A DNA stretch of 64,000 nt from Rhodobacteraceae bacterium bin131 (lineage in GTDB: Bacteria > Pseudomonadota > Alphaproteobacteria > Rhodobacterales > Rhodobacteraceae): positions 1-64,000 of the forward strand of contig MPNP01000005.1 in NCBI GenBank assembly GCA_002239085.1, in the 5' to 3' direction. The translations under genes were made by a program, and so were the position numbers. Positions 1 through 64,000 of the stretch are shown here, one piece after another (position 1 is the stretch's first letter; each line of letters begins with the position of its first letter). Below the pieces are notes generated by a model. The model ran no database searches. It saw nothing but the letters and a program-made list of their open reading frames with translations, and was not told the origin of the DNA.

Positions 1-429
1 AGTGACCCTACATTGGCTACACTTCAATACCTTTCATCCTTTGATTAGACCTTGGCTATCATCTCCAAATAACACAATCGCTTGATATTTTAACAGCAAT
101 TCCGCAGACCAATCCGTACCGTGGCACACTCCTATTCAACACATCGCATAACCTATTCGGACATGGAATTGCACCTTTTCTCATTGTTCGCTTCAAGCCA
201 TGAAATATTCAATACAACACTTTATAGAATGTCATTTTGGTTCAATCTTCTATTGGGATTGTTGCTTCGCCATACCCGCTAATACCTCTCTAACAGGTCT
301 CAGTGTGCTCTCTAAACAAGAATACCGGCACCCTCTCACGAGAGAAACCAGTCCCGTCCCTCAATCAATGCTGCTCTAAACCGATAACCAAGAAAACCAG
401 CTTTGGCTCACATCCCCAACAACCATCCA

Positions 430-3400
430 TCAGAACGACCACTCAATCCCTAATCGCAAGCCATAAGACGTGTCATCCGCTCCCAATCCATGCGCATACA
501 CCATCCCATGAAACTCCGTGTCACCCTGATGCAATACACCCCCAACATCCAATAACAGACGCGTTGCCTTCGCCTGACTTGATAACACCTCATCACCAAC
601 CATCACGGTACTCGCTTCACTCACTGCCGTCTCAATACCCGCCGAACCGCGCAACACAACACGACGGTCCTCATTCTCCTGAACCATCGTCCGCTCACCC
701 CGGACTCCAACACCTGCTATCACCTGACGCTCCTGACCACTCACACGTAAGCCCAACGAATCCTCAAACGGGGTCACCGATACATTCGCATGCTTCAACC
801 ATCCCCGACCCGTCACACGGGTCTCGTCATCAACATGAAAGTGACGCCCCCCTTCAAGACCAAGCGACCATGCCGTCCCCTTGGTCGTCCCACGCACCGC
901 ACCCGATACCAGATTAAGCGTATACCGCGTCCACTGTAATTGCGCCTGACCATACAGGTCATTATCACCCATCACCTGAACACCACCGTGCACACCAACA
1001 CCACGCACCGTCACACGACTTGACCCAGCGGCGATGTTTACATTCGCCTCACCGGACACCTGCCGCAGACCCGCCCATCCCGAGACCTGTTCGCTCAACG
1101 GCCTCATGATATGACTGTGGAGAGCCTGCTGGTCATACGAATAGCTCATTCCGGTTGTGGTTTGGTCCGGGGTGTATTGACCCCGTCCTCCACAGACACC
1201 AATGTAATTCTGTTGTGTGGGCACATGACATGCCATGGTGTCAATGCGGCGAAGGGCTCCTGGTAAGGCTTCGTAAGCACCGGCAATCGCTTGATAGCGA
1301 TACAACCAATCCTCTTCATCGGAGAAGTCAAGCGTACTATAATCTTCGTCAGGATTGAGTTGAACTTCACGCAGCGATCCGGCTGGAAGCCAAACATCAA
1401 TGTGGCCGCTATCAAATACATTCGTGCCATTGACCGCGAGGATTGTTTGACCACCCTCATTCACAATACGACCCGGCAAGCGCTCCCACGGCTTGCCGTC
1501 CATTGATTCAAGATTAACATACAGTTTTCTTTGCGGTTCTTCACCGGTGTCTTCACTAGTACTGTTGTCACCAACCGCAAGAATGGCAATACCCGATTGA
1601 GCCCCAAGAACCCCTTCGGGGCCAATCGTCACGCGACCACCACCAGCCATGAATACACCCGCACCGTCAGTACCATCATCTTCCTTGCTCTTTTCACCAC
1701 CCATCACTGTGCCATTAATACGAACCATCTGTTGTCGGTAGCCAGCATTCAATAACTGCCGGTTGCCATTATTGTCAACACTCACTGCCGAAACTCTTTC
1801 AATTTTACCATCATCGTTTAAACGACCGAATTTTATACCATAAGCACCAACACCACTCGCCGTAATATTGTCAACGACAACCTCACTCGACCCGATACCA
1901 GCATGCTCAATGTGTATACCATGTGCATTAGCTCCCTTAGTCGTGATGGTGTGACCATCTCGCGTGGTAATACTCACATTACCTTCTCCAGTATTTTCAT
2001 GCCATACAGAAATTCCGTAAGATTCGTCAGTGTTGGTCGTTACGCTTCCCCCTGCAACATCAATAACTATTTTCTCGTTAGCTTCGTCGTCAGTGTCCTC
2101 TTCGGTGGATTGGGGTCCTTGATGGTGGACATAAATCCCGTGAGAACTCGCTCCTTCAGTTGTGATTGCCGCCTTCTCTAAAACATTTATATCAAAATTC
2201 CCTGAGCCAGTATGTTCTCCAACAATCCCATGCGCACCCGGACCATTTGTGGTGATACTGCCCCCAGAAACTGCAATTGTGATATTACCAGAAATTGATG
2301 CCGTATCGGTGCCAATATGTCTTCCAAAAATTCCATGTGCACCCTGGCCTTTGGTGGTGATACTGCCCCCAGAAACTGCAATTGTGATATCACCAGAAAT
2401 AGATGCCGTACCGAGGCCAGTATGTCCTCCCAAAATTCCGTAAGCATACCTCCCTTTGGTGGTGATACTGCCCCCAGAAACTGCAATTGTGATATTACCA
2501 GAAATAATTGCCGTATTGGTGCCAATATGTCTTCCAAAAATTCCGTTAGCTTCCCTACCCCCGGTGGTGATACTCCCATTCGTTACAGAAATTGTTGTAT
2601 TACCAGAAATAGATGATTTTTCTTGGCCTGTTTTTTCTCCAAAAATTCCGTGCGCATTCTGGAAATTGGTGGTGATACTGCCCCCAGAAACTGCAATTGT
2701 GATATTACCAGAAATAGATGCAGTATCGGTGCCAGTATGTCTTCCAACAATCCCATGCGCACCCTGACCATTAGTGATGATACTGCCCCCAGAAACTGCA
2801 ATTGTGATAGTACCAGGAATAGACTCACCACTGTCGCCAGTATGTTCTCCATAAACCCCGTACGCACCTTGGCGATTGGTGGTGATGCTTCCCCCCGAAA
2901 CTGCAATTGTGATAGTACCGGCGCGTGTATGTTCTCCATAAACCCCGTGAGCATCCATCCCTTTGGTGTGGATCCTTACTCCTCCTGAAACGGTTATATC
3001 GATATCGCCTATGCCTTGATGTATTCCCAAAATTCCGTAAGCATCTTGGTTATTGGTGGTGATGCTTCCCCCCGAAACAGAAATAGATCCATTACCGGTA
3101 CCTGAATGATCTGCATCAATCCCGGGAGCCTGATAACCCTCGGTGGTTATACTCCCATTCGTTACAGAAATTGTTGCATTGCCGGCACCTGTATGGTGTC
3201 CCCAAATTCCTCTAGATTCCTGACCCTTGGTGATGATATTCCCATTCGATACAGAAATTGTTATATTACCGTTACCGTTATGTTCTCCATCAATTCCGTG
3301 TGCTATCCCATCAGTGGTGGTGATACTTCCTCCAGAAACTGTAATTCCGATATTTCCTCTTTTTGTAGCGGTTTTAAAATTTGCATAAATTCCTCTAGAT

Positions 3401-3950
3401 TCCTGACCCTTGGTGATGATATTCCCATTCGTTACAGAAATTGTTGTATCACCGGTACCTTGATGATCTCCAAAAATTCCGTGAGCAAGCACACCATTGT
3501 TAGTATTGATGCTCCCACTAAATACAGTAATTCCTGAATTACCGGTGCCCTGATGTCGTGCCAAAATCCCATAATTATTGAAGGAACCATTGGTAGAAAT
3601 TTCTCTTCTTGAAACAAGGATCCTTATAGTACCACTTGTTTGGGCCGTTACTGTACAACTGATTTCGTTAGAGCCGGGTATAGCAACATTCGTGCCAGGA
3701 GGACAGGTCCACGAATCTTGAGCCGACACGTTGACTGGTAGAAACACACTCCATGAAACGAGAAAGAATAAAACTGACCACAGACCAAAATTACGGCTTG
3801 TATTTGAGTGGACATGATTAGGCTCATTGCTCCTTAAGCAACGAATTAAATCCTTATGATGGGGGGGGGGTGAATCAGGGCTGTCGCATTTATCTCTCCT
3901 AAATTGCGTTGCTTGCTTGATGCTTTAGCCCAGAGTTGAAACAGATTCAT
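430..3950 (-). CDS. Autotransporter with repeat passenger and C-terminal beta-barrel; ORF track gives 430..3747 (GTG start), proposed true start is ATG at 3950, out of frame because of the 10-G tract
   Basis: Repeated 'GNITIAVSGGSITTNGQGAHGIFGRHTGT' units; C-terminus ends '...SYGLRLGIEWSF' (autotransporter barrel with terminal aromatic). Upstream of 3747 the same frame encodes LWSVLFFLVSWSVFLPVNVSAQ (signal peptide core), so GTG 3747 truncates it. ATG 3950 preceded by AGGTAG. Confidence 0.8.
2200..3620. repeat. Imperfect ~105-bp (35 aa) tandem repeats in the autotransporter passenger
   Basis: 'ggtgatactgcccccagaaactgcaattgtgatattaccagaaat' recurs near 2250, 2355, 2460, 2670 and 2775 with about 105-bp spacing, plus diverged copies to ~3600. 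Confidence 0.85.
3861..3870. repeat. Homopolymer (G)10 tract, candidate phase-variation switch
   Basis: Read directly: tccttatgat gggggggggg tgaatc; lies 26 codons after ATG 3950. Confidence 0.9.
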
Positions 3951-4286
3951 TTTTCTACCTACTAAAATGTAATAACTTTGACAGAGTTTTAATTTAATGT
4001 TCAACTGAATGCAATCTATAAATTGAATTCAGTTTCTGGATATCATAAAAGTTAAAATGCCCAAATTACTAGTTCTAGACGGAAGAATTTTTTTGACTTG
4101 ATAATCTGGGAGAATTTTTTCAATAAAGGAATCTAATATTTAACTCTCAATCATCTCTAACCTGATGAATGGGGCTTTAATAACAGTGCTGGCTTTTCGT
4201 AACTGTTGTTTCTCTTGCACCTCGGTAACATCTTAGATTATAGCATCATTGGGGTAGTTCATACTACCGCAAGAACTATTAAGCAA

Positions 4287-4560
4287 CTAGTTGAACACTG
4301 GAACTTCATCGCTTAATACTTGTCGAAACTTCTCCATATCAATGTTGCCACCAGATAAGATAAAGCTCACTTTTTTACTCTGCAATTGAGCTCTGTCACG
4401 GACTAAACCTGCCAACCCTATTGCACCAGCTCCCTCTGCAACATTGTGTGTCGTTCGAAATATACATTGTATTGCTAACATTATTTCACTTTCCGAAACT
4501 GAAACAATTCGTTCAACACCTTAAGCGTAGTGATCTAATGCTTCTTGAACCGCGGGGCTA
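4287..4560 (-). pseudogene. C-terminal fragment of a threonine dehydratase-like PLP enzyme
   Basis: GVERIVSVSESEIMLAIQCIFRTTHNVAEGAGAIGLAGLVRDRAQLQSKKVSFILSGGNID resembles threonine ammonia-lyase C-terminal catalytic region; in-frame TAA upstream and no N-terminus. Confidence 0.6.
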
Positions 4561-4982
4561 TCGCTTTTGAAATTTTCCAGTTGTGAATAGAGGATACGCC
4601 CACCCGGTGAACGGGTCCACCCAGCGGGATGATGGCTGGCTATCATCGCTTCCCAGTGTGGCCGTTCCGCATCCGTGACACACTCAACGCTGAGCGTGTC
4701 CAGTTCCGACAGGCGTCCCGTAATGGTTTGGTCGGAAAACCCGGTGGGTAGAGCGGGATGGGATTCCGGCATTGCAACTTGGGTGGCGGGCAACGAGACC
4801 TCAAGAAGTGTGGCCAATTTTGGTAACAGTTTCTGAGCTGCTGCTCGGCTACTCAGTTGCTCGCGATGATATAAAGCTTCAGCCAGGGCTGGACGCGACA
4901 ACCCGGACACCTCAGCGTTCTGACACTCCTGCCTGAACCAGCAGGCGGTGGAAGATGAAAGTTGAAAAGTACCAATAAACAT
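4521..4982 (-). pseudogene. Fragment resembling DUF4338 (DruA-like) transposase-associated protein, fused in frame to the threonine dehydratase remnant
   Basis: 'ERPHWEAMIASHHPAGWTRSPGGRILYSQL' resembles the DUF4338 core (…HWxxLIxxHHYLGYxxxxGxxLRY…); continues into 'SDSPAVQEALDHYA*GVERIVSVSESEI'. Confidence 0.4.
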
Positions 4983-5229
4983 GAAACAGTAAATGGCATA
5001 AAAACATCACGGATTTAAGTGTGATAAATTGATAGGATTCTCAGAGGGGCGACTAGTGGCGATGCAGGAAGGGCTTAGCCCGACCGAAATTGCCAATCAT
5101 CGATAAGTTCAGAGGCCTCAAATGACATTGGCAGTGACCTGTGCAATCATGTGCTCTTTAACATTATCAATTAAAGGAGAACACTTTGCCCGGATACCAT
5201 ATTAACACTAATCAAATGAGGCTCTTCAT

Positions 5230-5500
5230 GACATATAGTCAAATCGATACCGTTTTGACGGCGGCCGCCCGAAGCGAGATTGAGTGAAGCCACGGGTTGG
5301 CGTATCCAAAGACCTTCCTGCCTTCCTGACGACAAGAAGACACAACGCGGTCGGCGGCGCCCAGACCCTCTGGACGACATCTTTGCGAATGACGTCGTTC
5401 CGATGCTCAAGGAAGGAAACGAGACGTATAATATGATTCACCATGCAACACATTCGCCGTTTATACCTAAACCACCTGATGTGGATGATGGCGATGATTA
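5230..5500 (+). mobile_element. Possible degenerate IS21-type transposase fragment
   Basis: 'RGRRRPDPLDDIFANDVVPMLKEGN' resembles the IstA 'RPDPF…VWE.EIVPMLE' region; short and frame-disrupted. Confidence 0.25.
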
Positions 5501-5868
5501 AGAACCGTCATTTTAAGAGGGACATATTTGGAAGAGAGCAAGGTGGTTTGTAGTTTATCCCCAGTAGCCTTGTCCCTTTGGTGAATACAAAGAGACCCTC
5601 TTTTTGATCCACATATCGATGCCTGAATAGCTAATTTTAGAATGGTTTTCTACTATTCTGTCCCAGTGTCTAAGCAAATGACCGTAATCAAATCTTGATA
5701 CTGCAATCACTCCACTACAAAACTCTGTACGATTGTCAGATATCAATCATATTTAGTGTATTAAATCTAATGTTCATTTAAAAAATATATAGATTTTGCA
5801 TTGAACTAATTGCGACACTGTATAAATATGCCCATAGATTGCAAGATTCTTATTTTGCTAGTTTCTTT

Positions 5869-5943
5869 TCCGACGTAGCTCAGTGGTAGAGCAGTTGACT
5901 GTTAATCAATTGGTCGCAGGTTCGAATCCCGCCGTCGGAGCCA
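5869..5943 (+). tRNA. tRNA-Asn(GTT), CCA encoded
   Basis: Cloverleaf tccgacg…cgtcgga-g-cca; anticodon arm ttgactGTTaatcaa; GGTTCGAATCC T-arm. Confidence 0.95.
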
Positions 5944-6020
5944 CTCTTTCCAAAATACAGTGAACTGAAAACGGTGGTGGTGTTAGCCTTTAAGGTTCTT
6001 GTTTCATTCACTGGCTAAAG

Positions 6021-6461
6021 TCAGGGATAGCTTAACCATATTGTAACAGGGCCATCATTAATCAGCGAAACCTCCATTTCAGAACCGAACTGACCTGTTT
6101 TTACGTTTGGACATTTTTTTTGGAGCTGCTGGACTAACTCATCAAAGATTTTCATGGCATATTCCGGTGGAGCAGATTTTGAAAATCCAGGGCGATTACC
6201 TCGTGATAAATCAGCCGAAAGGGTAAACTGGCTGACGGCAAGAATTTCACCGCCAATATCGTTGACAGACAGGTTCATTTTGGCATTATTATCGCGGAAT
6301 ATTCGCATGTTAACAATTTTCTTGGAAACATGTTCAATCACCTGACTATCGTCGTTTGAAAGGGCACATACAAAGACCAGCAGACCTGATCCAATGGTGG
6401 CAACTGAGGTATGTTGAACTAATACTTCAGCCGATTTAACACGTTGAATTAAACAAAGCAT
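6021..6461 (-). CDS. dtd: D-aminoacyl-tRNA deacylase
   Basis: MLCLIQRVKSAEV…GGEILAVSQFTLSADLSRGNRPGFSKSAPPEYA…GQFGSEMEVSLINDGPVTIWL: DTD signature motifs. Confidence 0.95.
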   Translation of the reverse strand: MLCLIQRVKSAEVLVQHTSVATIGSGLLVFVCALSNDDSQVIEHVSKKIVNMRIFRDNNAKMNLSVNDIGGEILAVSQFTLSADLSRGNRPGFSKSAPPEYAMKIFDELVQQLQKKCPNVKTGQFGSEMEVSLINDGPVTIWLSYP

Positions 6462-6688
6462 TCTTGTGAGAAATTAAATTGAAAAGTTCACAGCCGTATT
6501 TGTAAATCTGTAATTTTAAATCCATTAAACTTTAATTTGGATAAAAATTCTGTAACACTCCATTGTGCTTAATTTTTTCATAGTAACAACAAGAAATTGT
6601 AATTTTGCTTCTAGTTGGAGTGAACTAGTTACATCTTTAAATGATTTGCTCAAATCATTCCTAATTATATTCTGATAAGAGAGTTCCA

Positions 6689-7126
6689 GTGCCCCATAAT
6701 AAATTTTCTAATCTTGTTGATGATTTTACCTTTCTTGAAACATGGGAAGATCGATACGGTTACATCATTGATCTCGGTAAGCAAATGCCTGAACTTGAAG
6801 ATGAATTTAAGGTTGATGCCGCCAAAGTTGAGGGATGTGCAAGCCAAGTTTGGTTGGTAACTTGGACAAACTGTATTGATGGAGAAGATGAACCAAGATT
6901 CCAATTTAAAGCAGATAGTGATGCCTTTATTGTTCGTGGATTGATTGCAATATTGAAAATCTTATTCAATGGCTTGCCCGTCAGCGAAGTGGTCAGACTA
7001 AACGCGGTAGATCACCTAAATGAATTAGGTCTCGATTCCCACTTAACTCCCCAAAGATCAAATGGACTAAGGGCTATGGTCAACCGAATCAAGCAAAAGG
7101 CTGAAAGCAATATAGATACATTTTGA
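6689..7126 (+). CDS. SufE family protein
   Basis: FLETWEDRYGYIIDLGKQMPELEDEFKVDAAKVEGCASQVWL: SufE cysteine motif. Confidence 0.92.
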   Translation: MPHNKFSNLVDDFTFLETWEDRYGYIIDLGKQMPELEDEFKVDAAKVEGCASQVWLVTWTNCIDGEDEPRFQFKADSDAFIVRGLIAILKILFNGLPVSEVVRLNAVDHLNELGLDSHLTPQRSNGLRAMVNRIKQKAESNIDTF

Positions 7127-7820
7127 TTGAACTGATTAGCTTGGAGGCCAACAAACTCTTGATAAATTACTAGCAAGCGAAAGAGAATTTTCTTTTGAAA
7201 GCTATTTGATTATAACTTTGTAAGAATTTAAACATCCGCTGAATTTTGAAAAGTTAATCCACAATCACAAGTAACTCACCTTGAAATTTCTTCATGTGAA
7301 ATTGGCTTGTACTTTTTTGGTCAACTGTTTCGGTCACATAAAATAGAGATTTATAAAATCACTAAGCAATGTTTTGATAAAAGTTGTGACTTGCAGTAAT
7401 TGGACGAGAACTCACCGAACTCAAATCAGGAATAATCCTTATTCTGGGGTAATTTGTCGCAAGTGATAAACCATGGTTCCTTTGAACTGTACCGATTTCT
7501 GTCAATTTAGGGATGTCTTTACCCTGCTTGAATGGACGACAAAATGATTCGTTGGGCACACTGCCACTTTGATTGAGGTTGATTGACATTGCACATTTCG
7601 TTGCAGTTTATCTGTTTAAGTATACGAGTATTGTTTTGGGGCAGTTTCAATCCCTATTGTCGACAGTTGATTACCATATTACAATATCGGCCTCTCTATT
7701 GTTTGATTGCTCTGTTAGAAATTTCTGTTGTATTTTTTTTAAAATTAATATAAATTCTTAGAACCTCATAAATTGTGATTTCCTGTTTTTAGAATTTATT
7801 TTGAAAACAGGAGCACTTAC

Positions 7821-7854
7821 GCCAAGGCAGAGTTTTCTCTGCCTTGGCATTTTT
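7821..7854 (+). terminator. Rho-independent-like hairpin with T run
   Basis: GCCAAGGCAGAG-TTTT-CTCTGCCTTGGC-ATTTTT, 12-bp perfect stem. Confidence 0.8.
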
Positions 7855-8351
7855 CATAGAAGGAAAGCGTTCCATAATTTTGGGTTAATTTTGATCACAT
7901 ACTGTAACCTTTGGGAAAACCGCTGCGATATTACCCAAGCACTCTGGATACATACCCCCACACTTTATAAAATCAATCTTACTCCAAAGCGACTCGACTG
8001 AGCAGTATGCATGAACAATGCAACAGAAAATTCTTTCCATTGAATTCTTGGATATAGCATAGGGTAGGGGGCTGCCATAGGCCAAATCGGACTGAATACT
8101 TCTTCTTGACACATGCCTATTATTCAGTCAGACTTTATCAGAGGTAAAGGCCAATAATAACCAAACGGAATAGACCAATTTTATTCTGACTATTGAATAT
8201 GACCTTCCAAGATTTAATTCCGATATAAGCGATAAAAAGCGAGGTTGAATAAATTTTTCAAATAAGAAAAATTCTTTTGGGTGTATAACTAAATTTGTGT
8301 ATAAGGTTGTCATCTTATTTTACCAGATTAGTTTGAAATGGGAGAGCGCTG

Positions 8352-9059
8352 ATGTCCGAAGATTATGATGATGATATAGTTCTTTCTGAATTACCTAATG
8401 ATGAATTAGTCCTTCAGATGCACGATGACCTCTATGATGGCTTGAATGATGAAGTGGTTGAAGGGGTCAATATTTTATTAGAACGTGGCTGGTTACCCTA
8501 TAAAGTTCTAACTGAGGCATTGGTCGAAGGAATGCGCATTGTAGGCATTGATTTTCGTGATGGTATCCTTTTTGTTCCAGAAGTGCTCCTCTCAGCGAAT
8601 GCCATGAAAGCCGGGATGGTTATACTTAAGCCATTGCTTGCTGAAACTGGTGCTCCTCGCATGGGTAAAATGGTCATCGGTACTGTCAAAGGTGACATTC
8701 ACGACATTGGAAAAAATCTGGTTACGATGATGATGGAGGGAGCAGGTTTTGAAGTTGTTGATCTCGGGATTAACAACCCTGTCGAAAATTACCTGGAAGC
8801 GATCGACTCAGAAAATCCAGATATCCTAGGAATGTCTGCACTCCTAACGACAACCATGCCCTACATGAAAGTTGTTATTGACAAACTCAAGGAACTGGGC
8901 ATTCGTGAAAATCTAGTCGTTCTAGTTGGTGGAGCTCCCCTTAACGAAGAGTTTGGCAAAGCAATAGGGGCTGATGCATATTGTCGAGACGCAGCCGTTG
9001 CTGTTGAAACCGCAAAAGAATTTATGGCGCGGAAACACAATCAGTTAATGGCTACCTAA
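8352..9059 (+). CDS. Corrinoid (B12-binding) methyltransferase partner protein, MttC/MtbC-like
   Basis: GKMVIGTVKGDIHDIGKNLVTMMMEGAGFEVVDLG (DxHxxG motif) plus four-helix N-terminal domain. Confidence 0.93.
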   Translation: MSEDYDDDIVLSELPNDELVLQMHDDLYDGLNDEVVEGVNILLERGWLPYKVLTEALVEGMRIVGIDFRDGILFVPEVLLSANAMKAGMVILKPLLAETGAPRMGKMVIGTVKGDIHDIGKNLVTMMMEGAGFEVVDLGINNPVENYLEAIDSENPDILGMSALLTTTMPYMKVVIDKLKELGIRENLVVLVGGAPLNEEFGKAIGADAYCRDAAVAVETAKEFMARKHNQLMAT

Positions 9060-9155
9060 AGCCACTGATATCACTGGTCCAACCATTTGGGGATGACGAG
9101 TCTTCTAACCACTGATAAATTTAATTGCGGCACGAAAATCAAAGAAGAATATTTT

Positions 9156-9761
9156 ATGAAAAATCTTCCTCAATCAAAAGACAAAGTCTTGCTGCTTGCA
9201 TGTGGAGCACTCGCAAGTGAAATTCTTGAGATTATGAAATGCAATCAGTTAACTCACTTACATCTTCATTGCTTGCCTGCTAATTTGCATCTTTATCCTG
9301 CTCAAATTCCTCAGGCTGTTGAACAAGCAGTGTTGAAATATCGACAAGAATTCAAGGACATTTTCGTTGTTTATGCTGATTGCGGAACCGGTGGATTGCT
9401 TGCCAAAAAGTGTGAAGAATTAGGAGTTCAAATGGTACCTGGACCTCATTGTTACGCATTTTATGAGGGTCTTGATAAATTTGCAAAAAAGGCCGAAGAA
9501 GAAATTACTTCGTTTTATCTAACCGATTTTTTAGTCAGACAGTTTGAGGCTTTTGTCATCAAGCCACTCGGCCTTGATCGTCACCCCCAACTTAAAGACG
9601 ATTACTTTGGAAATTATACCAAACTAGTATATTTAGCCCAGACCCAAGACAGCAACCTTGACTACAAAGCTAATGAGTATGCAAAATATCTTGGCTTAGA
9701 ATATGAAAGACGATTTACTGGCTATGGTGACCTTGCTATTAACATCGCCAGTATTAACTAA
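9156..9761 (+). CDS. DUF1638 domain-containing protein (ORF track start 9087)
   Basis: LLACGALASEILEI…VVYADCGTGGLLAKKCEELGVQMVPGPHCYAFYEG; usual neighbour of corrinoid proteins. Confidence 0.88.
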   Translation: MKNLPQSKDKVLLLACGALASEILEIMKCNQLTHLHLHCLPANLHLYPAQIPQAVEQAVLKYRQEFKDIFVVYADCGTGGLLAKKCEELGVQMVPGPHCYAFYEGLDKFAKKAEEEITSFYLTDFLVRQFEAFVIKPLGLDRHPQLKDDYFGNYTKLVYLAQTQDSNLDYKANEYAKYLGLEYERRFTGYGDLAINIASIN

Positions 9762-9828
9762 TGGGTAATTAAAAACAAACTCACGTTATTGCGTAGAGTT
9801 ACCTAATGATCAACAAAAATTTTGGATA

Positions 9829-10146
9829 ATGAACATGAATACCTTTGATAAAAGAAGAAAAGCAGCCGAAAAAGGGTTTGAAATTGATCAAGCAACAAGC
9901 TTCAAAATTGATGTTCGAGCAAATAAATTGCTTGGAACCTGGGCCTCAAATAAACTCGGCCATAGCGGCGATGAAGAGGCAAATTATATCCAAGATGTAA
10001 TCAAGTCAGACTTTAAAGAAACGGGACGAGAAGATGTATATCGGAAGGTTATTGATGATCTTGAGGGTATTGTTGATGAAGCAACCATTCGCGAAGTTGG
10101 CGAGCGTTTCTATGAAGAAGCCAAAGAGCAAATTCTCTCTGAATGA
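9829..10146 (+). CDS. DUF1476 protein (alphaproteobacterial F1-ATPase zeta inhibitor family)
   Basis: FDKRRKAAEKGFEIDQATSFKIDVRANKLLGTWA…; family diagnostic. Confidence 0.9.
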   Translation: MNMNTFDKRRKAAEKGFEIDQATSFKIDVRANKLLGTWASNKLGHSGDEEANYIQDVIKSDFKETGREDVYRKVIDDLEGIVDEATIREVGERFYEEAKEQILSE

Positions 10147-10436
10147 TTCTACATTTATTTTGCAAGTTATTTACAATATCACCCAGACTTTGCTTCCAAG
10201 CTAGGACAAGTATAGTTTCCCAAGTGAGTGTGTTCCGCAAGGTACGCAATAGTAGCAAACAATCGCCACCAAGAAGAATGCATCAGCTTCGTAAAGGGAT
10301 TCAAATATATTTTCTAGCGACGAGCAACGGATGACATCCATAGCATAATCGCGATAATTGGCTAAATTGTAGCTCCGCCGAACCTTCAAGAGAATCTTGT
10401 TATTATACTGAAAAACTCCTTAATAAGATTTTGATA

Positions 10437-11753
10437 TCAAGCCGGATCAAATTCATTCAACAGACGTTCAAAAATAGTATCAACCCTTACATTAAGTACT
10501 AATGGGTCAAAGATTCTAACGAGCTCCTCCTCGCTCAACCATTCAGCATAGTCATCGTCAGACCTCAATTCAGTTAAAAAATCTAACCCATTCGCCATGG
10601 TTTTTTGTGCTGATTTCTGAACCATTCGATAGGCTTTTTCTTTGTTCAGGCCTTTTTCAATTAACCGAAGTAAAACTGGTTGGGAATAAGTTACACCATT
10701 CAGCAAATTAAGATTTTCCAACATTGATTGTTCGTTGATAACAAGGTTGGAAATAATTTGTGTCAACCTGTGAATAGCAAAATCAAGGGTTATTGTGGCA
10801 TCTGGACCTATAATCCTCTCTACCGAAGAATGCGACATATCTCTTTCCTGCCATAAAGAAACATTATCTAGAGCAGGGGATACATAGGCCTTTACCATTC
10901 GAGAAAGCCCAGTCACATTTTCTAGCAATATCGGATTTTTTTTATGAGGCATTGCCGAAGAGCCCTTTTGACTTGATGAAAATGATTCAGCAACTTCACT
11001 AATTTCAGTCATTTGCAACTGTCGAAGTTCAATACTAATTCGTTCAATTGATGACGCGATAACCCCGATTGTAGAGAAGTACATGGCATAGCGGTCTCGA
11101 GGAATAATTTGGGAAGAAATTGTCTCAACCGACAATCCCAATTTTCGGCAGACATATTCTTCGACATAGGGATTAATGTTGGTATAGTTTCCGACAGGAC
11201 CAGATAGCATTCCGACAGAAATTTCAGATTGAGCACGATTTAATCGATTACAGTTTCGTTGAACTTCAGCAAAAGCTCGTGCAAGCTTAAGCCCAAAGGT
11301 TGTTGGTTCTGCATGAATGCCGTGGCTTCTTCCAATACAAGGCGTATATTTATAATTGAGCGCCTTTGCTTGGAGTTCCGTACTCAATTTTTTTAATTGC
11401 CTAGTAAGCAATTCTGAGGCCGAAACTAATTGCAGGCCAAAGCAGGTATCAAGAATGTCCGATGAGGTAAGACCGTGATGATATTTTTCATTGGCAATTG
11501 AAGGGCAGATTTCTGTGACATACATTTGAAAAGCAATCGATTCGTGCTGAACGCTCTTCTCGATTGCTTTGATACGGTTCACATCGATTGGCTCTGGTTG
11601 AGAATTCCATAGCTCTTTAACGACTGATTCAGGAATTAAACCAATTTCCAGAAGTGCCTCACAAGCATAGGCTTCAATAATGTACCAAAGCCTAAACTTG
11701 TTTGCTTCAGACCAGACTTCGGTCATCTCCTTTAGAGCGTAACGCTTCAGCAT
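10437..11753 (-). CDS. purB: Adenylosuccinate lyase
   Basis: HHGLTSSDILDTCFGLQL, GRSHGIHAEPTTFGLK, SSAMPHKKNPILLENVTGLSR: fumarase/ASL superfamily motifs. Confidence 0.96.
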   Translation of the reverse strand: MLKRYALKEMTEVWSEANKFRLWYIIEAYACEALLEIGLIPESVVKELWNSQPEPIDVNRIKAIEKSVQHESIAFQMYVTEICPSIANEKYHHGLTSSDILDTCFGLQLVSASELLTRQLKKLSTELQAKALNYKYTPCIGRSHGIHAEPTTFGLKLARAFAEVQRNCNRLNRAQSEISVGMLSGPVGNYTNINPYVEEYVCRKLGLSVETISSQIIPRDRYAMYFSTIGVIASSIERISIELRQLQMTEISEVAESFSSSQKGSSAMPHKKNPILLENVTGLSRMVKAYVSPALDNVSLWQERDMSHSSVERIIGPDATITLDFAIHRLTQIISNLVINEQSMLENLNLLNGVTYSQPVLLRLIEKGLNKEKAYRMVQKSAQKTMANGLDFLTELRSDDDYAEWLSEEELVRIFDPLVLNVRVDTIFERLLNEFDPA

Positions 11754-11952
11754 CTAATATCTTTTAGCCAGTTTATGCCGAGTCACTCATTTGAATACTT
11801 TGGCGGAAATATCTGATTAGTTTTGACCTTGACTTCAATTTTAACATCACACGGGATAGCGATTACTTGGGCTTAATTTACTCAATATCAATGCGAAGTG
11901 TTCCGAATGTTGCTACGATTTAACGTGAAGAAATCAACTCAAATTATTGTTG

Positions 11953-12447
11953 TTAATCGTTTCGATAAGGGTCTTGATACTGCATGGCCATGTCCCAAGG
12001 CAAATAAATCCATGTATCCTGACTCACTTCTGTAATAAATATATCAACATACGGGCGTCCTTTCGGCTTTGCGTAAACTGTACAATAAGTGGCCTTTGGC
12101 AATAAAGAACGAATAAGCTCAAGTGTCTTTCCAGTATCAACAAGGTCATCGACAACCAAAATGTTCGTACCATCACCCATTAACTCCTTATCGGGATATT
12201 TTAAAACTTTGGGTTTGCCTTGATCCTGGTAATCGTAGCTCCAAATAGAAATTGTATCTAGGGTACGAATATTAAGTTCCCGGGCAATGATCATTGCCGG
12301 AAGCAACCCACCTCGCGAAACAGCTAGAATTGCCTTCCATTTGAGTTCTTTTTCTGAGTCGTCTAACCGCCAAGCCAAGGCCCGTGAATCTCGATGAACC
12401 TGGTCCCAGCCAACATTAAACCCTTTTTCGTTGGGCAGTAAACCCAT
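11953..12447 (-). CDS. gpt: Xanthine/guanine phosphoribosyltransferase
   Basis: [41 protein letters not shown] loop. Confidence 0.92.
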
Positions 12448-12449
12448 AA

Positions 12450-13265
12450 TTATCTCCCTGTGACAGCGTCAATATCGGGTGCATCAACTCGTTTCATTCC
12501 CACGACATGATAACCCGAATCAACATGTAAGATTTCACCAGTAACTGCTTTTCCAAGATCCGACAATAGATAGATTGCTGCATTACCGACATCTTCAGTG
12601 GTTATATTTTGTTGGAGTGGCGAATTCAATTCATTCCATTTCAGGATGTAGCGAAAATCGCCAATTCCCGAAGCAGCAAGCGTTTTGACAGTTCCGGCAG
12701 AAATGGCATTGACGCGTATTTTATTCCCACCCAAATCGGCCGCCAAATACCTGACTGAAGCTTCGAGCGCCGCTTTGGCAACACCCATAACATTATAATG
12801 AGGCATCACTTTTTCGGCTCCATAGTATGTCATGGTTAGAAGTGAACCACCGTTGGGCATCAGCTTTTCAGCACGTTGTGCAATTGCCGTGAATGAATAT
12901 ACGGAGATATTCATGGACACTTGGAAGTTATTTAGAGAGGTATCAACGTACCGCCCCCGCAGTTCATTCTTATCCGAAAATCCAATGGCATGAACAACAA
13001 AATCAATACTATCCCAAACTTGTCCAATCCTATCAAAAAGTTGGTCAATAGAGTTGGGGTCGCCTACATCACACTCAAAAACAAGGTCAGATTTGACCGA
13101 TTGTGCCAGAGGAGTTACACGGCGAAGCAAAACCTCGTTTTGATATGAAAATGCAAGTGAAGCTCCATGGTCGGAACAAGCTTTAGCAATTCCCCATGCG
13201 ATTGACTTGTCATTCGCCACTCCCATTATCAGTCCGCGCTTTCCATCCATTAGGGGCATGATCAA
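12450..13265 (-). CDS. fabI: Enoyl-ACP reductase (NADH)
   Basis: [66 protein letters not shown]. Confidence 0.96.
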
Positions 13266-13404
13266 AACTCAACTTTCAAGAAAAAGATTACTTGTTAGAG
13301 ATTTAGGATTTATCAAAAAACAGTTAATACAGTTGTAAATAAAGTATCAAGATTATTCTCAATACAATAAACATCTTCATCAAAATTTTACAGGCCACTT
13401 TTCC

Positions 13405-13992
13405 ATGGAATTGAGTAAAGACCCTTTTGAAATTATTGAAAACTGGATGCAAATTGCTAAGGACGCAGGAATTCCAGATCATAATGCTATGGCTATGGCT
13501 ACTGCTGATGCCAACAGCATACCTAATGTCCGCGTGGTTTTACTTAAAGAAATTGATACACGAGGATTGATATTCTACACTAATTATGAAAGTATTAAGG
13601 GTCAAGAACTCGTATCGAATCAGCGAGCCGCAATTGCCATACATTGGCGAACCTTAAAAAGACAAATTCGAGTGCGTGGTGATGTTGAGGTTCTCGAATC
13701 AGAAAAATCCGACCTCTACTTTAATTCACGCCCATTAGGAAGCCGCTACAGTGCGTGGGCATCAAAACAATCTCAGCCGTTATCATCAAGAGAACAGTTT
13801 GAAGCAGAAATTGAAAATATAAGCCAGAAATATGCTCAAAATCCACCGCGGCCTAAATTTTGGGGAGGGTTTCGTCTGAAACCATTTGAAATTGAATTTT
13901 GGAAAGAACTTGACTATCGTCGCCATGACCGATTCAGATGGACAAGAGTATCACCAAGCTCAAATTGGTCAGTTCAAAGACTTTACCCTTGA
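13405..13992 (+). CDS. pdxH: Pyridoxamine 5'-phosphate oxidase
   Basis: ATADANSIPNVRVVLLKEID, SRPLGSRYSAWASKQSQPLSSR, PKFWGGFRLKPFEIEFW, terminal RLYP. Confidence 0.96.
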   Translation: MELSKDPFEIIENWMQIAKDAGIPDHNAMAMATADANSIPNVRVVLLKEIDTRGLIFYTNYESIKGQELVSNQRAAIAIHWRTLKRQIRVRGDVEVLESEKSDLYFNSRPLGSRYSAWASKQSQPLSSREQFEAEIENISQKYAQNPPRPKFWGGFRLKPFEIEFWKELDYRRHDRFRWTRVSPSSNWSVQRLYP

Positions 13993-14023
13993 TTATTCAA
14001 TATAAATTTCATACACAAAAGCC

Positions 14024-14527
14024 ATGATGAATACCTTTAGAATAAGCATTTTTTTATTGCTATTGGGGGTAATGGTCACGGCTTTCACTCCTGCTTTTGC
14101 CGCGTGTTCGAATAATTTTATTGAAATCAAAGGCGAAAACAGGTCGAGTCGCTTTAAAGTTGAAATTGCCGATACCCCAGAATTAAGGCAAAAAGGACTT
14201 ATGTTTCGGGAATACCTAGCCACGACACATGGCATGCTGTTTATCTTTGATACTCCCGATAAAGTTGGCTTTTGGATGAAAAATACTCCAATTCCACTTG
14301 ATATTATTTTTATTAATGCGAATGGACGCATTGCAAGAATTGCCCGTCAAACCGAGCCGTATTCACTTGACTTAATTGAAGGAGGCAGCGATTCCATACA
14401 ATATGTTTTGGAAATTAATGGAAATGCGGCTCAACAATTTGGTATCCAGGAAGGGGATTCCACTCGCCATCCCCGATTTAATCAGGAATTATCGGTTTGG
14501 CCTTGTAAAAATCATACCGGGTCATAA
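14024..14527 (+). CDS. DUF192 domain-containing secreted protein
   Basis: Signal peptide; LRQKGLMFREYLATTHGMLFIFDTPDKVGFWMKNTPIPLDIIFIN. Confidence 0.92.
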   Translation: MMNTFRISIFLLLLGVMVTAFTPAFAACSNNFIEIKGENRSSRFKVEIADTPELRQKGLMFREYLATTHGMLFIFDTPDKVGFWMKNTPIPLDIIFINANGRIARIARQTEPYSLDLIEGGSDSIQYVLEINGNAAQQFGIQEGDSTRHPRFNQELSVWPCKNHTGS

Positions 14528-14551
14528 TTCATCACAAGTGAATTTCATAAG

Positions 14552-14628
14552 CGGGGCGTAGCGCAGCTTGGTAGCGCAACAGTTTTGGGAACTGTAGGTC
14601 GTTGGTTCAAATCCAATCGCCCCGACCA
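14552..14628 (+). tRNA. tRNA-Pro(TGG), CCA encoded
   Basis: cggggcg…cgccccg-a-cca; anticodon arm acagt-ttTGGga-actgt; GGTTCAAATCC T-arm. Confidence 0.95.
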
Positions 14629-14972
14629 TCCTCGGCTTCAATATCCTCTTTTCAATAAATTTTGAATTTGAACACAATTAGCTTGTGAGTTTGAAGTTTC
14701 TTCAATTTTTAAGTTCATTGTGATTCGGTTGATAACTTTTTACGACAACCCCCGACAAATTAAGGAAAATGTAATTTGTTGGCCTCTTGCACTTCCGCTT
14801 TGCAAATATTGAGTGGAAAACTTTTATTTGCCTGATTTATTGGGAATAACTACACTTGTGTGATGGCTCGCAATATTTCTAATTTCAGTATCGGAATATT
14901 TCCATATAGTATAACTCTTCTACACCACTAAGTTTCAATATATTGATTATTCACACTATTTTTATACAATAT

Positions 14973-15010
14973 AAGGTAAAGTGTCAGGAAGAAGGTAAAG
15001 TGTCAGGAAG
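14973..15010 (+). repeat. Perfect tandem 19-bp duplication covering the nrdJ ribosome-binding region
   Basis: aaggtaaagtgtcaggaag x2, followed by ggaatcATG. Confidence 0.95.
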
Positions 15011-15016
15011 GGAATC

Positions 15017-18000
15017 ATGAAAATATCGCGGTTATACACGCAAAAAAATTACTCACCTTATGTAACGATTAAGTTTACAACGACAAATTCACAAATAACC
15101 AACCCCGATGGTTCCGTTGTATTTTCACTTAAGGACATTATTGTTCCAGAAAACTGGAGTCAAACGGCAGTTGATGTTCTTGCGCAAAAATACTTTCGAA
15201 AAGCCGGCGTACCCAAGTGTTTAAAGCGATCAAATGAAAAGGGAATTCCAAAATTTTTACAGCCAAGTGTTCCTGACCAACAAGCTCTCGAAGCCATTCC
15301 TGAAAGCGAGCGGTTTGGTATGGAAAAATCGGCTATCCAAGTTTTTGACCGGTTAGCCGGAGCTTGGACATACTGGGGTTGGAAAGGAAAGTATTTTTCT
15401 TCTGTCAGTGATGCCCAAGCTTTTTATGATGAATTGCGCTACATTCTGGCTACCCAAAAGGCCGCGCCGAATTCGCCCCAGTGGTTTAATACAGGTTTGC
15501 ATTGGGCGTATGGAATTTCAGGAGATAGCCAAGGTCATTATTATGTAGATGTTAAATCTGGAAAAACTCGAAAATCTGAAAGTTCCTATTATCGTCCTCA
15601 ACCCCATGCCTGCTTTATCCAGTCTGTAAATGATGATTTGGTCAATGAGGGCGGGATCATGGACTTGTGGTCCCGTGAAGCTCGTTTATTCAAGTTTGGT
15701 TCAGGAACTGGCACCAATTTTTCTAATATCCGTGGAGCTAACGAGCCATTAGCAAGTGGCGGCAAATCAAGTGGATTGATGAGTTTTCTTGGTATTGGTG
15801 ACCGAGCCGCTGGGGCAATAAAATCAGGTGGAACAACCCGACGGGCCGCCAAGATGGTGATCTGTGATATCGATCATCCCGATATCAATAGTTTTATTAG
15901 TTGGAAAGACCGGGAAGAGCACAAAGTGGCTTCACTCGTTGCTGGTTCCAAGTCAATTTCAAAACATCTCAATGCTATTTTTCGTGCTGTAAGTCAATCG
16001 GATGATACGCGTCAAAAGGCAACTGACCCAAGTCACAACCTAGAGTTACGAAAGGCCATTGCTAAAGCAAGACAAGCTATGGTTCCTGATGGCTTTATCA
16101 ATCGCATATTGCAGTTTGCCAAGCAGGGATTTAACTCCATGGATTTTGACATAATTGATTCCGACTGGCAGTCAGAGGGCTATTTAACTGTTTCAGGACA
16201 AAATTCTAATAACTCGGTCAGAGTGACTGATAATTTCATGAGTGCGGCTCGAAACGACCAGGATTGGGATTTGACCTACAGAACGACCGGTGAAGTCGCT
16301 GAAACGGTAAGGGCTAAAGACCTGTGGGAACAGATTGCGCAGTCAGCTTGGTCATGTGCTGACCCTGGAGTGCAATACCATGATACAATTAATGCGTGGC
16401 ACACTTGTCCAAAGAGCGGTGCTATACGAGCGTCAAACCCGTGCTCTGAATATATGTTTTTGGATGATACCGCTTGTAACCTAGCTTCATTAAATCTATT
16501 GAGTTTTTACCGCGACGGAAATTTTGACTCCAATGACTTTTCCCATGCTACACGATTGATGACCATTGTTTTAGAGATTTCGGTACACATGGCGCAATTC
16601 CCATCCAAGCAAATTGCCGAATTATCGCATCGTTACAGAACTCTTGGGCTAGGATATGCAAATCTTGGTGGTTTATTGATGACCATGGGTTTACCATACG
16701 ATTCTATTAAAGGGAGGGCTTTGTGTTCGGCAATTACGGCTTTAATGACGGGTTTAAGTTATAAAACCTCGGCTGATATGGCGGCTGAACTCGGCGCTTT
16801 TGATGGGTATGAGTTCAACTCGGATGCCATGTTAAGAGTTATACGGAATCACCGTAATGCTGCACTTGGTGAGCAATCTGGATATGAAGACATCAATGTC
16901 AAACCAGTTCCACTTGAGCGAGACTATTGCCCCAACAAAGAACTCGTTGAGCGCGCCATTAGCGCTTGGGATGCCGCTCTTAATTTGGGAAAAAAGCACG
17001 GTTACCGTAACGCCCAGGTCAGTGTGATCGCTCCAACAGGAACAATTGGTCTCGTAATGGATTGTGATACGACAGGAATTGAACCTGATTTTGCTTTGGT
17101 GAAGTATAAGTCACTTGCGGGGGGAGGATATTTCAAGATTATCAATCGCTCGGTGCCACCCGCTTTGCAGTCTCTAGGCTATTCAAAATCCCAAATTGAA
17201 GACATCGTTAATTATGCCGTTGGTACATCTTCACTTAAGGACTCACCTCATATCAATCTTGAATCTTTAGAAGAGAAGGGGTTTAAGAAAAAAGATTTAC
17301 TGGCAATTGAAGATATACTACATTCCTTTATGGACATACGATTTGTCTTTACACCTGATAGATTTGGCAAAGGATTTTGTGTTGAGGTTTTAGGAATACC
17401 CCTTGAACGATTAACTGACCTAGGATTTGACCTGCTTTCCGAAATTGGCTTTACCCATGAACAAATTGAAGAAGCCAATAACTATATCTGTGGTACAAAA
17501 ACCCTAGAAGGTGCCCCCCATCTTGAAAATAAAGACCTCCCGGTGTTTGATTGTGCCAACCCCAATGGCAAAAAAGGTAAACGGTGCTTGAACTACAAGA
17601 GCCATATTGAAATGGTCGCCGCGGCCCAGAGTTTTATTTCTGGTGCGATTTCAAAGACAATCAATCTTCCAGCGAATGCAACAGTTGAGGACTGTAAGAT
17701 TGCCTATCAGTTGTCTTGGGACTTGGGCGTTAAAGCTGTCGCTTTATATCGTGATGGTTCCAAATTAAGTCAGCCGCTATCAACCTTCATGGGTGATTTT
17801 TCGGATATTGCCGACGCCGCTCAATTGGATGAAGCAGATTCAACTTCAAAGCTGTTGAAACTTTCTAGAGAGATGGTTGTTAAACGACAGGCGCTCGAAA
17901 ATCGACGCTATGGATACACCCAGAAGGCCATGGTGGGTAATCATAAAGTCTATTTGCGAACTGGTGAATATGAGGACGGTTCCTTGGGTGAGATTTTTAT

Positions 18001-18535
18001 TGATATGCATAAGGAGGGCGCGAGTTTTGGTGCCATGATGAATAACTTTGCAATCGCGATTTCAATCGGATTGCAATACGGAGTTCCACTCAGTATTTTC
18101 GTCAATGCCTTTGAAGGAACACGGTTTGAACCCTCAGGCTTTGTTGTTGGCAACAATAAAATTAAGTCAGCAATGTCAATCTTGGATTATATTTTTAAAG
18201 AATTGGCTTTGACTTACTTAGACCGACAGGACTTATCAAATGTAGCCCAAGAGGAAGATGCTGTCACTGACCGCTTTCGAGTCAACGATACTTCACAAGC
18301 TTTACAAAGTAATCATTCCGACGATACACAATCAATCAGTTCGGTCAATCAAAGTAGTGGTGCCGAAGTGATTGCAATGCAGAACTATCGCTCAAGCTCA
18401 GGATCTGTATCCAATCATTCAGCTGCATTGGGTTATTCTGGGGATGTGTGTGGCAACTGCGGAAATTATACCCTTATCAGGAGCGGTACATGTATGCTTT
18501 GTAAAACCTGTGGATCAACTTCTGGATGTAGTTAA
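15017..18535 (+). CDS. nrdJ: Vitamin B12-dependent (class II) ribonucleotide reductase
   Basis: [55 protein letters not shown]-terminal Cys-rich [28 protein letters not shown]. Confidence 0.97.
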
Positions 18536-18627
18536 CACGCTTTAATTGAATCAATATTACAACCGAAGTGCGACTCAATCCTATCATTAGCTTGCGCACG
18601 AAATAGGGGAGGGAAATCAAGAATATG

Positions 18628-19197
18628 TTAGCTTGTATTGGTTCCTCGCCCCATTCCGACTACTCCAGTCCGAGCGATTTCAACTAAACCCAATGGTTCC
18701 ATCAATTCCGAAAACTTGTTGATTTTTTCGGTCACACCGGTGATTTCGAAAATAAAACTCTCAAGTGTTGAATCGACAACTTTTGCTCTGAATATGTCTG
18801 CCAAGCGAAGTGCTTCAACTCTTTTCTTGCCATGACCGCGTACCTTTAACAAGGCCATTTCTCTCTCAACCGATGGCCCTTCAATGGTTAAATCATGCAC
18901 TTCATAAACTGGAATGATCCGAGCTAACTGCGCTTTAATTTGTATAATCACCGAGGGCTTGCCACTAGTCACAATTGTGATGCGGGATAATTTACCGACG
19001 CGATCAACCTCGGAAACAGTCAAGCTCTCAATGTTATAGCCACGACTCGAAAAAAGACCAATGACCCGAGCCAGTACACCGGCTTCATTATCAACCAGCA
19101 CTGTAATGGTATGAGTTTCATTGATGTCCTGATTAGGACTTCGCAGATCATAGGCTGACTTCCGGGATGTACCCTTTTTGATTTTAAGTGAATTCAT
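18628..19197 (-). CDS. ilvN: Acetolactate synthase small subunit
   Basis: HTITVLVDNEAGVLARVIGLFSSRGYNIESLTVSEVD: ACT domain. Confidence 0.95.
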   Translation of the reverse strand: MNSLKIKKGTSRKSAYDLRSPNQDINETHTITVLVDNEAGVLARVIGLFSSRGYNIESLTVSEVDRVGKLSRITIVTSGKPSVIIQIKAQLARIIPVYEVHDLTIEGPSVEREMALLKVRGHGKKRVEALRLADIFRAKVVDSTLESFIFEITGVTEKINKFSELMEPLGLVEIARTGVVGMGRGTNTS

Positions 19198-19208
19198 GAC
19201 ATTTTCCC

Positions 19209-20999
19209 TTATACGAGGACTGAACCTTGATCGTTGCTATCCTGATTCGCATCATCTGAACTATCAACAGAGAAAATCATTTTGTTGTGCGGTTCACCTG
19301 ATGGAATCATTGGAAAACAATTTTCATGAGCGACAACTAAGCAATCTAAGATTACCGGCCCATCAGTTTCAATCATTTCAATGATCGCTTCTTCAAGCTG
19401 CGCAGGGTCAGAAACCATAATTCCTTTACAACCAAAAGCCTCTGCGAGTTTAACAAAGTCTGGTAAAGCCTCTGACCATGATTGACTATACCGCTCACCG
19501 TGTAATATTTCTTGCCACTGCCGGACCATACCCAGTCTCTGATTATTGACAATAAATTGCTTGACCGGCAAGCCGTACTGAATTGCTGTTCCCATCTCCT
19601 GCATATTCATAAGCCAACTGGCATCTCCAGCAACATTAATTACAAGTGAATCAGGATAGGCAACTTGTACCCCGATTGAGGCTGGCAAGCCATACCCCAT
19701 TGTTCCGAGTCCGCCTGAAGTCATCCACCGGTTTGGCTCGTTAAACTTCATGAATTGTGCCGCCCACATTTGGTGTTGACCGACATCAGTTGTGATAAAT
19801 CGGTCGTAGTCCTTGGTCAGCTCCTCTAGTAAGTCAATTGCATATTGTGGTTTGATGGAGTCCTGGTTGGTTTCATAGTGTAAACAATCGGTTTTTTTCC
19901 ATTCGGCAATTTGTTGCCACCACTTGTTTACTTCCGACGAATTGGTTTTACTACCACGGCTTCGCCATGAACTAAGGATTTGTTGCAAGATATTTCCGGC
20001 ATCGCCAACGATCTGAATTTCAGTTGGAATCACTTTATTGATGGACGATCGATCAATATCAATATGAACCTTCACTGACCCTGGACTAAAATCACTAACC
20101 CGACCAGTAATCCGGTCATCAAAGCGAGCTCCAACATTAATCATGAGGTCGCACTCGTACATAGCCAGATTCGCCTCATAAGTACCATGCATTCCTAACA
20201 TGCCAAGCCAATTCTTGCCATTTGCTGGGTAAGCACCAAGGCCCATTAAAGTAGATGTGATAGGAAATCCTGTTTCATTAACCAGCTGGCGAAGTGCCTC
20301 ACTGGCTCCCACACCTGAATTAATAACGCCCCCACCCGAATAGATGATTGGCCGCTCAGAGGTTTCAATTAAACCAATAAGGTATTCGATTTCATTCAAA
20401 TCGCCGTCTATTTTAGGTTGGTATTTACTTGTAAACGAATTGTCAAAGGGCTGGTAAGTTCCTTGAGCGAATTGAACATCCTTTGGAATATCAACAAGCA
20501 CCGGTCCTGGTCGACCATGGGTTGCAATATGAAACGCTTCATGAATAGTGTTGGCCAGTTCATCAGTTTCTTTAACTAACCAGTTATGCTTTGTACAAGG
20601 GCGAGTAATACCCACTGTATCAGCCTCCTGGAAAGCATCATTACCAATCATAAAGGTGGGAACTTGTCCTGACAAAACAACGAGTGGAATTGAATCCATT
20701 AAAGCATCAGTCATTCCCGTGACGGCATTGGTTGCGCCTGGGCCTGATGTCACCAAAACAACTCCAGGCTTGCCTGTGGAACGAGCATAACCTTCAGCGG
20801 CATGCACTGCACCTTGTTCGTGCCTGACTAAAATATGGCGAATATGATTTTGTTTAAAAATATCATCATAAATTGGCAGTACCGCACCACCGGGGTATCC
20901 AAATATAATATCAACATCATGGTCCTTTAGAGCCTGTATTACGATCTGTGACCCAGCCATTTTATGGAATTTACTAGCGTTTGTATTGGCCTTATTCAT
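19209..20999 (-). CDS. ilvB: Acetolactate synthase large subunit
   Basis: DIIFGYPGGAVLPIYDDIF…VRHEQGAVHAAEGYARSTGKPGVVLVTSGPGATNAVTGMTDALMDS; TPP motif GDASWLMNMQEM. Confidence 0.97.
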   Translation of the reverse strand: MNKANTNASKFHKMAGSQIVIQALKDHDVDIIFGYPGGAVLPIYDDIFKQNHIRHILVRHEQGAVHAAEGYARSTGKPGVVLVTSGPGATNAVTGMTDALMDSIPLVVLSGQVPTFMIGNDAFQEADTVGITRPCTKHNWLVKETDELANTIHEAFHIATHGRPGPVLVDIPKDVQFAQGTYQPFDNSFTSKYQPKIDGDLNEIEYLIGLIETSERPIIYSGGGVINSGVGASEALRQLVNETGFPITSTLMGLGAYPANGKNWLGMLGMHGTYEANLAMYECDLMINVGARFDDRITGRVSDFSPGSVKVHIDIDRSSINKVIPTEIQIVGDAGNILQQILSSWRSRGSKTNSSEVNKWWQQIAEWKKTDCLHYETNQDSIKPQYAIDLLEELTKDYDRFITTDVGQHQMWAAQFMKFNEPNRWMTSGGLGTMGYGLPASIGVQVAYPDSLVINVAGDASWLMNMQEMGTAIQYGLPVKQFIVNNQRLGMVRQWQEILHGERYSQSWSEALPDFVKLAEAFGCKGIMVSDPAQLEEAIIEMIETDGPVILDCLVVAHENCFPMIPSGEPHNKMIFSVDSSDDANQDSNDQGSVLV

Positions 21000-21162
21000 A
21001 ACGTGTACCTTTTGTGTTTCAGGGTATAATTTTTGGCTAAATTTATTACATTACCTGCCCGATGCACTCATCAATACTAATTGCAATCATATAATAACTG
21101 TGGGGATAACATCAAACACAGTGTTTATTGTGCGGAATTAGACTGAGAGAAATTAGAACAGA

Positions 21163-21729
21163 TTATTGATTTAGATGGGTGGATAGCTCGTGAGAGCCAC
21201 CCACATATTGACCATTTAGCCAAATCTGTGGCACGGTAATTGGTGTCTTTGGGCCGACAATCGGCTTAACACGTGCAATCATTTCGTAAAGTGAAAAAGG
21301 CTCTTGAACTACATCATGGTAATAGTAATCAATATTTGACTTGTCTAATAGGTGTTTGGCTTCAATACAATGAGGACATGATAATTTGCCATAAACACGA
21401 TTACCGCTGATTGTTGAATTTTTTACATAGGATTTCACGACCGCCTCAGTCAAAATCCCGCGGTTCAAAGCATATCCCTGACTAACAACTTTGTTATCAA
21501 CCATTACAATTGGTGCGTGCCAACCACCTTTAACAAGGGGCTTCCACCATTCAGTCAGCCATTCTTTGATTTTGAGTTCAACCGGTATACCAGCCAGTTC
21601 ATTCGCAATAGTGTCTTGAATAATATCAACAGATAGGGTGCACTCACCACAAGGAATCTTAACCTTGAAAGGGCCCCACGCACCTGCCCATCGGTAAATT
21701 ACAATTTTTACTTTAGGTGCATTCTGCAT
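21163..21729 (-). CDS. Two-domain glutaredoxin/thioredoxin-fold protein
   Basis: C-terminal glutaredoxin: VYGKLSCPHCIEAKHLLDKSNIDYYYHDV…TVPQIWLNGQYVGGSHEL; N-terminal half carries CGEC. Confidence 0.75.
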   Translation of the reverse strand: MQNAPKVKIVIYRWAGAWGPFKVKIPCGECTLSVDIIQDTIANELAGIPVELKIKEWLTEWWKPLVKGGWHAPIVMVDNKVVSQGYALNRGILTEAVVKSYVKNSTISGNRVYGKLSCPHCIEAKHLLDKSNIDYYYHDVVQEPFSLYEMIARVKPIVGPKTPITVPQIWLNGQYVGGSHELSTHLNQ

Positions 21730-21938
21730 TCGTTCATTTCCGCTTCAAATGACAAATCAAATCATCATGGTACAAAGAGTAAGTCAATTATAAGGGAGTT
21801 CAACTGTTCAAACAACATCTAATTATTGAGAATTAATCAGTGTCGCAATCGCTTTGGTACCACTTGGATAGAAAAAGTCATTCCAAGCGAACCATCTTAA
21901 GTCGTCATGGCCTTCCTGATTATTCAAGGATAACGGCA

Positions 21939-22247
21939 CTAGGTATTATCTTCTCTTTGTCTTCCTTTACTAAAAAAACCCTCAAACTTCTTTTTTTCCA
22001 CTCGAAATTTATGAGAAGCTCCTCTCTTGATTTCGTCAAGTTTTTCTTGGTTAACTAACCCTTGGGCCTTTTCTTTAAATTCAATGTCACTTCCTAGCCG
22101 CTTGGTCCAAAGCAGGAAAAATAAGACAATGACTCCAAGTAACCAATTCCAAAGGAATGCAATGACCATCAAGCCAATCCAACTTAATCGACCTAAACTA
22201 TCCATCCAATCGGTAAATCGAGAAAACAACTGGTAAACTTTTTTCAT
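21939..22247 (-). CDS. Small membrane protein, unknown function
   Basis: Hydrophobic stretch LSWIGLMVIAFLWNWLLGVIVLFFLLW with charged C-terminus; fits the gap before metA. Confidence 0.6.
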   Translation of the reverse strand: MKKVYQLFSRFTDWMDSLGRLSWIGLMVIAFLWNWLLGVIVLFFLLWTKRLGSDIEFKEKAQGLVNQEKLDEIKRGASHKFRVEKKKFEGFFSKGRQREDNT

Positions 22248-22368
22248 AACCTTTGCCTAAATCTTCATTCCAAATGTTAACTATGCAATTAAAGTATTGA
22301 CTTAATTTGACTATTCAAGAAACCCCTGACCGTTGCTAATCAAATAATGATGAATGGGTTTAGCTAAA

Positions 22369-23325
22369 TTATTTGGTTGACTGATACGGATAGATATTTT
22401 TTCGGTCAGCACCGATTTGTGCAAGGTCAAATTCAGTCGTTTGATATATCCGATTGACCCAATTTGAATAAAGTAAATGCCCATTGCTTCGCCATCGGTT
22501 GATTGGCTGTGCATTTGGATTATTGTCTGGGAAGTAGTTTTGAGGCATTTTTACGGTATCTGGAATCGCCTTTTGGTCTCTATCAAACTCGTTCTTGAGC
22601 GTTTCAGTTTCATATTCAAAGTGATTCATAATGTAAAGGGCAGGGTACTTTTTATCTTCAATCAGGCATGGACCGGTTTGGGGAGAACCAAGCAGAGTTT
22701 TTAATTCTAAAGTTTGATCAATATCCTTTTGATTGACCCCAGCCCAGCGGCTGATTGGGACAAGAATTTCATCCGAAAACCCTTTTAAGTAGGATGACGT
22801 TTTGGCATAATTGGTCATCGGATAGCAACCAGAAATCTTATCCTTAAAATTGACCTTTGGCAGTTTATGCCAATAATTCAGCATCGCCATTCCGCCCCAA
22901 CAAATCCCGAATGTTGAATGAACGTGGTCAACCACCCAATCAAAAACCTCACACATTTCGTCCCAGTAGTCAACTTGGGCAAATTCAAGTAATTCAATTG
23001 GTGCGCCGGTAATTATGAAACCATCGAACTTTCGGGGTTTAATCTCTTGAAAGGTCAGGTAGAATTCTTCTAGGTATTCTTTCCGAGTATTTTTTGACTC
23101 ATGAAAGGTCATCCGTACCAAGGTAAAGTTGACTTGAAGTGGAGTTGAGGCAATCAAGCGAATGAATTGGGTCTCAGTATCCTCTTTATTAGGCATCAAG
23201 TTTAACAACCCGATTTCCAGTGCACGAATGTCTTGTTTCAGGGCTCTTTGTTCGGAGATTACACGAACACCTTCTTTTTTTAGAATTGGGAAGGCAGGTA
23301 GGTTATCTGGAATGACGATTGGCAT
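22369..23325 (-). CDS. metA: Homoserine O-acyltransferase MetA family
   Basis: MPIVIPDNLPAFPILKKEGVRVI, RALEIGLLNLMPNKEDTETQFIRLI, FGICWGGMAMLNYWHKLPK. Confidence 0.95.
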   Translation of the reverse strand: MPIVIPDNLPAFPILKKEGVRVISEQRALKQDIRALEIGLLNLMPNKEDTETQFIRLIASTPLQVNFTLVRMTFHESKNTRKEYLEEFYLTFQEIKPRKFDGFIITGAPIELLEFAQVDYWDEMCEVFDWVVDHVHSTFGICWGGMAMLNYWHKLPKVNFKDKISGCYPMTNYAKTSSYLKGFSDEILVPISRWAGVNQKDIDQTLELKTLLGSPQTGPCLIEDKKYPALYIMNHFEYETETLKNEFDRDQKAIPDTVKMPQNYFPDNNPNAQPINRWRSNGHLLYSNWVNRIYQTTEFDLAQIGADRKNIYPYQSTK

Positions 23326-23336
23326 AATTAGGTACT

Positions 23337-24188
23337 CTAATTGTTGACTTTTTTGTCAATTGCGTCGGCTACTAATGAGTCGAATTCCTCAGCACTTTCA
23401 AGCCTAGAAACATCCCGACAGTCGATCGTGATTCCCCAGTTCTTAGCCATCGCTTCGTAGCGAGGAATTCGATGCTTAATGAGCTCCTTATATAAATTTG
23501 AACTGAATTCATCCGGATTTAGGGTTGCTATATCCACATCCTTTAGGTGTTTACTAATAAAATCGGGGGGATAATACATGGGCTTGGGTTTCTGTGCAAA
23601 TCGCTTGAGAAGTTCTTCATTTTGATCTTCTGTTGCTTCAAGCCAAATTGGCAACATACATTCAGCTAGAGAACTCATGAGTTTATTATTTTTATCAAAG
23701 GGATCAAGAATTTCGCATATGGATCCTCCCGTATCACAAACAAAATGCTTATAACCATAGATCTCTTGAGCACGGCAAATAAACCTTTTTGTATCCTCTA
23801 GAGATCGAATCTCACCTTCGCAATGAATTTCTTGCCTTTGAATAAACTCATCAAGACTGAGGCCACCTTGGTCTTTTGCACCTAACTTGCCGATATACGT
23901 TGATAGAGGGTCAAGGTTATTAAATGTAATATTGGAGCCAATATAGATTGAATCGGATTTTAATAGCTTCGCCAGGAAGTCATTTTTCATAGCCTCCAGC
24001 TTAAAGTTATCAACGATATACTCGCCGAGGTAACGAGTTCCAATGCGGTAATCCACTGAATAATGATACCAATCACCAGTATTCCTCAGCATATTTGAGA
24101 CATGGGTTTTACCCACTCCTGACATACCAAACAGCATCACTTGCTTATGTTCAGCCTGGAGCCATTCTTTAGCAGAACCGTAATACAT
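23337..24188 (-). CDS. P-loop NTPase of unknown function
   Basis: Walker A MLFGMSGVGKTHVSNML; complete ORF adjacent to metA. Confidence 0.75.
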   Translation of the reverse strand: MYYGSAKEWLQAEHKQVMLFGMSGVGKTHVSNMLRNTGDWYHYSVDYRIGTRYLGEYIVDNFKLEAMKNDFLAKLLKSDSIYIGSNITFNNLDPLSTYIGKLGAKDQGGLSLDEFIQRQEIHCEGEIRSLEDTKRFICRAQEIYGYKHFVCDTGGSICEILDPFDKNNKLMSSLAECMLPIWLEATEDQNEELLKRFAQKPKPMYYPPDFISKHLKDVDIATLNPDEFSSNLYKELIKHRIPRYEAMAKNWGITIDCRDVSRLESAEEFDSLVADAIDKKVNN

Positions 24189-25034
24189 TTCTACTTATAT
24201 CCATAAAAGTGTTTCGACAAAAAGAGGGCAACCCATTTCAAGAATATTGCAATCTATGAGTTAAAGTGACACGTTTCAAAGCACTAACTACATAAGTAAT
24301 TTGATTGATTTAACAATCTGATTATCAGGAGTATATTTTGTGTGCTCGGGTTACTCACGGTAGACTTACTTGATTATCAGGTGATTATTTCTAAAATATC
24401 CAATATCTTTAGTATATCTTTCATATCTAGCTTGATTGATCCAACCCTAAAATCAATCTAATGTCTGTTTCCATAAAATTTCAACGCTTATGAAGATAGT
24501 TTACTCCCAATAACTTTAGCAAATCAACTTTAGGGTAGGGCGGTTGGTATGATTGGAATGCGAAATGATGTATCAACAACTAACTGATAATAGATAATAT
24601 TCTGGTCGATCGGGAGCTTATATTGTGGCACATCAAATGCTTATCTCTAAAGAGAGAAATCACTATAAAACTATAGTTGGAAAGAAAACAGCAACTCTCA
24701 TTCTTTACCAGAAAGTCATCCTAGCTTACAAAATCTGTTCAAAATTTTATATAACAGAGCATTACTTCAAATAACAATATTCTTGACCCCTTTGCTGGAG
24801 CAGGCGTTGTTTACTGCATTAATTTAATCTTTAACGGGTGATTTTGTTCATTTAATTCCAGTTTTAATTGACTAAGAATCTGGAATGTTCTGACCATTTT
24901 TCTTGTTCCCCAGTAGCTCGCCTTTTCAAGTAGGTCTCTCTTGATTCCTCAGTCCCAGGACCAGTACGACCTCCGCTACACCGCATCAAGGTCAGGTTCT
25001 TCTGCGCACCGTTCTCCGCCAGCCCGAGCCGCTT

Positions 25035-25071
25035 AAAAAAAGGAGTGTCGGGGGTTACCCCCGAACACTCC
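25035..25071 (-). terminator. Strong hairpin with T run on the minus strand
   Basis: Minus strand GGAGTGTTCGGGGGTAACCCCCGACACTCC followed by TTTTTTT. Confidence 0.7.
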
Positions 25072-25299
25072 GGCATTATTGTGAACGTCATCACACCCCA
25101 CAACACTTTCAGTCAACGCATATATCCACCATAAAGAATGGAAGAATTCAATCCTCTCGGTCTGTCCCTATTCAAATCGATATAATATAAAAAACAACAC
25201 CTGGTTGGATTAATCGGGTTGATGCAGAAATACACCATGTTAAAAATGGGATTGACCAGATGACAATCCTCATATTTATCTTGCTATTTTGGATGGGAG

Positions 25300-26040
25300 T
25301 TTGGAGGTTGAATATCTACCTTTCTAAATTGCCACCAAATAATGTTATTAGAGTAGCTATTCCACCTATATTTGGCTTATCCCTTCTGGTTATCTGAGAA
25401 GGGACAGTAAGGGCCTTTGATGTTCTAGGAGTGACCTTCCCACCGTCTAGTACAATTGGTTTAACCTTTGCCAATAACCTTGATATTTTGTGGGTAGATT
25501 TGGTACAAACTGTATTCAAGGGTGCTTAATCAGGGTATTTGATTGGATGCGGCTCGGCAATATTTGTTGCAATTGCTGTAAATCGCTATCCATTCCTTCA
25601 AAAGGGGATTCTGCCTAGACAGCTTTGCAGTAGCATTACCTATAGGGCACCTCTATAAAATCCCAAAATCAGGATTCACTTGTTTTTACCTTTGAAAAAA
25701 TTATGATTATTCTGAATAATTTCTTCTCCTTTGGGTCACATTCATTCAATAATCTTCCCCAAAAAGGTAAAAATTGACCCTTTTCCATCGTTTCCTAGGC
25801 CTAATCACACACCTAGCCTCTACATTGGCACTACTCAGACCAACAAATCTCCATGAAGGTATTTTCTAATTTGGAATAAATAGACGTGCCCTATAGTCGG
25901 TACTGCCCCAATTTTTGTCATGGGGTTTGGATTTGGGTGGCAATCCAAGGCAGCTATCGTCGGGACATTGTTCTTGTGGGTTGTTTCTTTGGGTGAACAA
26001 AGGGTTACATTCTGGCACCCTTCACAAAGAAAATGACAAT
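25300..26040 (+). pseudogene. NitT/TauT-type ABC transporter permease pseudogene, interrupted by a 247-bp element
   Basis: Degenerate frame LPPNNVIRVAIPPIFGLSLLVI*EGTVRAFDVLGVTFPPSSTIGLTF…VDLVQTVFKGA*SGYLIGCGSAIFVAIAVNRYPFLQKGILP…(element)…VGTAPIFVMGFGFGWQSKAAIVGTLFLWV. Confidence 0.65.
25645..25891. mobile_element. MITE-like non-autonomous element with imperfect TIRs and TATA direct repeats
   Basis: Ends GGGCACCTCTATAAAATCC…/…TTGGAATAAATAGACGTGCCC; flanked by TATA at 25641-25644 and 25892-25895; removal of element plus one TATA yields gtagcattacctatagtcggtactgccccaatt = VALPIVGTAPI. Confidence 0.75.
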
Positions 26041-26233
26041 ATGAATTAATGTAATCCTTTAATTTGTTCAAAACCAGTTTGAACAATCAATAAACAGTGA
26101 TTAGCAAGCTTTTTCGGGTTTAAGTAATTTGATGCCTAAACTCGTCGTTCGTGAATGGTATTGGGTGGAGAATAATAACAATAGAACGAGCGTTGGATTC
26201 GTGGCACACAATTATCTGAGGCAAATAATTTTC

Positions 26234-27262
26234 TTAAATATTTTCCGGGGTATAAATCTCAAAGTCAAGGATTTCCATACATGCCCTAGAATTTGGTCCG
26301 TTGTTTTTTGAATTAATCATTGCCGTGATAGTCGCATTGACAAAAACCTTCATAGGATGTGAGATAATCATGGTTAATGTTCCATTTATCAAACCCGACC
26401 TAGTCTCATCAAACAACTCGTAACCAATTACAACAAAATCTTCTCGCTTGAACTCTTCCCGGAGAGCGGTTAATACCCCTGTAATTCCTCCACCTGATAC
26501 ATAAAGTCCAGCCAGGTCATGATGCTCCTTAAATAGATTCTCGACTAGTTCTCTCCCAATTACAGCCGATTCATAAGTTGGCTGAGCTTCTAATAATGTA
26601 AAGGCTGAGTTATGTTCCCGAAAATAAGAACGAAATCCACTTTCGTTGATTTCTTGGTTTCGATACCGATGGTTCCCTATCAAGATACCAATCTTTCCGG
26701 GTTGATAGACAATCTTATCAAAAGCCCAAGCGGCGGTACGGCCAACTTTCCAGTTATCAAGCCCAACATAACCCACATCACCTCTTGCTGATAAAGGTGC
26801 AATGAGAGCCGTAACTGAAACCCCACTAGAAAGAACTTTGTCAATGGCATCAGCAACTAATGGATGTTGGGCCGCCACAAGAGCCACAGATTCACATTTT
26901 TTCCCCAATTCAATCAATTTTTCGGAAACATTTTCTGGGGAAAGTCCATCAAGATACTCCAAGGTTAGTTCAACGTTAAGGTCCTTGTTGACCTCAACCT
27001 CTTTCATGAACACATTGCCTAAATCTTGATAAAACGGTCTATCTCTCTGGAGAAGTAAAATGCCAAGCTTTGAAACTTCTTTTGGGTCTTGAAGGGTTTG
27101 AGTGATTGTTCCAACACCATAAAAATCAATTGCTTTTGCAGCATTCAGTACCCTTTCTTTTGTCGGTTTTCTAACAAGCTCTGGTTTATAAAGAACCCTA
27201 TTTACTGTGGACACAGAAACACCAGATGCCTGGGCCAAGTCAGAAATTGTTGGGCGTTTCAT
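26234..27262 (-). CDS. LacI family transcriptional regulator
   Basis: MKRPTISDLAQASGVSVSTVNRVLYKPELVRKPTKERVLNAAKAI HTH plus periplasmic-binding domain. Confidence 0.95.
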   Translation of the reverse strand: MKRPTISDLAQASGVSVSTVNRVLYKPELVRKPTKERVLNAAKAIDFYGVGTITQTLQDPKEVSKLGILLLQRDRPFYQDLGNVFMKEVEVNKDLNVELTLEYLDGLSPENVSEKLIELGKKCESVALVAAQHPLVADAIDKVLSSGVSVTALIAPLSARGDVGYVGLDNWKVGRTAAWAFDKIVYQPGKIGILIGNHRYRNQEINESGFRSYFREHNSAFTLLEAQPTYESAVIGRELVENLFKEHHDLAGLYVSGGGITGVLTALREEFKREDFVVIGYELFDETRSGLINGTLTMIISHPMKVFVNATITAMINSKNNGPNSRACMEILDFEIYTPENI

Positions 27263-27481
27263 TATGTTGACAAAGTAACTATCATTTTGAGTAAATTTGA
27301 TATAATTTGATACAAATCTTACGAATTGTCAAATGTCAAAAAATATCACTTTATAAGGATTATGATATATTATGATAAAAATTTGGCTTCAGATGTAATT
27401 CTCTTCTTGACAGGTAAATTTGTGAATATGCTATAATTTGCGGGAACACCATTATAAGGGGGATTTAATCAATATTGATTT

Positions 27482-28483
27482 ATGGATGATCTGAAGTACG
27501 GAATCCGAGATAAGCAAGGAAACTGGGCACCAAAGGAACCCTTGGAGATTGGGCCTTTTTGGGATGCAAAATGGCACAAAATGGGGAATTTTATGGTCGA
27601 GTTCATTTGGCCCTGGAATACTTTTCATATGGTACTAGCCCTGCTCTATTGGTTTTTTGTCATTCCTGAGGTTGAGACATTGAAGACTCTTTCTTGGGGG
27701 TGGGGACTGTATCTTTTCATAGCGAATGCGACAGGCATCTTTGTTCTATATGGGGGGATTGAGCTTTTCTATTATGTCCAACGGAAACAGGGGAGGCGTT
27801 TCAAATACAATGCGAAATTTCCGTCCGACCACCCTTCTTCTGTGTTTTGGTTCAAAAGTCAGAATTTCGACAATTTCTTACGGAGCTTCTTTTTCGGAAT
27901 TCCGGTCTGGACCTTGGTGGAAGTTTTCATGCTTTGGTGTTTTGCCAATGGTTATCATGTCTTTGGGTGGATTGATTGGCAGAATAATTGGCTTTGGCTA
28001 GTCGTTCTAACGTTGTTTGTACCAGCAATTCACGAGATTCACTTTTTCTGCATTCATTGGCTTATCCATAGACCTTTTCTTTATAAACATGTGCATTCTG
28101 TCCATCATAATTCAATGAATCCTTCACCTTGGTCTTCACTCTCCATGCATCCAGTCGAGCATTTGCTTTTCTTCGGGGAGGTAATCTGGCATCTGCTGAT
28201 TCCATCAAATCCGATTGTAATGTTGTTCAATATGCATGTAGTGGGCTATGGTGCAGTAAATGGCCATATTGGATTTGAAAAGCTTGAGGTAACCGAAAAA
28301 ACAGCGGTTAATAGCCATGCCTATGCTCATTACCTACACCACAAATATTTTGAGGTAAACTACGGAGCCGATGGCCTTGTACCCCTAGATAAATGGTTTG
28401 GCTTATGGCATGATGGAACGAAGGAGGCTGATGAAAGAATGAAAGCTCGCTTCAGATTGAAGAAACAGAAATTAAATAGTTAA
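27482..28483 (+). CDS. Sterol desaturase / fatty acid hydroxylase superfamily membrane protein
   Basis: His boxes HEIHFFCIHWLIH, HVHSVHHNS, HAHYLHHKYFEVNYG with multiple TM segments. Confidence 0.92.
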   Translation: MDDLKYGIRDKQGNWAPKEPLEIGPFWDAKWHKMGNFMVEFIWPWNTFHMVLALLYWFFVIPEVETLKTLSWGWGLYLFIANATGIFVLYGGIELFYYVQRKQGRRFKYNAKFPSDHPSSVFWFKSQNFDNFLRSFFFGIPVWTLVEVFMLWCFANGYHVFGWIDWQNNWLWLVVLTLFVPAIHEIHFFCIHWLIHRPFLYKHVHSVHHNSMNPSPWSSLSMHPVEHLLFFGEVIWHLLIPSNPIVMLFNMHVVGYGAVNGHIGFEKLEVTEKTAVNSHAYAHYLHHKYFEVNYGADGLVPLDKWFGLWHDGTKEADERMKARFRLKKQKLNS

Positions 28484-28608
28484 CAAGTTATTCAGGTCAA
28501 CAAGTAGAACGAGGTGGAAAAGGAGGTGGAACTACTCGCTAGTAAGTTTTTTCTCTGTCAGGTTGCAGACCGAGGGAATATTTCAGTTAAGTTGCATTGA
28601 GTTGCATG

Positions 28609-28658
28609 CCCAAACCCAAGGAAAGCCTTAATACGGTTTATTCTTACTTGGGTTTGGG
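28609..28658 (+). promoter_or_regulatory. 12-bp perfect inverted repeat upstream of ABC substrate-binding gene
   Basis: CCCAAACCCAAG (28609-28620) … CTTGGGTTTGGG (28647-28658), 26-nt loop. Confidence 0.6.
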
Positions 28659-28716
28659 GACGCAAGTCTGCGAGTTAAACCTCATTAGCAAAGAATGAAA
28701 TTGAAGGAGAAAAAGA

Positions 28717-29670
28717 ATGAAATTCTTGAAAGTGGTATTTACCGTTGCCGTAATGGCTATTGTAACTTCAGGAGCTATGGCTCAAAATATTGCAGTAATT
28801 GCAGGATCAATTGAAGATGCTTTTATGAACAAGATCAAGAAGGGTGTTGATGATGCTGCACTAGTGGTAGAGGCAAATGGGGGGTCGGTGAACTACCTCA
28901 GAACCCAGAACTATGAAAATTTTGGGCCAGACTTGGTTACTTTGATCAATCAAGCAGTAGCCCAAGGGGTAGATGGAATTGCCATTCCAGTTTGGGTTCC
29001 AGATGCACAGGTTCCAGCCTTGCAGGCTGCAGCCGATCAAGGTGTTGTAATTATGCAGTACAATTCTGGGTTTTCGGTCAAAGACGAAATTAGAGCATTG
29101 AACTATTTTGGTTCTGATGAATATATCGCAGGTAAGGCTGGTGGCGATTATCTGGCTAAGGCTGGTGCCAAGCATATCCTTTGCCATATTCAGACTCCCG
29201 GAGCAATTAATTTGGAAACTCGTTGTCAAGGCGTAACAGATGGTGCCGAACCGCACGGGACCAAAGTAACAATATTGCGTACACCGCCAAATTTAGACGG
29301 TGATGTAACTGGAACAGCTGAGGCAATGAAAGCTGAATTCATAGGGGATTCCTCTATTGATGCGATGATAAGCGGGGGAGATTTTGGTGCAGCCGCAGGG
29401 GCCAATGCAGTTGCTCAAATCGGTGGCAGCCAGATGGTAAGTGCTTTTGATTACAGTCCGGCCTCACTTGATCGAATTTCGGCAGGTACACAAGTAATGG
29501 CAATTGACCAACAACCCTATCTACAGGGATTCTTGGCAACCTCCATGTTGTTTGCCAACCTTAAGTTTGGTACTGAGATTACAACTGATCCGGTATTGAC
29601 TGGTCCTGCCATCGTTGATGCTTCTAATGTAAATGCGGTAAAAGCAGGTGCTGATCTGGGCGCACGCTAA
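28717..29670 (+). CDS. Sugar ABC transporter substrate-binding protein
   Basis: Signal peptide MKFLKVVFTVAVMAIVTSGAMAQ; periplasmic-binding type I fold (LINQAVAQGVDGIAIPVWVPDAQVPALQAAADQGV). Confidence 0.93.
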   Translation: MKFLKVVFTVAVMAIVTSGAMAQNIAVIAGSIEDAFMNKIKKGVDDAALVVEANGGSVNYLRTQNYENFGPDLVTLINQAVAQGVDGIAIPVWVPDAQVPALQAAADQGVVIMQYNSGFSVKDEIRALNYFGSDEYIAGKAGGDYLAKAGAKHILCHIQTPGAINLETRCQGVTDGAEPHGTKVTILRTPPNLDGDVTGTAEAMKAEFIGDSSIDAMISGGDFGAAAGANAVAQIGGSQMVSAFDYSPASLDRISAGTQVMAIDQQPYLQGFLATSMLFANLKFGTEITTDPVLTGPAIVDASNVNAVKAGADLGAR

Positions 29671-29681
29671 ATGGATTCAGA

Positions 29682-29709
29682 CCCAGGCCGGTAATCCGGC
29701 CTGGGTTTT
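29682..29709 (+). terminator. Intra-operon hairpin (attenuator/terminator) after the substrate-binding gene
   Basis: CCCAGGCCGG-TAAT-CCGGCCTGGG-TTTT. Confidence 0.8.
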
Positions 29710-29764
29710 GTATTTTGGTTCTACCAAAGGTATATAAAAAGAAGCAAACTTTGAGGGGGAGTAT

Positions 29765-30847
29765 ATGAACGATCACATGCAAGACAAATCTAATGCGCCA
29801 CAAACTGTTTTGAGTGGTATCCTTGCAGTGGCTCGTCGTCCAGAAGCTGGTGCTTTTGGAGGGCTAGTGATAATTTTTCTTTTTTTTAGCTATTTTGGGT
29901 GGGATAGGAATTTTCTTAGTGCATTGGGTACTGCAAGTTGGATGAATTTTGCATCAACAGTGGGAATTATCGCCATCCCGGTTGGATTTTTAATGATATC
30001 AGGTGAACTAGACATATCAGTTGGAGCAATGATCCCGGCAGGTAAAATGGTGCTAGCCATTGTGGTTGGGTATTATGGGCTGAATATTTGGCTCGGAGTG
30101 TTAGTCACATTACTCATAGCCGGATGTATAGGTTGGGTCAACGGCATACTTGTGACACGAACAAATGTTCCCTCACTAATTGTTACCCTTGCCACTCTCT
30201 TTGCAGTAGCAGGCTTGACTTTATTTTTATCCATATACCTAACCGATACGACCCAGCTTGGTTTGCAGGATAGTGATACGGACGCCTTATCCGAATTTGT
30301 ATTTGGATCTTATCACGCTCTAATGATTGGAGGAAGCGAAAGCCAATTGACACTTTGGCGTGGGCTACAAAGTTCAGTATTCATTTGGTTTATATTCGCT
30401 GTTTGCTGTTTTTTCTTTCTACATATTTCGCCATGGGGGAATTGGATCTTTGCTCTCGGTGGGGATCAGGAAAGTGCTCGTAATGCAGGTATTCCAATTA
30501 ATCGATTGAAGATTAGTTTGTTCATGCTTTGTGCAATGTCTGCTGCCTTGGTAGGCATATGTGAAACAGTTTTATCAAATTCTGCAAGTACAACCACTCA
30601 GTTTACAATGATTTTTAATTCAATAATTGCTGTCGTAATTGGTGGTGTATTGCTTACTGGTGGATTTGGAAGTGTTGCTGGAATCTTTTTCGGAACCTTG
30701 ACACTAGGGATGGTGCAACAGGGGATCAACTATACGAGTTTTGACCGAAATTTGAGCTCACTAATTATCGGAGCAATGCTTCTGATTGCCGTTCTAATGA
30801 ACAACTTATTCCGCAACGTGGCGACAAGTGCCTCAACAAAACAATAA
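29765..30847 (+). CDS. Sugar ABC transporter permease (RbsC-like)
   Basis: IAIPVGFLMISGELDISVGAMIPAGKMVLA…GWVNGILVTRTNVPSLIVTLAT…AVVIGGVLLTGGFGSVAGIFFGTLTLGMVQQG. Confidence 0.95.
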   Translation: MNDHMQDKSNAPQTVLSGILAVARRPEAGAFGGLVIIFLFFSYFGWDRNFLSALGTASWMNFASTVGIIAIPVGFLMISGELDISVGAMIPAGKMVLAIVVGYYGLNIWLGVLVTLLIAGCIGWVNGILVTRTNVPSLIVTLATLFAVAGLTLFLSIYLTDTTQLGLQDSDTDALSEFVFGSYHALMIGGSESQLTLWRGLQSSVFIWFIFAVCCFFFLHISPWGNWIFALGGDQESARNAGIPINRLKISLFMLCAMSAALVGICETVLSNSASTTTQFTMIFNSIIAVVIGGVLLTGGFGSVAGIFFGTLTLGMVQQGINYTSFDRNLSSLIIGAMLLIAVLMNNLFRNVATSASTKQ

Positions 30848-31645
30848 GTGATTGCCAAAATGCAAAATAATACACCGGTGCTGGAAACCCACTATGTTAA
30901 TAAAAGTTTTGGACATATCGACGTTTTACATAATATCAATATAAAAGTTCATGAAGGGCAAGTTCTCTGCCTTTTGGGAGACAATGGTGCAGGTAAGTCC
31001 ACCCTGATTAAAATTCTTTCAGGAGTTTACCAACCAACCCGTGGAAAGATTGCGATGGATGGAAAAACTATTAATTTTATCCGTCCAAAGATTGCCCAGG
31101 ATATGGGAATTGCCACTGTTCATCAGTTTGGGGGTACATATCCTTTAATGTCTATCGGTCGAAATTTCTTTGCCGGATCTGAACCGACAAGGGGGTGGGG
31201 CCCCTTCAAGATATTTGATCGAAAAAAAGCCAATAAAATCGCTATCCATGAAATTCAGAATTTCGGGATTACCAGGATGGATGATGGAGACAGAATGGTT
31301 GGAGGGCTTTCTGGGGGCGAGCGGCAATCACTTGCAATTGCCCGTGCTGTATATTTTGGAGCTCGAGTATTGATTCTCGATGAACCAACTGCGGCTCTCG
31401 GGGTAAAACAAGCGGCCCACGTCCTGCGAATTGTTAACGAGGCAAAACGGCGAGGACTTGCTGTAATCTTTATTACGCATCAGGTTATGCATGCACTCGC
31501 AGTTGGTGATCACTTTGCAGTATTAATTCGAGGTTCAATTGCCGCTGATTTTATTAAGGGCGAAAAAACCCGTGAAGAAATTACAGATCTGATGGCAGGT
31601 GGCGAAAGCATGGCTGACTTGGAAGAAGCTATTGATATTTATTGA
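30848..31645 (+). CDS. Sugar ABC transporter ATP-binding protein
   Basis: Walker A GDNGAGKSTLIKIL; signature LSGGERQSLAIARA; Walker B VLILDEPTAALG. Confidence 0.95.
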   Translation: MIAKMQNNTPVLETHYVNKSFGHIDVLHNINIKVHEGQVLCLLGDNGAGKSTLIKILSGVYQPTRGKIAMDGKTINFIRPKIAQDMGIATVHQFGGTYPLMSIGRNFFAGSEPTRGWGPFKIFDRKKANKIAIHEIQNFGITRMDDGDRMVGGLSGGERQSLAIARAVYFGARVLILDEPTAALGVKQAAHVLRIVNEAKRRGLAVIFITHQVMHALAVGDHFAVLIRGSIAADFIKGEKTREEITDLMAGGESMADLEEAIDIY

Positions 31646-31657
31646 TAGGTCGAAGCT

Positions 31658-32701
31658 GTGAGCGTAAGACTAGCTTTGATCGGTGCTGGTTTGATGGGGA
31701 GCGGTCATGCCAGTATAGTTGCAAAATCCTTACCTGGGGCTTCCTTGCATCTTATCTGTGATTCAGATTTCAAACAAGCTCGTGCCGTTGCCGATGAGTA
31801 TGGTTCTCAGGATGTTGCCACTGACCCCTATTCGGTAATTTCCCGGCCTGATATTGACGCTGTAATCATTGCAACTCCGGATGACACCCATGCTCCCCTC
31901 TCATTGGCTTGTATTAAAGCTGGAAAGCGAGTGCTATGTGAAAAACCCCTTTCACAAAGTTCTTCGGAATGCATTTCGGTAATGGAAGTAGAACAATCAG
32001 TTGGTGAACAATTTGTCATGTTAGGTTTCATGCGTCGATTTGACCAAGCTTATATGGAGATGAAGGAAGCAGTTGACCAGGATCAATTGGGGCGAGTGTT
32101 GATGATGCATAATTATCACCGGAATGTAGAAACCCCCACCCCAGATTTTACTAGTGCTATGGCCATTACCAATTCCGCTTCCCATGAATTCGATGTAGTA
32201 CGTCATGTTCTTGGTGTTGAGTATTATTCAATTAATTCCCATAAAGCCCGACGTTTGGATGGAGTAGTTGAACCTGTCCTGATGATACTTGAAACAACTG
32301 ATAATCAAATTGTATCGATAGAGATCAACAACAATGCCTCATATGGCTATGACATTCAGGCTGAGATTGTGGGAGAGCAGGGGTCTATTTCGGTCAACAA
32401 TATAGCTTTTACAAAAACTGATAGAAATCTTGCATCATTTACACGCTATGATTCTGATTGGCGGAGTCGATTTCAGGAGGCTTATTTACGCCAAAATTAT
32501 GCATTTCTGGGATTTGTTGAAAGTGGAATCTTCCCTGAAATGGCATCGGATTGCTGGGATGGCTACTGTGCTGCTAAAGTTGCAGAAGCCGGTGTTGAAG
32601 CCCTAGTGACAGGAATGAAACAAACAATTGAAATGATTGAAAAGCCAAAACTTTATCAAGCAAAAAATGGGGTGGGAATTGAAACTGGGTTTTGTCTCTG
32701 A
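31658..32701 (+). CDS. Gfo/Idh/MocA family oxidoreductase
   Basis: RLALIGAGLMGSGHASIV…AVIIATPDDTHAPLSLACIKAGKRVLCEKPLSQS. Confidence 0.95.
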   Translation: MSVRLALIGAGLMGSGHASIVAKSLPGASLHLICDSDFKQARAVADEYGSQDVATDPYSVISRPDIDAVIIATPDDTHAPLSLACIKAGKRVLCEKPLSQSSSECISVMEVEQSVGEQFVMLGFMRRFDQAYMEMKEAVDQDQLGRVLMMHNYHRNVETPTPDFTSAMAITNSASHEFDVVRHVLGVEYYSINSHKARRLDGVVEPVLMILETTDNQIVSIEINNNASYGYDIQAEIVGEQGSISVNNIAFTKTDRNLASFTRYDSDWRSRFQEAYLRQNYAFLGFVESGIFPEMASDCWDGYCAAKVAEAGVEALVTGMKQTIEMIEKPKLYQAKNGVGIETGFCL

Positions 32702-33638
32702 CAGTCTCGGAGCAATGTCACTTGAAGAATTACTCACCAATGGTGCCAAGTTGGGTGTCAGTGGTATTGAAATTAATACCTGTGGCTGGTCCACGGCACC
32801 ACATTTTGATCTACAAGAGATGTTAGGTAATACTGAGAAACAAAGAAAATTCAAGGAGGATTTTGAAGATAGAGGGTTGGAAATCATTGCTCTAAACGCC
32901 AATGGTAACCCTCTTCATCCCATAGATTCAAAACAAGGTGATGATCTAAAAAATACCATCCGAGTTGCTGGTGAAATGGGTATCAAAAAAATATGTGCCA
33001 TGTCTGGCTTACCGGCAGGGTCACCATCTGATACAACTCCAAATTGGACCGTTTCTTCATGGCCACCTGAGACCCAAGACATTTTGAATTACCAATGGAA
33101 CGAAATACTAATTCCATTCTGGTTGGATATTGTAAAGCTGGCCCAGGATTTTGGTATTGAAAAAATAGCAATAGAACTCCATGGGAACCAGTGTGTTTAC
33201 AACGTACCCACCTTATTAAAATTACGAAAAGCCGTAGGGCCTATTATTGGAGCTAATCTTGACCCTTCCCATTTATTTTGGATGGGAGCAGATCCACTTG
33301 TAGTTGCCAAAGCACTTGGCGAGGCAATACACCATGTCCATGCCAAGGACACAATGCTGAATTCACAGGTCCAAGCGATAACAGGTCTTCTGGAAAATGG
33401 GCCGCTCATGGATGTCAATAAAAGAAGCTGGTCATTTGTTACTCTTGGTTTCGGCCATGGTGAGGATTGGTGGAGAAAATTCTGCTACCAGCTCAAAATG
33501 TCGGGATATGATGGTTGGCTTGCAATCGAGCATGAGGATGTACTTCTGAATTCTCTGGAGGGATTACAGAAATCAGTTGACCTCTTAAAAGGAGTTATAC
33601 CATTGGAACCTTCCGATTATCTTCCCCAGGAAATCTGA
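32667..33638 (+). CDS. Sugar phosphate isomerase/epimerase family protein (ORF track start 32637)
   Basis: LGFVSDSLGAMSLEELLTNGAKLGVSGIEINTCGW…NLDPSHLFWMGADPLVVAKALGEAIHHVHAKDT (AP endonuclease-2 type TIM barrel). Confidence 0.9.
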   Translation: MGWELKLGFVSDSLGAMSLEELLTNGAKLGVSGIEINTCGWSTAPHFDLQEMLGNTEKQRKFKEDFEDRGLEIIALNANGNPLHPIDSKQGDDLKNTIRVAGEMGIKKICAMSGLPAGSPSDTTPNWTVSSWPPETQDILNYQWNEILIPFWLDIVKLAQDFGIEKIAIELHGNQCVYNVPTLLKLRKAVGPIIGANLDPSHLFWMGADPLVVAKALGEAIHHVHAKDTMLNSQVQAITGLLENGPLMDVNKRSWSFVTLGFGHGEDWWRKFCYQLKMSGYDGWLAIEHEDVLLNSLEGLQKSVDLLKGVIPLEPSDYLPQEI

Positions 33639-33818
33639 ATAATGAACCGTGACTATAACCCCTTTAGGCTAGATTCAAAACAATCTCTAGCAAATTCACA
33701 AATCGTGATACCCTCGTCAAAATGCTATCAGTTTGTTGGAAACAGCGTTATGAACCGGAAGCTAAATTTCTGTGACCTTTCTGGTTACGCAAAGCTCTTT
33801 ATTTGTAGGTTCTGAATC

Positions 33819-33933
33819 AAAGTTGCAATTGGCATTCGCTTCCTCCAATCATTAGAGCGTAATTAGACCCAAATACAAATTCGGATAAGGCGTCCGTATC
33901 ACTATCCTGCAACCAAACTGGGTAGTATCGGTT
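33819..33933 (-). pseudogene. Inverted partial copy of the ABC permease gene (matches 30241-30356)
   Basis: Reverse complement aaccgatactacccagtttggttgcaggatagtgatacggacgccttatccgaatttgtatttgg… differs from the permease by about 10 positions by eye. Confidence 0.9.
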
Positions 33934-34087
33934 AGCCCATCTTTAACATTTTTCCCTCTCAAAAGTAAAATTAAGGCTCAATTCAACTGTTTTAACATAC
34001 CCTTAATTTATAATATTACCATATACCTGATAGTTACGTGTCCAAGAGTCCTCCAAAACCTCTCCAAACCAACACTAAATCTCCAAC

Positions 34088-34400
34088 ATGTTAGATCAGA
34101 GCAACCAAATCAGGAACCACCAAAGACGGTTCACTACGCATGACCCATTGACTGGCGAGAATTCACGGCATGGTCAATCGGTCAAGCCAATGACCTTGCC
34201 GCTGACAACGACACGTTTTGCCTGTGCGGATAACACAACCCTCCATCTTCGCACAACAGCGACACCTGATGCTATCCAAACCAAGATCTATCAAAACATG
34301 GAACTATCACCACAGCTAATGAATGGACGCAAAGTCAGTGGTTTGACCTAGCATTGATGCGGTCAAAGGCGGGATGAAACCCGCATGACACTCAGAACAT
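34088..34400 (+). mobile_element. Possible transposase remnant
   Basis: Short, GC-richer, frame-disrupted coding-like stretch between operon end and accessory block; family not assignable with confidence. Confidence 0.2.
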
Positions 34401-34699
34401 GATTGAGGGACTTAAGTGCCGGAAGTGCAACTTAGTAGTGCCCCTTGAATTTTAACATCCCCATTTCTATTGGCTTTCGTGCACTAAATATTAAAGATGG
34501 GCTAGTGAACGCACAATAATTGTACAGGATTGTCTACTTCATCCTGGTCAAATGGTGGACGTGTAATATTGCCATGGCGATTGGTCATATCACAAAGTAC
34601 TGAACAAACTACTACAACGAAAAAGAAGCCATGGTCAATAGTTCGCAAGCGAATTGCCTTAGCAGTATTTGTGCTATCTGACAATGATACAAATGCAAT

Positions 34700-35413
34700 T
34701 CAACTGAATTCCATATTATCAACTTTGAACAACAAATACTTTGTAAGTTGGGAAAGCGAGGTTTTTGGGATTCCGTTTTCATCAAAGTTGTTATCAGATA
34801 AATAATCCTCAAAACATTTTTGAAGTTCTTCCCATTCCTTGTCTATTGCTGCAAACCAAGCAGTATTTCTATTTCTACCCTTGCTAATTGACATTTGCCT
34901 GAAGACTCCTTCGTACGACAATCCCAATCTTTGTGCAGCATATCTGCTTCTGCGATTTAACGCATTACATTTCCATTCATAGCGCCGATAGCCATTTTCG
35001 AACGCCCATTTCATCATCAGGTACATAGCTTCAGTACCTTCTTTGGTTCTTTGGAGTAACGGTGAATAGTTGATATGTCCGACCTCAATTGAACCATCTG
35101 GTGGGTTTATTCGCAGATAACTTGCCACACCAACAGATTTTTTATCAGAAGTTCTGACAATTGAAAAAAATATTGGGTCATCTAAAGCTGTTACTTTACT
35201 TACCCACTCTTCGTAGCTTTCCAAAGTATTGAAGGGTCCATAGGGTAAATATCTCCAGTTTTGACCCTCAGTATCTATTGCATTGGCGTCAAACAAGTCT
35301 TTTGCATGCTGCGAAACATCTAATGGTTCCATTTGTACTGAAATGCCCTTCAATATTTGTCCCTTTGGGTGAGGAGGGATAACAAAATTTTCTACAACAA
35401 AATCCTCTTTCAT
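34700..35413 (-). CDS. GNAT N-acetyltransferase (RimJ/RimL-like)
   Basis: SVGVASYLRINPPDGSIEVGHINYSPLLQRTKEGTEAMYLMMKWAFENGYRRYEWKCNALNRRSRYAAQRLGLSYEGVFRQ. Confidence 0.92.
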   Translation of the reverse strand: MKEDFVVENFVIPPHPKGQILKGISVQMEPLDVSQHAKDLFDANAIDTEGQNWRYLPYGPFNTLESYEEWVSKVTALDDPIFFSIVRTSDKKSVGVASYLRINPPDGSIEVGHINYSPLLQRTKEGTEAMYLMMKWAFENGYRRYEWKCNALNRRSRYAAQRLGLSYEGVFRQMSISKGRNRNTAWFAAIDKEWEELQKCFEDYLSDNNFDENGIPKTSLSQLTKYLLFKVDNMEFS

Positions 35414-35639
35414 TACATTCCAAAAAATAATGAACTGTTTTGCTTTGCCTTTAGGATTTGTAATAGTTCAAGCAGTTTGTAAGATTGCCTGTCAGGAGGC
35501 AAAAAACAATACGCAATTGTTAGTAAGGTTGTTCTATAACTCTATGATAAAAATAAAATTGTGCTCTTTTATTACTTCTCGGTAGTAACCGTTGAGTTCA
35601 ATGAAATTTATTTCAACCAATTAGAAATTTTTTATTTTC

Positions 35640-36218
35640 TTAATCATCACCTTCACTTGCATTATATCGTTTATAACGGTCATATATGGATTCTCCATCT
35701 TTCATCCAGTAAGCACGGCCATTGACCTTATATCTATGCCCTTTTCTGCGCTCTAAGATGTTTGCTGCTTCACTTGCGCTAACAATTTTACCCTCGAACT
35801 TGACCTTGTTTCTTGAAATTACTCTTGCAGTAATGCTTTTATCTTTTGAATAGAAAAGAACATCACCTTCGTAAACATGTGCTTCAGCAAAGGTGTAGCT
35901 TTTTTTTTCACCACTCCTTTCACCGATTCTTGGAGTAACTTCACGTCCGTTAGTAAGCTTGAGGGCAGAAATTACTTTTTGTGCATCAATCAGAAAAAAT
36001 TCTTTTTTATTACTCACTCTAGCTCCAGAAAATGCATCATGAACATTCCTCTCAACAGTGGCATCATTTTCAACTTCGACAGCGTATTCACAACGAAATG
36101 CATATGGTACGCTCGAGTTGTCAAGTTGTCTCTTCAGATCTTCTAAATCACTAGTACGACCAACTTTAACGTATTTATCAAACGCTGGATTGGTTAAAAC
36201 ATAAACGACACCCATCAA
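35640..36218 (-). CDS. GIY-YIG nuclease family (T5orf172-like) protein
   Basis: VVYVLTNPAFDKYVKVGRTSDLEDLKRQLDNSSVPYAFRCEYAVEVENDATVERNVHDAFSGARVSNKKEFF. Confidence 0.8.
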   Translation of the reverse strand: MMGVVYVLTNPAFDKYVKVGRTSDLEDLKRQLDNSSVPYAFRCEYAVEVENDATVERNVHDAFSGARVSNKKEFFLIDAQKVISALKLTNGREVTPRIGERSGEKKSYTFAEAHVYEGDVLFYSKDKSITARVISRNKVKFEGKIVSASEAANILERRKGHRYKVNGRAYWMKDGESIYDRYKRYNASEGDD

Positions 36219-36669
36219 TTTTCTCCTATTTTGCGTATGGTTAACTTCAGTGACACTTTTTTTACACCATTCATATTATCACACGCCTTTGGCCACGTTG
36301 CATTATTTATCTGAGTGACATTCCAACACGTGGTAGTAAGTCTATCCCTGCACCAAGCTTACTAGGCTCAATAATAAAATTCCGAACTAACCAAAATGAA
36401 GTGCTATGTCCAGTTATAGCAGTAATTGAAACAACTTCTTTACACCTATAAACATTTTCGCTCTTGTGTTAGAGCTTTTTTATTAGCGTGTTTTTTATCT
36501 GTCCTCGCTAGGATAGGTCTCGCTTGGCTTGCTCATGAATTCTTTCCTAAAGCTCTGGTGTTCATCCCCAACCGATACAATTTTAGCATATTCTTATACT
36601 GCCACCCTCATAACTTTGATTGACACTATACAGGAATTACCAGATTGATGAAAATTCAGAGAGTTTTAA

Positions 36670-39615
36670 TCAAGTTTGAACCCTATGATTTTTATAACCC
36701 TTATATAACTCATGGAAGACTAGGTCTTTTATTTGCGGGTTCGAATCTATTTTTTCATAGAAATCAAATTTCCCATTTGAGTATTTTTCAACCATTATTT
36801 GATCGAGCCTCTTTTTGAAGTAGCTCTTTTTATTGTCTTCGGAGTTGCTTTCGTTCAAGTATAATCCTGTATCTGAATCTTCAATTAAACTCTTGTTGAG
36901 ACTAGCGAATTCAAGTTTGTCTTTTTCATTCAGAATAATTCCATAGGTGTTATTCAATTGATTGATAATTTCGGTCAAGAAGTCGTATTCTAATTCCCTT
37001 GAACTAAAGCAAGGGTAATTCTCAACAGGTTGAATTCCTGCGCTTATTGGCTCTAGACTTTCATTATTTTCATGAACTTTTTGAATTCTGAGTGAATCTA
37101 ATTCAATCGCATTCAAGATATTGAACCGATCTCCCTGACGCTTGGGCAACTTCTTATGGAGATACTTAAGGAATATAAAAGTCTTCTCTAGTTCAATATC
37201 TGAGAAGTTAATGATCTGAGATAGAAACCCATACAGATGATTGTAAGATTGGATATTATTTCTATAATCTTCTTTTAACTTATCGTCATCAATGGAGTTA
37301 TACTTGTCAACCACCTGGTCAAGAATTGGATGAAGATCGCCTTCATCTCGATTATGGTCGTAGAAGACTTCACAGAAACGATTAACATCCTCATTGGTAA
37401 ATAAATAGAGGTCATAAATCTTCCTTTTAAGATCATACAATCGGTTGGGATCTGTTTCGCTTTCAAGGAACGTTGATTTATAAAATCTTTGAAAAGATTC
37501 ACGAATATCATCAAGTTTATTTACGAAATCCAAGACGAATGTTTGGGACTTACCTGAAGCAGTACGGTTTAAGCGTGATAGCGTTTGAACACATTGGACA
37601 CTACGAAGTTTCTTATCCACATACATGGATTGAACCAAAGGTTCATCAAAACCTGTAAGAAATTTGTTTGCTACTACAAGGAGACGATATTTTGGGCTTT
37701 TTAATCCGAGAGGAACGTCTCCATTTTGACCAATAGATTGGTTGCATGTTTGCTCAGTATATTTCTTACCATCAACGGTAACTTCACCTGAAAACCCAAC
37801 CAAACAATGATATGAGGTGCCTCTCATTTTAAGTTGCTGGTTAATTTCATTGAAATACCTGACACAGTTTTTTCGTGATTGAGTGACTACCATTCCACGT
37901 GATTGACCTTTTATCTCTTTTGATCCTTTATTTATCCAATGATCTAAAATAACCTGAACCTTATTTTTGACCGTCAACTTATGTGAATCGACGTACCTAA
38001 TGATTTCTCCTTTGACCTTATCTTTAGGAACCTCTATGTCGCCATCAATGGTTTTTTTTACTTTGAAGTAACGTTCATAGGTGGTGTAATTCAATAGAAC
38101 ATCCAAAGTGAAGCCTTCGTAGATGGATTGATGCATTGAATAAGTGTCAAATGGGTTAAAGGTTCCTTCGGGTGTCTTGGCTCCAAACAACTCAAGTGTT
38201 TGTTCTTTTGGTGTCCCTGTAAATCCAAAGAATGAGATGTGATCTTGTCGCCCTCGACTTTGTATCACTTTTCGTAACATCTCTTCGTAATCAAAGGCAT
38301 CATCATCTTTATTCTTTGATAAAGACCTCTTTAATTCTTTGGATAACTCACCCGACTGACTTGAATGGACCTCGTCAATGATGACCGCAAAAGTCCTATC
38401 ACCAAGTGATGCGATTGTTTTAGAAATGAATGGGAATTTCTGAATAGTTGTGATGACAATAGCTTTACCTTGCTCTAAAAACTTCTTCAGTTCTTTAGAA
38501 CCATGTTCAACCGCATTCACAACACCAATGATTTTTTCGAATGAGCGAATTGTATTTCGGAGTTGGTTATCAAGAACCTTTCTATCTGTCACAACAATTA
38601 TCGTATCAAACATAGGCGTAGTATCACCTTTGTATCGATACAATGAATTGAGGGTATAAGTTAACCAACAGATTGAATAGGATTTACCAGACCCTGTTGT
38701 ATGTTGGACGAGATATTTTTTACCTACACCGTCCTTAATTAATTGACAACGAAATTTACGGATAAGATTGAGTTGGTGATACCGAGGGAAGATTAGTAGT
38801 TCATTTTCTTTTTTTTCAATTTTCTCCGTCTTGTTGTTGAAGATGTAATCTTTCTTTTTCGCCACATGAACAAAGTTTTCAATAATATCAAGAATAGATG
38901 AAGGAAGGAGTATTTCTTCCCAAAAATACTTAGTTCGATATCCCTTTTCAACAGGTGGGTTTTCACGATCTTTGTTGTAAGGAAGGAAAGAGGTCTTTTT
39001 ACCTGCTAACCGAGTAGACATTGAAATATTGTTATTATCGATACAAAAATGAACCATACATCTTTTAAATTCCAGTAAAGGTTCTTTTGGATCACGATAA
39101 TGACGATATTGACTTTCAGAATCTTTGAAATTTTGTCCTGTGAGTTGGTTCTTTAACTCCATGGTTACAATGGGGAGACCATTCAGAAACAGAACCATAT
39201 CTATTGAGTTTTCGTTTTTGTTAGAATAATGAAGTTGCCGAACAACCGTAAAATGGTTTGACTGATATAGATTGAAGTGGTCAGGATTGAGATCACTCTT
39301 CGGCTTGAAGTAACAGAGGTTAAGATTGATGCTACGGTCAACAACTTGATTTCTTAAGACATCAATAATTCCTCGTTTTGAAATCTCACTTGAAATACGA
39401 GTTAGAACTTTATTCTCGACATCCTGGTTATAGATTTCTTGAAGTCGAAGCCAATTATTTGGTTGGGTTAAGCGAATGAAATTAATGACCTTAATTGGGA
39501 TTAAACATAGATTACGGTCATATTCACTACTTATAATCGATGAATAACCAACCGACTTAAGGTGACCCTCAATATATTCTTCGAATCGTTTCTCAGTAGG
39601 AAGTAAATCACTCAT
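36670..39615 (-). CDS. hsdR: Type I restriction enzyme R subunit
   Basis: VQHTTGSGKSYSICWLTYTL, VVTDRKVLDNQLRNTI, VIIDEVHSSQSGE, FFGFTGTP; N-terminal nuclease domain IDMVLFLNGLPIVTMELKN. Confidence 0.97.
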   Translation of the reverse strand: MSDLLPTEKRFEEYIEGHLKSVGYSSIISSEYDRNLCLIPIKVINFIRLTQPNNWLRLQEIYNQDVENKVLTRISSEISKRGIIDVLRNQVVDRSINLNLCYFKPKSDLNPDHFNLYQSNHFTVVRQLHYSNKNENSIDMVLFLNGLPIVTMELKNQLTGQNFKDSESQYRHYRDPKEPLLEFKRCMVHFCIDNNNISMSTRLAGKKTSFLPYNKDRENPPVEKGYRTKYFWEEILLPSSILDIIENFVHVAKKKDYIFNNKTEKIEKKENELLIFPRYHQLNLIRKFRCQLIKDGVGKKYLVQHTTGSGKSYSICWLTYTLNSLYRYKGDTTPMFDTIIVVTDRKVLDNQLRNTIRSFEKIIGVVNAVEHGSKELKKFLEQGKAIVITTIQKFPFISKTIASLGDRTFAVIIDEVHSSQSGELSKELKRSLSKNKDDDAFDYEEMLRKVIQSRGRQDHISFFGFTGTPKEQTLELFGAKTPEGTFNPFDTYSMHQSIYEGFTLDVLLNYTTYERYFKVKKTIDGDIEVPKDKVKGEIIRYVDSHKLTVKNKVQVILDHWINKGSKEIKGQSRGMVVTQSRKNCVRYFNEINQQLKMRGTSYHCLVGFSGEVTVDGKKYTEQTCNQSIGQNGDVPLGLKSPKYRLLVVANKFLTGFDEPLVQSMYVDKKLRSVQCVQTLSRLNRTASGKSQTFVLDFVNKLDDIRESFQRFYKSTFLESETDPNRLYDLKRKIYDLYLFTNEDVNRFCEVFYDHNRDEGDLHPILDQVVDKYNSIDDDKLKEDYRNNIQSYNHLYGFLSQIINFSDIELEKTFIFLKYLHKKLPKRQGDRFNILNAIELDSLRIQKVHENNESLEPISAGIQPVENYPCFSSRELEYDFLTEIINQLNNTYGIILNEKDKLEFASLNKSLIEDSDTGLYLNESNSEDNKKSYFKKRLDQIMVEKYSNGKFDFYEKIDSNPQIKDLVFHELYKGYKNHRVQT

Positions 39616-40948
39616 CTCATTCCCTCCGATACACTGATCTTGCCAGTTACAACAGAAGATATGAGTGTTTGACGGTACTCAGAATATAGATTAATTTTTT
39701 TTTCTAATAGGAAAATGGTTTTATCTATTATTTCATTCTTCTTATCTAGATACCGAGAGATTGATTTTTGTTCAATTAAGGGGGGTAGGAGAGCAATTAC
39801 ATTTTCGAAAGAGTTATCATAAAGTCTGAGTCTGGAATTAGTAATACCTTTAGAATTTCGTCTAAATTCAGATATGTATACATCGGACCTCAATAGATAG
39901 TTAAAGTAAGTAGGATCACAATTATTGTTGAATGAAAAAACAGAATATGCTGGGGAAACTATACCATCATAAGAGCTCACTCCTAGACCTCGTTTCCACA
40001 CAAGCATAATGTTGTTTACTAAATCACCCTTTTTTACAATTCGATAGCCTATCAGGTTTTCGGATCTACTTAAATTCTCGTCGTCACCTTTCAATTCTCG
40101 TCGTTTAACAATTCCTTTTTTTTCAGTTACTGAAAGGAGTTCCTCTTCTCCAGATTTAGAAAGTTCTTTTTGAGAATTTGTTAAGTATTTTAGTCGAACA
40201 GTTTCCCAATTTTTTGGTATCTCACAGATCCACTTAACACCGCTATCTTTCGTTTCTACATTCGAGTCAAGACCATTCGTGACACAATGATTGATCAATG
40301 AAATTCGTTGTTCTTTGAGGAGCTCAATTTTCTTTTGAATTCTCTTGATCAGAGAATCAATCAGATATGTTTTCTTATCAAGAAAATGAGCGATAAGTTC
40401 CTGGTCGGTGGGGGGGGGGTAAGAACTTTCAATTTGACAAGATCTGAGGAATTAATTATTGGATAACAAACGCCTTCAGATTCGCTGATTAATCTATCAA
40501 TGAACCAATCAGAGACAACAAAATAGTAAAGATACCTAAAGTTTAATTTATTATTTTTCTTTCGAAGAACACAGAATCCAGTTGATCCTATAAGGTTTTG
40601 ACATTCTGGAACTTGACTGATTGTTCTCATATAAGCACTAACGGTTGATATTATAATATCATTTTTTCGAAGAACTCGTCTTGCTCTTGAAGGTGCATCT
40701 TTAAATCTGATTTTTTTACCGAATTTGATACCGGAATATTGATCAACGTCACTGATTTGTATGTAGTTGAATTCAAAATCTGGATCAGTTCTATTATCTA
40801 AGGTCTCGGAATTAAAATCAACTAGATATTTTAATTTCACCATAGACCATCCATCAGGAATTTTTCCTAACTGATCATGACAAGAGTCAAGATTTTTCTG
40901 ATCATTCAATGTATATCTCCAACGATAACTTTTTGAGCTCTTCATCAA
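39612..40948 (-). CDS. hsdS: Type I restriction S (specificity) subunit, split into two ORFs (40361..40948 and 39612..40298) at a poly-G tract
   Basis: TRD1 half GKIPDGWSMVKLKYLVDF…VKLKVLTPPP; second half KDSGVKWICEIPKNWETVRLKYL…PPLIEQKSISRYLDKKNEIIDKTIFLLEKKINLYSEYRQTLISSVVTGKI. An 11-C (or 8-C) tract joins them through TDQELIAHFLDKKTYLIDSLIKRIQKKIELLKEQRISLINHCVTNGLDSNVE, a typical HsdS central helix. Confidence 0.95.
40410..40419. repeat. Homopolymer (G)10 tract inside hsdS
   Basis: ctggtcggtggggggggggtaagaactttc; frame break lies here. Confidence 0.9.
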
Positions 40949-42611
40949 GAGATTTCAATTCTGAAGAGATTTCCTTCAAGCTTCTGAGAGGAGTGAATTT
41001 TTGGAAATATTTATTGAAGTTGATCTCATAACCAATTTTATCCTTTGAACGGTCCATCCATGAATCTAGAAGGAATGGTTTCACCTCTTGGTTGTAATAT
41101 TCCTCAATACTTTCTGACAATGGAATTCGTTCATAGTCCCGTTTTGAGGTGTCAGGCTTCGGGTTACCTTTTCGGTCTGTCTTTATTTTACCGTCTTCCA
41201 TAAGTGGTTGTTCAATGACAACTTTTGTATACCCAAAGAAATCGTTAGGAAAAATCTTACAGTATTCGCTCTCTTCGTTTTTTTGATAAATCTCAAACAA
41301 TTGTTGGGTTTGTTCTTCAGTGATGTATTTACCTTTGGCTCCAAGGTTTTTCTTCATTGCGGTCCAGAAAGAAGTTCCATTAATTAGTTGAACTTTACCT
41401 CTACGATCTAATGATTTTTTGTTTGTCAAAATCCAAATGTAGGTTGTAATGCCGGTATTGAAGAACATCCGATCAGGAAGTGAAACAATACAGTCCAACC
41501 AATCATTCTCAATGACCCATTTTCGAATTTCTGATTCACCACTACCAGCGTCACCTGTAAAAAGTGGTGAACCGTTAAAGACGATGCCGATACGAGTTCC
41601 ATTTAGGTCCATCTTGTGTATGAGATGCTGAAGGAATAACAATGATCCATCTGAAGTTCGAGGTGTTCCAACAAAGAAACGACCATTAGGGTCTTTGGCT
41701 TCTTCTTTCACGAATTCTTCTTCTGATTTCCAACTTACACCAAATGGTGGATTGGTGATCATGTAATCAAACTTACGACCAAGATAACAATCACCTGATA
41801 TCGATGAGGTAGGACCCTGGATATTATTTGGATTCTCGTCCATCATTAATAGATCGGACTTGCAGATTGAATAAGTTACATCGTTCAACTCTTGACCATA
41901 CAAATCGATCTTGAGATTTAGGTTGATGTTCTCAAGAACCCATTCTTTACCGATGGTTAACATACCACCTGTTCCACAGCATGGATCGAAAACGGATCTA
42001 ATTTTACCTTCACCTTGAAGGTCTGTCATATCACCTCCAAACACAAAAGAGACAAGAAGTTTCACAACATCACGTGGTGTGAAGTGGTCGCCACTCTCTT
42101 CGTTGGACATCTCTGAAAACCTACGAAGAAGTTCTTCATAAACAGTTCCCATTTGATGATTGTCAATCTTTTTTGGGTGAAGGTCAAACTCTGAGAATTT
42201 TTCGATCAGAAGAAATAGACGATTGTTTCTATGAAGTTTCTTAACCAATGGATTAATTGAGAAGTTCTCAATGATGTCCAATACATTTGCTGAATATCCC
42301 TGAACATAGTTTTCGAAGTTCAACAAAACGTTAGTAGGGTCTTTCTTGATGCGCAATAGATCAAACTTTGAACTATTATAGAAAGTTAGTCCAATTTGAC
42401 TAAGAATGACAGGAGTGGGATCTGATAGTTTTTTGAACTTGTTATAAAGTTTGATTACTTCATCCTTTTTTGGTTCTAAAACACAATCTAGACGTCTCAT
42501 AACAACAAAAGGCAAGATGACTCGACCATACTCGGATGGTTTAAAGAGACCACGAAGGACTTCGTCTGCTGCTGACCAAATCATGGATGACAGTTTAGTC
42601 GTGTTATTCAT
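40902..42611 (-). CDS. hsdM: Type I restriction-modification M subunit
   Basis: HFTPRDVVKLLVSFVFGG, VFDPCCGTGGMLTIGKEW, YMITNPPFGVSW (NPPF). Confidence 0.97.
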   Translation of the reverse strand: MNNTTKLSSMIWSAADEVLRGLFKPSEYGRVILPFVVMRRLDCVLEPKKDEVIKLYNKFKKLSDPTPVILSQIGLTFYNSSKFDLLRIKKDPTNVLLNFENYVQGYSANVLDIIENFSINPLVKKLHRNNRLFLLIEKFSEFDLHPKKIDNHQMGTVYEELLRRFSEMSNEESGDHFTPRDVVKLLVSFVFGGDMTDLQGEGKIRSVFDPCCGTGGMLTIGKEWVLENINLNLKIDLYGQELNDVTYSICKSDLLMMDENPNNIQGPTSSISGDCYLGRKFDYMITNPPFGVSWKSEEEFVKEEAKDPNGRFFVGTPRTSDGSLLFLQHLIHKMDLNGTRIGIVFNGSPLFTGDAGSGESEIRKWVIENDWLDCIVSLPDRMFFNTGITTYIWILTNKKSLDRRGKVQLINGTSFWTAMKKNLGAKGKYITEEQTQQLFEIYQKNEESEYCKIFPNDFFGYTKVVIEQPLMEDGKIKTDRKGNPKPDTSKRDYERIPLSESIEEYYNQEVKPFLLDSWMDRSKDKIGYEINFNKYFQKFTPLRSLKEISSELKSLDEELKKLSLEIYIE

Positions 42612-42617
42612 TTGCTA

Positions 42618-44183
42618 TTATTCCCATTCAATTGTTCCTGGAGGCTTAGAAGTGATGTCGTAGGTCACTCGATTGATGCCTACCACCTCATTGACAACAC
42701 GATTAGCGGTTTGTGATAGAAATTCATGTGAAAAAGGATAGTAATTTGCTGTCATCCCATCGACACTGGTGACTGCACGAAGAGCACACACATTTTCATA
42801 CGTCCGACTATCCCCCATAACTCCTACTGTGTTTACTGGAAGGAGGACTGCAAATGCTTGCCAAATGTCATCATAAAGACCAAAGAGATTGATTTGATCC
42901 AAAAAAATTGCATCAACCCTTCTGAGTAAGTCAAGACGATATTGTGTTACCTCTCCAATGCATCGAATTGCTAGACCTGGACCTGGAAATGGATGTCTAC
43001 GAATAAACTCCTTGGGTAAACCTAGCTCATGCCCAAGGAGTCTGACTTCATCCTTGAACAGCTCTCTTAATGGCTCTACGAGTTTAAATGGTATGTCTAG
43101 AGGAAGCCCTCCAACGTTGTGATGAGACTTTATCGTCTCACTTGGTCCTCCTGAGTGACTCACTGATTCAATAACATCAGGATAAAGCGTACCTTGAGCC
43201 AAAAACTTATGGTCTCTGAGTTTTTCTGCTTCATTGTTAAAAATATCAATAAATGCTGACCCAATAATTTTGCGCTTGCTCTCTGGCTCACTTACACCCT
43301 TAAGTCGACTTAAAAATTGTTTGGATGCATTCACCTCAATAAATGGTATGTTGAAATGTTGCTTAAAGATTTGTGATACTTCTTGAGCCTCATTTTTCCT
43401 TAGCAAACCATGATCAACAAAAATACATGTAACTTGATTAGGGAATGTATTGTGCAATAATATGGCGGTTACTGATGAATCAACGCCACCAGAAAGGGCA
43501 CAAATAATCTTTTCATTACCAACTTGATCTCTGAGTTTCTTGGCAATTTCATCCTTAAATTGTCGCATTGTCCAATCAAACGAAAATCCAGCAATCCGAA
43601 CAAAGTTTTCTAGAAATTGTGCTCCATTGACCGTATGGTAAACCTCTGGATGAAACTGAATGCCATAAAAGTGCTTTGATAAATCGGCTATCACCGCAAA
43701 AGGGCTGTTTGCAGAATGAGCAATGCCTTTGAATCCTACTGGGAGAGAAATCACTCGATCACCATGAGACATCCAAACAACCTCACTTCCGTCTGTAAAG
43801 AGGTTTTTGAATATAGTTAGGTTTGAAGCCTCATTAGAACTGAATACTTCTGCCCGTCCAAATTCTCGGATATTTTCTTGTTCTACTATTCCGCCAAGCT
43901 GAGAAGTCATCACTTGCTGGCCATAGCAAATTCCTAAAATCGGAATTCCTAGAGAGTAAATTGCTACTGGAGGTTTTAAAAATTCTGCATCCGTTACTGA
44001 TCCAGGTCCACCAGAAAGAACGATCGCCTTGGGCTGTTTGGATATTAAAAATTCTGGGTTTATGTTCTGGCAGGGATGTATTTCACAATATACCTTGAGC
44101 TCACGTAACCTTCGCGCAATGAGCTGGGTTACTTGACTCCCAAAATCGATAATCAATAACAATTCATTCTTTGATGTGGTCAT
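42618..44183 (-). CDS. guaA: GMP synthase (glutamine-hydrolysing)
   Basis: [48 protein letters not shown], terminal [14 protein letters not shown]. Confidence 0.98.
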
Positions 44184-45011
44184 ATCCTCACAGCCTTACA
44201 ATTATTGTCATACTACTTGACAGAAAAATTAGGGCTTTGGTAGCGATTCCGAATTTGTAATACTTATTCACTTCTATTTCTAACCATTTTTTGCAGTCAA
44301 TTTTTTCCATTAACAGGATATATCGCTGAACAATTTGACAAAAATAAGAGGGTGTCATTGCAAGGGGCTTAGTACATTATGAACATTTTAATGAAAAAAT
44401 AATATCTTTATTTTTCAAAATAAACCCAAATTCGCTTGAATTTTTTCATTGGAGCAGTCCCTTGGAGAAATAACTAAAAAGGGGTAGGGCTCTATTGTAT
44501 CTCATCAATGGAATTGAAATTATTTTTTTCAACCTCAATTTTTCTTTGTTTTCTCTATGATCTTGTGATGCAATCAATTCTAGATGTCTGTTTTCCTTTG
44601 GATTGCCCAATGACTCCTTATCGAAATGGCCAAAATCATTTGCCGGTCACAATAATTGACGCAATATTGGCAACTGCTCTTGAACAGAGCACATCTCATA
44701 AAGTGAATGCGTGATTTAAGGAAAGTGAGGTTACTTCTAGTTGAGTGCTCTTCTGAACACTCAGAGAGACAAAGGTACACACGTCTACATGTTGTATAAA
44801 ATCAAATTGACATATTGATGTTTCCGGCAAATTAAATTCAGAAAATTATCTTTAAATGGATTGAAACATCAGGGAATGATTGGAATTTATGGGCATAATG
44901 GAACTAAACATTCAATTCAAGCGAATGTTAAATGGAATTGTAGGTAAAATTTGAGAGGGAATAGTCTTATTACGAATCAATTCTAATTTTCAGTTACAAA
45001 GGACTACGACT

Positions 45012-46562
45012 ATGAATTCAGAAATTCCATCTCGGGAAAGACGAAGGCGCACTGGTGGAGGAAGTAAACGGCGAACTGAAAGGAGTGCCGTAAAAATTGA
45101 AACCGTAGGCTATATTGAAAGAACTCTTCCCAATATTGACATTTTTAATTCAGAGGCGATCGAACTTATTGAACACAATGCTGAATTGATACTTGAGGAA
45201 ATTGGATTTGATTTTGTTGATAACCCAAAGGGTTTGAATCGCTGGAGTGAAGCAGGAGCGGATATTGATGGCGAACGAGTAAGACTTCCCAAAGGACTTG
45301 CCAAAAATTTAATAAAAACTGCTCCATCACAATTCACCCAGCATGCTAGAAATCCACAAAAAAGCGTTCTAATCTCACCTCATACACAAGTTTTTGCACC
45401 GGTATATGGTCCGCCATTTGTTCGCACCCTTGAAGGCGAAAGACGATATGGAACAATTGAGGACTTCAGAAATTTTGTCAAACTCGGTTACATGTCCAAG
45501 TGGCTCCAGCACTCTGGAGGAACTGTTTGCGAGCCAACTGACCTTCCTGTAAACAAGCGCCATTTGGATATGATTTATGCCCATATAAAATATTCCGATA
45601 AGCCCTTTATGGGGTCCGTCACTGATCCCGCTAGAGCACTTGATTCAGTTGCTATGGCACAAATTGTCTTTGGCGACGAATTTGTTAATAGCAATACCGT
45701 ATTGACCTCTTTGATTAATGTGAATTCACCTTTAACCTTTGATTCGGTTATGATGAACGCCTTGGAGGTTTACGCTGAGAATAATCAGGCAGTTATTCTA
45801 TCACCATTCATTGTTGGTGGAGCCATGTCACCGGTCTCAATTATCGGGACTCTGACTCAAGTTCTGGCTGAAGTTTATGTCGGCATTTCCTATTCCCAAT
45901 TGGTACGTAAAGGTGCTCCGGCTATCTTTGGGACATTTGTGACTTCAATTGATATGAATTCTGGAGCTCCAACTTTTGGTACTCCTGAGGCAACAAAAAT
46001 AATTTACGGAGCTGGGCAACTCGCTCGAAAATTGAATTTACCCTACCGCTCAGGTGGAGGATTATGCGGCTCAAAACTACCCGACGCTCAAGCAGGATAT
46101 GAATCGGCAACAAGTTTGCAGGCCAGTTTGTTGGCCGGAGTTAACTTTATGCTCCATTCCTGTGGTTGGCTGGAGGGTGGGCTGGTTTCATCCTATGAAA
46201 AATTTGTTATGGATGCCGACCAACTTGGTGGCTTACACCAATTGGCTGCAACAATTGACACGACTGATAATGGTCAAGCATTGGATGCCATCAGAGAAGT
46301 TCAACCAGGTGGGCATTATCTTGGATGTCAACACACCCAAAACAACTTCCTGGATGCCTTCTGGAAATCCGATTTATTTGATCATGGGCCGTTTGAAACT
46401 TGGTACGAAGAAGGGGCTAGGGATACTCAACAATTCGCCAGAGAACGAGTTAAAAAACTGCTCAGCGATTATCAGCTTCCGGTATTGGATAATGCGATAG
46501 ATGAGGCCTTGCTTGAGTTCATGCAGAGACGCAAGAACCTCGTACCTGATTCTTTTGTATAG
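45012..46562 (+). CDS. Trimethylamine methyltransferase (MttB) superfamily protein, non-pyrrolysine type
   Basis: Starts RRRTGGGSKRR…; NAELILEEIGFDFVDNP, YRSGGGLCGSKLPDAQAGYESATSLQASLLAGVNFMLHSCGWLEGGL; no in-frame stop across 516 aa. Confidence 0.93.
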   Translation: MNSEIPSRERRRRTGGGSKRRTERSAVKIETVGYIERTLPNIDIFNSEAIELIEHNAELILEEIGFDFVDNPKGLNRWSEAGADIDGERVRLPKGLAKNLIKTAPSQFTQHARNPQKSVLISPHTQVFAPVYGPPFVRTLEGERRYGTIEDFRNFVKLGYMSKWLQHSGGTVCEPTDLPVNKRHLDMIYAHIKYSDKPFMGSVTDPARALDSVAMAQIVFGDEFVNSNTVLTSLINVNSPLTFDSVMMNALEVYAENNQAVILSPFIVGGAMSPVSIIGTLTQVLAEVYVGISYSQLVRKGAPAIFGTFVTSIDMNSGAPTFGTPEATKIIYGAGQLARKLNLPYRSGGGLCGSKLPDAQAGYESATSLQASLLAGVNFMLHSCGWLEGGLVSSYEKFVMDADQLGGLHQLAATIDTTDNGQALDAIREVQPGGHYLGCQHTQNNFLDAFWKSDLFDHGPFETWYEEGARDTQQFARERVKKLLSDYQLPVLDNAIDEALLEFMQRRKNLVPDSFV

Positions 46563-46580
46563 TCCGGTTGGTTAGGGGGA

Positions 46581-46604
46581 ACCCTGGGAACTTAATCCCA
46601 GGGT
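46581..46604. terminator. Hairpin between convergent mttB-like and amtB genes
   Basis: ACCCTGGGA-ACTTAA-TCCCAGGGT. Confidence 0.6.
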
Positions 46605-46616
46605 CGTATTCGTTAA

Positions 46617-47816
46617 TTAAGAGGAAAACTCATAGCCACGTTCGCCATGGGCCGCCATGTCAAGGCCAGAAATTTCGTCTTCATTGGCTACACGTATCGG
46701 CACAATCAAGCCAACAACTTTAACAATTATGGTTGTCATGATTACTGTGAATACACCAACGATTACTACTGAACCAATCTGGGCAACCCAGCTTGCGTCC
46801 GCATTGAAAACAGCTATCATGATGGTTCCAAATATACCGCCAATGCCGTGTACCGCAAAGACATCAAGAGTATCATCAATCTTGATCATCTGCTTGACGA
46901 AATCAACACCAAACTGACACAAAACGCCAGCTACGGAGCCTATAATCAGCGCTTCAACAGGTCCAACAAAACCGGAAGCAGGAGTGATTGATGCTAATCC
47001 CGCAATTGTCCCTGTGACCAGTCCAACCAAAGAACATTTTCCAAACCGAATTTTTTCCATCAAAATCCAAGTTAAAGATGCTGCTGCGGCTGAAATATGA
47101 GTCACAGTTATTGCCATTGCTGCACCACCATCGGCTGCTAATTGTGAGCCGCCATTAAAGCCAAACCAACCGACCCATAATAGGGCGGCACCCATCATGA
47201 CCAAGCCTGGAGCATGGGGTGGTTTAGACTTATCACTTCGTGGACCAAGAAAGAAAGCAATTACCAAAGCGGCTATTCCGGCACTTTCATGAACAACAAT
47301 ACCGCCGGCAAAATCAAATGTTCCAATATCTGGACCGTAAATGCCACCTGCCGCTAACATTCCGCCACCCCAAATCCAATTCGCAATCGGGGCATAGCAA
47401 AGAAGCATCCAAGCGCCAGAAAATATAAGAACAAAGGCAAAGTTTATTCTTTCAACATATGCACCCAAAATGAGGGCAGGGGTGATGACAGCAAATGTCA
47501 TTTGAAATGCAAAAAATAAAACTTCTGGAATAGTGCCCGAAAGAGTATTGGCATCAACTCCTGATAAAAAGACTCGGCCAAAACCGCCGAAAAAACTTGA
47601 ATCACCACCGCCGAATGCAATTGAGTAGCCAACAACTAGCCATAAAATACTCATTAAACAAGCAATCGAATAACACTGAGTGAATACACTTAGTACATTT
47701 CTGGCTCGCACTAGTCCCCCATAAAACAGGGCTAATCCAGGAAGAGTCATTAAAAGTACTAAGGCAGTCGCAACAATAATCCAAGCTGTATCTGCTCCTA
47801 CCATTATTATCTCCAA
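46617..47816 (-). CDS. amtB: Ammonium transporter
   Basis: DTAWIIVATALVLLMTLPGLALFYGGLVRARNVLSV…FDFAGGIVVHESAGIAALV…DDTLDVFAVHGIGGIFGTI. Confidence 0.97.
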   Translation of the reverse strand: MEIIMVGADTAWIIVATALVLLMTLPGLALFYGGLVRARNVLSVFTQCYSIACLMSILWLVVGYSIAFGGGDSSFFGGFGRVFLSGVDANTLSGTIPEVLFFAFQMTFAVITPALILGAYVERINFAFVLIFSGAWMLLCYAPIANWIWGGGMLAAGGIYGPDIGTFDFAGGIVVHESAGIAALVIAFFLGPRSDKSKPPHAPGLVMMGAALLWVGWFGFNGGSQLAADGGAAMAITVTHISAAAASLTWILMEKIRFGKCSLVGLVTGTIAGLASITPASGFVGPVEALIIGSVAGVLCQFGVDFVKQMIKIDDTLDVFAVHGIGGIFGTIMIAVFNADASWVAQIGSVVIVGVFTVIMTTIIVKVVGLIVPIRVANEDEISGLDMAAHGERGYEFSS

Positions 47817-48042
47817 TATAAAAATTTAAAATAAAATCAATGTTTGATTAACCGGGTTTTTTTACTCGTCCCCTTCAATGAGATTCTGCGACTTTAAGTG
47901 TCGGTATAGATCAGGGTACACAAGCAACATATTCTTCTTGAACACTTCATCCGAAAGACAACTAAACTCACGCCATAATTGCGGAATTATCATTTGGTCT
48001 GTCGTTTGTTCTAGTCGGAAATCAACCCGTAAAATTAGAATT

Positions 48043-48618
48043 TTAATCTAATCCAAATAATAATAATAACATAATTAGGAAAAAAATAAACCCTGAAATT
48101 ATTCCGGCTAGCAAATCATCAAGAATTATGCCGAAAGGATTTTTGATGCGGTCGACCCATCCAATTGGGCCAGGTTTCCATATATCCAGAAGTCTAAACC
48201 CCAAAAATAAGATGCCGAGATTAAGGATAAATATCCCAAATAATTCCGGTTTCATAAGCCAATTAACTCCCCAACCTTCTTGTATGAGTGTGAAAATTTT
48301 AGCTGTCTCTCCTTGAGGTAAATCGTGGGGTGAATAAATCAGCACAAGCGGCCAAAGTGCCGCTAACTGACCAATCCATTCATCAATTACGATTTCAGAA
48401 GCATCAATTTGCGAAAAATTATCTTTTGCGAGATGGATACAGACGAGACTGAGGCAAATACTCCCAAAAAGAATCAACAAATAGAAATAAGGGCTTAGAT
48501 TCCAAATGATCAAACCGCCAACGAATAGAGTTACCAAAGAAGCCCAAGTACCAGGTGCTTTTGGTAAATATCCTACTCCAAATAGAGTCACGGTCCATTT
48601 ACTCAGAGTTTTCATCAT
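48043..48618 (-). CDS. pgpA: Phosphatidylglycerophosphatase A
   Basis: FGVGYLPKAPGTWASL…EIVIDEWIGQLAAL…WVDRIKNPFGIILDDLLAGIISG. Confidence 0.95.
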   Translation of the reverse strand: MMKTLSKWTVTLFGVGYLPKAPGTWASLVTLFVGGLIIWNLSPYFYLLILFGSICLSLVCIHLAKDNFSQIDASEIVIDEWIGQLAALWPLVLIYSPHDLPQGETAKIFTLIQEGWGVNWLMKPELFGIFILNLGILFLGFRLLDIWKPGPIGWVDRIKNPFGIILDDLLAGIISGFIFFLIMLLLLFGLD

Positions 48619-48682
48619 TCAAATTCGATTAAAACGAGTGATCATTTTTGGTGTGATCAATTGAATAGGCTTTGGTTTGCGA

Positions 48683-49840
48683 TCAAATCTTAACGATAGT
48701 CGCTGTTGCAAGAGCCATGATACCTTCCTTGCGGCCCATAAAACCCAATTTTTCTGAAGTGGTCGCCTTAATGTTGACACGCTCAATCGGAATATTCAGC
48801 AAAGCAGCAACGCGTTTTTGCATAGTACCTTGGTGGGGTCGTATCTTGGGTTGCTCGCAGACAAACGTACAATCAATTGAAGTGAGTTGATAACTTCGTT
48901 CAGAGAGTTGTCGACGTGCATGCTCAACAAAAAGGCTTGAATCTGCATCTTTCCATTGCATTTCCTCAGGCGGGAACCATGTCCCGATATCACCAATTCC
49001 AAGTGCTCCATAAATCGCATCAACGATGGCATGAAGCCCGACATCAGCATCCGAATGACCAATAAGTGATTGATGGAATGGAATTTCAACACCACACAAA
49101 ACGATCTTTTCACCTGGCCCTAAAACATGAACGTCGACTCCCTGACCAGTTCGAACATCAATGAAGTGACTCAAGTGACTTCTAGCAAAATTTAAATCTT
49201 CGGGAGTGGTAATTTTTAAATTCATCCGTTCACCTTCTACTATTTTAATTGACATTCCAGCTTGGACAGCAATTGCTGCACAGTCAGGAGTATCCCCCGT
49301 CCGATTTAAATACGCCTGATGAATTGCCTCAAACTTAAATGTTTGAGGTGTTTGAACGAGTAATTTATAATCCCGAGAAAGATTTTCCTTTAACTGCTCA
49401 TCTTCACTTGTCCAGAGTGCATCGGATAATCGAATTGCAGGAACAGCTGCTTCGGTATGTTCCATCGCGCTAATCAAGTTTGATATCATGTGGCTAGAGA
49501 GGAAAGGGCGTGCTGCATCGTGAATTAGAACATGCGATGTCCCTGTTTGGGCCAATGCTTCTAATCCGGCGAACACTGATTCTGTTCGGCTTGACCCTCC
49601 GTAAGTAATTTCAATTTGATCATCTAAATTGGGTGCAATAAGTTCGTCAAATAATCTTCGATGCTCTTGAGCGATAACAACCACACAAGAATTTATTTCT
49701 GTATGGGCAATAAAACGATTTATTGTGATTGCCAATACACATTGACTACCAATTGTTTGATATTGTTTGGGAGGAAATAATCCGGCACGATGCCCAGACC
49801 CTCCAGCAACGATGACGGCGTCTACTTTCATGGGTTTCAA
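48683..49840 (-). CDS. ispDF: Bifunctional IspD/IspF
   Basis: N-terminal VDAVIVAGGSGHRAGLFPPKQYQ (IspD); C-terminal GQGVDVHVLGPGEKIVLCGVEIPFHQSLIGHSDADVGLHAIVDAIYGAL (IspF). Confidence 0.97.
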   Translation of the reverse strand: MKPMKVDAVIVAGGSGHRAGLFPPKQYQTIGSQCVLAITINRFIAHTEINSCVVVIAQEHRRLFDELIAPNLDDQIEITYGGSSRTESVFAGLEALAQTGTSHVLIHDAARPFLSSHMISNLISAMEHTEAAVPAIRLSDALWTSEDEQLKENLSRDYKLLVQTPQTFKFEAIHQAYLNRTGDTPDCAAIAVQAGMSIKIVEGERMNLKITTPEDLNFARSHLSHFIDVRTGQGVDVHVLGPGEKIVLCGVEIPFHQSLIGHSDADVGLHAIVDAIYGALGIGDIGTWFPPEEMQWKDADSSLFVEHARRQLSERSYQLTSIDCTFVCEQPKIRPHQGTMQKRVAALLNIPIERVNIKATTSEKLGFMGRKEGIMALATATIVKI

Positions 49841-50052
49841 AATATCATAATCCTAAATTATAAGGTCACTATAATGATTCGTTATAATGGAATTATGCAA
49901 AAGCAGAATGATACAATTAACAAATTCCTAGGATTGAACTACAATTGAAGATTTATTGTGGTAAGCAGGATGATTCCTTGGTAATTTATTACCAAAATTT
50001 GGATACGAATTCCTTAATATCTTTTTTCAGCTGCTAGGGTCAGGGGAATAGA

Positions 50053-52377
50053 TTGGTACCTACCAGAATTAAGATTGTTGCAAGCATTTCAAAGTCTTTT
50101 CCTTTGTTTGTGCTTGGGCTATTACCCGTTATTGTCGGGTCAACTTTGTTAATCTGGGACCAGGCGGATATCGCTGCGCCTGAGTCAATTTATATCATCC
50201 TAGTTAATTTCGTCTATATTATCACCTTGATTATGGTTTTGCTGTACACCCTAATCAAAAAATTCAATTTGCAGCGTAACCCCGATGTAAAATCTTCCCT
50301 TTACTTAACTCTGACCCGTGCATTCGCTTTTGTAACCATTATTCCCTCTGTCATGCTGGCGATTATTGCTAGCCTCGGTATTAATATTGGATTGCGAGGA
50401 AATATTGCCAACGAGTTTGTTGATGAGATGAAGGTTGCCGGGGATGCTGTCATTTCATATTTCGATATCAAAGCGGCTGAATTACAAAACTATAACAGCG
50501 AAATTGCATTAGCCCTTGAAAGGATCTTCTTCTTTAATCAAGACATTAGTGAGGGAGAACTACGAAAAGCATTTCAAGACCTCCAAAGCGATTTCCGAAT
50601 TGGCAAGTCGTTTATAATCGACAGTGATTGCAATATCGTTGCACGGGGAGTTAACAGCTACCTTTTTGACTTTACCGATCCCCCAACAAATTTCCTTCGT
50701 GAATTACCCACTCTGGACCAGCAGAATCTGAGTTTGAGTAATTGCGGCGAAATCCTTGATCGGAACTCTTTTTCCAACCTTGAGTACATCGTTTGGAATC
50801 AACGTAACAGTCCCAAGGGAATCATTTATCAGTTACCAAATTCTAGTCAACTTCACTCTGTAACTCACCTTCGTTATTCCAATAATTACTTTCTTTTTGT
50901 TTCAACTGAGCTCATTCAGACATTGGTCGATCTCCAAAAATCAATTTCCGAAGAGTCAACGATCATCACCGGTGAGGTTCCTCAATTGATTGAAACTCTC
51001 TTAAATTATTCAATCATTTTATTAGCAGGGGGGGCACTGCTTATTTTTATCGTTGTTCCGCAAGGATTACTGTTTGCCAATCGAATCAACAAGCCCGTTA
51101 AAAATTTAGCGATTGCCGCTCGAAAAATTGGTGAAGGCGACCTCAAGACAAAATTCTCGACTGAAGGTTCTGATGAAATCGCATTGTTCAGCCGAATCTT
51201 TAAGGAAATGGTTGAAAAACTAGACCACAGTATTAATCGGGAAATTTCAATTCGTATGCTTGCGGAAAGTCGCGAGAGAGAATTTCGCGAAGTTCTTTCT
51301 AATATCTCGTCAGGAGTTATTGGCTTAGACGTCCAACATAATGTTATTTTTATCAACAATTTCGCTATCGAAAAACTTAATCTTGGCGGTAATTTACCAA
51401 GAAATGCTCCAATCAGTTTTCTTTACACACAGCCCTTAAGTCAACTCGTACCTGAATTTGTCCCGATCGTTGATGAACTTTATCAATCACATGATAAAAC
51501 AATCGACCGAAAGCTGGAATTTGCCCATGATAACTATGTCAGGTCTCTATTGATTAAAGCGGCCAAGCGTTTTGATAAGAATGGAGAACCTGAAGGCTAT
51601 GTCATCGCTTTCGATGATATTAGTGACCTCGTTAATGCTGAACAAAAATCGGCTTGGGCAAGTGCTGCCCAGCAAATAGCTCATGAAATAAAAAATGCCT
51701 TTACCCCAGTTTCGGGTGCACTAGACTTGCTCAGGGATAACATTAATACAAAAATTAAAGAGGCCAAAATTCAGCAAATGGAAAAATATGTTGATATCGT
51801 TGAAGAATCGATGCACGGATTGCTTAGAATATCACAAGAGTTCTCTGAATTTGCTAAACTTCCTGAACCAACACTTGAGCTTGCGAATATCGTTAAAGTC
51901 TGCGAGTCAGCACGTGACAACGAGCTTCACAGGGGCGAGAATATGTCAATATTAATTGAAAATAATTTGAAGTCAAACATGCTCCTATTTGATTGGGATC
52001 TCATGCGGCAAGTTATGGTCAACCTATTGAAAAATGCTCGGGAGGGAATAAATGCTAGGATGAAGTTAAATCCTAAAGACCCTATTGCACCTCTAATCAA
52101 AATCGTCTTGGAAGAAACAGAAGGCGAAGTTCTAATCAATGTATTAGATAACGGCATTGGCTTCTCTCGGAACTTAAAAATGAGTGAATATAAAAAACCT
52201 TTTGTTACATTTAATAAGGAAAATGGAAGCGGACTTGGATTGGCTTTCACTGACCGTATAATTGATGGTCATGATGGTCGGATTACTTTAGGACATGCCT
52301 CACCCTTTGGTGACGATTCCCATTCTGGAGCACATATTATAATTCACCTCCCTAATTTAACGCACAAGCTAACGTAA
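50053..52377 (+). CDS. ntrY: Nitrogen regulation sensor histidine kinase NtrY
   Basis: N-terminal TM segments, HAMP, PAS, SAAQQIAHEIKNAFTPVSGALDLL, NLLKNAREG, GSGLGLAFTDRIIDGHDG. Confidence 0.94.
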   Translation: MVPTRIKIVASISKSFPLFVLGLLPVIVGSTLLIWDQADIAAPESIYIILVNFVYIITLIMVLLYTLIKKFNLQRNPDVKSSLYLTLTRAFAFVTIIPSVMLAIIASLGINIGLRGNIANEFVDEMKVAGDAVISYFDIKAAELQNYNSEIALALERIFFFNQDISEGELRKAFQDLQSDFRIGKSFIIDSDCNIVARGVNSYLFDFTDPPTNFLRELPTLDQQNLSLSNCGEILDRNSFSNLEYIVWNQRNSPKGIIYQLPNSSQLHSVTHLRYSNNYFLFVSTELIQTLVDLQKSISEESTIITGEVPQLIETLLNYSIILLAGGALLIFIVVPQGLLFANRINKPVKNLAIAARKIGEGDLKTKFSTEGSDEIALFSRIFKEMVEKLDHSINREISIRMLAESREREFREVLSNISSGVIGLDVQHNVIFINNFAIEKLNLGGNLPRNAPISFLYTQPLSQLVPEFVPIVDELYQSHDKTIDRKLEFAHDNYVRSLLIKAAKRFDKNGEPEGYVIAFDDISDLVNAEQKSAWASAAQQIAHEIKNAFTPVSGALDLLRDNINTKIKEAKIQQMEKYVDIVEESMHGLLRISQEFSEFAKLPEPTLELANIVKVCESARDNELHRGENMSILIENNLKSNMLLFDWDLMRQVMVNLLKNAREGINARMKLNPKDPIAPLIKIVLEETEGEVLINVLDNGIGFSRNLKMSEYKKPFVTFNKENGSGLGLAFTDRIIDGHDGRITLGHASPFGDDSHSGAHIIIHLPNLTHKLT

Positions 52378-52402
52378 AACCAAACCCTATTGAGGCGTAT
52401 TA

Positions 52403-53839
52403 ATGGATGATATTTTAATCGTTGATGACAACTCAAAAATCCGTAGCATTCTCGCAGAACTTCTTCAAAACAGGGGTTATAAAACCCGCGAGGCAAACTC
52501 TGGCTCTTCTTGTCTAAAGCATTTTTTTGATTCGAAACCTAGCTTGGTTTTGCTGGATATCCGACTAAGCGACCCCGAAATGGATGGTATTGAGGTGTTA
52601 AGTCGAATTCGCAAAAATGACGCCGGGACACCTATCATTGTAATGTCAGGGCATGGTACCATCGAAATCGCGGTGAAAGCCATGCAGATGGGAGCTTATG
52701 ATTACCTAGAAAAGCCGATTATGACTGGCCGGCTTATGAATATCATCAAAAACTCCATGGAGTTAGTTGCCTTGCGGCGGCGAGTTATGCAACAACCCAT
52801 AGATCAAGAAGAGTTTCCGGTATTAATTGGTTCATCACCTCGGTTTATTTTTTTTAAAAACCAATTAGACGAAGTCGCAAAAAACTTAAAAGCACGAGTC
52901 CTTCTAAATGGACCTCAAGGATCCGGGAAATCTGCCGGTGCTAAATATATTCATTTAAAATCTCAATTCGCTAATGGACCATTTATAACAGTCAATCTCC
53001 CGACCATAGCTAGTGACCAAGTTATGGCTGCTCTGTTTGGTAAAGTTACTGACTCTTCCTATGAACATGGATACTTTGACATGGCCGAAGGAGGGTGCCT
53101 TTACCTAAAGGAAATTACCTCACTGCCAATGCCAGTGCAGCGGCAACTTGCTCAAGTCTTAGCCCTTGAAACTTTCTATCCGGTTGGAATTCAGGATGGA
53201 ACTCAAAATAGACATCGATTCAACATTAAAATAATTGCTTCAACGCACCAGGATTTTTCTGAACTCCCCGAAGACTTTATCTATCCACCTCTTGTCGACC
53301 GTCTTTCGGCCTTTACTATTAAATCCCCACCACTTTCGGCTATTCGCGATGATATTCCCGAGTTGGCCAACTTTTTTCTTTACAGTTTACACAAATCACA
53401 TGGATGGCCGCTACGGGAATTAAGTAAAGAAGCAGAGAAGTTTATGGTGGCCATGGAATGGAGCGGCAATATTCGGCAACTCAAAAACATAATCGAAAGA
53501 ATCTTAATCAGTAATCAGACTGAAAAACCAATTAGCCTCGATGAATTGGCCCAGTCTTCAAGCGACAATCAAACTAAAGCGCATTCTTTAATCTGCAATA
53601 AATTTGTTGATCTTTCTTTGAAAGAAGCACGTGAGGAATTTGAACGCGAATTCATTATCACCCAAATTAACCGATTTAACGGGAGCATTACTCATGCCAC
53701 AAAAGCCATCGGCATTGAACGAACCGCTCTCCATCGAAAAATGAAGTCCCTCGGCATTGAAATCAAAAACGTTGCTGGCAATCGAAAGGCTGTATATTTT
53801 GAGAAAGCATTCCAGCAAGGCGGGGACGACAACTCATGA
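52403..53839 (+). CDS. ntrX: NtrX response regulator
   Basis: MDDILIVDDNSKIRSILAELLQNRGY, LLDIRLSDPEMDGIEVL, degenerate AAA+ domain, Fis-type HTH at C-terminus. Confidence 0.94.
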   Translation: MDDILIVDDNSKIRSILAELLQNRGYKTREANSGSSCLKHFFDSKPSLVLLDIRLSDPEMDGIEVLSRIRKNDAGTPIIVMSGHGTIEIAVKAMQMGAYDYLEKPIMTGRLMNIIKNSMELVALRRRVMQQPIDQEEFPVLIGSSPRFIFFKNQLDEVAKNLKARVLLNGPQGSGKSAGAKYIHLKSQFANGPFITVNLPTIASDQVMAALFGKVTDSSYEHGYFDMAEGGCLYLKEITSLPMPVQRQLAQVLALETFYPVGIQDGTQNRHRFNIKIIASTHQDFSELPEDFIYPPLVDRLSAFTIKSPPLSAIRDDIPELANFFLYSLHKSHGWPLRELSKEAEKFMVAMEWSGNIRQLKNIIERILISNQTEKPISLDELAQSSSDNQTKAHSLICNKFVDLSLKEAREEFEREFIITQINRFNGSITHATKAIGIERTALHRKMKSLGIEIKNVAGNRKAVYFEKAFQQGGDDNS

Positions 53840-53866
53840 CTTCCAAGACAACATTGAGGTAATCCG

Positions 53867-55225
53867 ATGAAAATTCTTGTAGTCGGAGCCGGACAAGTCG
53901 GTGTTCAGGTATGTAAATATTTGGTACGCGAAAAAGATTGTGAAATTTCTATCCTTGACAAAGAAAGTGACCGGGTTGAGAGCATTTCTGAAAAATTCAA
54001 TATCAATGGGGTTGTAGGAGAAGGAAATAACAAAGATGACCTGATGAAGGCTAACATCCAAAGTACTAATCTCATTGTTGTGGCAACCCCGTCCGATGAC
54101 CGCAATGTTATGATTGCCTACTTTGCACGAAAATTGAACCCACAAATTAATACTATCGCTCGTGTTCGTAATCGGAACTATCATGATTTTATTGATCGGT
54201 CTCGCGATGGATTTGTTGATGTCATCATTAATCCCGAAGGTGCAGTGGCCGATACTGCGCAAAGATTAATCCAATCAAGACAACTTATTTATTATCAGGA
54301 TCTATTTGATGGTAAGTCGCAAATCGTTGGGTTAAAATTAACTGGGAGTAGTAACGTACTCAATACTCCACTTCGGCAGCTCTCAGCTTCATTTGTTGAA
54401 CTAAAAACCACCGTCATCGCTTTTCGCCGCAACGAAATCTTGCGTCTGGCAAACTCCGACGACACGCTCATTGATGGCGATGAAGTTTACCTGGTTACGG
54501 CGAAGGAAGATCTCGAAAGAGCCTTAGAAATTTTTGGTATTGAACAATCCCACAATCTTAAACTCCTTGTTATTGGCGGTGGCAGAGTAGGTGGGGACTT
54601 TGCGAGAATCTTGGAAAGCCGCCAAATCAGACCCAAAATCAATATTATTGAAAGAAAAGAAGAACGTACCCGGCGATTGGCAGAAGTCCTAGAAAAGGCA
54701 ACAGTGTTCCATGGAGATGGAATGAACCGAGAGATTATTATGGAAGCCGGCATTCAAACATCCCAAACCGTTGTCGCCTTTACTGAGAATGACCACACGA
54801 ACCTGTTGGCATTGTTTCAGGCCAAACAAATTAATCCCAGAGTTATAACGGTCGGGCTTCTCAATGACAATTCATTGAATCAACTCGCGAGTTCAATGGG
54901 CATTGATATTATTCTCAATCCGCAAACAACGACAATCTCACGCGTTCTCGTCAATGTCAAACCTATTTCGTTCCGGCAGGTTTATATTGTTGGTCAGGAC
55001 GAAGGTGAACTATGTGAAATTGAAATAAGAAAATCTTACCATTCCTTGGGCAAAAAAATTAAAGATTTAAAGTTACCCATGTTGATTGCAGGTATATTGC
55101 GGGATAATCAATCAATCAAATTTACCCCCGATACAACTATTCATGAAGGTGATGTTCTTGCCCTCTTCATGCTGTCAAAGGATGTGAGGAAGGTAACAGA
55201 GTTCTTCGGCGCTGATGGTTTTTAA
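53867..55225 (+). CDS. trkA: Trk system potassium transporter TrkA
   Basis: MKILVVGAGQVGVQVCKYLVREKDCEISILDKE; duplicated Rossmann/TrkA-C domains. Confidence 0.96.
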   Translation: MKILVVGAGQVGVQVCKYLVREKDCEISILDKESDRVESISEKFNINGVVGEGNNKDDLMKANIQSTNLIVVATPSDDRNVMIAYFARKLNPQINTIARVRNRNYHDFIDRSRDGFVDVIINPEGAVADTAQRLIQSRQLIYYQDLFDGKSQIVGLKLTGSSNVLNTPLRQLSASFVELKTTVIAFRRNEILRLANSDDTLIDGDEVYLVTAKEDLERALEIFGIEQSHNLKLLVIGGGRVGGDFARILESRQIRPKINIIERKEERTRRLAEVLEKATVFHGDGMNREIIMEAGIQTSQTVVAFTENDHTNLLALFQAKQINPRVITVGLLNDNSLNQLASSMGIDIILNPQTTTISRVLVNVKPISFRQVYIVGQDEGELCEIEIRKSYHSLGKKIKDLKLPMLIAGILRDNQSIKFTPDTTIHEGDVLALFMLSKDVRKVTEFFGADGF

Positions 55226-56732
55226 TGCAAAAGTAAATTTTTTTGCTTTCTCTACATTTATATCAGGGATATCCATGATAATCCCTGCTGCTCTTGGATT
55301 TGTCCAAGGAGAATATGAGACCGCGCGAATTTTCCTTTACCAAGGATTACTTGTAGTCATATTCGCAGGCTTTCTAAGTATCGCAACATTTCGAACGACC
55401 CAAAACGTTTCCATTCGTCGCGACATCCTTGAAATCTCAAGTATATTCTTGCTTCTTCCGGTAATCCTGGCATTCCCTTTTTATACGGTCATTGATGAGT
55501 TTTCGTTTATTGATGCTTATTTTGAAGCTTTATCATGCCTAACAACAACTGGCCTTTCGCTCATACCAGAAGGATTAGTGGTACCATGGTCCGTTGATTT
55601 GTGGAGGGGGTTTATTGCTTGGATGGGCGGTCTGACTATTTGGATTGTTGCCAGTGCTCTGATTAAGCATTTCGGTCTCGGTTTGTTAGGTCAGCTGAGC
55701 CAAGCTAATAGAGAAGGGGGTACTGCTTTTAATTTTGGATTCAAGCTAGAGGAAGAAACTCCTCTACTGCAAAGAGTTCTGCCAATTATCAGGGTATATT
55801 TTTCTGTCAGCATTTTAACTTGGGGGGTGTTGTATTTTTTTGAAGGAAACCTCCTCCAATCAGCAATGCTTGCCATGGCAACAATCTCAACGAGTGGTGT
55901 AATACTTTCGCACAGTATGGCACCAATCAGCGTATGGAGTGAGATTATTCTTGCCATTTTTCTTCTCTTTGCATTGTCGCGGATGTTCATGATGCTGACC
56001 GAAGTGAGAATTAACTTAAAGGGGATTCTTCACGATGCTGAAATGCGCTTGGCTGGACTCATTCTTTTTATTTTTCTTGTCCTTTCACTCATCCATGATT
56101 GGTCAGGGCTCATTACGACTTATAACAACGAAGGAGTTATTGAAGTTATTCTAATCGCTTGGGGTAAGTTCTTTACTTTTCTGTCTTTTTTGACAACCTC
56201 AGGACTAGAAAGCTATTATTGGATTGGCCCCTCTAACGAAGAACTATCAAGCTTTACACTAATGACTTTGTGTATTTTAGTTTTCATCGGTGGTGGCATA
56301 GGTACCAATGCAGGTGGAATTAAACTCTGGCGTCTGAGAATGTTCCTCAAGCAAATAGGGGATGACGTTCATCGAATGCTTTTTCCATCAGTTGTCACGG
56401 CTCTAGCGACACAGAACTTGTCGCGCTCAAAATCTGGCTGGGAAGATACATGGGTCATTTTTTTCTTCTTGAATATGATACTTGTCTTGTTAGTCCTTAT
56501 CTTGTCGCTTGATGGGTACAATCTTCAACAGGGGATGACTCTCGCACTCGCAGCCGTTTCGACAACCGGGCCATTAATTCACTCAGTTCTTGATAGCTTT
56601 AATCAAAGTTTAAATCAGCTTAGTGATTTTTCAAAAATTGCTCTACTTATCGCTATGGTGCTCGGACGTTTAGAGGTCGTTCTCATATTCTTTTTGTTAA
56701 GTCCAAGTTTTTTTAGTCGCTTTGAGAATTAG
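55215..56732 (+). CDS. trkH: TrkH family potassium uptake protein
   Basis: DAYFEALSCLTTTGLSLI, WRGFIAWMGGLTIWIV, TSGLESYYWIGPS, FIGGGIGTNAGGIKLWRL. Confidence 0.95.
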   Translation: MVFNAKVNFFAFSTFISGISMIIPAALGFVQGEYETARIFLYQGLLVVIFAGFLSIATFRTTQNVSIRRDILEISSIFLLLPVILAFPFYTVIDEFSFIDAYFEALSCLTTTGLSLIPEGLVVPWSVDLWRGFIAWMGGLTIWIVASALIKHFGLGLLGQLSQANREGGTAFNFGFKLEEETPLLQRVLPIIRVYFSVSILTWGVLYFFEGNLLQSAMLAMATISTSGVILSHSMAPISVWSEIILAIFLLFALSRMFMMLTEVRINLKGILHDAEMRLAGLILFIFLVLSLIHDWSGLITTYNNEGVIEVILIAWGKFFTFLSFLTTSGLESYYWIGPSNEELSSFTLMTLCILVFIGGGIGTNAGGIKLWRLRMFLKQIGDDVHRMLFPSVVTALATQNLSRSKSGWEDTWVIFFFLNMILVLLVLILSLDGYNLQQGMTLALAAVSTTGPLIHSVLDSFNQSLNQLSDFSKIALLIAMVLGRLEVVLIFFLLSPSFFSRFEN

Positions 56733-57024
56733 AAACCCGTTTGTTTCAAGAATGTTACTAATTTCCCAGAATTTCAGAATAGGGACATCTAATATTCAAG
56801 AGGACAATTTATTCTTGGGTCATAAGAGGCCTCAATCATGCGAGTCCAAGGAAATAACGCTGCATTGATGCTGAGTATTTTTCTGACCAAACCACAATTA
56901 GAATCTACAACTGTTTATTGCTTACCCAAAAATATGCATTCCCTTACATTTACATCCTGAATTTTAGTCCTAATTAGTGGGAATGAGGCGATAATAACGA
57001 AAATTACTAGCGAAAGCAGATTTC

Positions 57025-57294
57025 ATGAACAATCAATTAAACAGACTACAAGATGCCTTTATCAATACTTGTCGAAAGGAAAAATGTGGTGTCACCATCT
57101 TTCTCGTCAATGGAGTGAAACTTTCTGGTGTCATAGTTTGGTATGACCGCTATAGCATTTTATTACGCCGCGACAACCATAATCAACTCGTCTACAAACA
57201 TGCCATCTCAACGATTATGCCCCTAGAGAATATTGTCATTGTTGAGGAAAACGTTGAAGCCACTGCTTCTGAAAATTCCAAGCTGCCAACGTAA
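57025..57294 (+). CDS. hfq: RNA chaperone Hfq
   Basis: [59 protein letters not shown]. Confidence 0.97.
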
Positions 57295-57606
57295 TTTGAT
57301 TACAAGTGTACCCTCTCATCACGGGCTATTCCCAATTCAACTCCTAGATTTTGTCTTGAGTGATATTAATCATCGTGACCAAATTAGTTTCTGTCTATCG
57401 CATGAGACGTAAGAAATCAGGAATTAAGAATTTTACTCTTGGAGTTCTATCAACGTAAAGATTGCTCAATTGTTATACATAAATGCGAAAGGGATAACCC
57501 ATCACATTATGTGTAGTTATGGCCTTATTAACTAATTACTTGAAGTTGTATAGAGGGGAATGCTGATTCCGGCAGATTCCAAGATTTATCACCCGCCAAC
57601 TATCGC

Positions 57607-58536
57607 CTAACCAAAATATAACAATAGCAGAGCGATGACGATGATTATTATCCAAAATTTTGTTGCCTTTGACTTGGACTCATTAGGTAATTTTATTTCC
57701 GGTGACGGGGTCTCATCAGATAATTTTATTTCCGGTGTCGGGGTCTCATCAGATAATTTTATTTCCGGTGTCGGGGTCTCATCAGATAATTTTATTTCCG
57801 GCGTCGGGGTCTCATCAGATAATTTTATTTCCGGTGTCGGGGTCTCATCAGATAATTTTATTTCCGGCGTCGGGGTCTCATTAGGTAAATTCATTGCCTC
57901 ATCAAAGTTATCATGATCAATTTTTTTTGAACTAGACCTAATATTTCCACGGTACATCATAAAGCCGTTATCAATCAAATAAAATAATCCAGCCACTTGT
58001 AATGTTAAAGATGCGTCTTTGACGGCTTCAGGCATTTCCCCTTTATGGCGTTCTGCGCCCATAACTTCAACAACATTATCCAAACTGCTATTCAGATGGC
58101 GAAAATGTATGGATTCCCGAAATCGCTGCTTTGTACAAAAGCTTTTATTTCTTGATAGAGTCTTCACTCCAGCTCTTTTGAATTCGGCGTTTAGGAAGCG
58201 TTTGTATAATGCTACATTGTGGGCAATTACGGGTTCGTAACCGATAAAATCCCGAATATCTTGAGCAATTTCTGAAAATGTTTTCTCATCGGCCACGTCT
58301 TTGTTTGTAATTCCGTGTATGCTGGTCGCTTTCTTGGGAATTCGGCATTGTGGGTTGATCAATACGTCCCAAGTTCTGGCATACATCCCGCTGGGATTTT
58401 CCTGTAAACTTACAAAATTCGCTCGAATTAGTACAACAGAAACAATTCTGTCTGTTTGTGGGTCAAGGCCCGTCGTTTTAACATCAACTACAACCGCTAA
58501 ATTAAAACCGGTAAACAATTTCATTTGTTTAGTCAT
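57607..58536 (-). CDS. DEDDh exonuclease-fold protein with degenerate catalytic motifs, 11-aa repeats and C-terminal TM anchor
   Basis: AVVVDVKTTGLDPQTDRIVSV…IHGITNKDVADEKTF…VIAHNVALYKRFLNAEFKRAG…; (LSDETPTPEIK)n; KFWIIIIVIALLLLYFG. Confidence 0.85.
   Translation of the reverse strand: MTKQMKLFTGFNLAVVVDVKTTGLDPQTDRIVSVVLIRANFVSLQENPSGMYARTWDVLINPQCRIPKKATSIHGITNKDVADEKTFSEIAQDIRDFIGYEPVIAHNVALYKRFLNAEFKRAGVKTLSRNKSFCTKQRFRESIHFRHLNSSLDNVVEVMGAERHKGEMPEAVKDASLTLQVAGLFYLIDNGFMMYRGNIRSSSKKIDHDNFDEAMNLPNETPTPEIKLSDETPTPEIKLSDETPTPEIKLSDETPTPEIKLSDETPTPEIKLSDETPSPEIKLPNESKSKATKFWIIIIVIALLLLYFG
57679..57892. repeat. 33-bp in-frame tandem repeat, 5 full units plus partial flanks
   Basis: ggtgtcggggtctcatcagataattttatttcc units at 57701, 57734, 57767, 57800 and 57833. 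Confidence 0.95.
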
Positions 58537-58605
58537 TTCCTAAAGAAGTTATGAAAACCGAAGCATTGTTGTGATTGGTATATGTTAAACAGAAGGCACA
58601 TAATT

Positions 58606-59538
58606 TTATGTTTCAAAGTCTATGAGATTATAGAAATCTGCTTCCGATAGAATTTTAATTTCTTTCCCTTTAGCAATATAGCCTTCCACTTTCCGATGTT
58701 TGCTGCTCTTTTTATGACCTTTCAAGGTTCTAAGGTCATGAGTTCCTAATATAAGTATCGTAACCTTTTTAGTCGCGGTGTCGACCACATTACATCCCGC
58801 CTTTGCGGCCTTTTCGGCGGCTTGATCTCGAGAAATACTAAGTTGCCCTGTGAATAGGATCGTTTGTCCAAATAAAGGCCCTTCTTCATTTCCATCCCGC
58901 TTTACCGGCACCCTCGGACTAAAAAAATAGAATGGTGGTGCTTTTGCTACTCGTCGTACCAATTTTTTTGAGCGCGGCAGGGAAGATCTGTTTGTGCGCT
59001 TAAACTGTCTTAACCAACCATTCATGTCAATTCCAGTAGCTTTGCAGGCGTGTAAAACAATTTCAGCTCCGGCCCGAGCATCTTCAAGTGCATCGTGATG
59101 ATTAAATGAGATGTTTAGATAGTTGGCAACATTCTTAAGATTGTAACCTCTTTTTCCAAATCGTTCAGGCCAAGCCCTACGGGCAATCATCGCACTGTCA
59201 AGCCAATTAACTTGGAGTTGTTCAAGTTCATACTTCAGCATTACTTGTTCAAAAGCAGTTCGGTCAAACGGGGTGTGGCTTACCAATATGGTTCCGCGTA
59301 GGCGATAGTCTAATTCATCACGAATTTCAGGCAGCAAAGGACTATCCTTTACGGTATTTTCGGTAATTCCGTGAATTGAGATATTCCCGATATCAAACTT
59401 ATCTTCAGGGTTAACTAAAGTTTGCCATTGGTCCGCAATTTGTCCATCCCGAATGTGGACAATACCAATTTGACAGATACTCGCATGGTCTGCATTGGCT
59501 GTTTCTACATCAATTGAGTTAAAAGTCAACATGCTCAT
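58606..59538 (-). CDS. DEDDh 3'-5' exonuclease + BRCT domain protein
   Basis: NSIDVETANADHASICQIGIVHI…ILVSHTPFDRTAF…NHHDALEDARAGAEI; BRCT GPLFGQTILFTGQLSISRDQAAEKAAKAGCNVV. Confidence 0.93.
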   Translation of the reverse strand: MSMLTFNSIDVETANADHASICQIGIVHIRDGQIADQWQTLVNPEDKFDIGNISIHGITENTVKDSPLLPEIRDELDYRLRGTILVSHTPFDRTAFEQVMLKYELEQLQVNWLDSAMIARRAWPERFGKRGYNLKNVANYLNISFNHHDALEDARAGAEIVLHACKATGIDMNGWLRQFKRTNRSSLPRSKKLVRRVAKAPPFYFFSPRVPVKRDGNEEGPLFGQTILFTGQLSISRDQAAEKAAKAGCNVVDTATKKVTILILGTHDLRTLKGHKKSSKHRKVEGYIAKGKEIKILSEADFYNLIDFET

Positions 59539-59977
59539 ATATCACTTCGGGTAAGTTCTGTCCGAACTCCTATAGGTTTAACTTCTTTCATAGAATTTTG
59601 AGTGTCATTATCTGGAACTCAATTTTTCTGTTGTCAATTTGCCTCCGAACTACGCTATAGTTTTTATCAACAGAATTCAATAAATGGCGGTGAAACAATA
59701 GCTTTTTAGTCATTAATTTAATTGAATTCAATCAGATCACAGAAAGAGTACAATATTATCCAATCAGTAGGGCACGGATGACTAGAATGTTTGACCGGGA
59801 ATTTACAACTGCAACAATTCAGTTTGTTTTTCAATCAAGTCTCTTTGTTTCAACATCAACCACTATTACCAGAATAATCCCACCAAACTATGTCATTAGT
59901 AAATTCTAAAGGTTAAGAAATGTTGTTAACCTATAAATCGTGGTGAGTGGGGTAGGTATAGGTAATAGTTCAGAAGA

Positions 59978-60853
59978 CTAACAATCAAAGTCTATGAGTT
60001 TGAAGAAATCTGCTTCCGATAGAATTTGAATTTCTTTTCCCCGAGAAATCAAGGTTTCTACTCTCTTATGTTTGCGGGTCTTGTTGCCGCTCACTTTACT
60101 AAGGTTTTGAGTACCTAAGACAAGTATCGTGATCTTCTTTCTCGTGTCACTGACTACATTACATCCTGCCTTTGCAGCGATATCTGCGGCTTGATTTCGG
60201 GGAATACTAAGCTTACCGGAGAATAGGATCGTTTCTCCAAATAGGGAACCTTCTAAATTTCCTTCACGCGTAATAGGAATCCTTGAACCCGATGGGGAAG
60301 AATAAATTGGGCTCTTAATCTGACTTAACCAGCCACTAATGTCAATCCCGGTTGCAAGACAGGCGTGTAGAACAATTTCTGCAGCAGCCCGAGCATCTTC
60401 AAGCGCGTCGTGATGATTAAATGAAATTCCGAAATCTTTTGTAAGATTCTTAAGTCCGTAACCTCTCTGATAGTAATGTTCAGGCCAAGCCCGACGAGCG
60501 ATAATAGCACTGTCAAGCCAAGTAACCTGAAGTTGATCAAGGCCATACTTCTGCATCACGCGTTCAAATGCAATTCGATCAAATGCAGTGTGGCTTATCA
60601 ATATGGTTCCGCTGAGCCGGGTACATAATTCATCATGAACATCTGGAAATAGCGGGCTATTCCTTACGGCACTTTCGTCTATTTTGTGAATCTTGATATT
60701 CCGTGAGCTGAACCGGTCTTCAGGGTTTACTAAAGTTTGCCATTGGTCGACAATTTGTCCATCCCGAACGTGGACAATACCGATTTGACAGATACTCGCT
60801 CGGTCTGAATTGGCAGTTTCTACATCTATTACATTGAACGTCAACATGCTCAT
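59978..60853 (-). CDS. DEDDh 3'-5' exonuclease + BRCT domain protein, paralog of the preceding gene
   Basis: NVIDVETANSDRASICQIGIVHV…LISHTAFDRIAF…NHHDALEDARAAAEI; BRCT GSLFGETILFSGKLSIPRNQAADIAAKAGCNVV. Confidence 0.93.
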   Translation of the reverse strand: MSMLTFNVIDVETANSDRASICQIGIVHVRDGQIVDQWQTLVNPEDRFSSRNIKIHKIDESAVRNSPLFPDVHDELCTRLSGTILISHTAFDRIAFERVMQKYGLDQLQVTWLDSAIIARRAWPEHYYQRGYGLKNLTKDFGISFNHHDALEDARAAAEIVLHACLATGIDISGWLSQIKSPIYSSPSGSRIPITREGNLEGSLFGETILFSGKLSIPRNQAADIAAKAGCNVVSDTRKKITILVLGTQNLSKVSGNKTRKHKRVETLISRGKEIQILSEADFFKLIDFDC

Positions 60854-61381
60854 TGATTACCTCGTATAAGTTTTAGCCCCGTATTTCTAGTGATTTAACT
60901 CTTTAATAGTAGTTTGAATATAACAATCTGAAACTGACCATTTCTGATACTATTTTCCCTCTGATATCCTCTAACTAATTTATCTAAAGAATTCAATTTG
61001 AGGGAGTAGAATAGTAGCAATTTGACCAAGAGTTTACTGAAATCTATAAGATTTCAGTATTTTTTGAAATTTTCAGGAAAGCCTATCACTTTGAGCGCTC
61101 TTGAACAACTGATTAATTTTCGGAATTGTTAATACTTATACCCCTTTCTGGGCGGATGTTTAGTTAACATGGTATAGGCAGTTGGATCATCGTCAAAAGC
61201 CAAACATGAGGATTATCTGGTATGCCGTGATGAATATGGATACATAGTGCAAGGCTTACTATAATTCAGTCAAATTCAAATTATACCAAACCAATAGCCC
61301 ATAAAATACTGAACTTAAAAAACCTTGATCGTATTCGGCTTCCGGGGTTGCTTAATCCCTGAATCGTAAATTTATTAATTT

Positions 61382-63844
61382 CTAAAATTTTGGTTTAAGG
61401 ATATTGGTTCCAATGGAGTTAGCTTTAACCAGTTCAAGATTCATATGCATCGGGATATACTTATTCTGAAAGAAAATTGAGTTCATATCATCGTAGTGTT
61501 TTGATAATGGGTGACCACTTTGACCTGTTGGAATAATGAATAATGATCCGTCCGGGTCAGAAAAGTCATAAATCCCTCTGTAACTCGGTCCGTGCGTACT
61601 TATAAAAGGGTTTTCACCGGTTCCATCATTGCTTGTTCTTAACAATGAATTATCTCCACCTGAACCGAAATTACTCAAGTTAACTAACCATGAAAAAAAA
61701 GCTTGAGACCCAAGTGCTTGGTGTTCATGCCGAACTTCATGAGCCTGACCCCATCTCCAGGTATTAATATCATCCCCATACTGCGAAGCTAATTGGTTCA
61801 GGGCGTCTTTTAAGGCGAGGTTTGCGATTGTATCACAATCTTCAATTTCGATTGTTTGAACGATATCACACCAGCGGGAAGCTCCGTTAAAATCAGTAAA
61901 AACTCGTTCTAGGAACTCAATATTTGGTCGAGTATATTCATGGTAAATTGATCCAAGCTCATCCTGAACCAGCAAGCGGAAAATAGTATTAGCCCATTGC
62001 GCAAATATCAACGGTTGTGGTTTATCGCCGTCCATGTCACCAATCCAGTCTTTAAGAAGCTCAAGAGCTTGGCTTTTTCGGACTTCAACTGGGTCATTGG
62101 AATTGGAACTCACTGTATGCCAAAGTTTGTTAGCAAAGTGGGGGATTAACCGACGAGCACTTTCCGAAATAATATCTGTCTGAGCTTGAACTGAACTCTC
62201 CTTACTATGGATACTACGGTCCTCTAAGATATAAATCAGCCGTTCAATCCGCTTAGTATCGCCCCAGGCAAAACTAAAATGATAGGGAAACTCTTTTTCA
62301 GTCGGCATATTATTGGTATTGGCAATGTAGTTACTAGCTGGATTGATGACTTTTGGAAGTGTTTCCTTATCCATCATTCCAATCCACTGATTACGATACT
62401 TCCAGCCTTCTGAAGGAATCCTGCCTTGGGTTTGATGAAACGGTGTCCGCATCGGTATTGAACCCGTTAATTTATAAGCAATGTTTTCACCATCGGTGAT
62501 AAACACATTAACGCTTGGCGAACCAATTAAAGTCAATGCGTCCAACCCCTCTGATAGATTAGTCGCTGTCATCAGATTATGCCCACCGGACATCGTTTGG
62601 TTGTCTGGGTTAAACAGTGTCCAAGCAAGAGAAATAGAATGGTCACGAGGGGTGATTTCGTTCAAATTAAAGAATTCTCCAGGAATTACGGGGCCGTTTT
62701 CAGTTCGGATTAACTGAATAGTTTCAGGATTATCACGGCCTTTAACGCGAATTGTCGCGACCTTGAGTTCAAAATTTTTATAACCACTATGTGTCAGATA
62801 ACGATTTGAATTTGAGGGGTCTAACTTTTCATAGTATAGGTCTTGGACATCAGCATGAGAACTCGTAATGCCCCAAGCGAGGTGATTAGACCGCCCCATT
62901 ATCACCACAGGCATGCCCGGAATGGTTGCCCCGATGACACCTCCAGTGGAAAGTTCCAGCCGTGCTAGGTACCAAATTGATGGAGTTGACAAATCAAGGT
63001 GCGGGTCATTGGCAAGCAATGTTTTTCCAGAGACCGTTTTGTCTGGCGCAATAACCCAAGCGTTGGAACCACTTGAATTAAAGTTAAGTGGGTGACTTAA
63101 ATCGGCATTGTCAACTCGATATGAGTCAAGTTCCCTTGGTAATTTCAAACTTGACGCAAAACCGCTTTGGAGGCTTTCCCAATATTCGGGGAGTAACTCT
63201 GGGTTGAGGTCTTTCAATGCTTCGGGGCCAAGTTTGTTTAGAATTTTTTGACCCAATACTTCCTTGGACAGATGACCTGCGATGCTAACCGATTGCAAGT
63301 TGGCTATTGCCAAGCTATCAACTGGAGTCCATCTTTCTAATGTTACTGGAAAAATTAATCGCTCAGGTGCCCCATAGCCGAGTCCATTTTCAGCAATAAT
63401 ATCAAGCCAAGCATTTACTCCATTCGCATATGCTTCCAAGGCTTCAATGGTTTCAAGGTTCTGATACGATAAGGATTGTGATGCGGTTCCATAGATATCA
63501 TACCGTAACATCAGCTCATCTATTTTAATCGTTGCCTCGCCAAAAACCTCTGATAGTCGTCCTTGTGAATATCGCTTCAGAATCATCATTTGCCAGAGTC
63601 GGTCCTGAGCATGTACAAAACCTAAACCAAAATAAGTATCGCTATTGGTGGCACCGATAATGTGGGGTATATTAAAGTCGGTTCGAATAATCTCAACGGA
63701 GGAACTAATTCCACTTACATCATAGCTTGCTGCATAATCCGGCAAGGACCTGGAAACAAGGTAGTACAATAAGCCGACAAAAAAACTTAATAGTACAACC
63801 AAGACGATGAGGGGTCTCAGAAGCCACCGGAATATAATATGCAT
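61382..63844 (-). CDS. Penicillin acylase family (peptidase S45) protein
   Basis: N-terminal TM; IIRTDFNIPHIIGATNSDTYFGLGFVHAQDRLWQM; GSNAWVIAPDKTVSGKTLLANDPHLDLSTPSIWYLARL (Ntn Ser of SNAW). Confidence 0.95.
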   Translation of the reverse strand: MHIIFRWLLRPLIVLVVLLSFFVGLLYYLVSRSLPDYAASYDVSGISSSVEIIRTDFNIPHIIGATNSDTYFGLGFVHAQDRLWQMMILKRYSQGRLSEVFGEATIKIDELMLRYDIYGTASQSLSYQNLETIEALEAYANGVNAWLDIIAENGLGYGAPERLIFPVTLERWTPVDSLAIANLQSVSIAGHLSKEVLGQKILNKLGPEALKDLNPELLPEYWESLQSGFASSLKLPRELDSYRVDNADLSHPLNFNSSGSNAWVIAPDKTVSGKTLLANDPHLDLSTPSIWYLARLELSTGGVIGATIPGMPVVIMGRSNHLAWGITSSHADVQDLYYEKLDPSNSNRYLTHSGYKNFELKVATIRVKGRDNPETIQLIRTENGPVIPGEFFNLNEITPRDHSISLAWTLFNPDNQTMSGGHNLMTATNLSEGLDALTLIGSPSVNVFITDGENIAYKLTGSIPMRTPFHQTQGRIPSEGWKYRNQWIGMMDKETLPKVINPASNYIANTNNMPTEKEFPYHFSFAWGDTKRIERLIYILEDRSIHSKESSVQAQTDIISESARRLIPHFANKLWHTVSSNSNDPVEVRKSQALELLKDWIGDMDGDKPQPLIFAQWANTIFRLLVQDELGSIYHEYTRPNIEFLERVFTDFNGASRWCDIVQTIEIEDCDTIANLALKDALNQLASQYGDDINTWRWGQAHEVRHEHQALGSQAFFSWLVNLSNFGSGGDNSLLRTSNDGTGENPFISTHGPSYRGIYDFSDPDGSLFIIPTGQSGHPLSKHYDDMNSIFFQNKYIPMHMNLELVKANSIGTNILKPKF

Positions 63845-64000
63845 AATCTACTTCTGCTAAAAAATTAAACAGTTTAGTGACGGGCTCAAAATTGGAACTA
63901 ATAAATTAGTGTTGATAACACCTATTTTAACCAACAAAGCGCACCCACAGATAGAACAGAACTATCATTTTTTATTCACTGTGTTCAGCGTCATTTTCTA

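What the first reader, a model, noticed from the sequence alone, without database searches (positions are those of the whole stretch)
39612..40948. Phase-variable hsdS: a poly-G(10) tract splits the type I specificity subunit between its two TRDs
The frame break falls exactly in the tract. With 10 C the product ends LTPPPPTRNLSLIFLIRKHI*. With 11 (or 8) C it reads LTPPPTDQELIAHFLDKKTYLIDSLIKRIQKKIELLKEQRISLINHCVTNGLDSNVETKDSGVKW, an intact ~445-aa HsdS. hsdM and hsdR are intact, so the system should be functional in one state. Switching would alter genome-wide methylation, i.e. a phasevarion.
Basis: partly seen in the sequence, partly recalled or inferred. Interest (0 to 1): 0.85.

Follow-up and report, generated by a model that had tools for sequence, protein, structure and literature searches.

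The report
Poly-C switch splitting a restriction-specificity gene
A run of ten C's throws the DNA-recognition subunit of a bacterial restriction-modification system out of frame, and the same genome carries similar length-unstable runs in about twenty other restriction-modification genes, so the population probably keeps a constantly reshuffled mix of DNA-methylation and anti-phage states.

Summary
Confirmed. G10 at 40410-40419 (C10 in the gene) separates two open frames of one hsdS. They join only at tract lengths 8, 11 or 14. hsdM and hsdR, in the same operon, are intact. The tract sits in the conserved PP..EQ..I hinge just after TRD1, so the C10 product lacks the central helix and TRD2. Two A/T runs (T9, T8) in the same gene are in frame.

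The larger finding is in the genome. This MAG has 84 G/C runs >=9 against about 3.5 expected. Where they lie in long ORFs, 31 are out of frame and 22 in frame, close to random. Shorter G/C runs are 126 in frame and 3 out. About 26 of 59 tract-bearing ORFs are restriction-modification genes (18-22 distinct). A congener has a tract in the same hsdS hinge.

Slipped-strand ON/OFF switching of HsdS is the best explanation. Length polymorphism was not observed directly, because no reads were available. A "phasevarion" in the sense of regulated gene expression is untested. The single switch is a new member of a known kind (NgoAV hsdS, H. pylori HP1471). The scale of the set exceeds the nine restriction-modification candidates that I found reported for H. 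pylori.

The parts
40410..40419 (+). G10 tract (C10 in the coding strand of hsdS); frame break between TRD1 and the central helix
   Evidence: only lengths 8/11/14 give one open frame
40361..40945 (-). 5' part of hsdS: TRD1, then the frame-shifted tail and stop made with C10 (194 aa from ATG)
   Evidence: Pfam Methylase_S 2.3e-7; PDB HsdS 3okg E=6e-23, residues 27-181
39612..40409 (-). 3' part of hsdS: central conserved helix, TRD2, C-terminal conserved helix; open in the other frame up to the tract
   Evidence: 69% identical over 195 aa to L107 HsdS, 47% over 250 aa to L106 HsdS; PDB HsdS matches
40902..42611 (-). hsdM, intact, overlaps the hsdS start
   Evidence: N6_Mtase 7.5e-56, HsdM_N 2.4e-22; 83% identical to L107 HsdM
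36670..39615 (-). hsdR, intact; its ATG overlaps the hsdS stop (ATGA)
   Evidence: HSDR_N, SWI2/SNF2, ResIII, T1R_D3-like; overlap read
39695..39703 (+). T9 run inside hsdS that is in frame: internal control against a general homopolymer error
40116..40123 (+). T8 run inside hsdS, also in frame
3861..3870 (+). second G10 tract of the window, near the N terminus (codon about 45) of a ~1190-aa ORF on -, out of frame; same class of tract
   Evidence: flanks 93%/88% identical to a paralogue with G11 (L057)

Best explanation
The C10 run in hsdS is a hypermutable contingency tract. Slipped-strand mispairing changes its length. At 8, 11 or 14 C a full HsdS (TRD1, central helix, TRD2, C-terminal helix) is made, and the M2S and R2M2S enzymes methylate and restrict one bipartite site. 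At other lengths translation ends just after TRD1, the central helix and TRD2 are lost, and both modification and restriction are off together; the ATGA overlap may also reduce HsdR. The consensus shown is OFF. This is one of 18-22 restriction-modification genes with such tracts in this genome. The whole set most likely gives the population a mix of methylation and restriction states, chiefly as bet-hedging against phages and foreign DNA. Shown here: anatomy, frame logic, tract excess, near-random frame, enrichment in restriction-modification genes. Inferred: slippage at this locus, loss of activity when OFF, selective role.
For: Frame logic and intact operon. Both halves match HsdS on either side of the hinge. 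84 G/C runs >=9 but only 4 of exactly 8, about 3.5 expected. In spanning ORFs 31 OFF/22 ON, not different from 2/3 OFF (p=0.24), against 126 ON/3 OFF for G/C 5-6 runs (p=2e-17) and p=5e-17 for A/T runs. T9 and T8 in the same gene are in frame. Paralogues with 93-98% identical flanks carry G9, G10 and G13. 26 of 59 tract ORFs are restriction-modification genes. Congener G002 (1% contamination) repeats the pattern, with tracts in two hsdS genes, one at the same PPP hinge. Tract and N6_N4 methylase counts rise together over 9 congeneric genomes, Spearman 0.95. Codon third positions diverge most in hsdM, hsdR and hsdS against L107, as expected for genes kept under selection.
Against: No reads, so no length polymorphism was seen at this tract. 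The genome is a MAG (416 contigs, 5.7% contamination). No other genome searched holds the same system with a tract; the closest homologue, L107, has an intact HsdS without one. Not all tracts lie in genes (28 of 81 have no spanning ORF >=200 aa). MutS is present, so loss of MutS is not the cause of the tract excess.
Confidence: 0.8

Rival explanations
1. Sequencing or assembly indel: the gene is really in frame at one fixed length and the consensus miscounts the run.
For: Homopolymers of 10 are error-prone; the genome is a MAG of unknown read type.
Against: A/T runs of 6-12 and G/C runs of 5-6 are in frame almost always, including T9 and T8 in this gene. Miscounting cannot create 84 runs >=9 where 3.5 are expected, nor put nearly half of the tract ORFs in restriction-modification genes. 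A/T runs >=9 in ORFs are few (3, all in frame), so a length-dependent error is not fully excluded.
Confidence: 0.1
2. Dead gene: hsdS is a pseudogene fixed in the C10 state, and the system no longer works.
For: The consensus is frame-shifted, and no intact copy of this allele was found.
Against: No other lesion in a 444-codon gene or in hsdM and hsdR; third-position-biased divergence; 22 of 53 comparable tracts in the genome are in frame.
Confidence: 0.07
3. Specificity switch rather than ON/OFF: short HsdS forms made at C10 dimerise and give a different, palindromic specificity, as in NgoAV.
For: NgoAV precedent: a 208-aa truncated HsdS is active with a different specificity (PMC9577141). The downstream frame has an internal TTG (40298) that could start a TRD2 half-subunit.
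Against: Here the break lies before the central helix, which half-subunits use to dimerise (position; structural role from general knowledge of HsdS). The internal TTG has no evident ribosome-binding site.
Confidence: 0.12
4. Ribosomal or transcriptional slippage on the C run produces full HsdS from the C10 allele at a low constant level, so there is no genetic switch.
For: The needed shift is -1, and homopolymers can slip during transcription or translation (general knowledge).
Against: Does not explain why tract lengths are near-random with respect to frame across the genome.
Confidence: 0.06

Closest known systems
NgoAV type I system of Neisseria gonorrhoeae (hsdS poly-G; PMC9577141, PMC6789123)
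   Same: Type I hsdS divided by a G/C run whose length decides between a truncated and a full HsdS.
   Different: NgoAV switches specificity because its truncated HsdS is active; its run is G6-G9 and there is an hsdS1/hsdS2 arrangement. Here the run is C10 and the break precedes the central helix, so OFF is predicted.
Helicobacter pylori HP1471 (S-like subunit; PMC4209511)
   Same: Homopolymer (G13) directly between the two TRDs of a specificity subunit; one of several phase-variable restriction-modification genes in the genome.
   Different: Type II system subunit in a gastric pathogen. H. pylori has nine restriction-modification candidates among 46 phase-variable genes, against 18-22 here.
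SSR-containing type I and type III systems surveyed in REBASE (figures quoted in PMC7394358)
   Same: Simple repeats in hsdS (7.9%) and type III mod genes (17.4%).
   Different: Those percentages are across genomes; here roughly a third of one genome's restriction-modification genes carry a tract.
Campylobacter phasomes (PMC8355987)
   Same: Tens of intragenic G/C runs per genome.
   Different: The largest shares of the phase-variable genes in C. jejuni lie in the flagellar and capsule regions; here the largest identifiable class is restriction-modification.

Membership tests
Type I restriction-modification system (hsdMSR) | hsdM with N6-adenine methylase motifs and HsdM_N | tested here: met
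   FDPCCGTGG and NPPF visible
Type I restriction-modification system (hsdMSR) | hsdS with two TRDs and conserved helices | tested here: met
   Two halves match HsdS of known structure and relatives, but in two frames at C10
Type I restriction-modification system (hsdMSR) | hsdR with nuclease and translocase domains | tested here: met
Type I restriction-modification system (hsdMSR) | Methylation and restriction activity at a bipartite site | not testable with these tools
   needs a methylome and plating assay
SSR phase-variable gene | Intragenic repeat, of a class with near-random length, whose length sets the frame | tested here: met
   (frame logic and genome-wide near-random frame)
SSR phase-variable gene | Observed reversible length polymorphism in one population | not testable with these tools
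   no reads; only paralogues differing in length
NgoAV-type specificity switch | Truncated form keeps the parts needed for dimerisation and is active | tested here: inconclusive
   Truncation falls before the central helix; activity not testable
Phasevarion | Expression of a gene set changes with methylase state | not testable with these tools
   needs RNA-seq of ON and OFF clones

The most novel reading that the evidence does not exclude
This lineage runs a combinatorial phase-variable immune repertoire: about twenty independent restriction-modification genes of several types (I, IIG/fused, EcoRI-type, III-like, ISP) each switch through G/C tracts at near-random phase, so a clonal population holds an enormous number of methylation and restriction states that phages grown on one cell cannot match in the next. 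Tracts have been placed repeatedly and independently at Pro-Pro or Gly-Gly motifs of these enzymes in related species.
Probability: 0.5. Interest if true: 0.8.

Novelty: new member of a known kind. Interest (0 to 1): 0.6.

Why it matters
Phase-variable restriction-modification is known mostly from host-adapted pathogens with a few such genes each, where gene regulation is stressed and the role in phage defence is debated (PMC11868660). A genome in which the largest identifiable class of length-unstable genes is restriction-modification would be a test case for the defence and bet-hedging explanation, and the prediction is directly checkable from existing metagenome reads.

Tried and rejected
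Loss of MutS as the cause of tract richness: MutS is present in tract-rich and tract-poor congeners alike (MutL not tested). The same hsdMSR system in other genomes of the family: a sample of 199 genomes gave only HsdM relatives at 48% identity or less; the closest is a Nitrospira MAG, 83%, whose HsdS has no tract of 7 or more C or G. Scans of viral contigs for other alleles gave no answer from the server. The paper with the type I SSR survey itself is not held; its figures are taken from PMC7394358.

Full report
Observation. The + strand of the window has ten G at 40410-40419. On the - strand this is C10 inside a type I specificity gene. A script that varied the run from 6 to 14 C found one continuous frame only at 8, 11 and 14 (444-446 aa); every other length stops shortly after the run. 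The start is more likely ATG 40945, which lines up with the start of the homologue in L107.

Anatomy. The order is hsdM (42611-40902), hsdS (40945-39612), hsdR (39615-36670). HsdM has HsdM_N and N6_Mtase domains, and HsdR has the nuclease and SWI2/SNF2 domains. The 5' piece of hsdS matches TRD1 of solved HsdS proteins (3okg, E=6e-23, residues 27-181). The 3' piece matches the central helix, TRD2 and C-terminal helix of HsdS from a Poribacteria MAG (47% over 250 aa), and its TRD2 part is 69% identical to TRD1 of HsdS from a Nitrospira MAG. The run encodes the prolines of the LTPPPTDQELIAHFLD stretch, the usual end-of-TRD PP..EQ..I motif, and the join lies before the central helix. The ATG of hsdR overlaps the stop of hsdS (ATGA).

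Is it hypermutable? No reads were available, so the question was put to the genome. The assembly (3.74 Mb, 416 contigs) has 84 G/C runs of 9 or more but only 4 more of exactly 8, against about 3.5 runs >=9 expected from composition. For 81 distinct runs I asked whether a long ORF spans the run at some length class: 53 have one of at least 200 aa with 25 on each side; 31 are out of frame at the assembled length and 22 in frame. This does not differ from the two thirds out of frame expected if length were random (p=0.24), and differs sharply from G/C runs of 5-6 (126 in, 3 out; p=2e-17) and A/T runs of 6-12 (p=5e-17) in the same DNA. hsdS itself holds a T9 and a T8 run that are in frame. Copies with nearly identical flanks differ in run length, for example G9, G10 and G13 in three Mrr/ResIII genes.

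What carries the tracts? Pfam and PADLOC scans place about 26 of 59 tract-bearing ORFs in restriction-modification: hsdS (this one and two on contig 161), a fused methylase-specificity protein (contig 316), N6_N4 methylases of type III or nuclease-fused kind, N6 methylases, four EcoRI-type methylases, and type ISP or Mrr-helicase proteins. A self-comparison of 25 of these pieces gives 22 distinct genes, or 18 if copies of about 85% identity and more are merged. With rough denominators of 55-60 restriction-modification genes and an assumed 3600 other genes, the odds ratio is above 50; the denominators are estimates. The rest include fibronectin/Calx-beta surface proteins, sugar-transfer enzymes and a paralogous family with the run near the N terminus, one of which is in the window (run at 3861-3870).

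Relatives. Of nine genomes of the genus, G002 has 87 runs and G004 41, the other relatives 4-33. Run counts and N6_N4 methylase counts rise together (Spearman 0.95, n=9), with genome relatedness not corrected for. In G002 runs lie in two hsdS genes, one in the same PPP hinge as here, and in two nuclease-fused methylases, but many of its tract genes look like short secreted proteins. The out-of-frame share there is similar (15 of 26 at the same cut-off), though its control runs are noisier. MutS is present.

Mechanism. Slippage in the C run changes the frame. In the 8/11/14 state complete HsdS allows methylation and restriction; in other states neither is possible because both need HsdS, so switching OFF should be safe for the cell. 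The NgoAV alternative, an active truncated HsdS, is less likely because the break precedes the central helix, but is not excluded. The most economical role, given the company of about twenty other such genes, is diversification of restriction and modification states within a population; gene regulation remains possible.

Comparison with what is known. NgoAV of N. gonorrhoeae has a poly-G in hsdS (PMC9577141), and H. pylori HP1471 has a homopolymer directly between two TRDs (PMC4209511). Repeats occur in 7.9% of hsdS and 17.4% of type III mod genes (PMC7394358). The switch is thus a new member of a known kind. The number in one genome is larger than the nine restriction-modification candidates listed for H. 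pylori (PMC4209511); I did not find a report of a comparable set in the held library, which does not prove that none exists.

Organism. The MttB-like protein of the window is about 60% identical to copies in Paracoccus, Sinorhizobium and Shinella, and the assigned family contains about 200 sampled genera, so an alphaproteobacterium, possibly of the Rhodobacteraceae, is likely; this is inference.

Limits. One consensus per genome, a fragmented MAG with 5.7% contamination, short contigs among the tract-bearing genes, and no reads or methylome.

Noticed in passing
window 3861-3870 (ORF about 433-4005, - strand): Second G10 tract, out of frame, near the N terminus of a ~1190-aa protein with no Pfam match; its flanks are 93%/88% identical to L057 (G11), and a similar N-terminal-tract family (L038, L053, L074, L091) has run lengths of 9-12.
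   Followed up: partly
G000 and G002 tracts genome-wide: The three bases 3' of the G run are TAA/TAG/TGA in 41 of 80 tracts >=9 (7-17% for shorter runs), whichever strand the gene is on; same direction in G002. Unexplained.
   Followed up: partly
L107 (Nitrospira lenta MAG) 2803-8793: Close relative of this hsdMSR (HsdM 83%) in another phylum; window TRD2 corresponds to TRD1 of L107, so TRDs have moved between positions.
   Followed up: partly
L058 (contig 161) 6843-10900: Two hsdS genes around one hsdM, with three C9 tracts; the second hsdS is in frame at one tract and out of frame at the other.
   Followed up: partly
L095 (contig 358), L056, L076: Four EcoRI-type adenine methylases, each with a G9-G11 run in the conserved WGG..MGVPITFLDKY motif.
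   Followed up: partly
L064 (contig 189), 1501-1525: A run of 25 G inside an 875-aa open frame with no Pfam match; longest tract seen.
   Followed up: no
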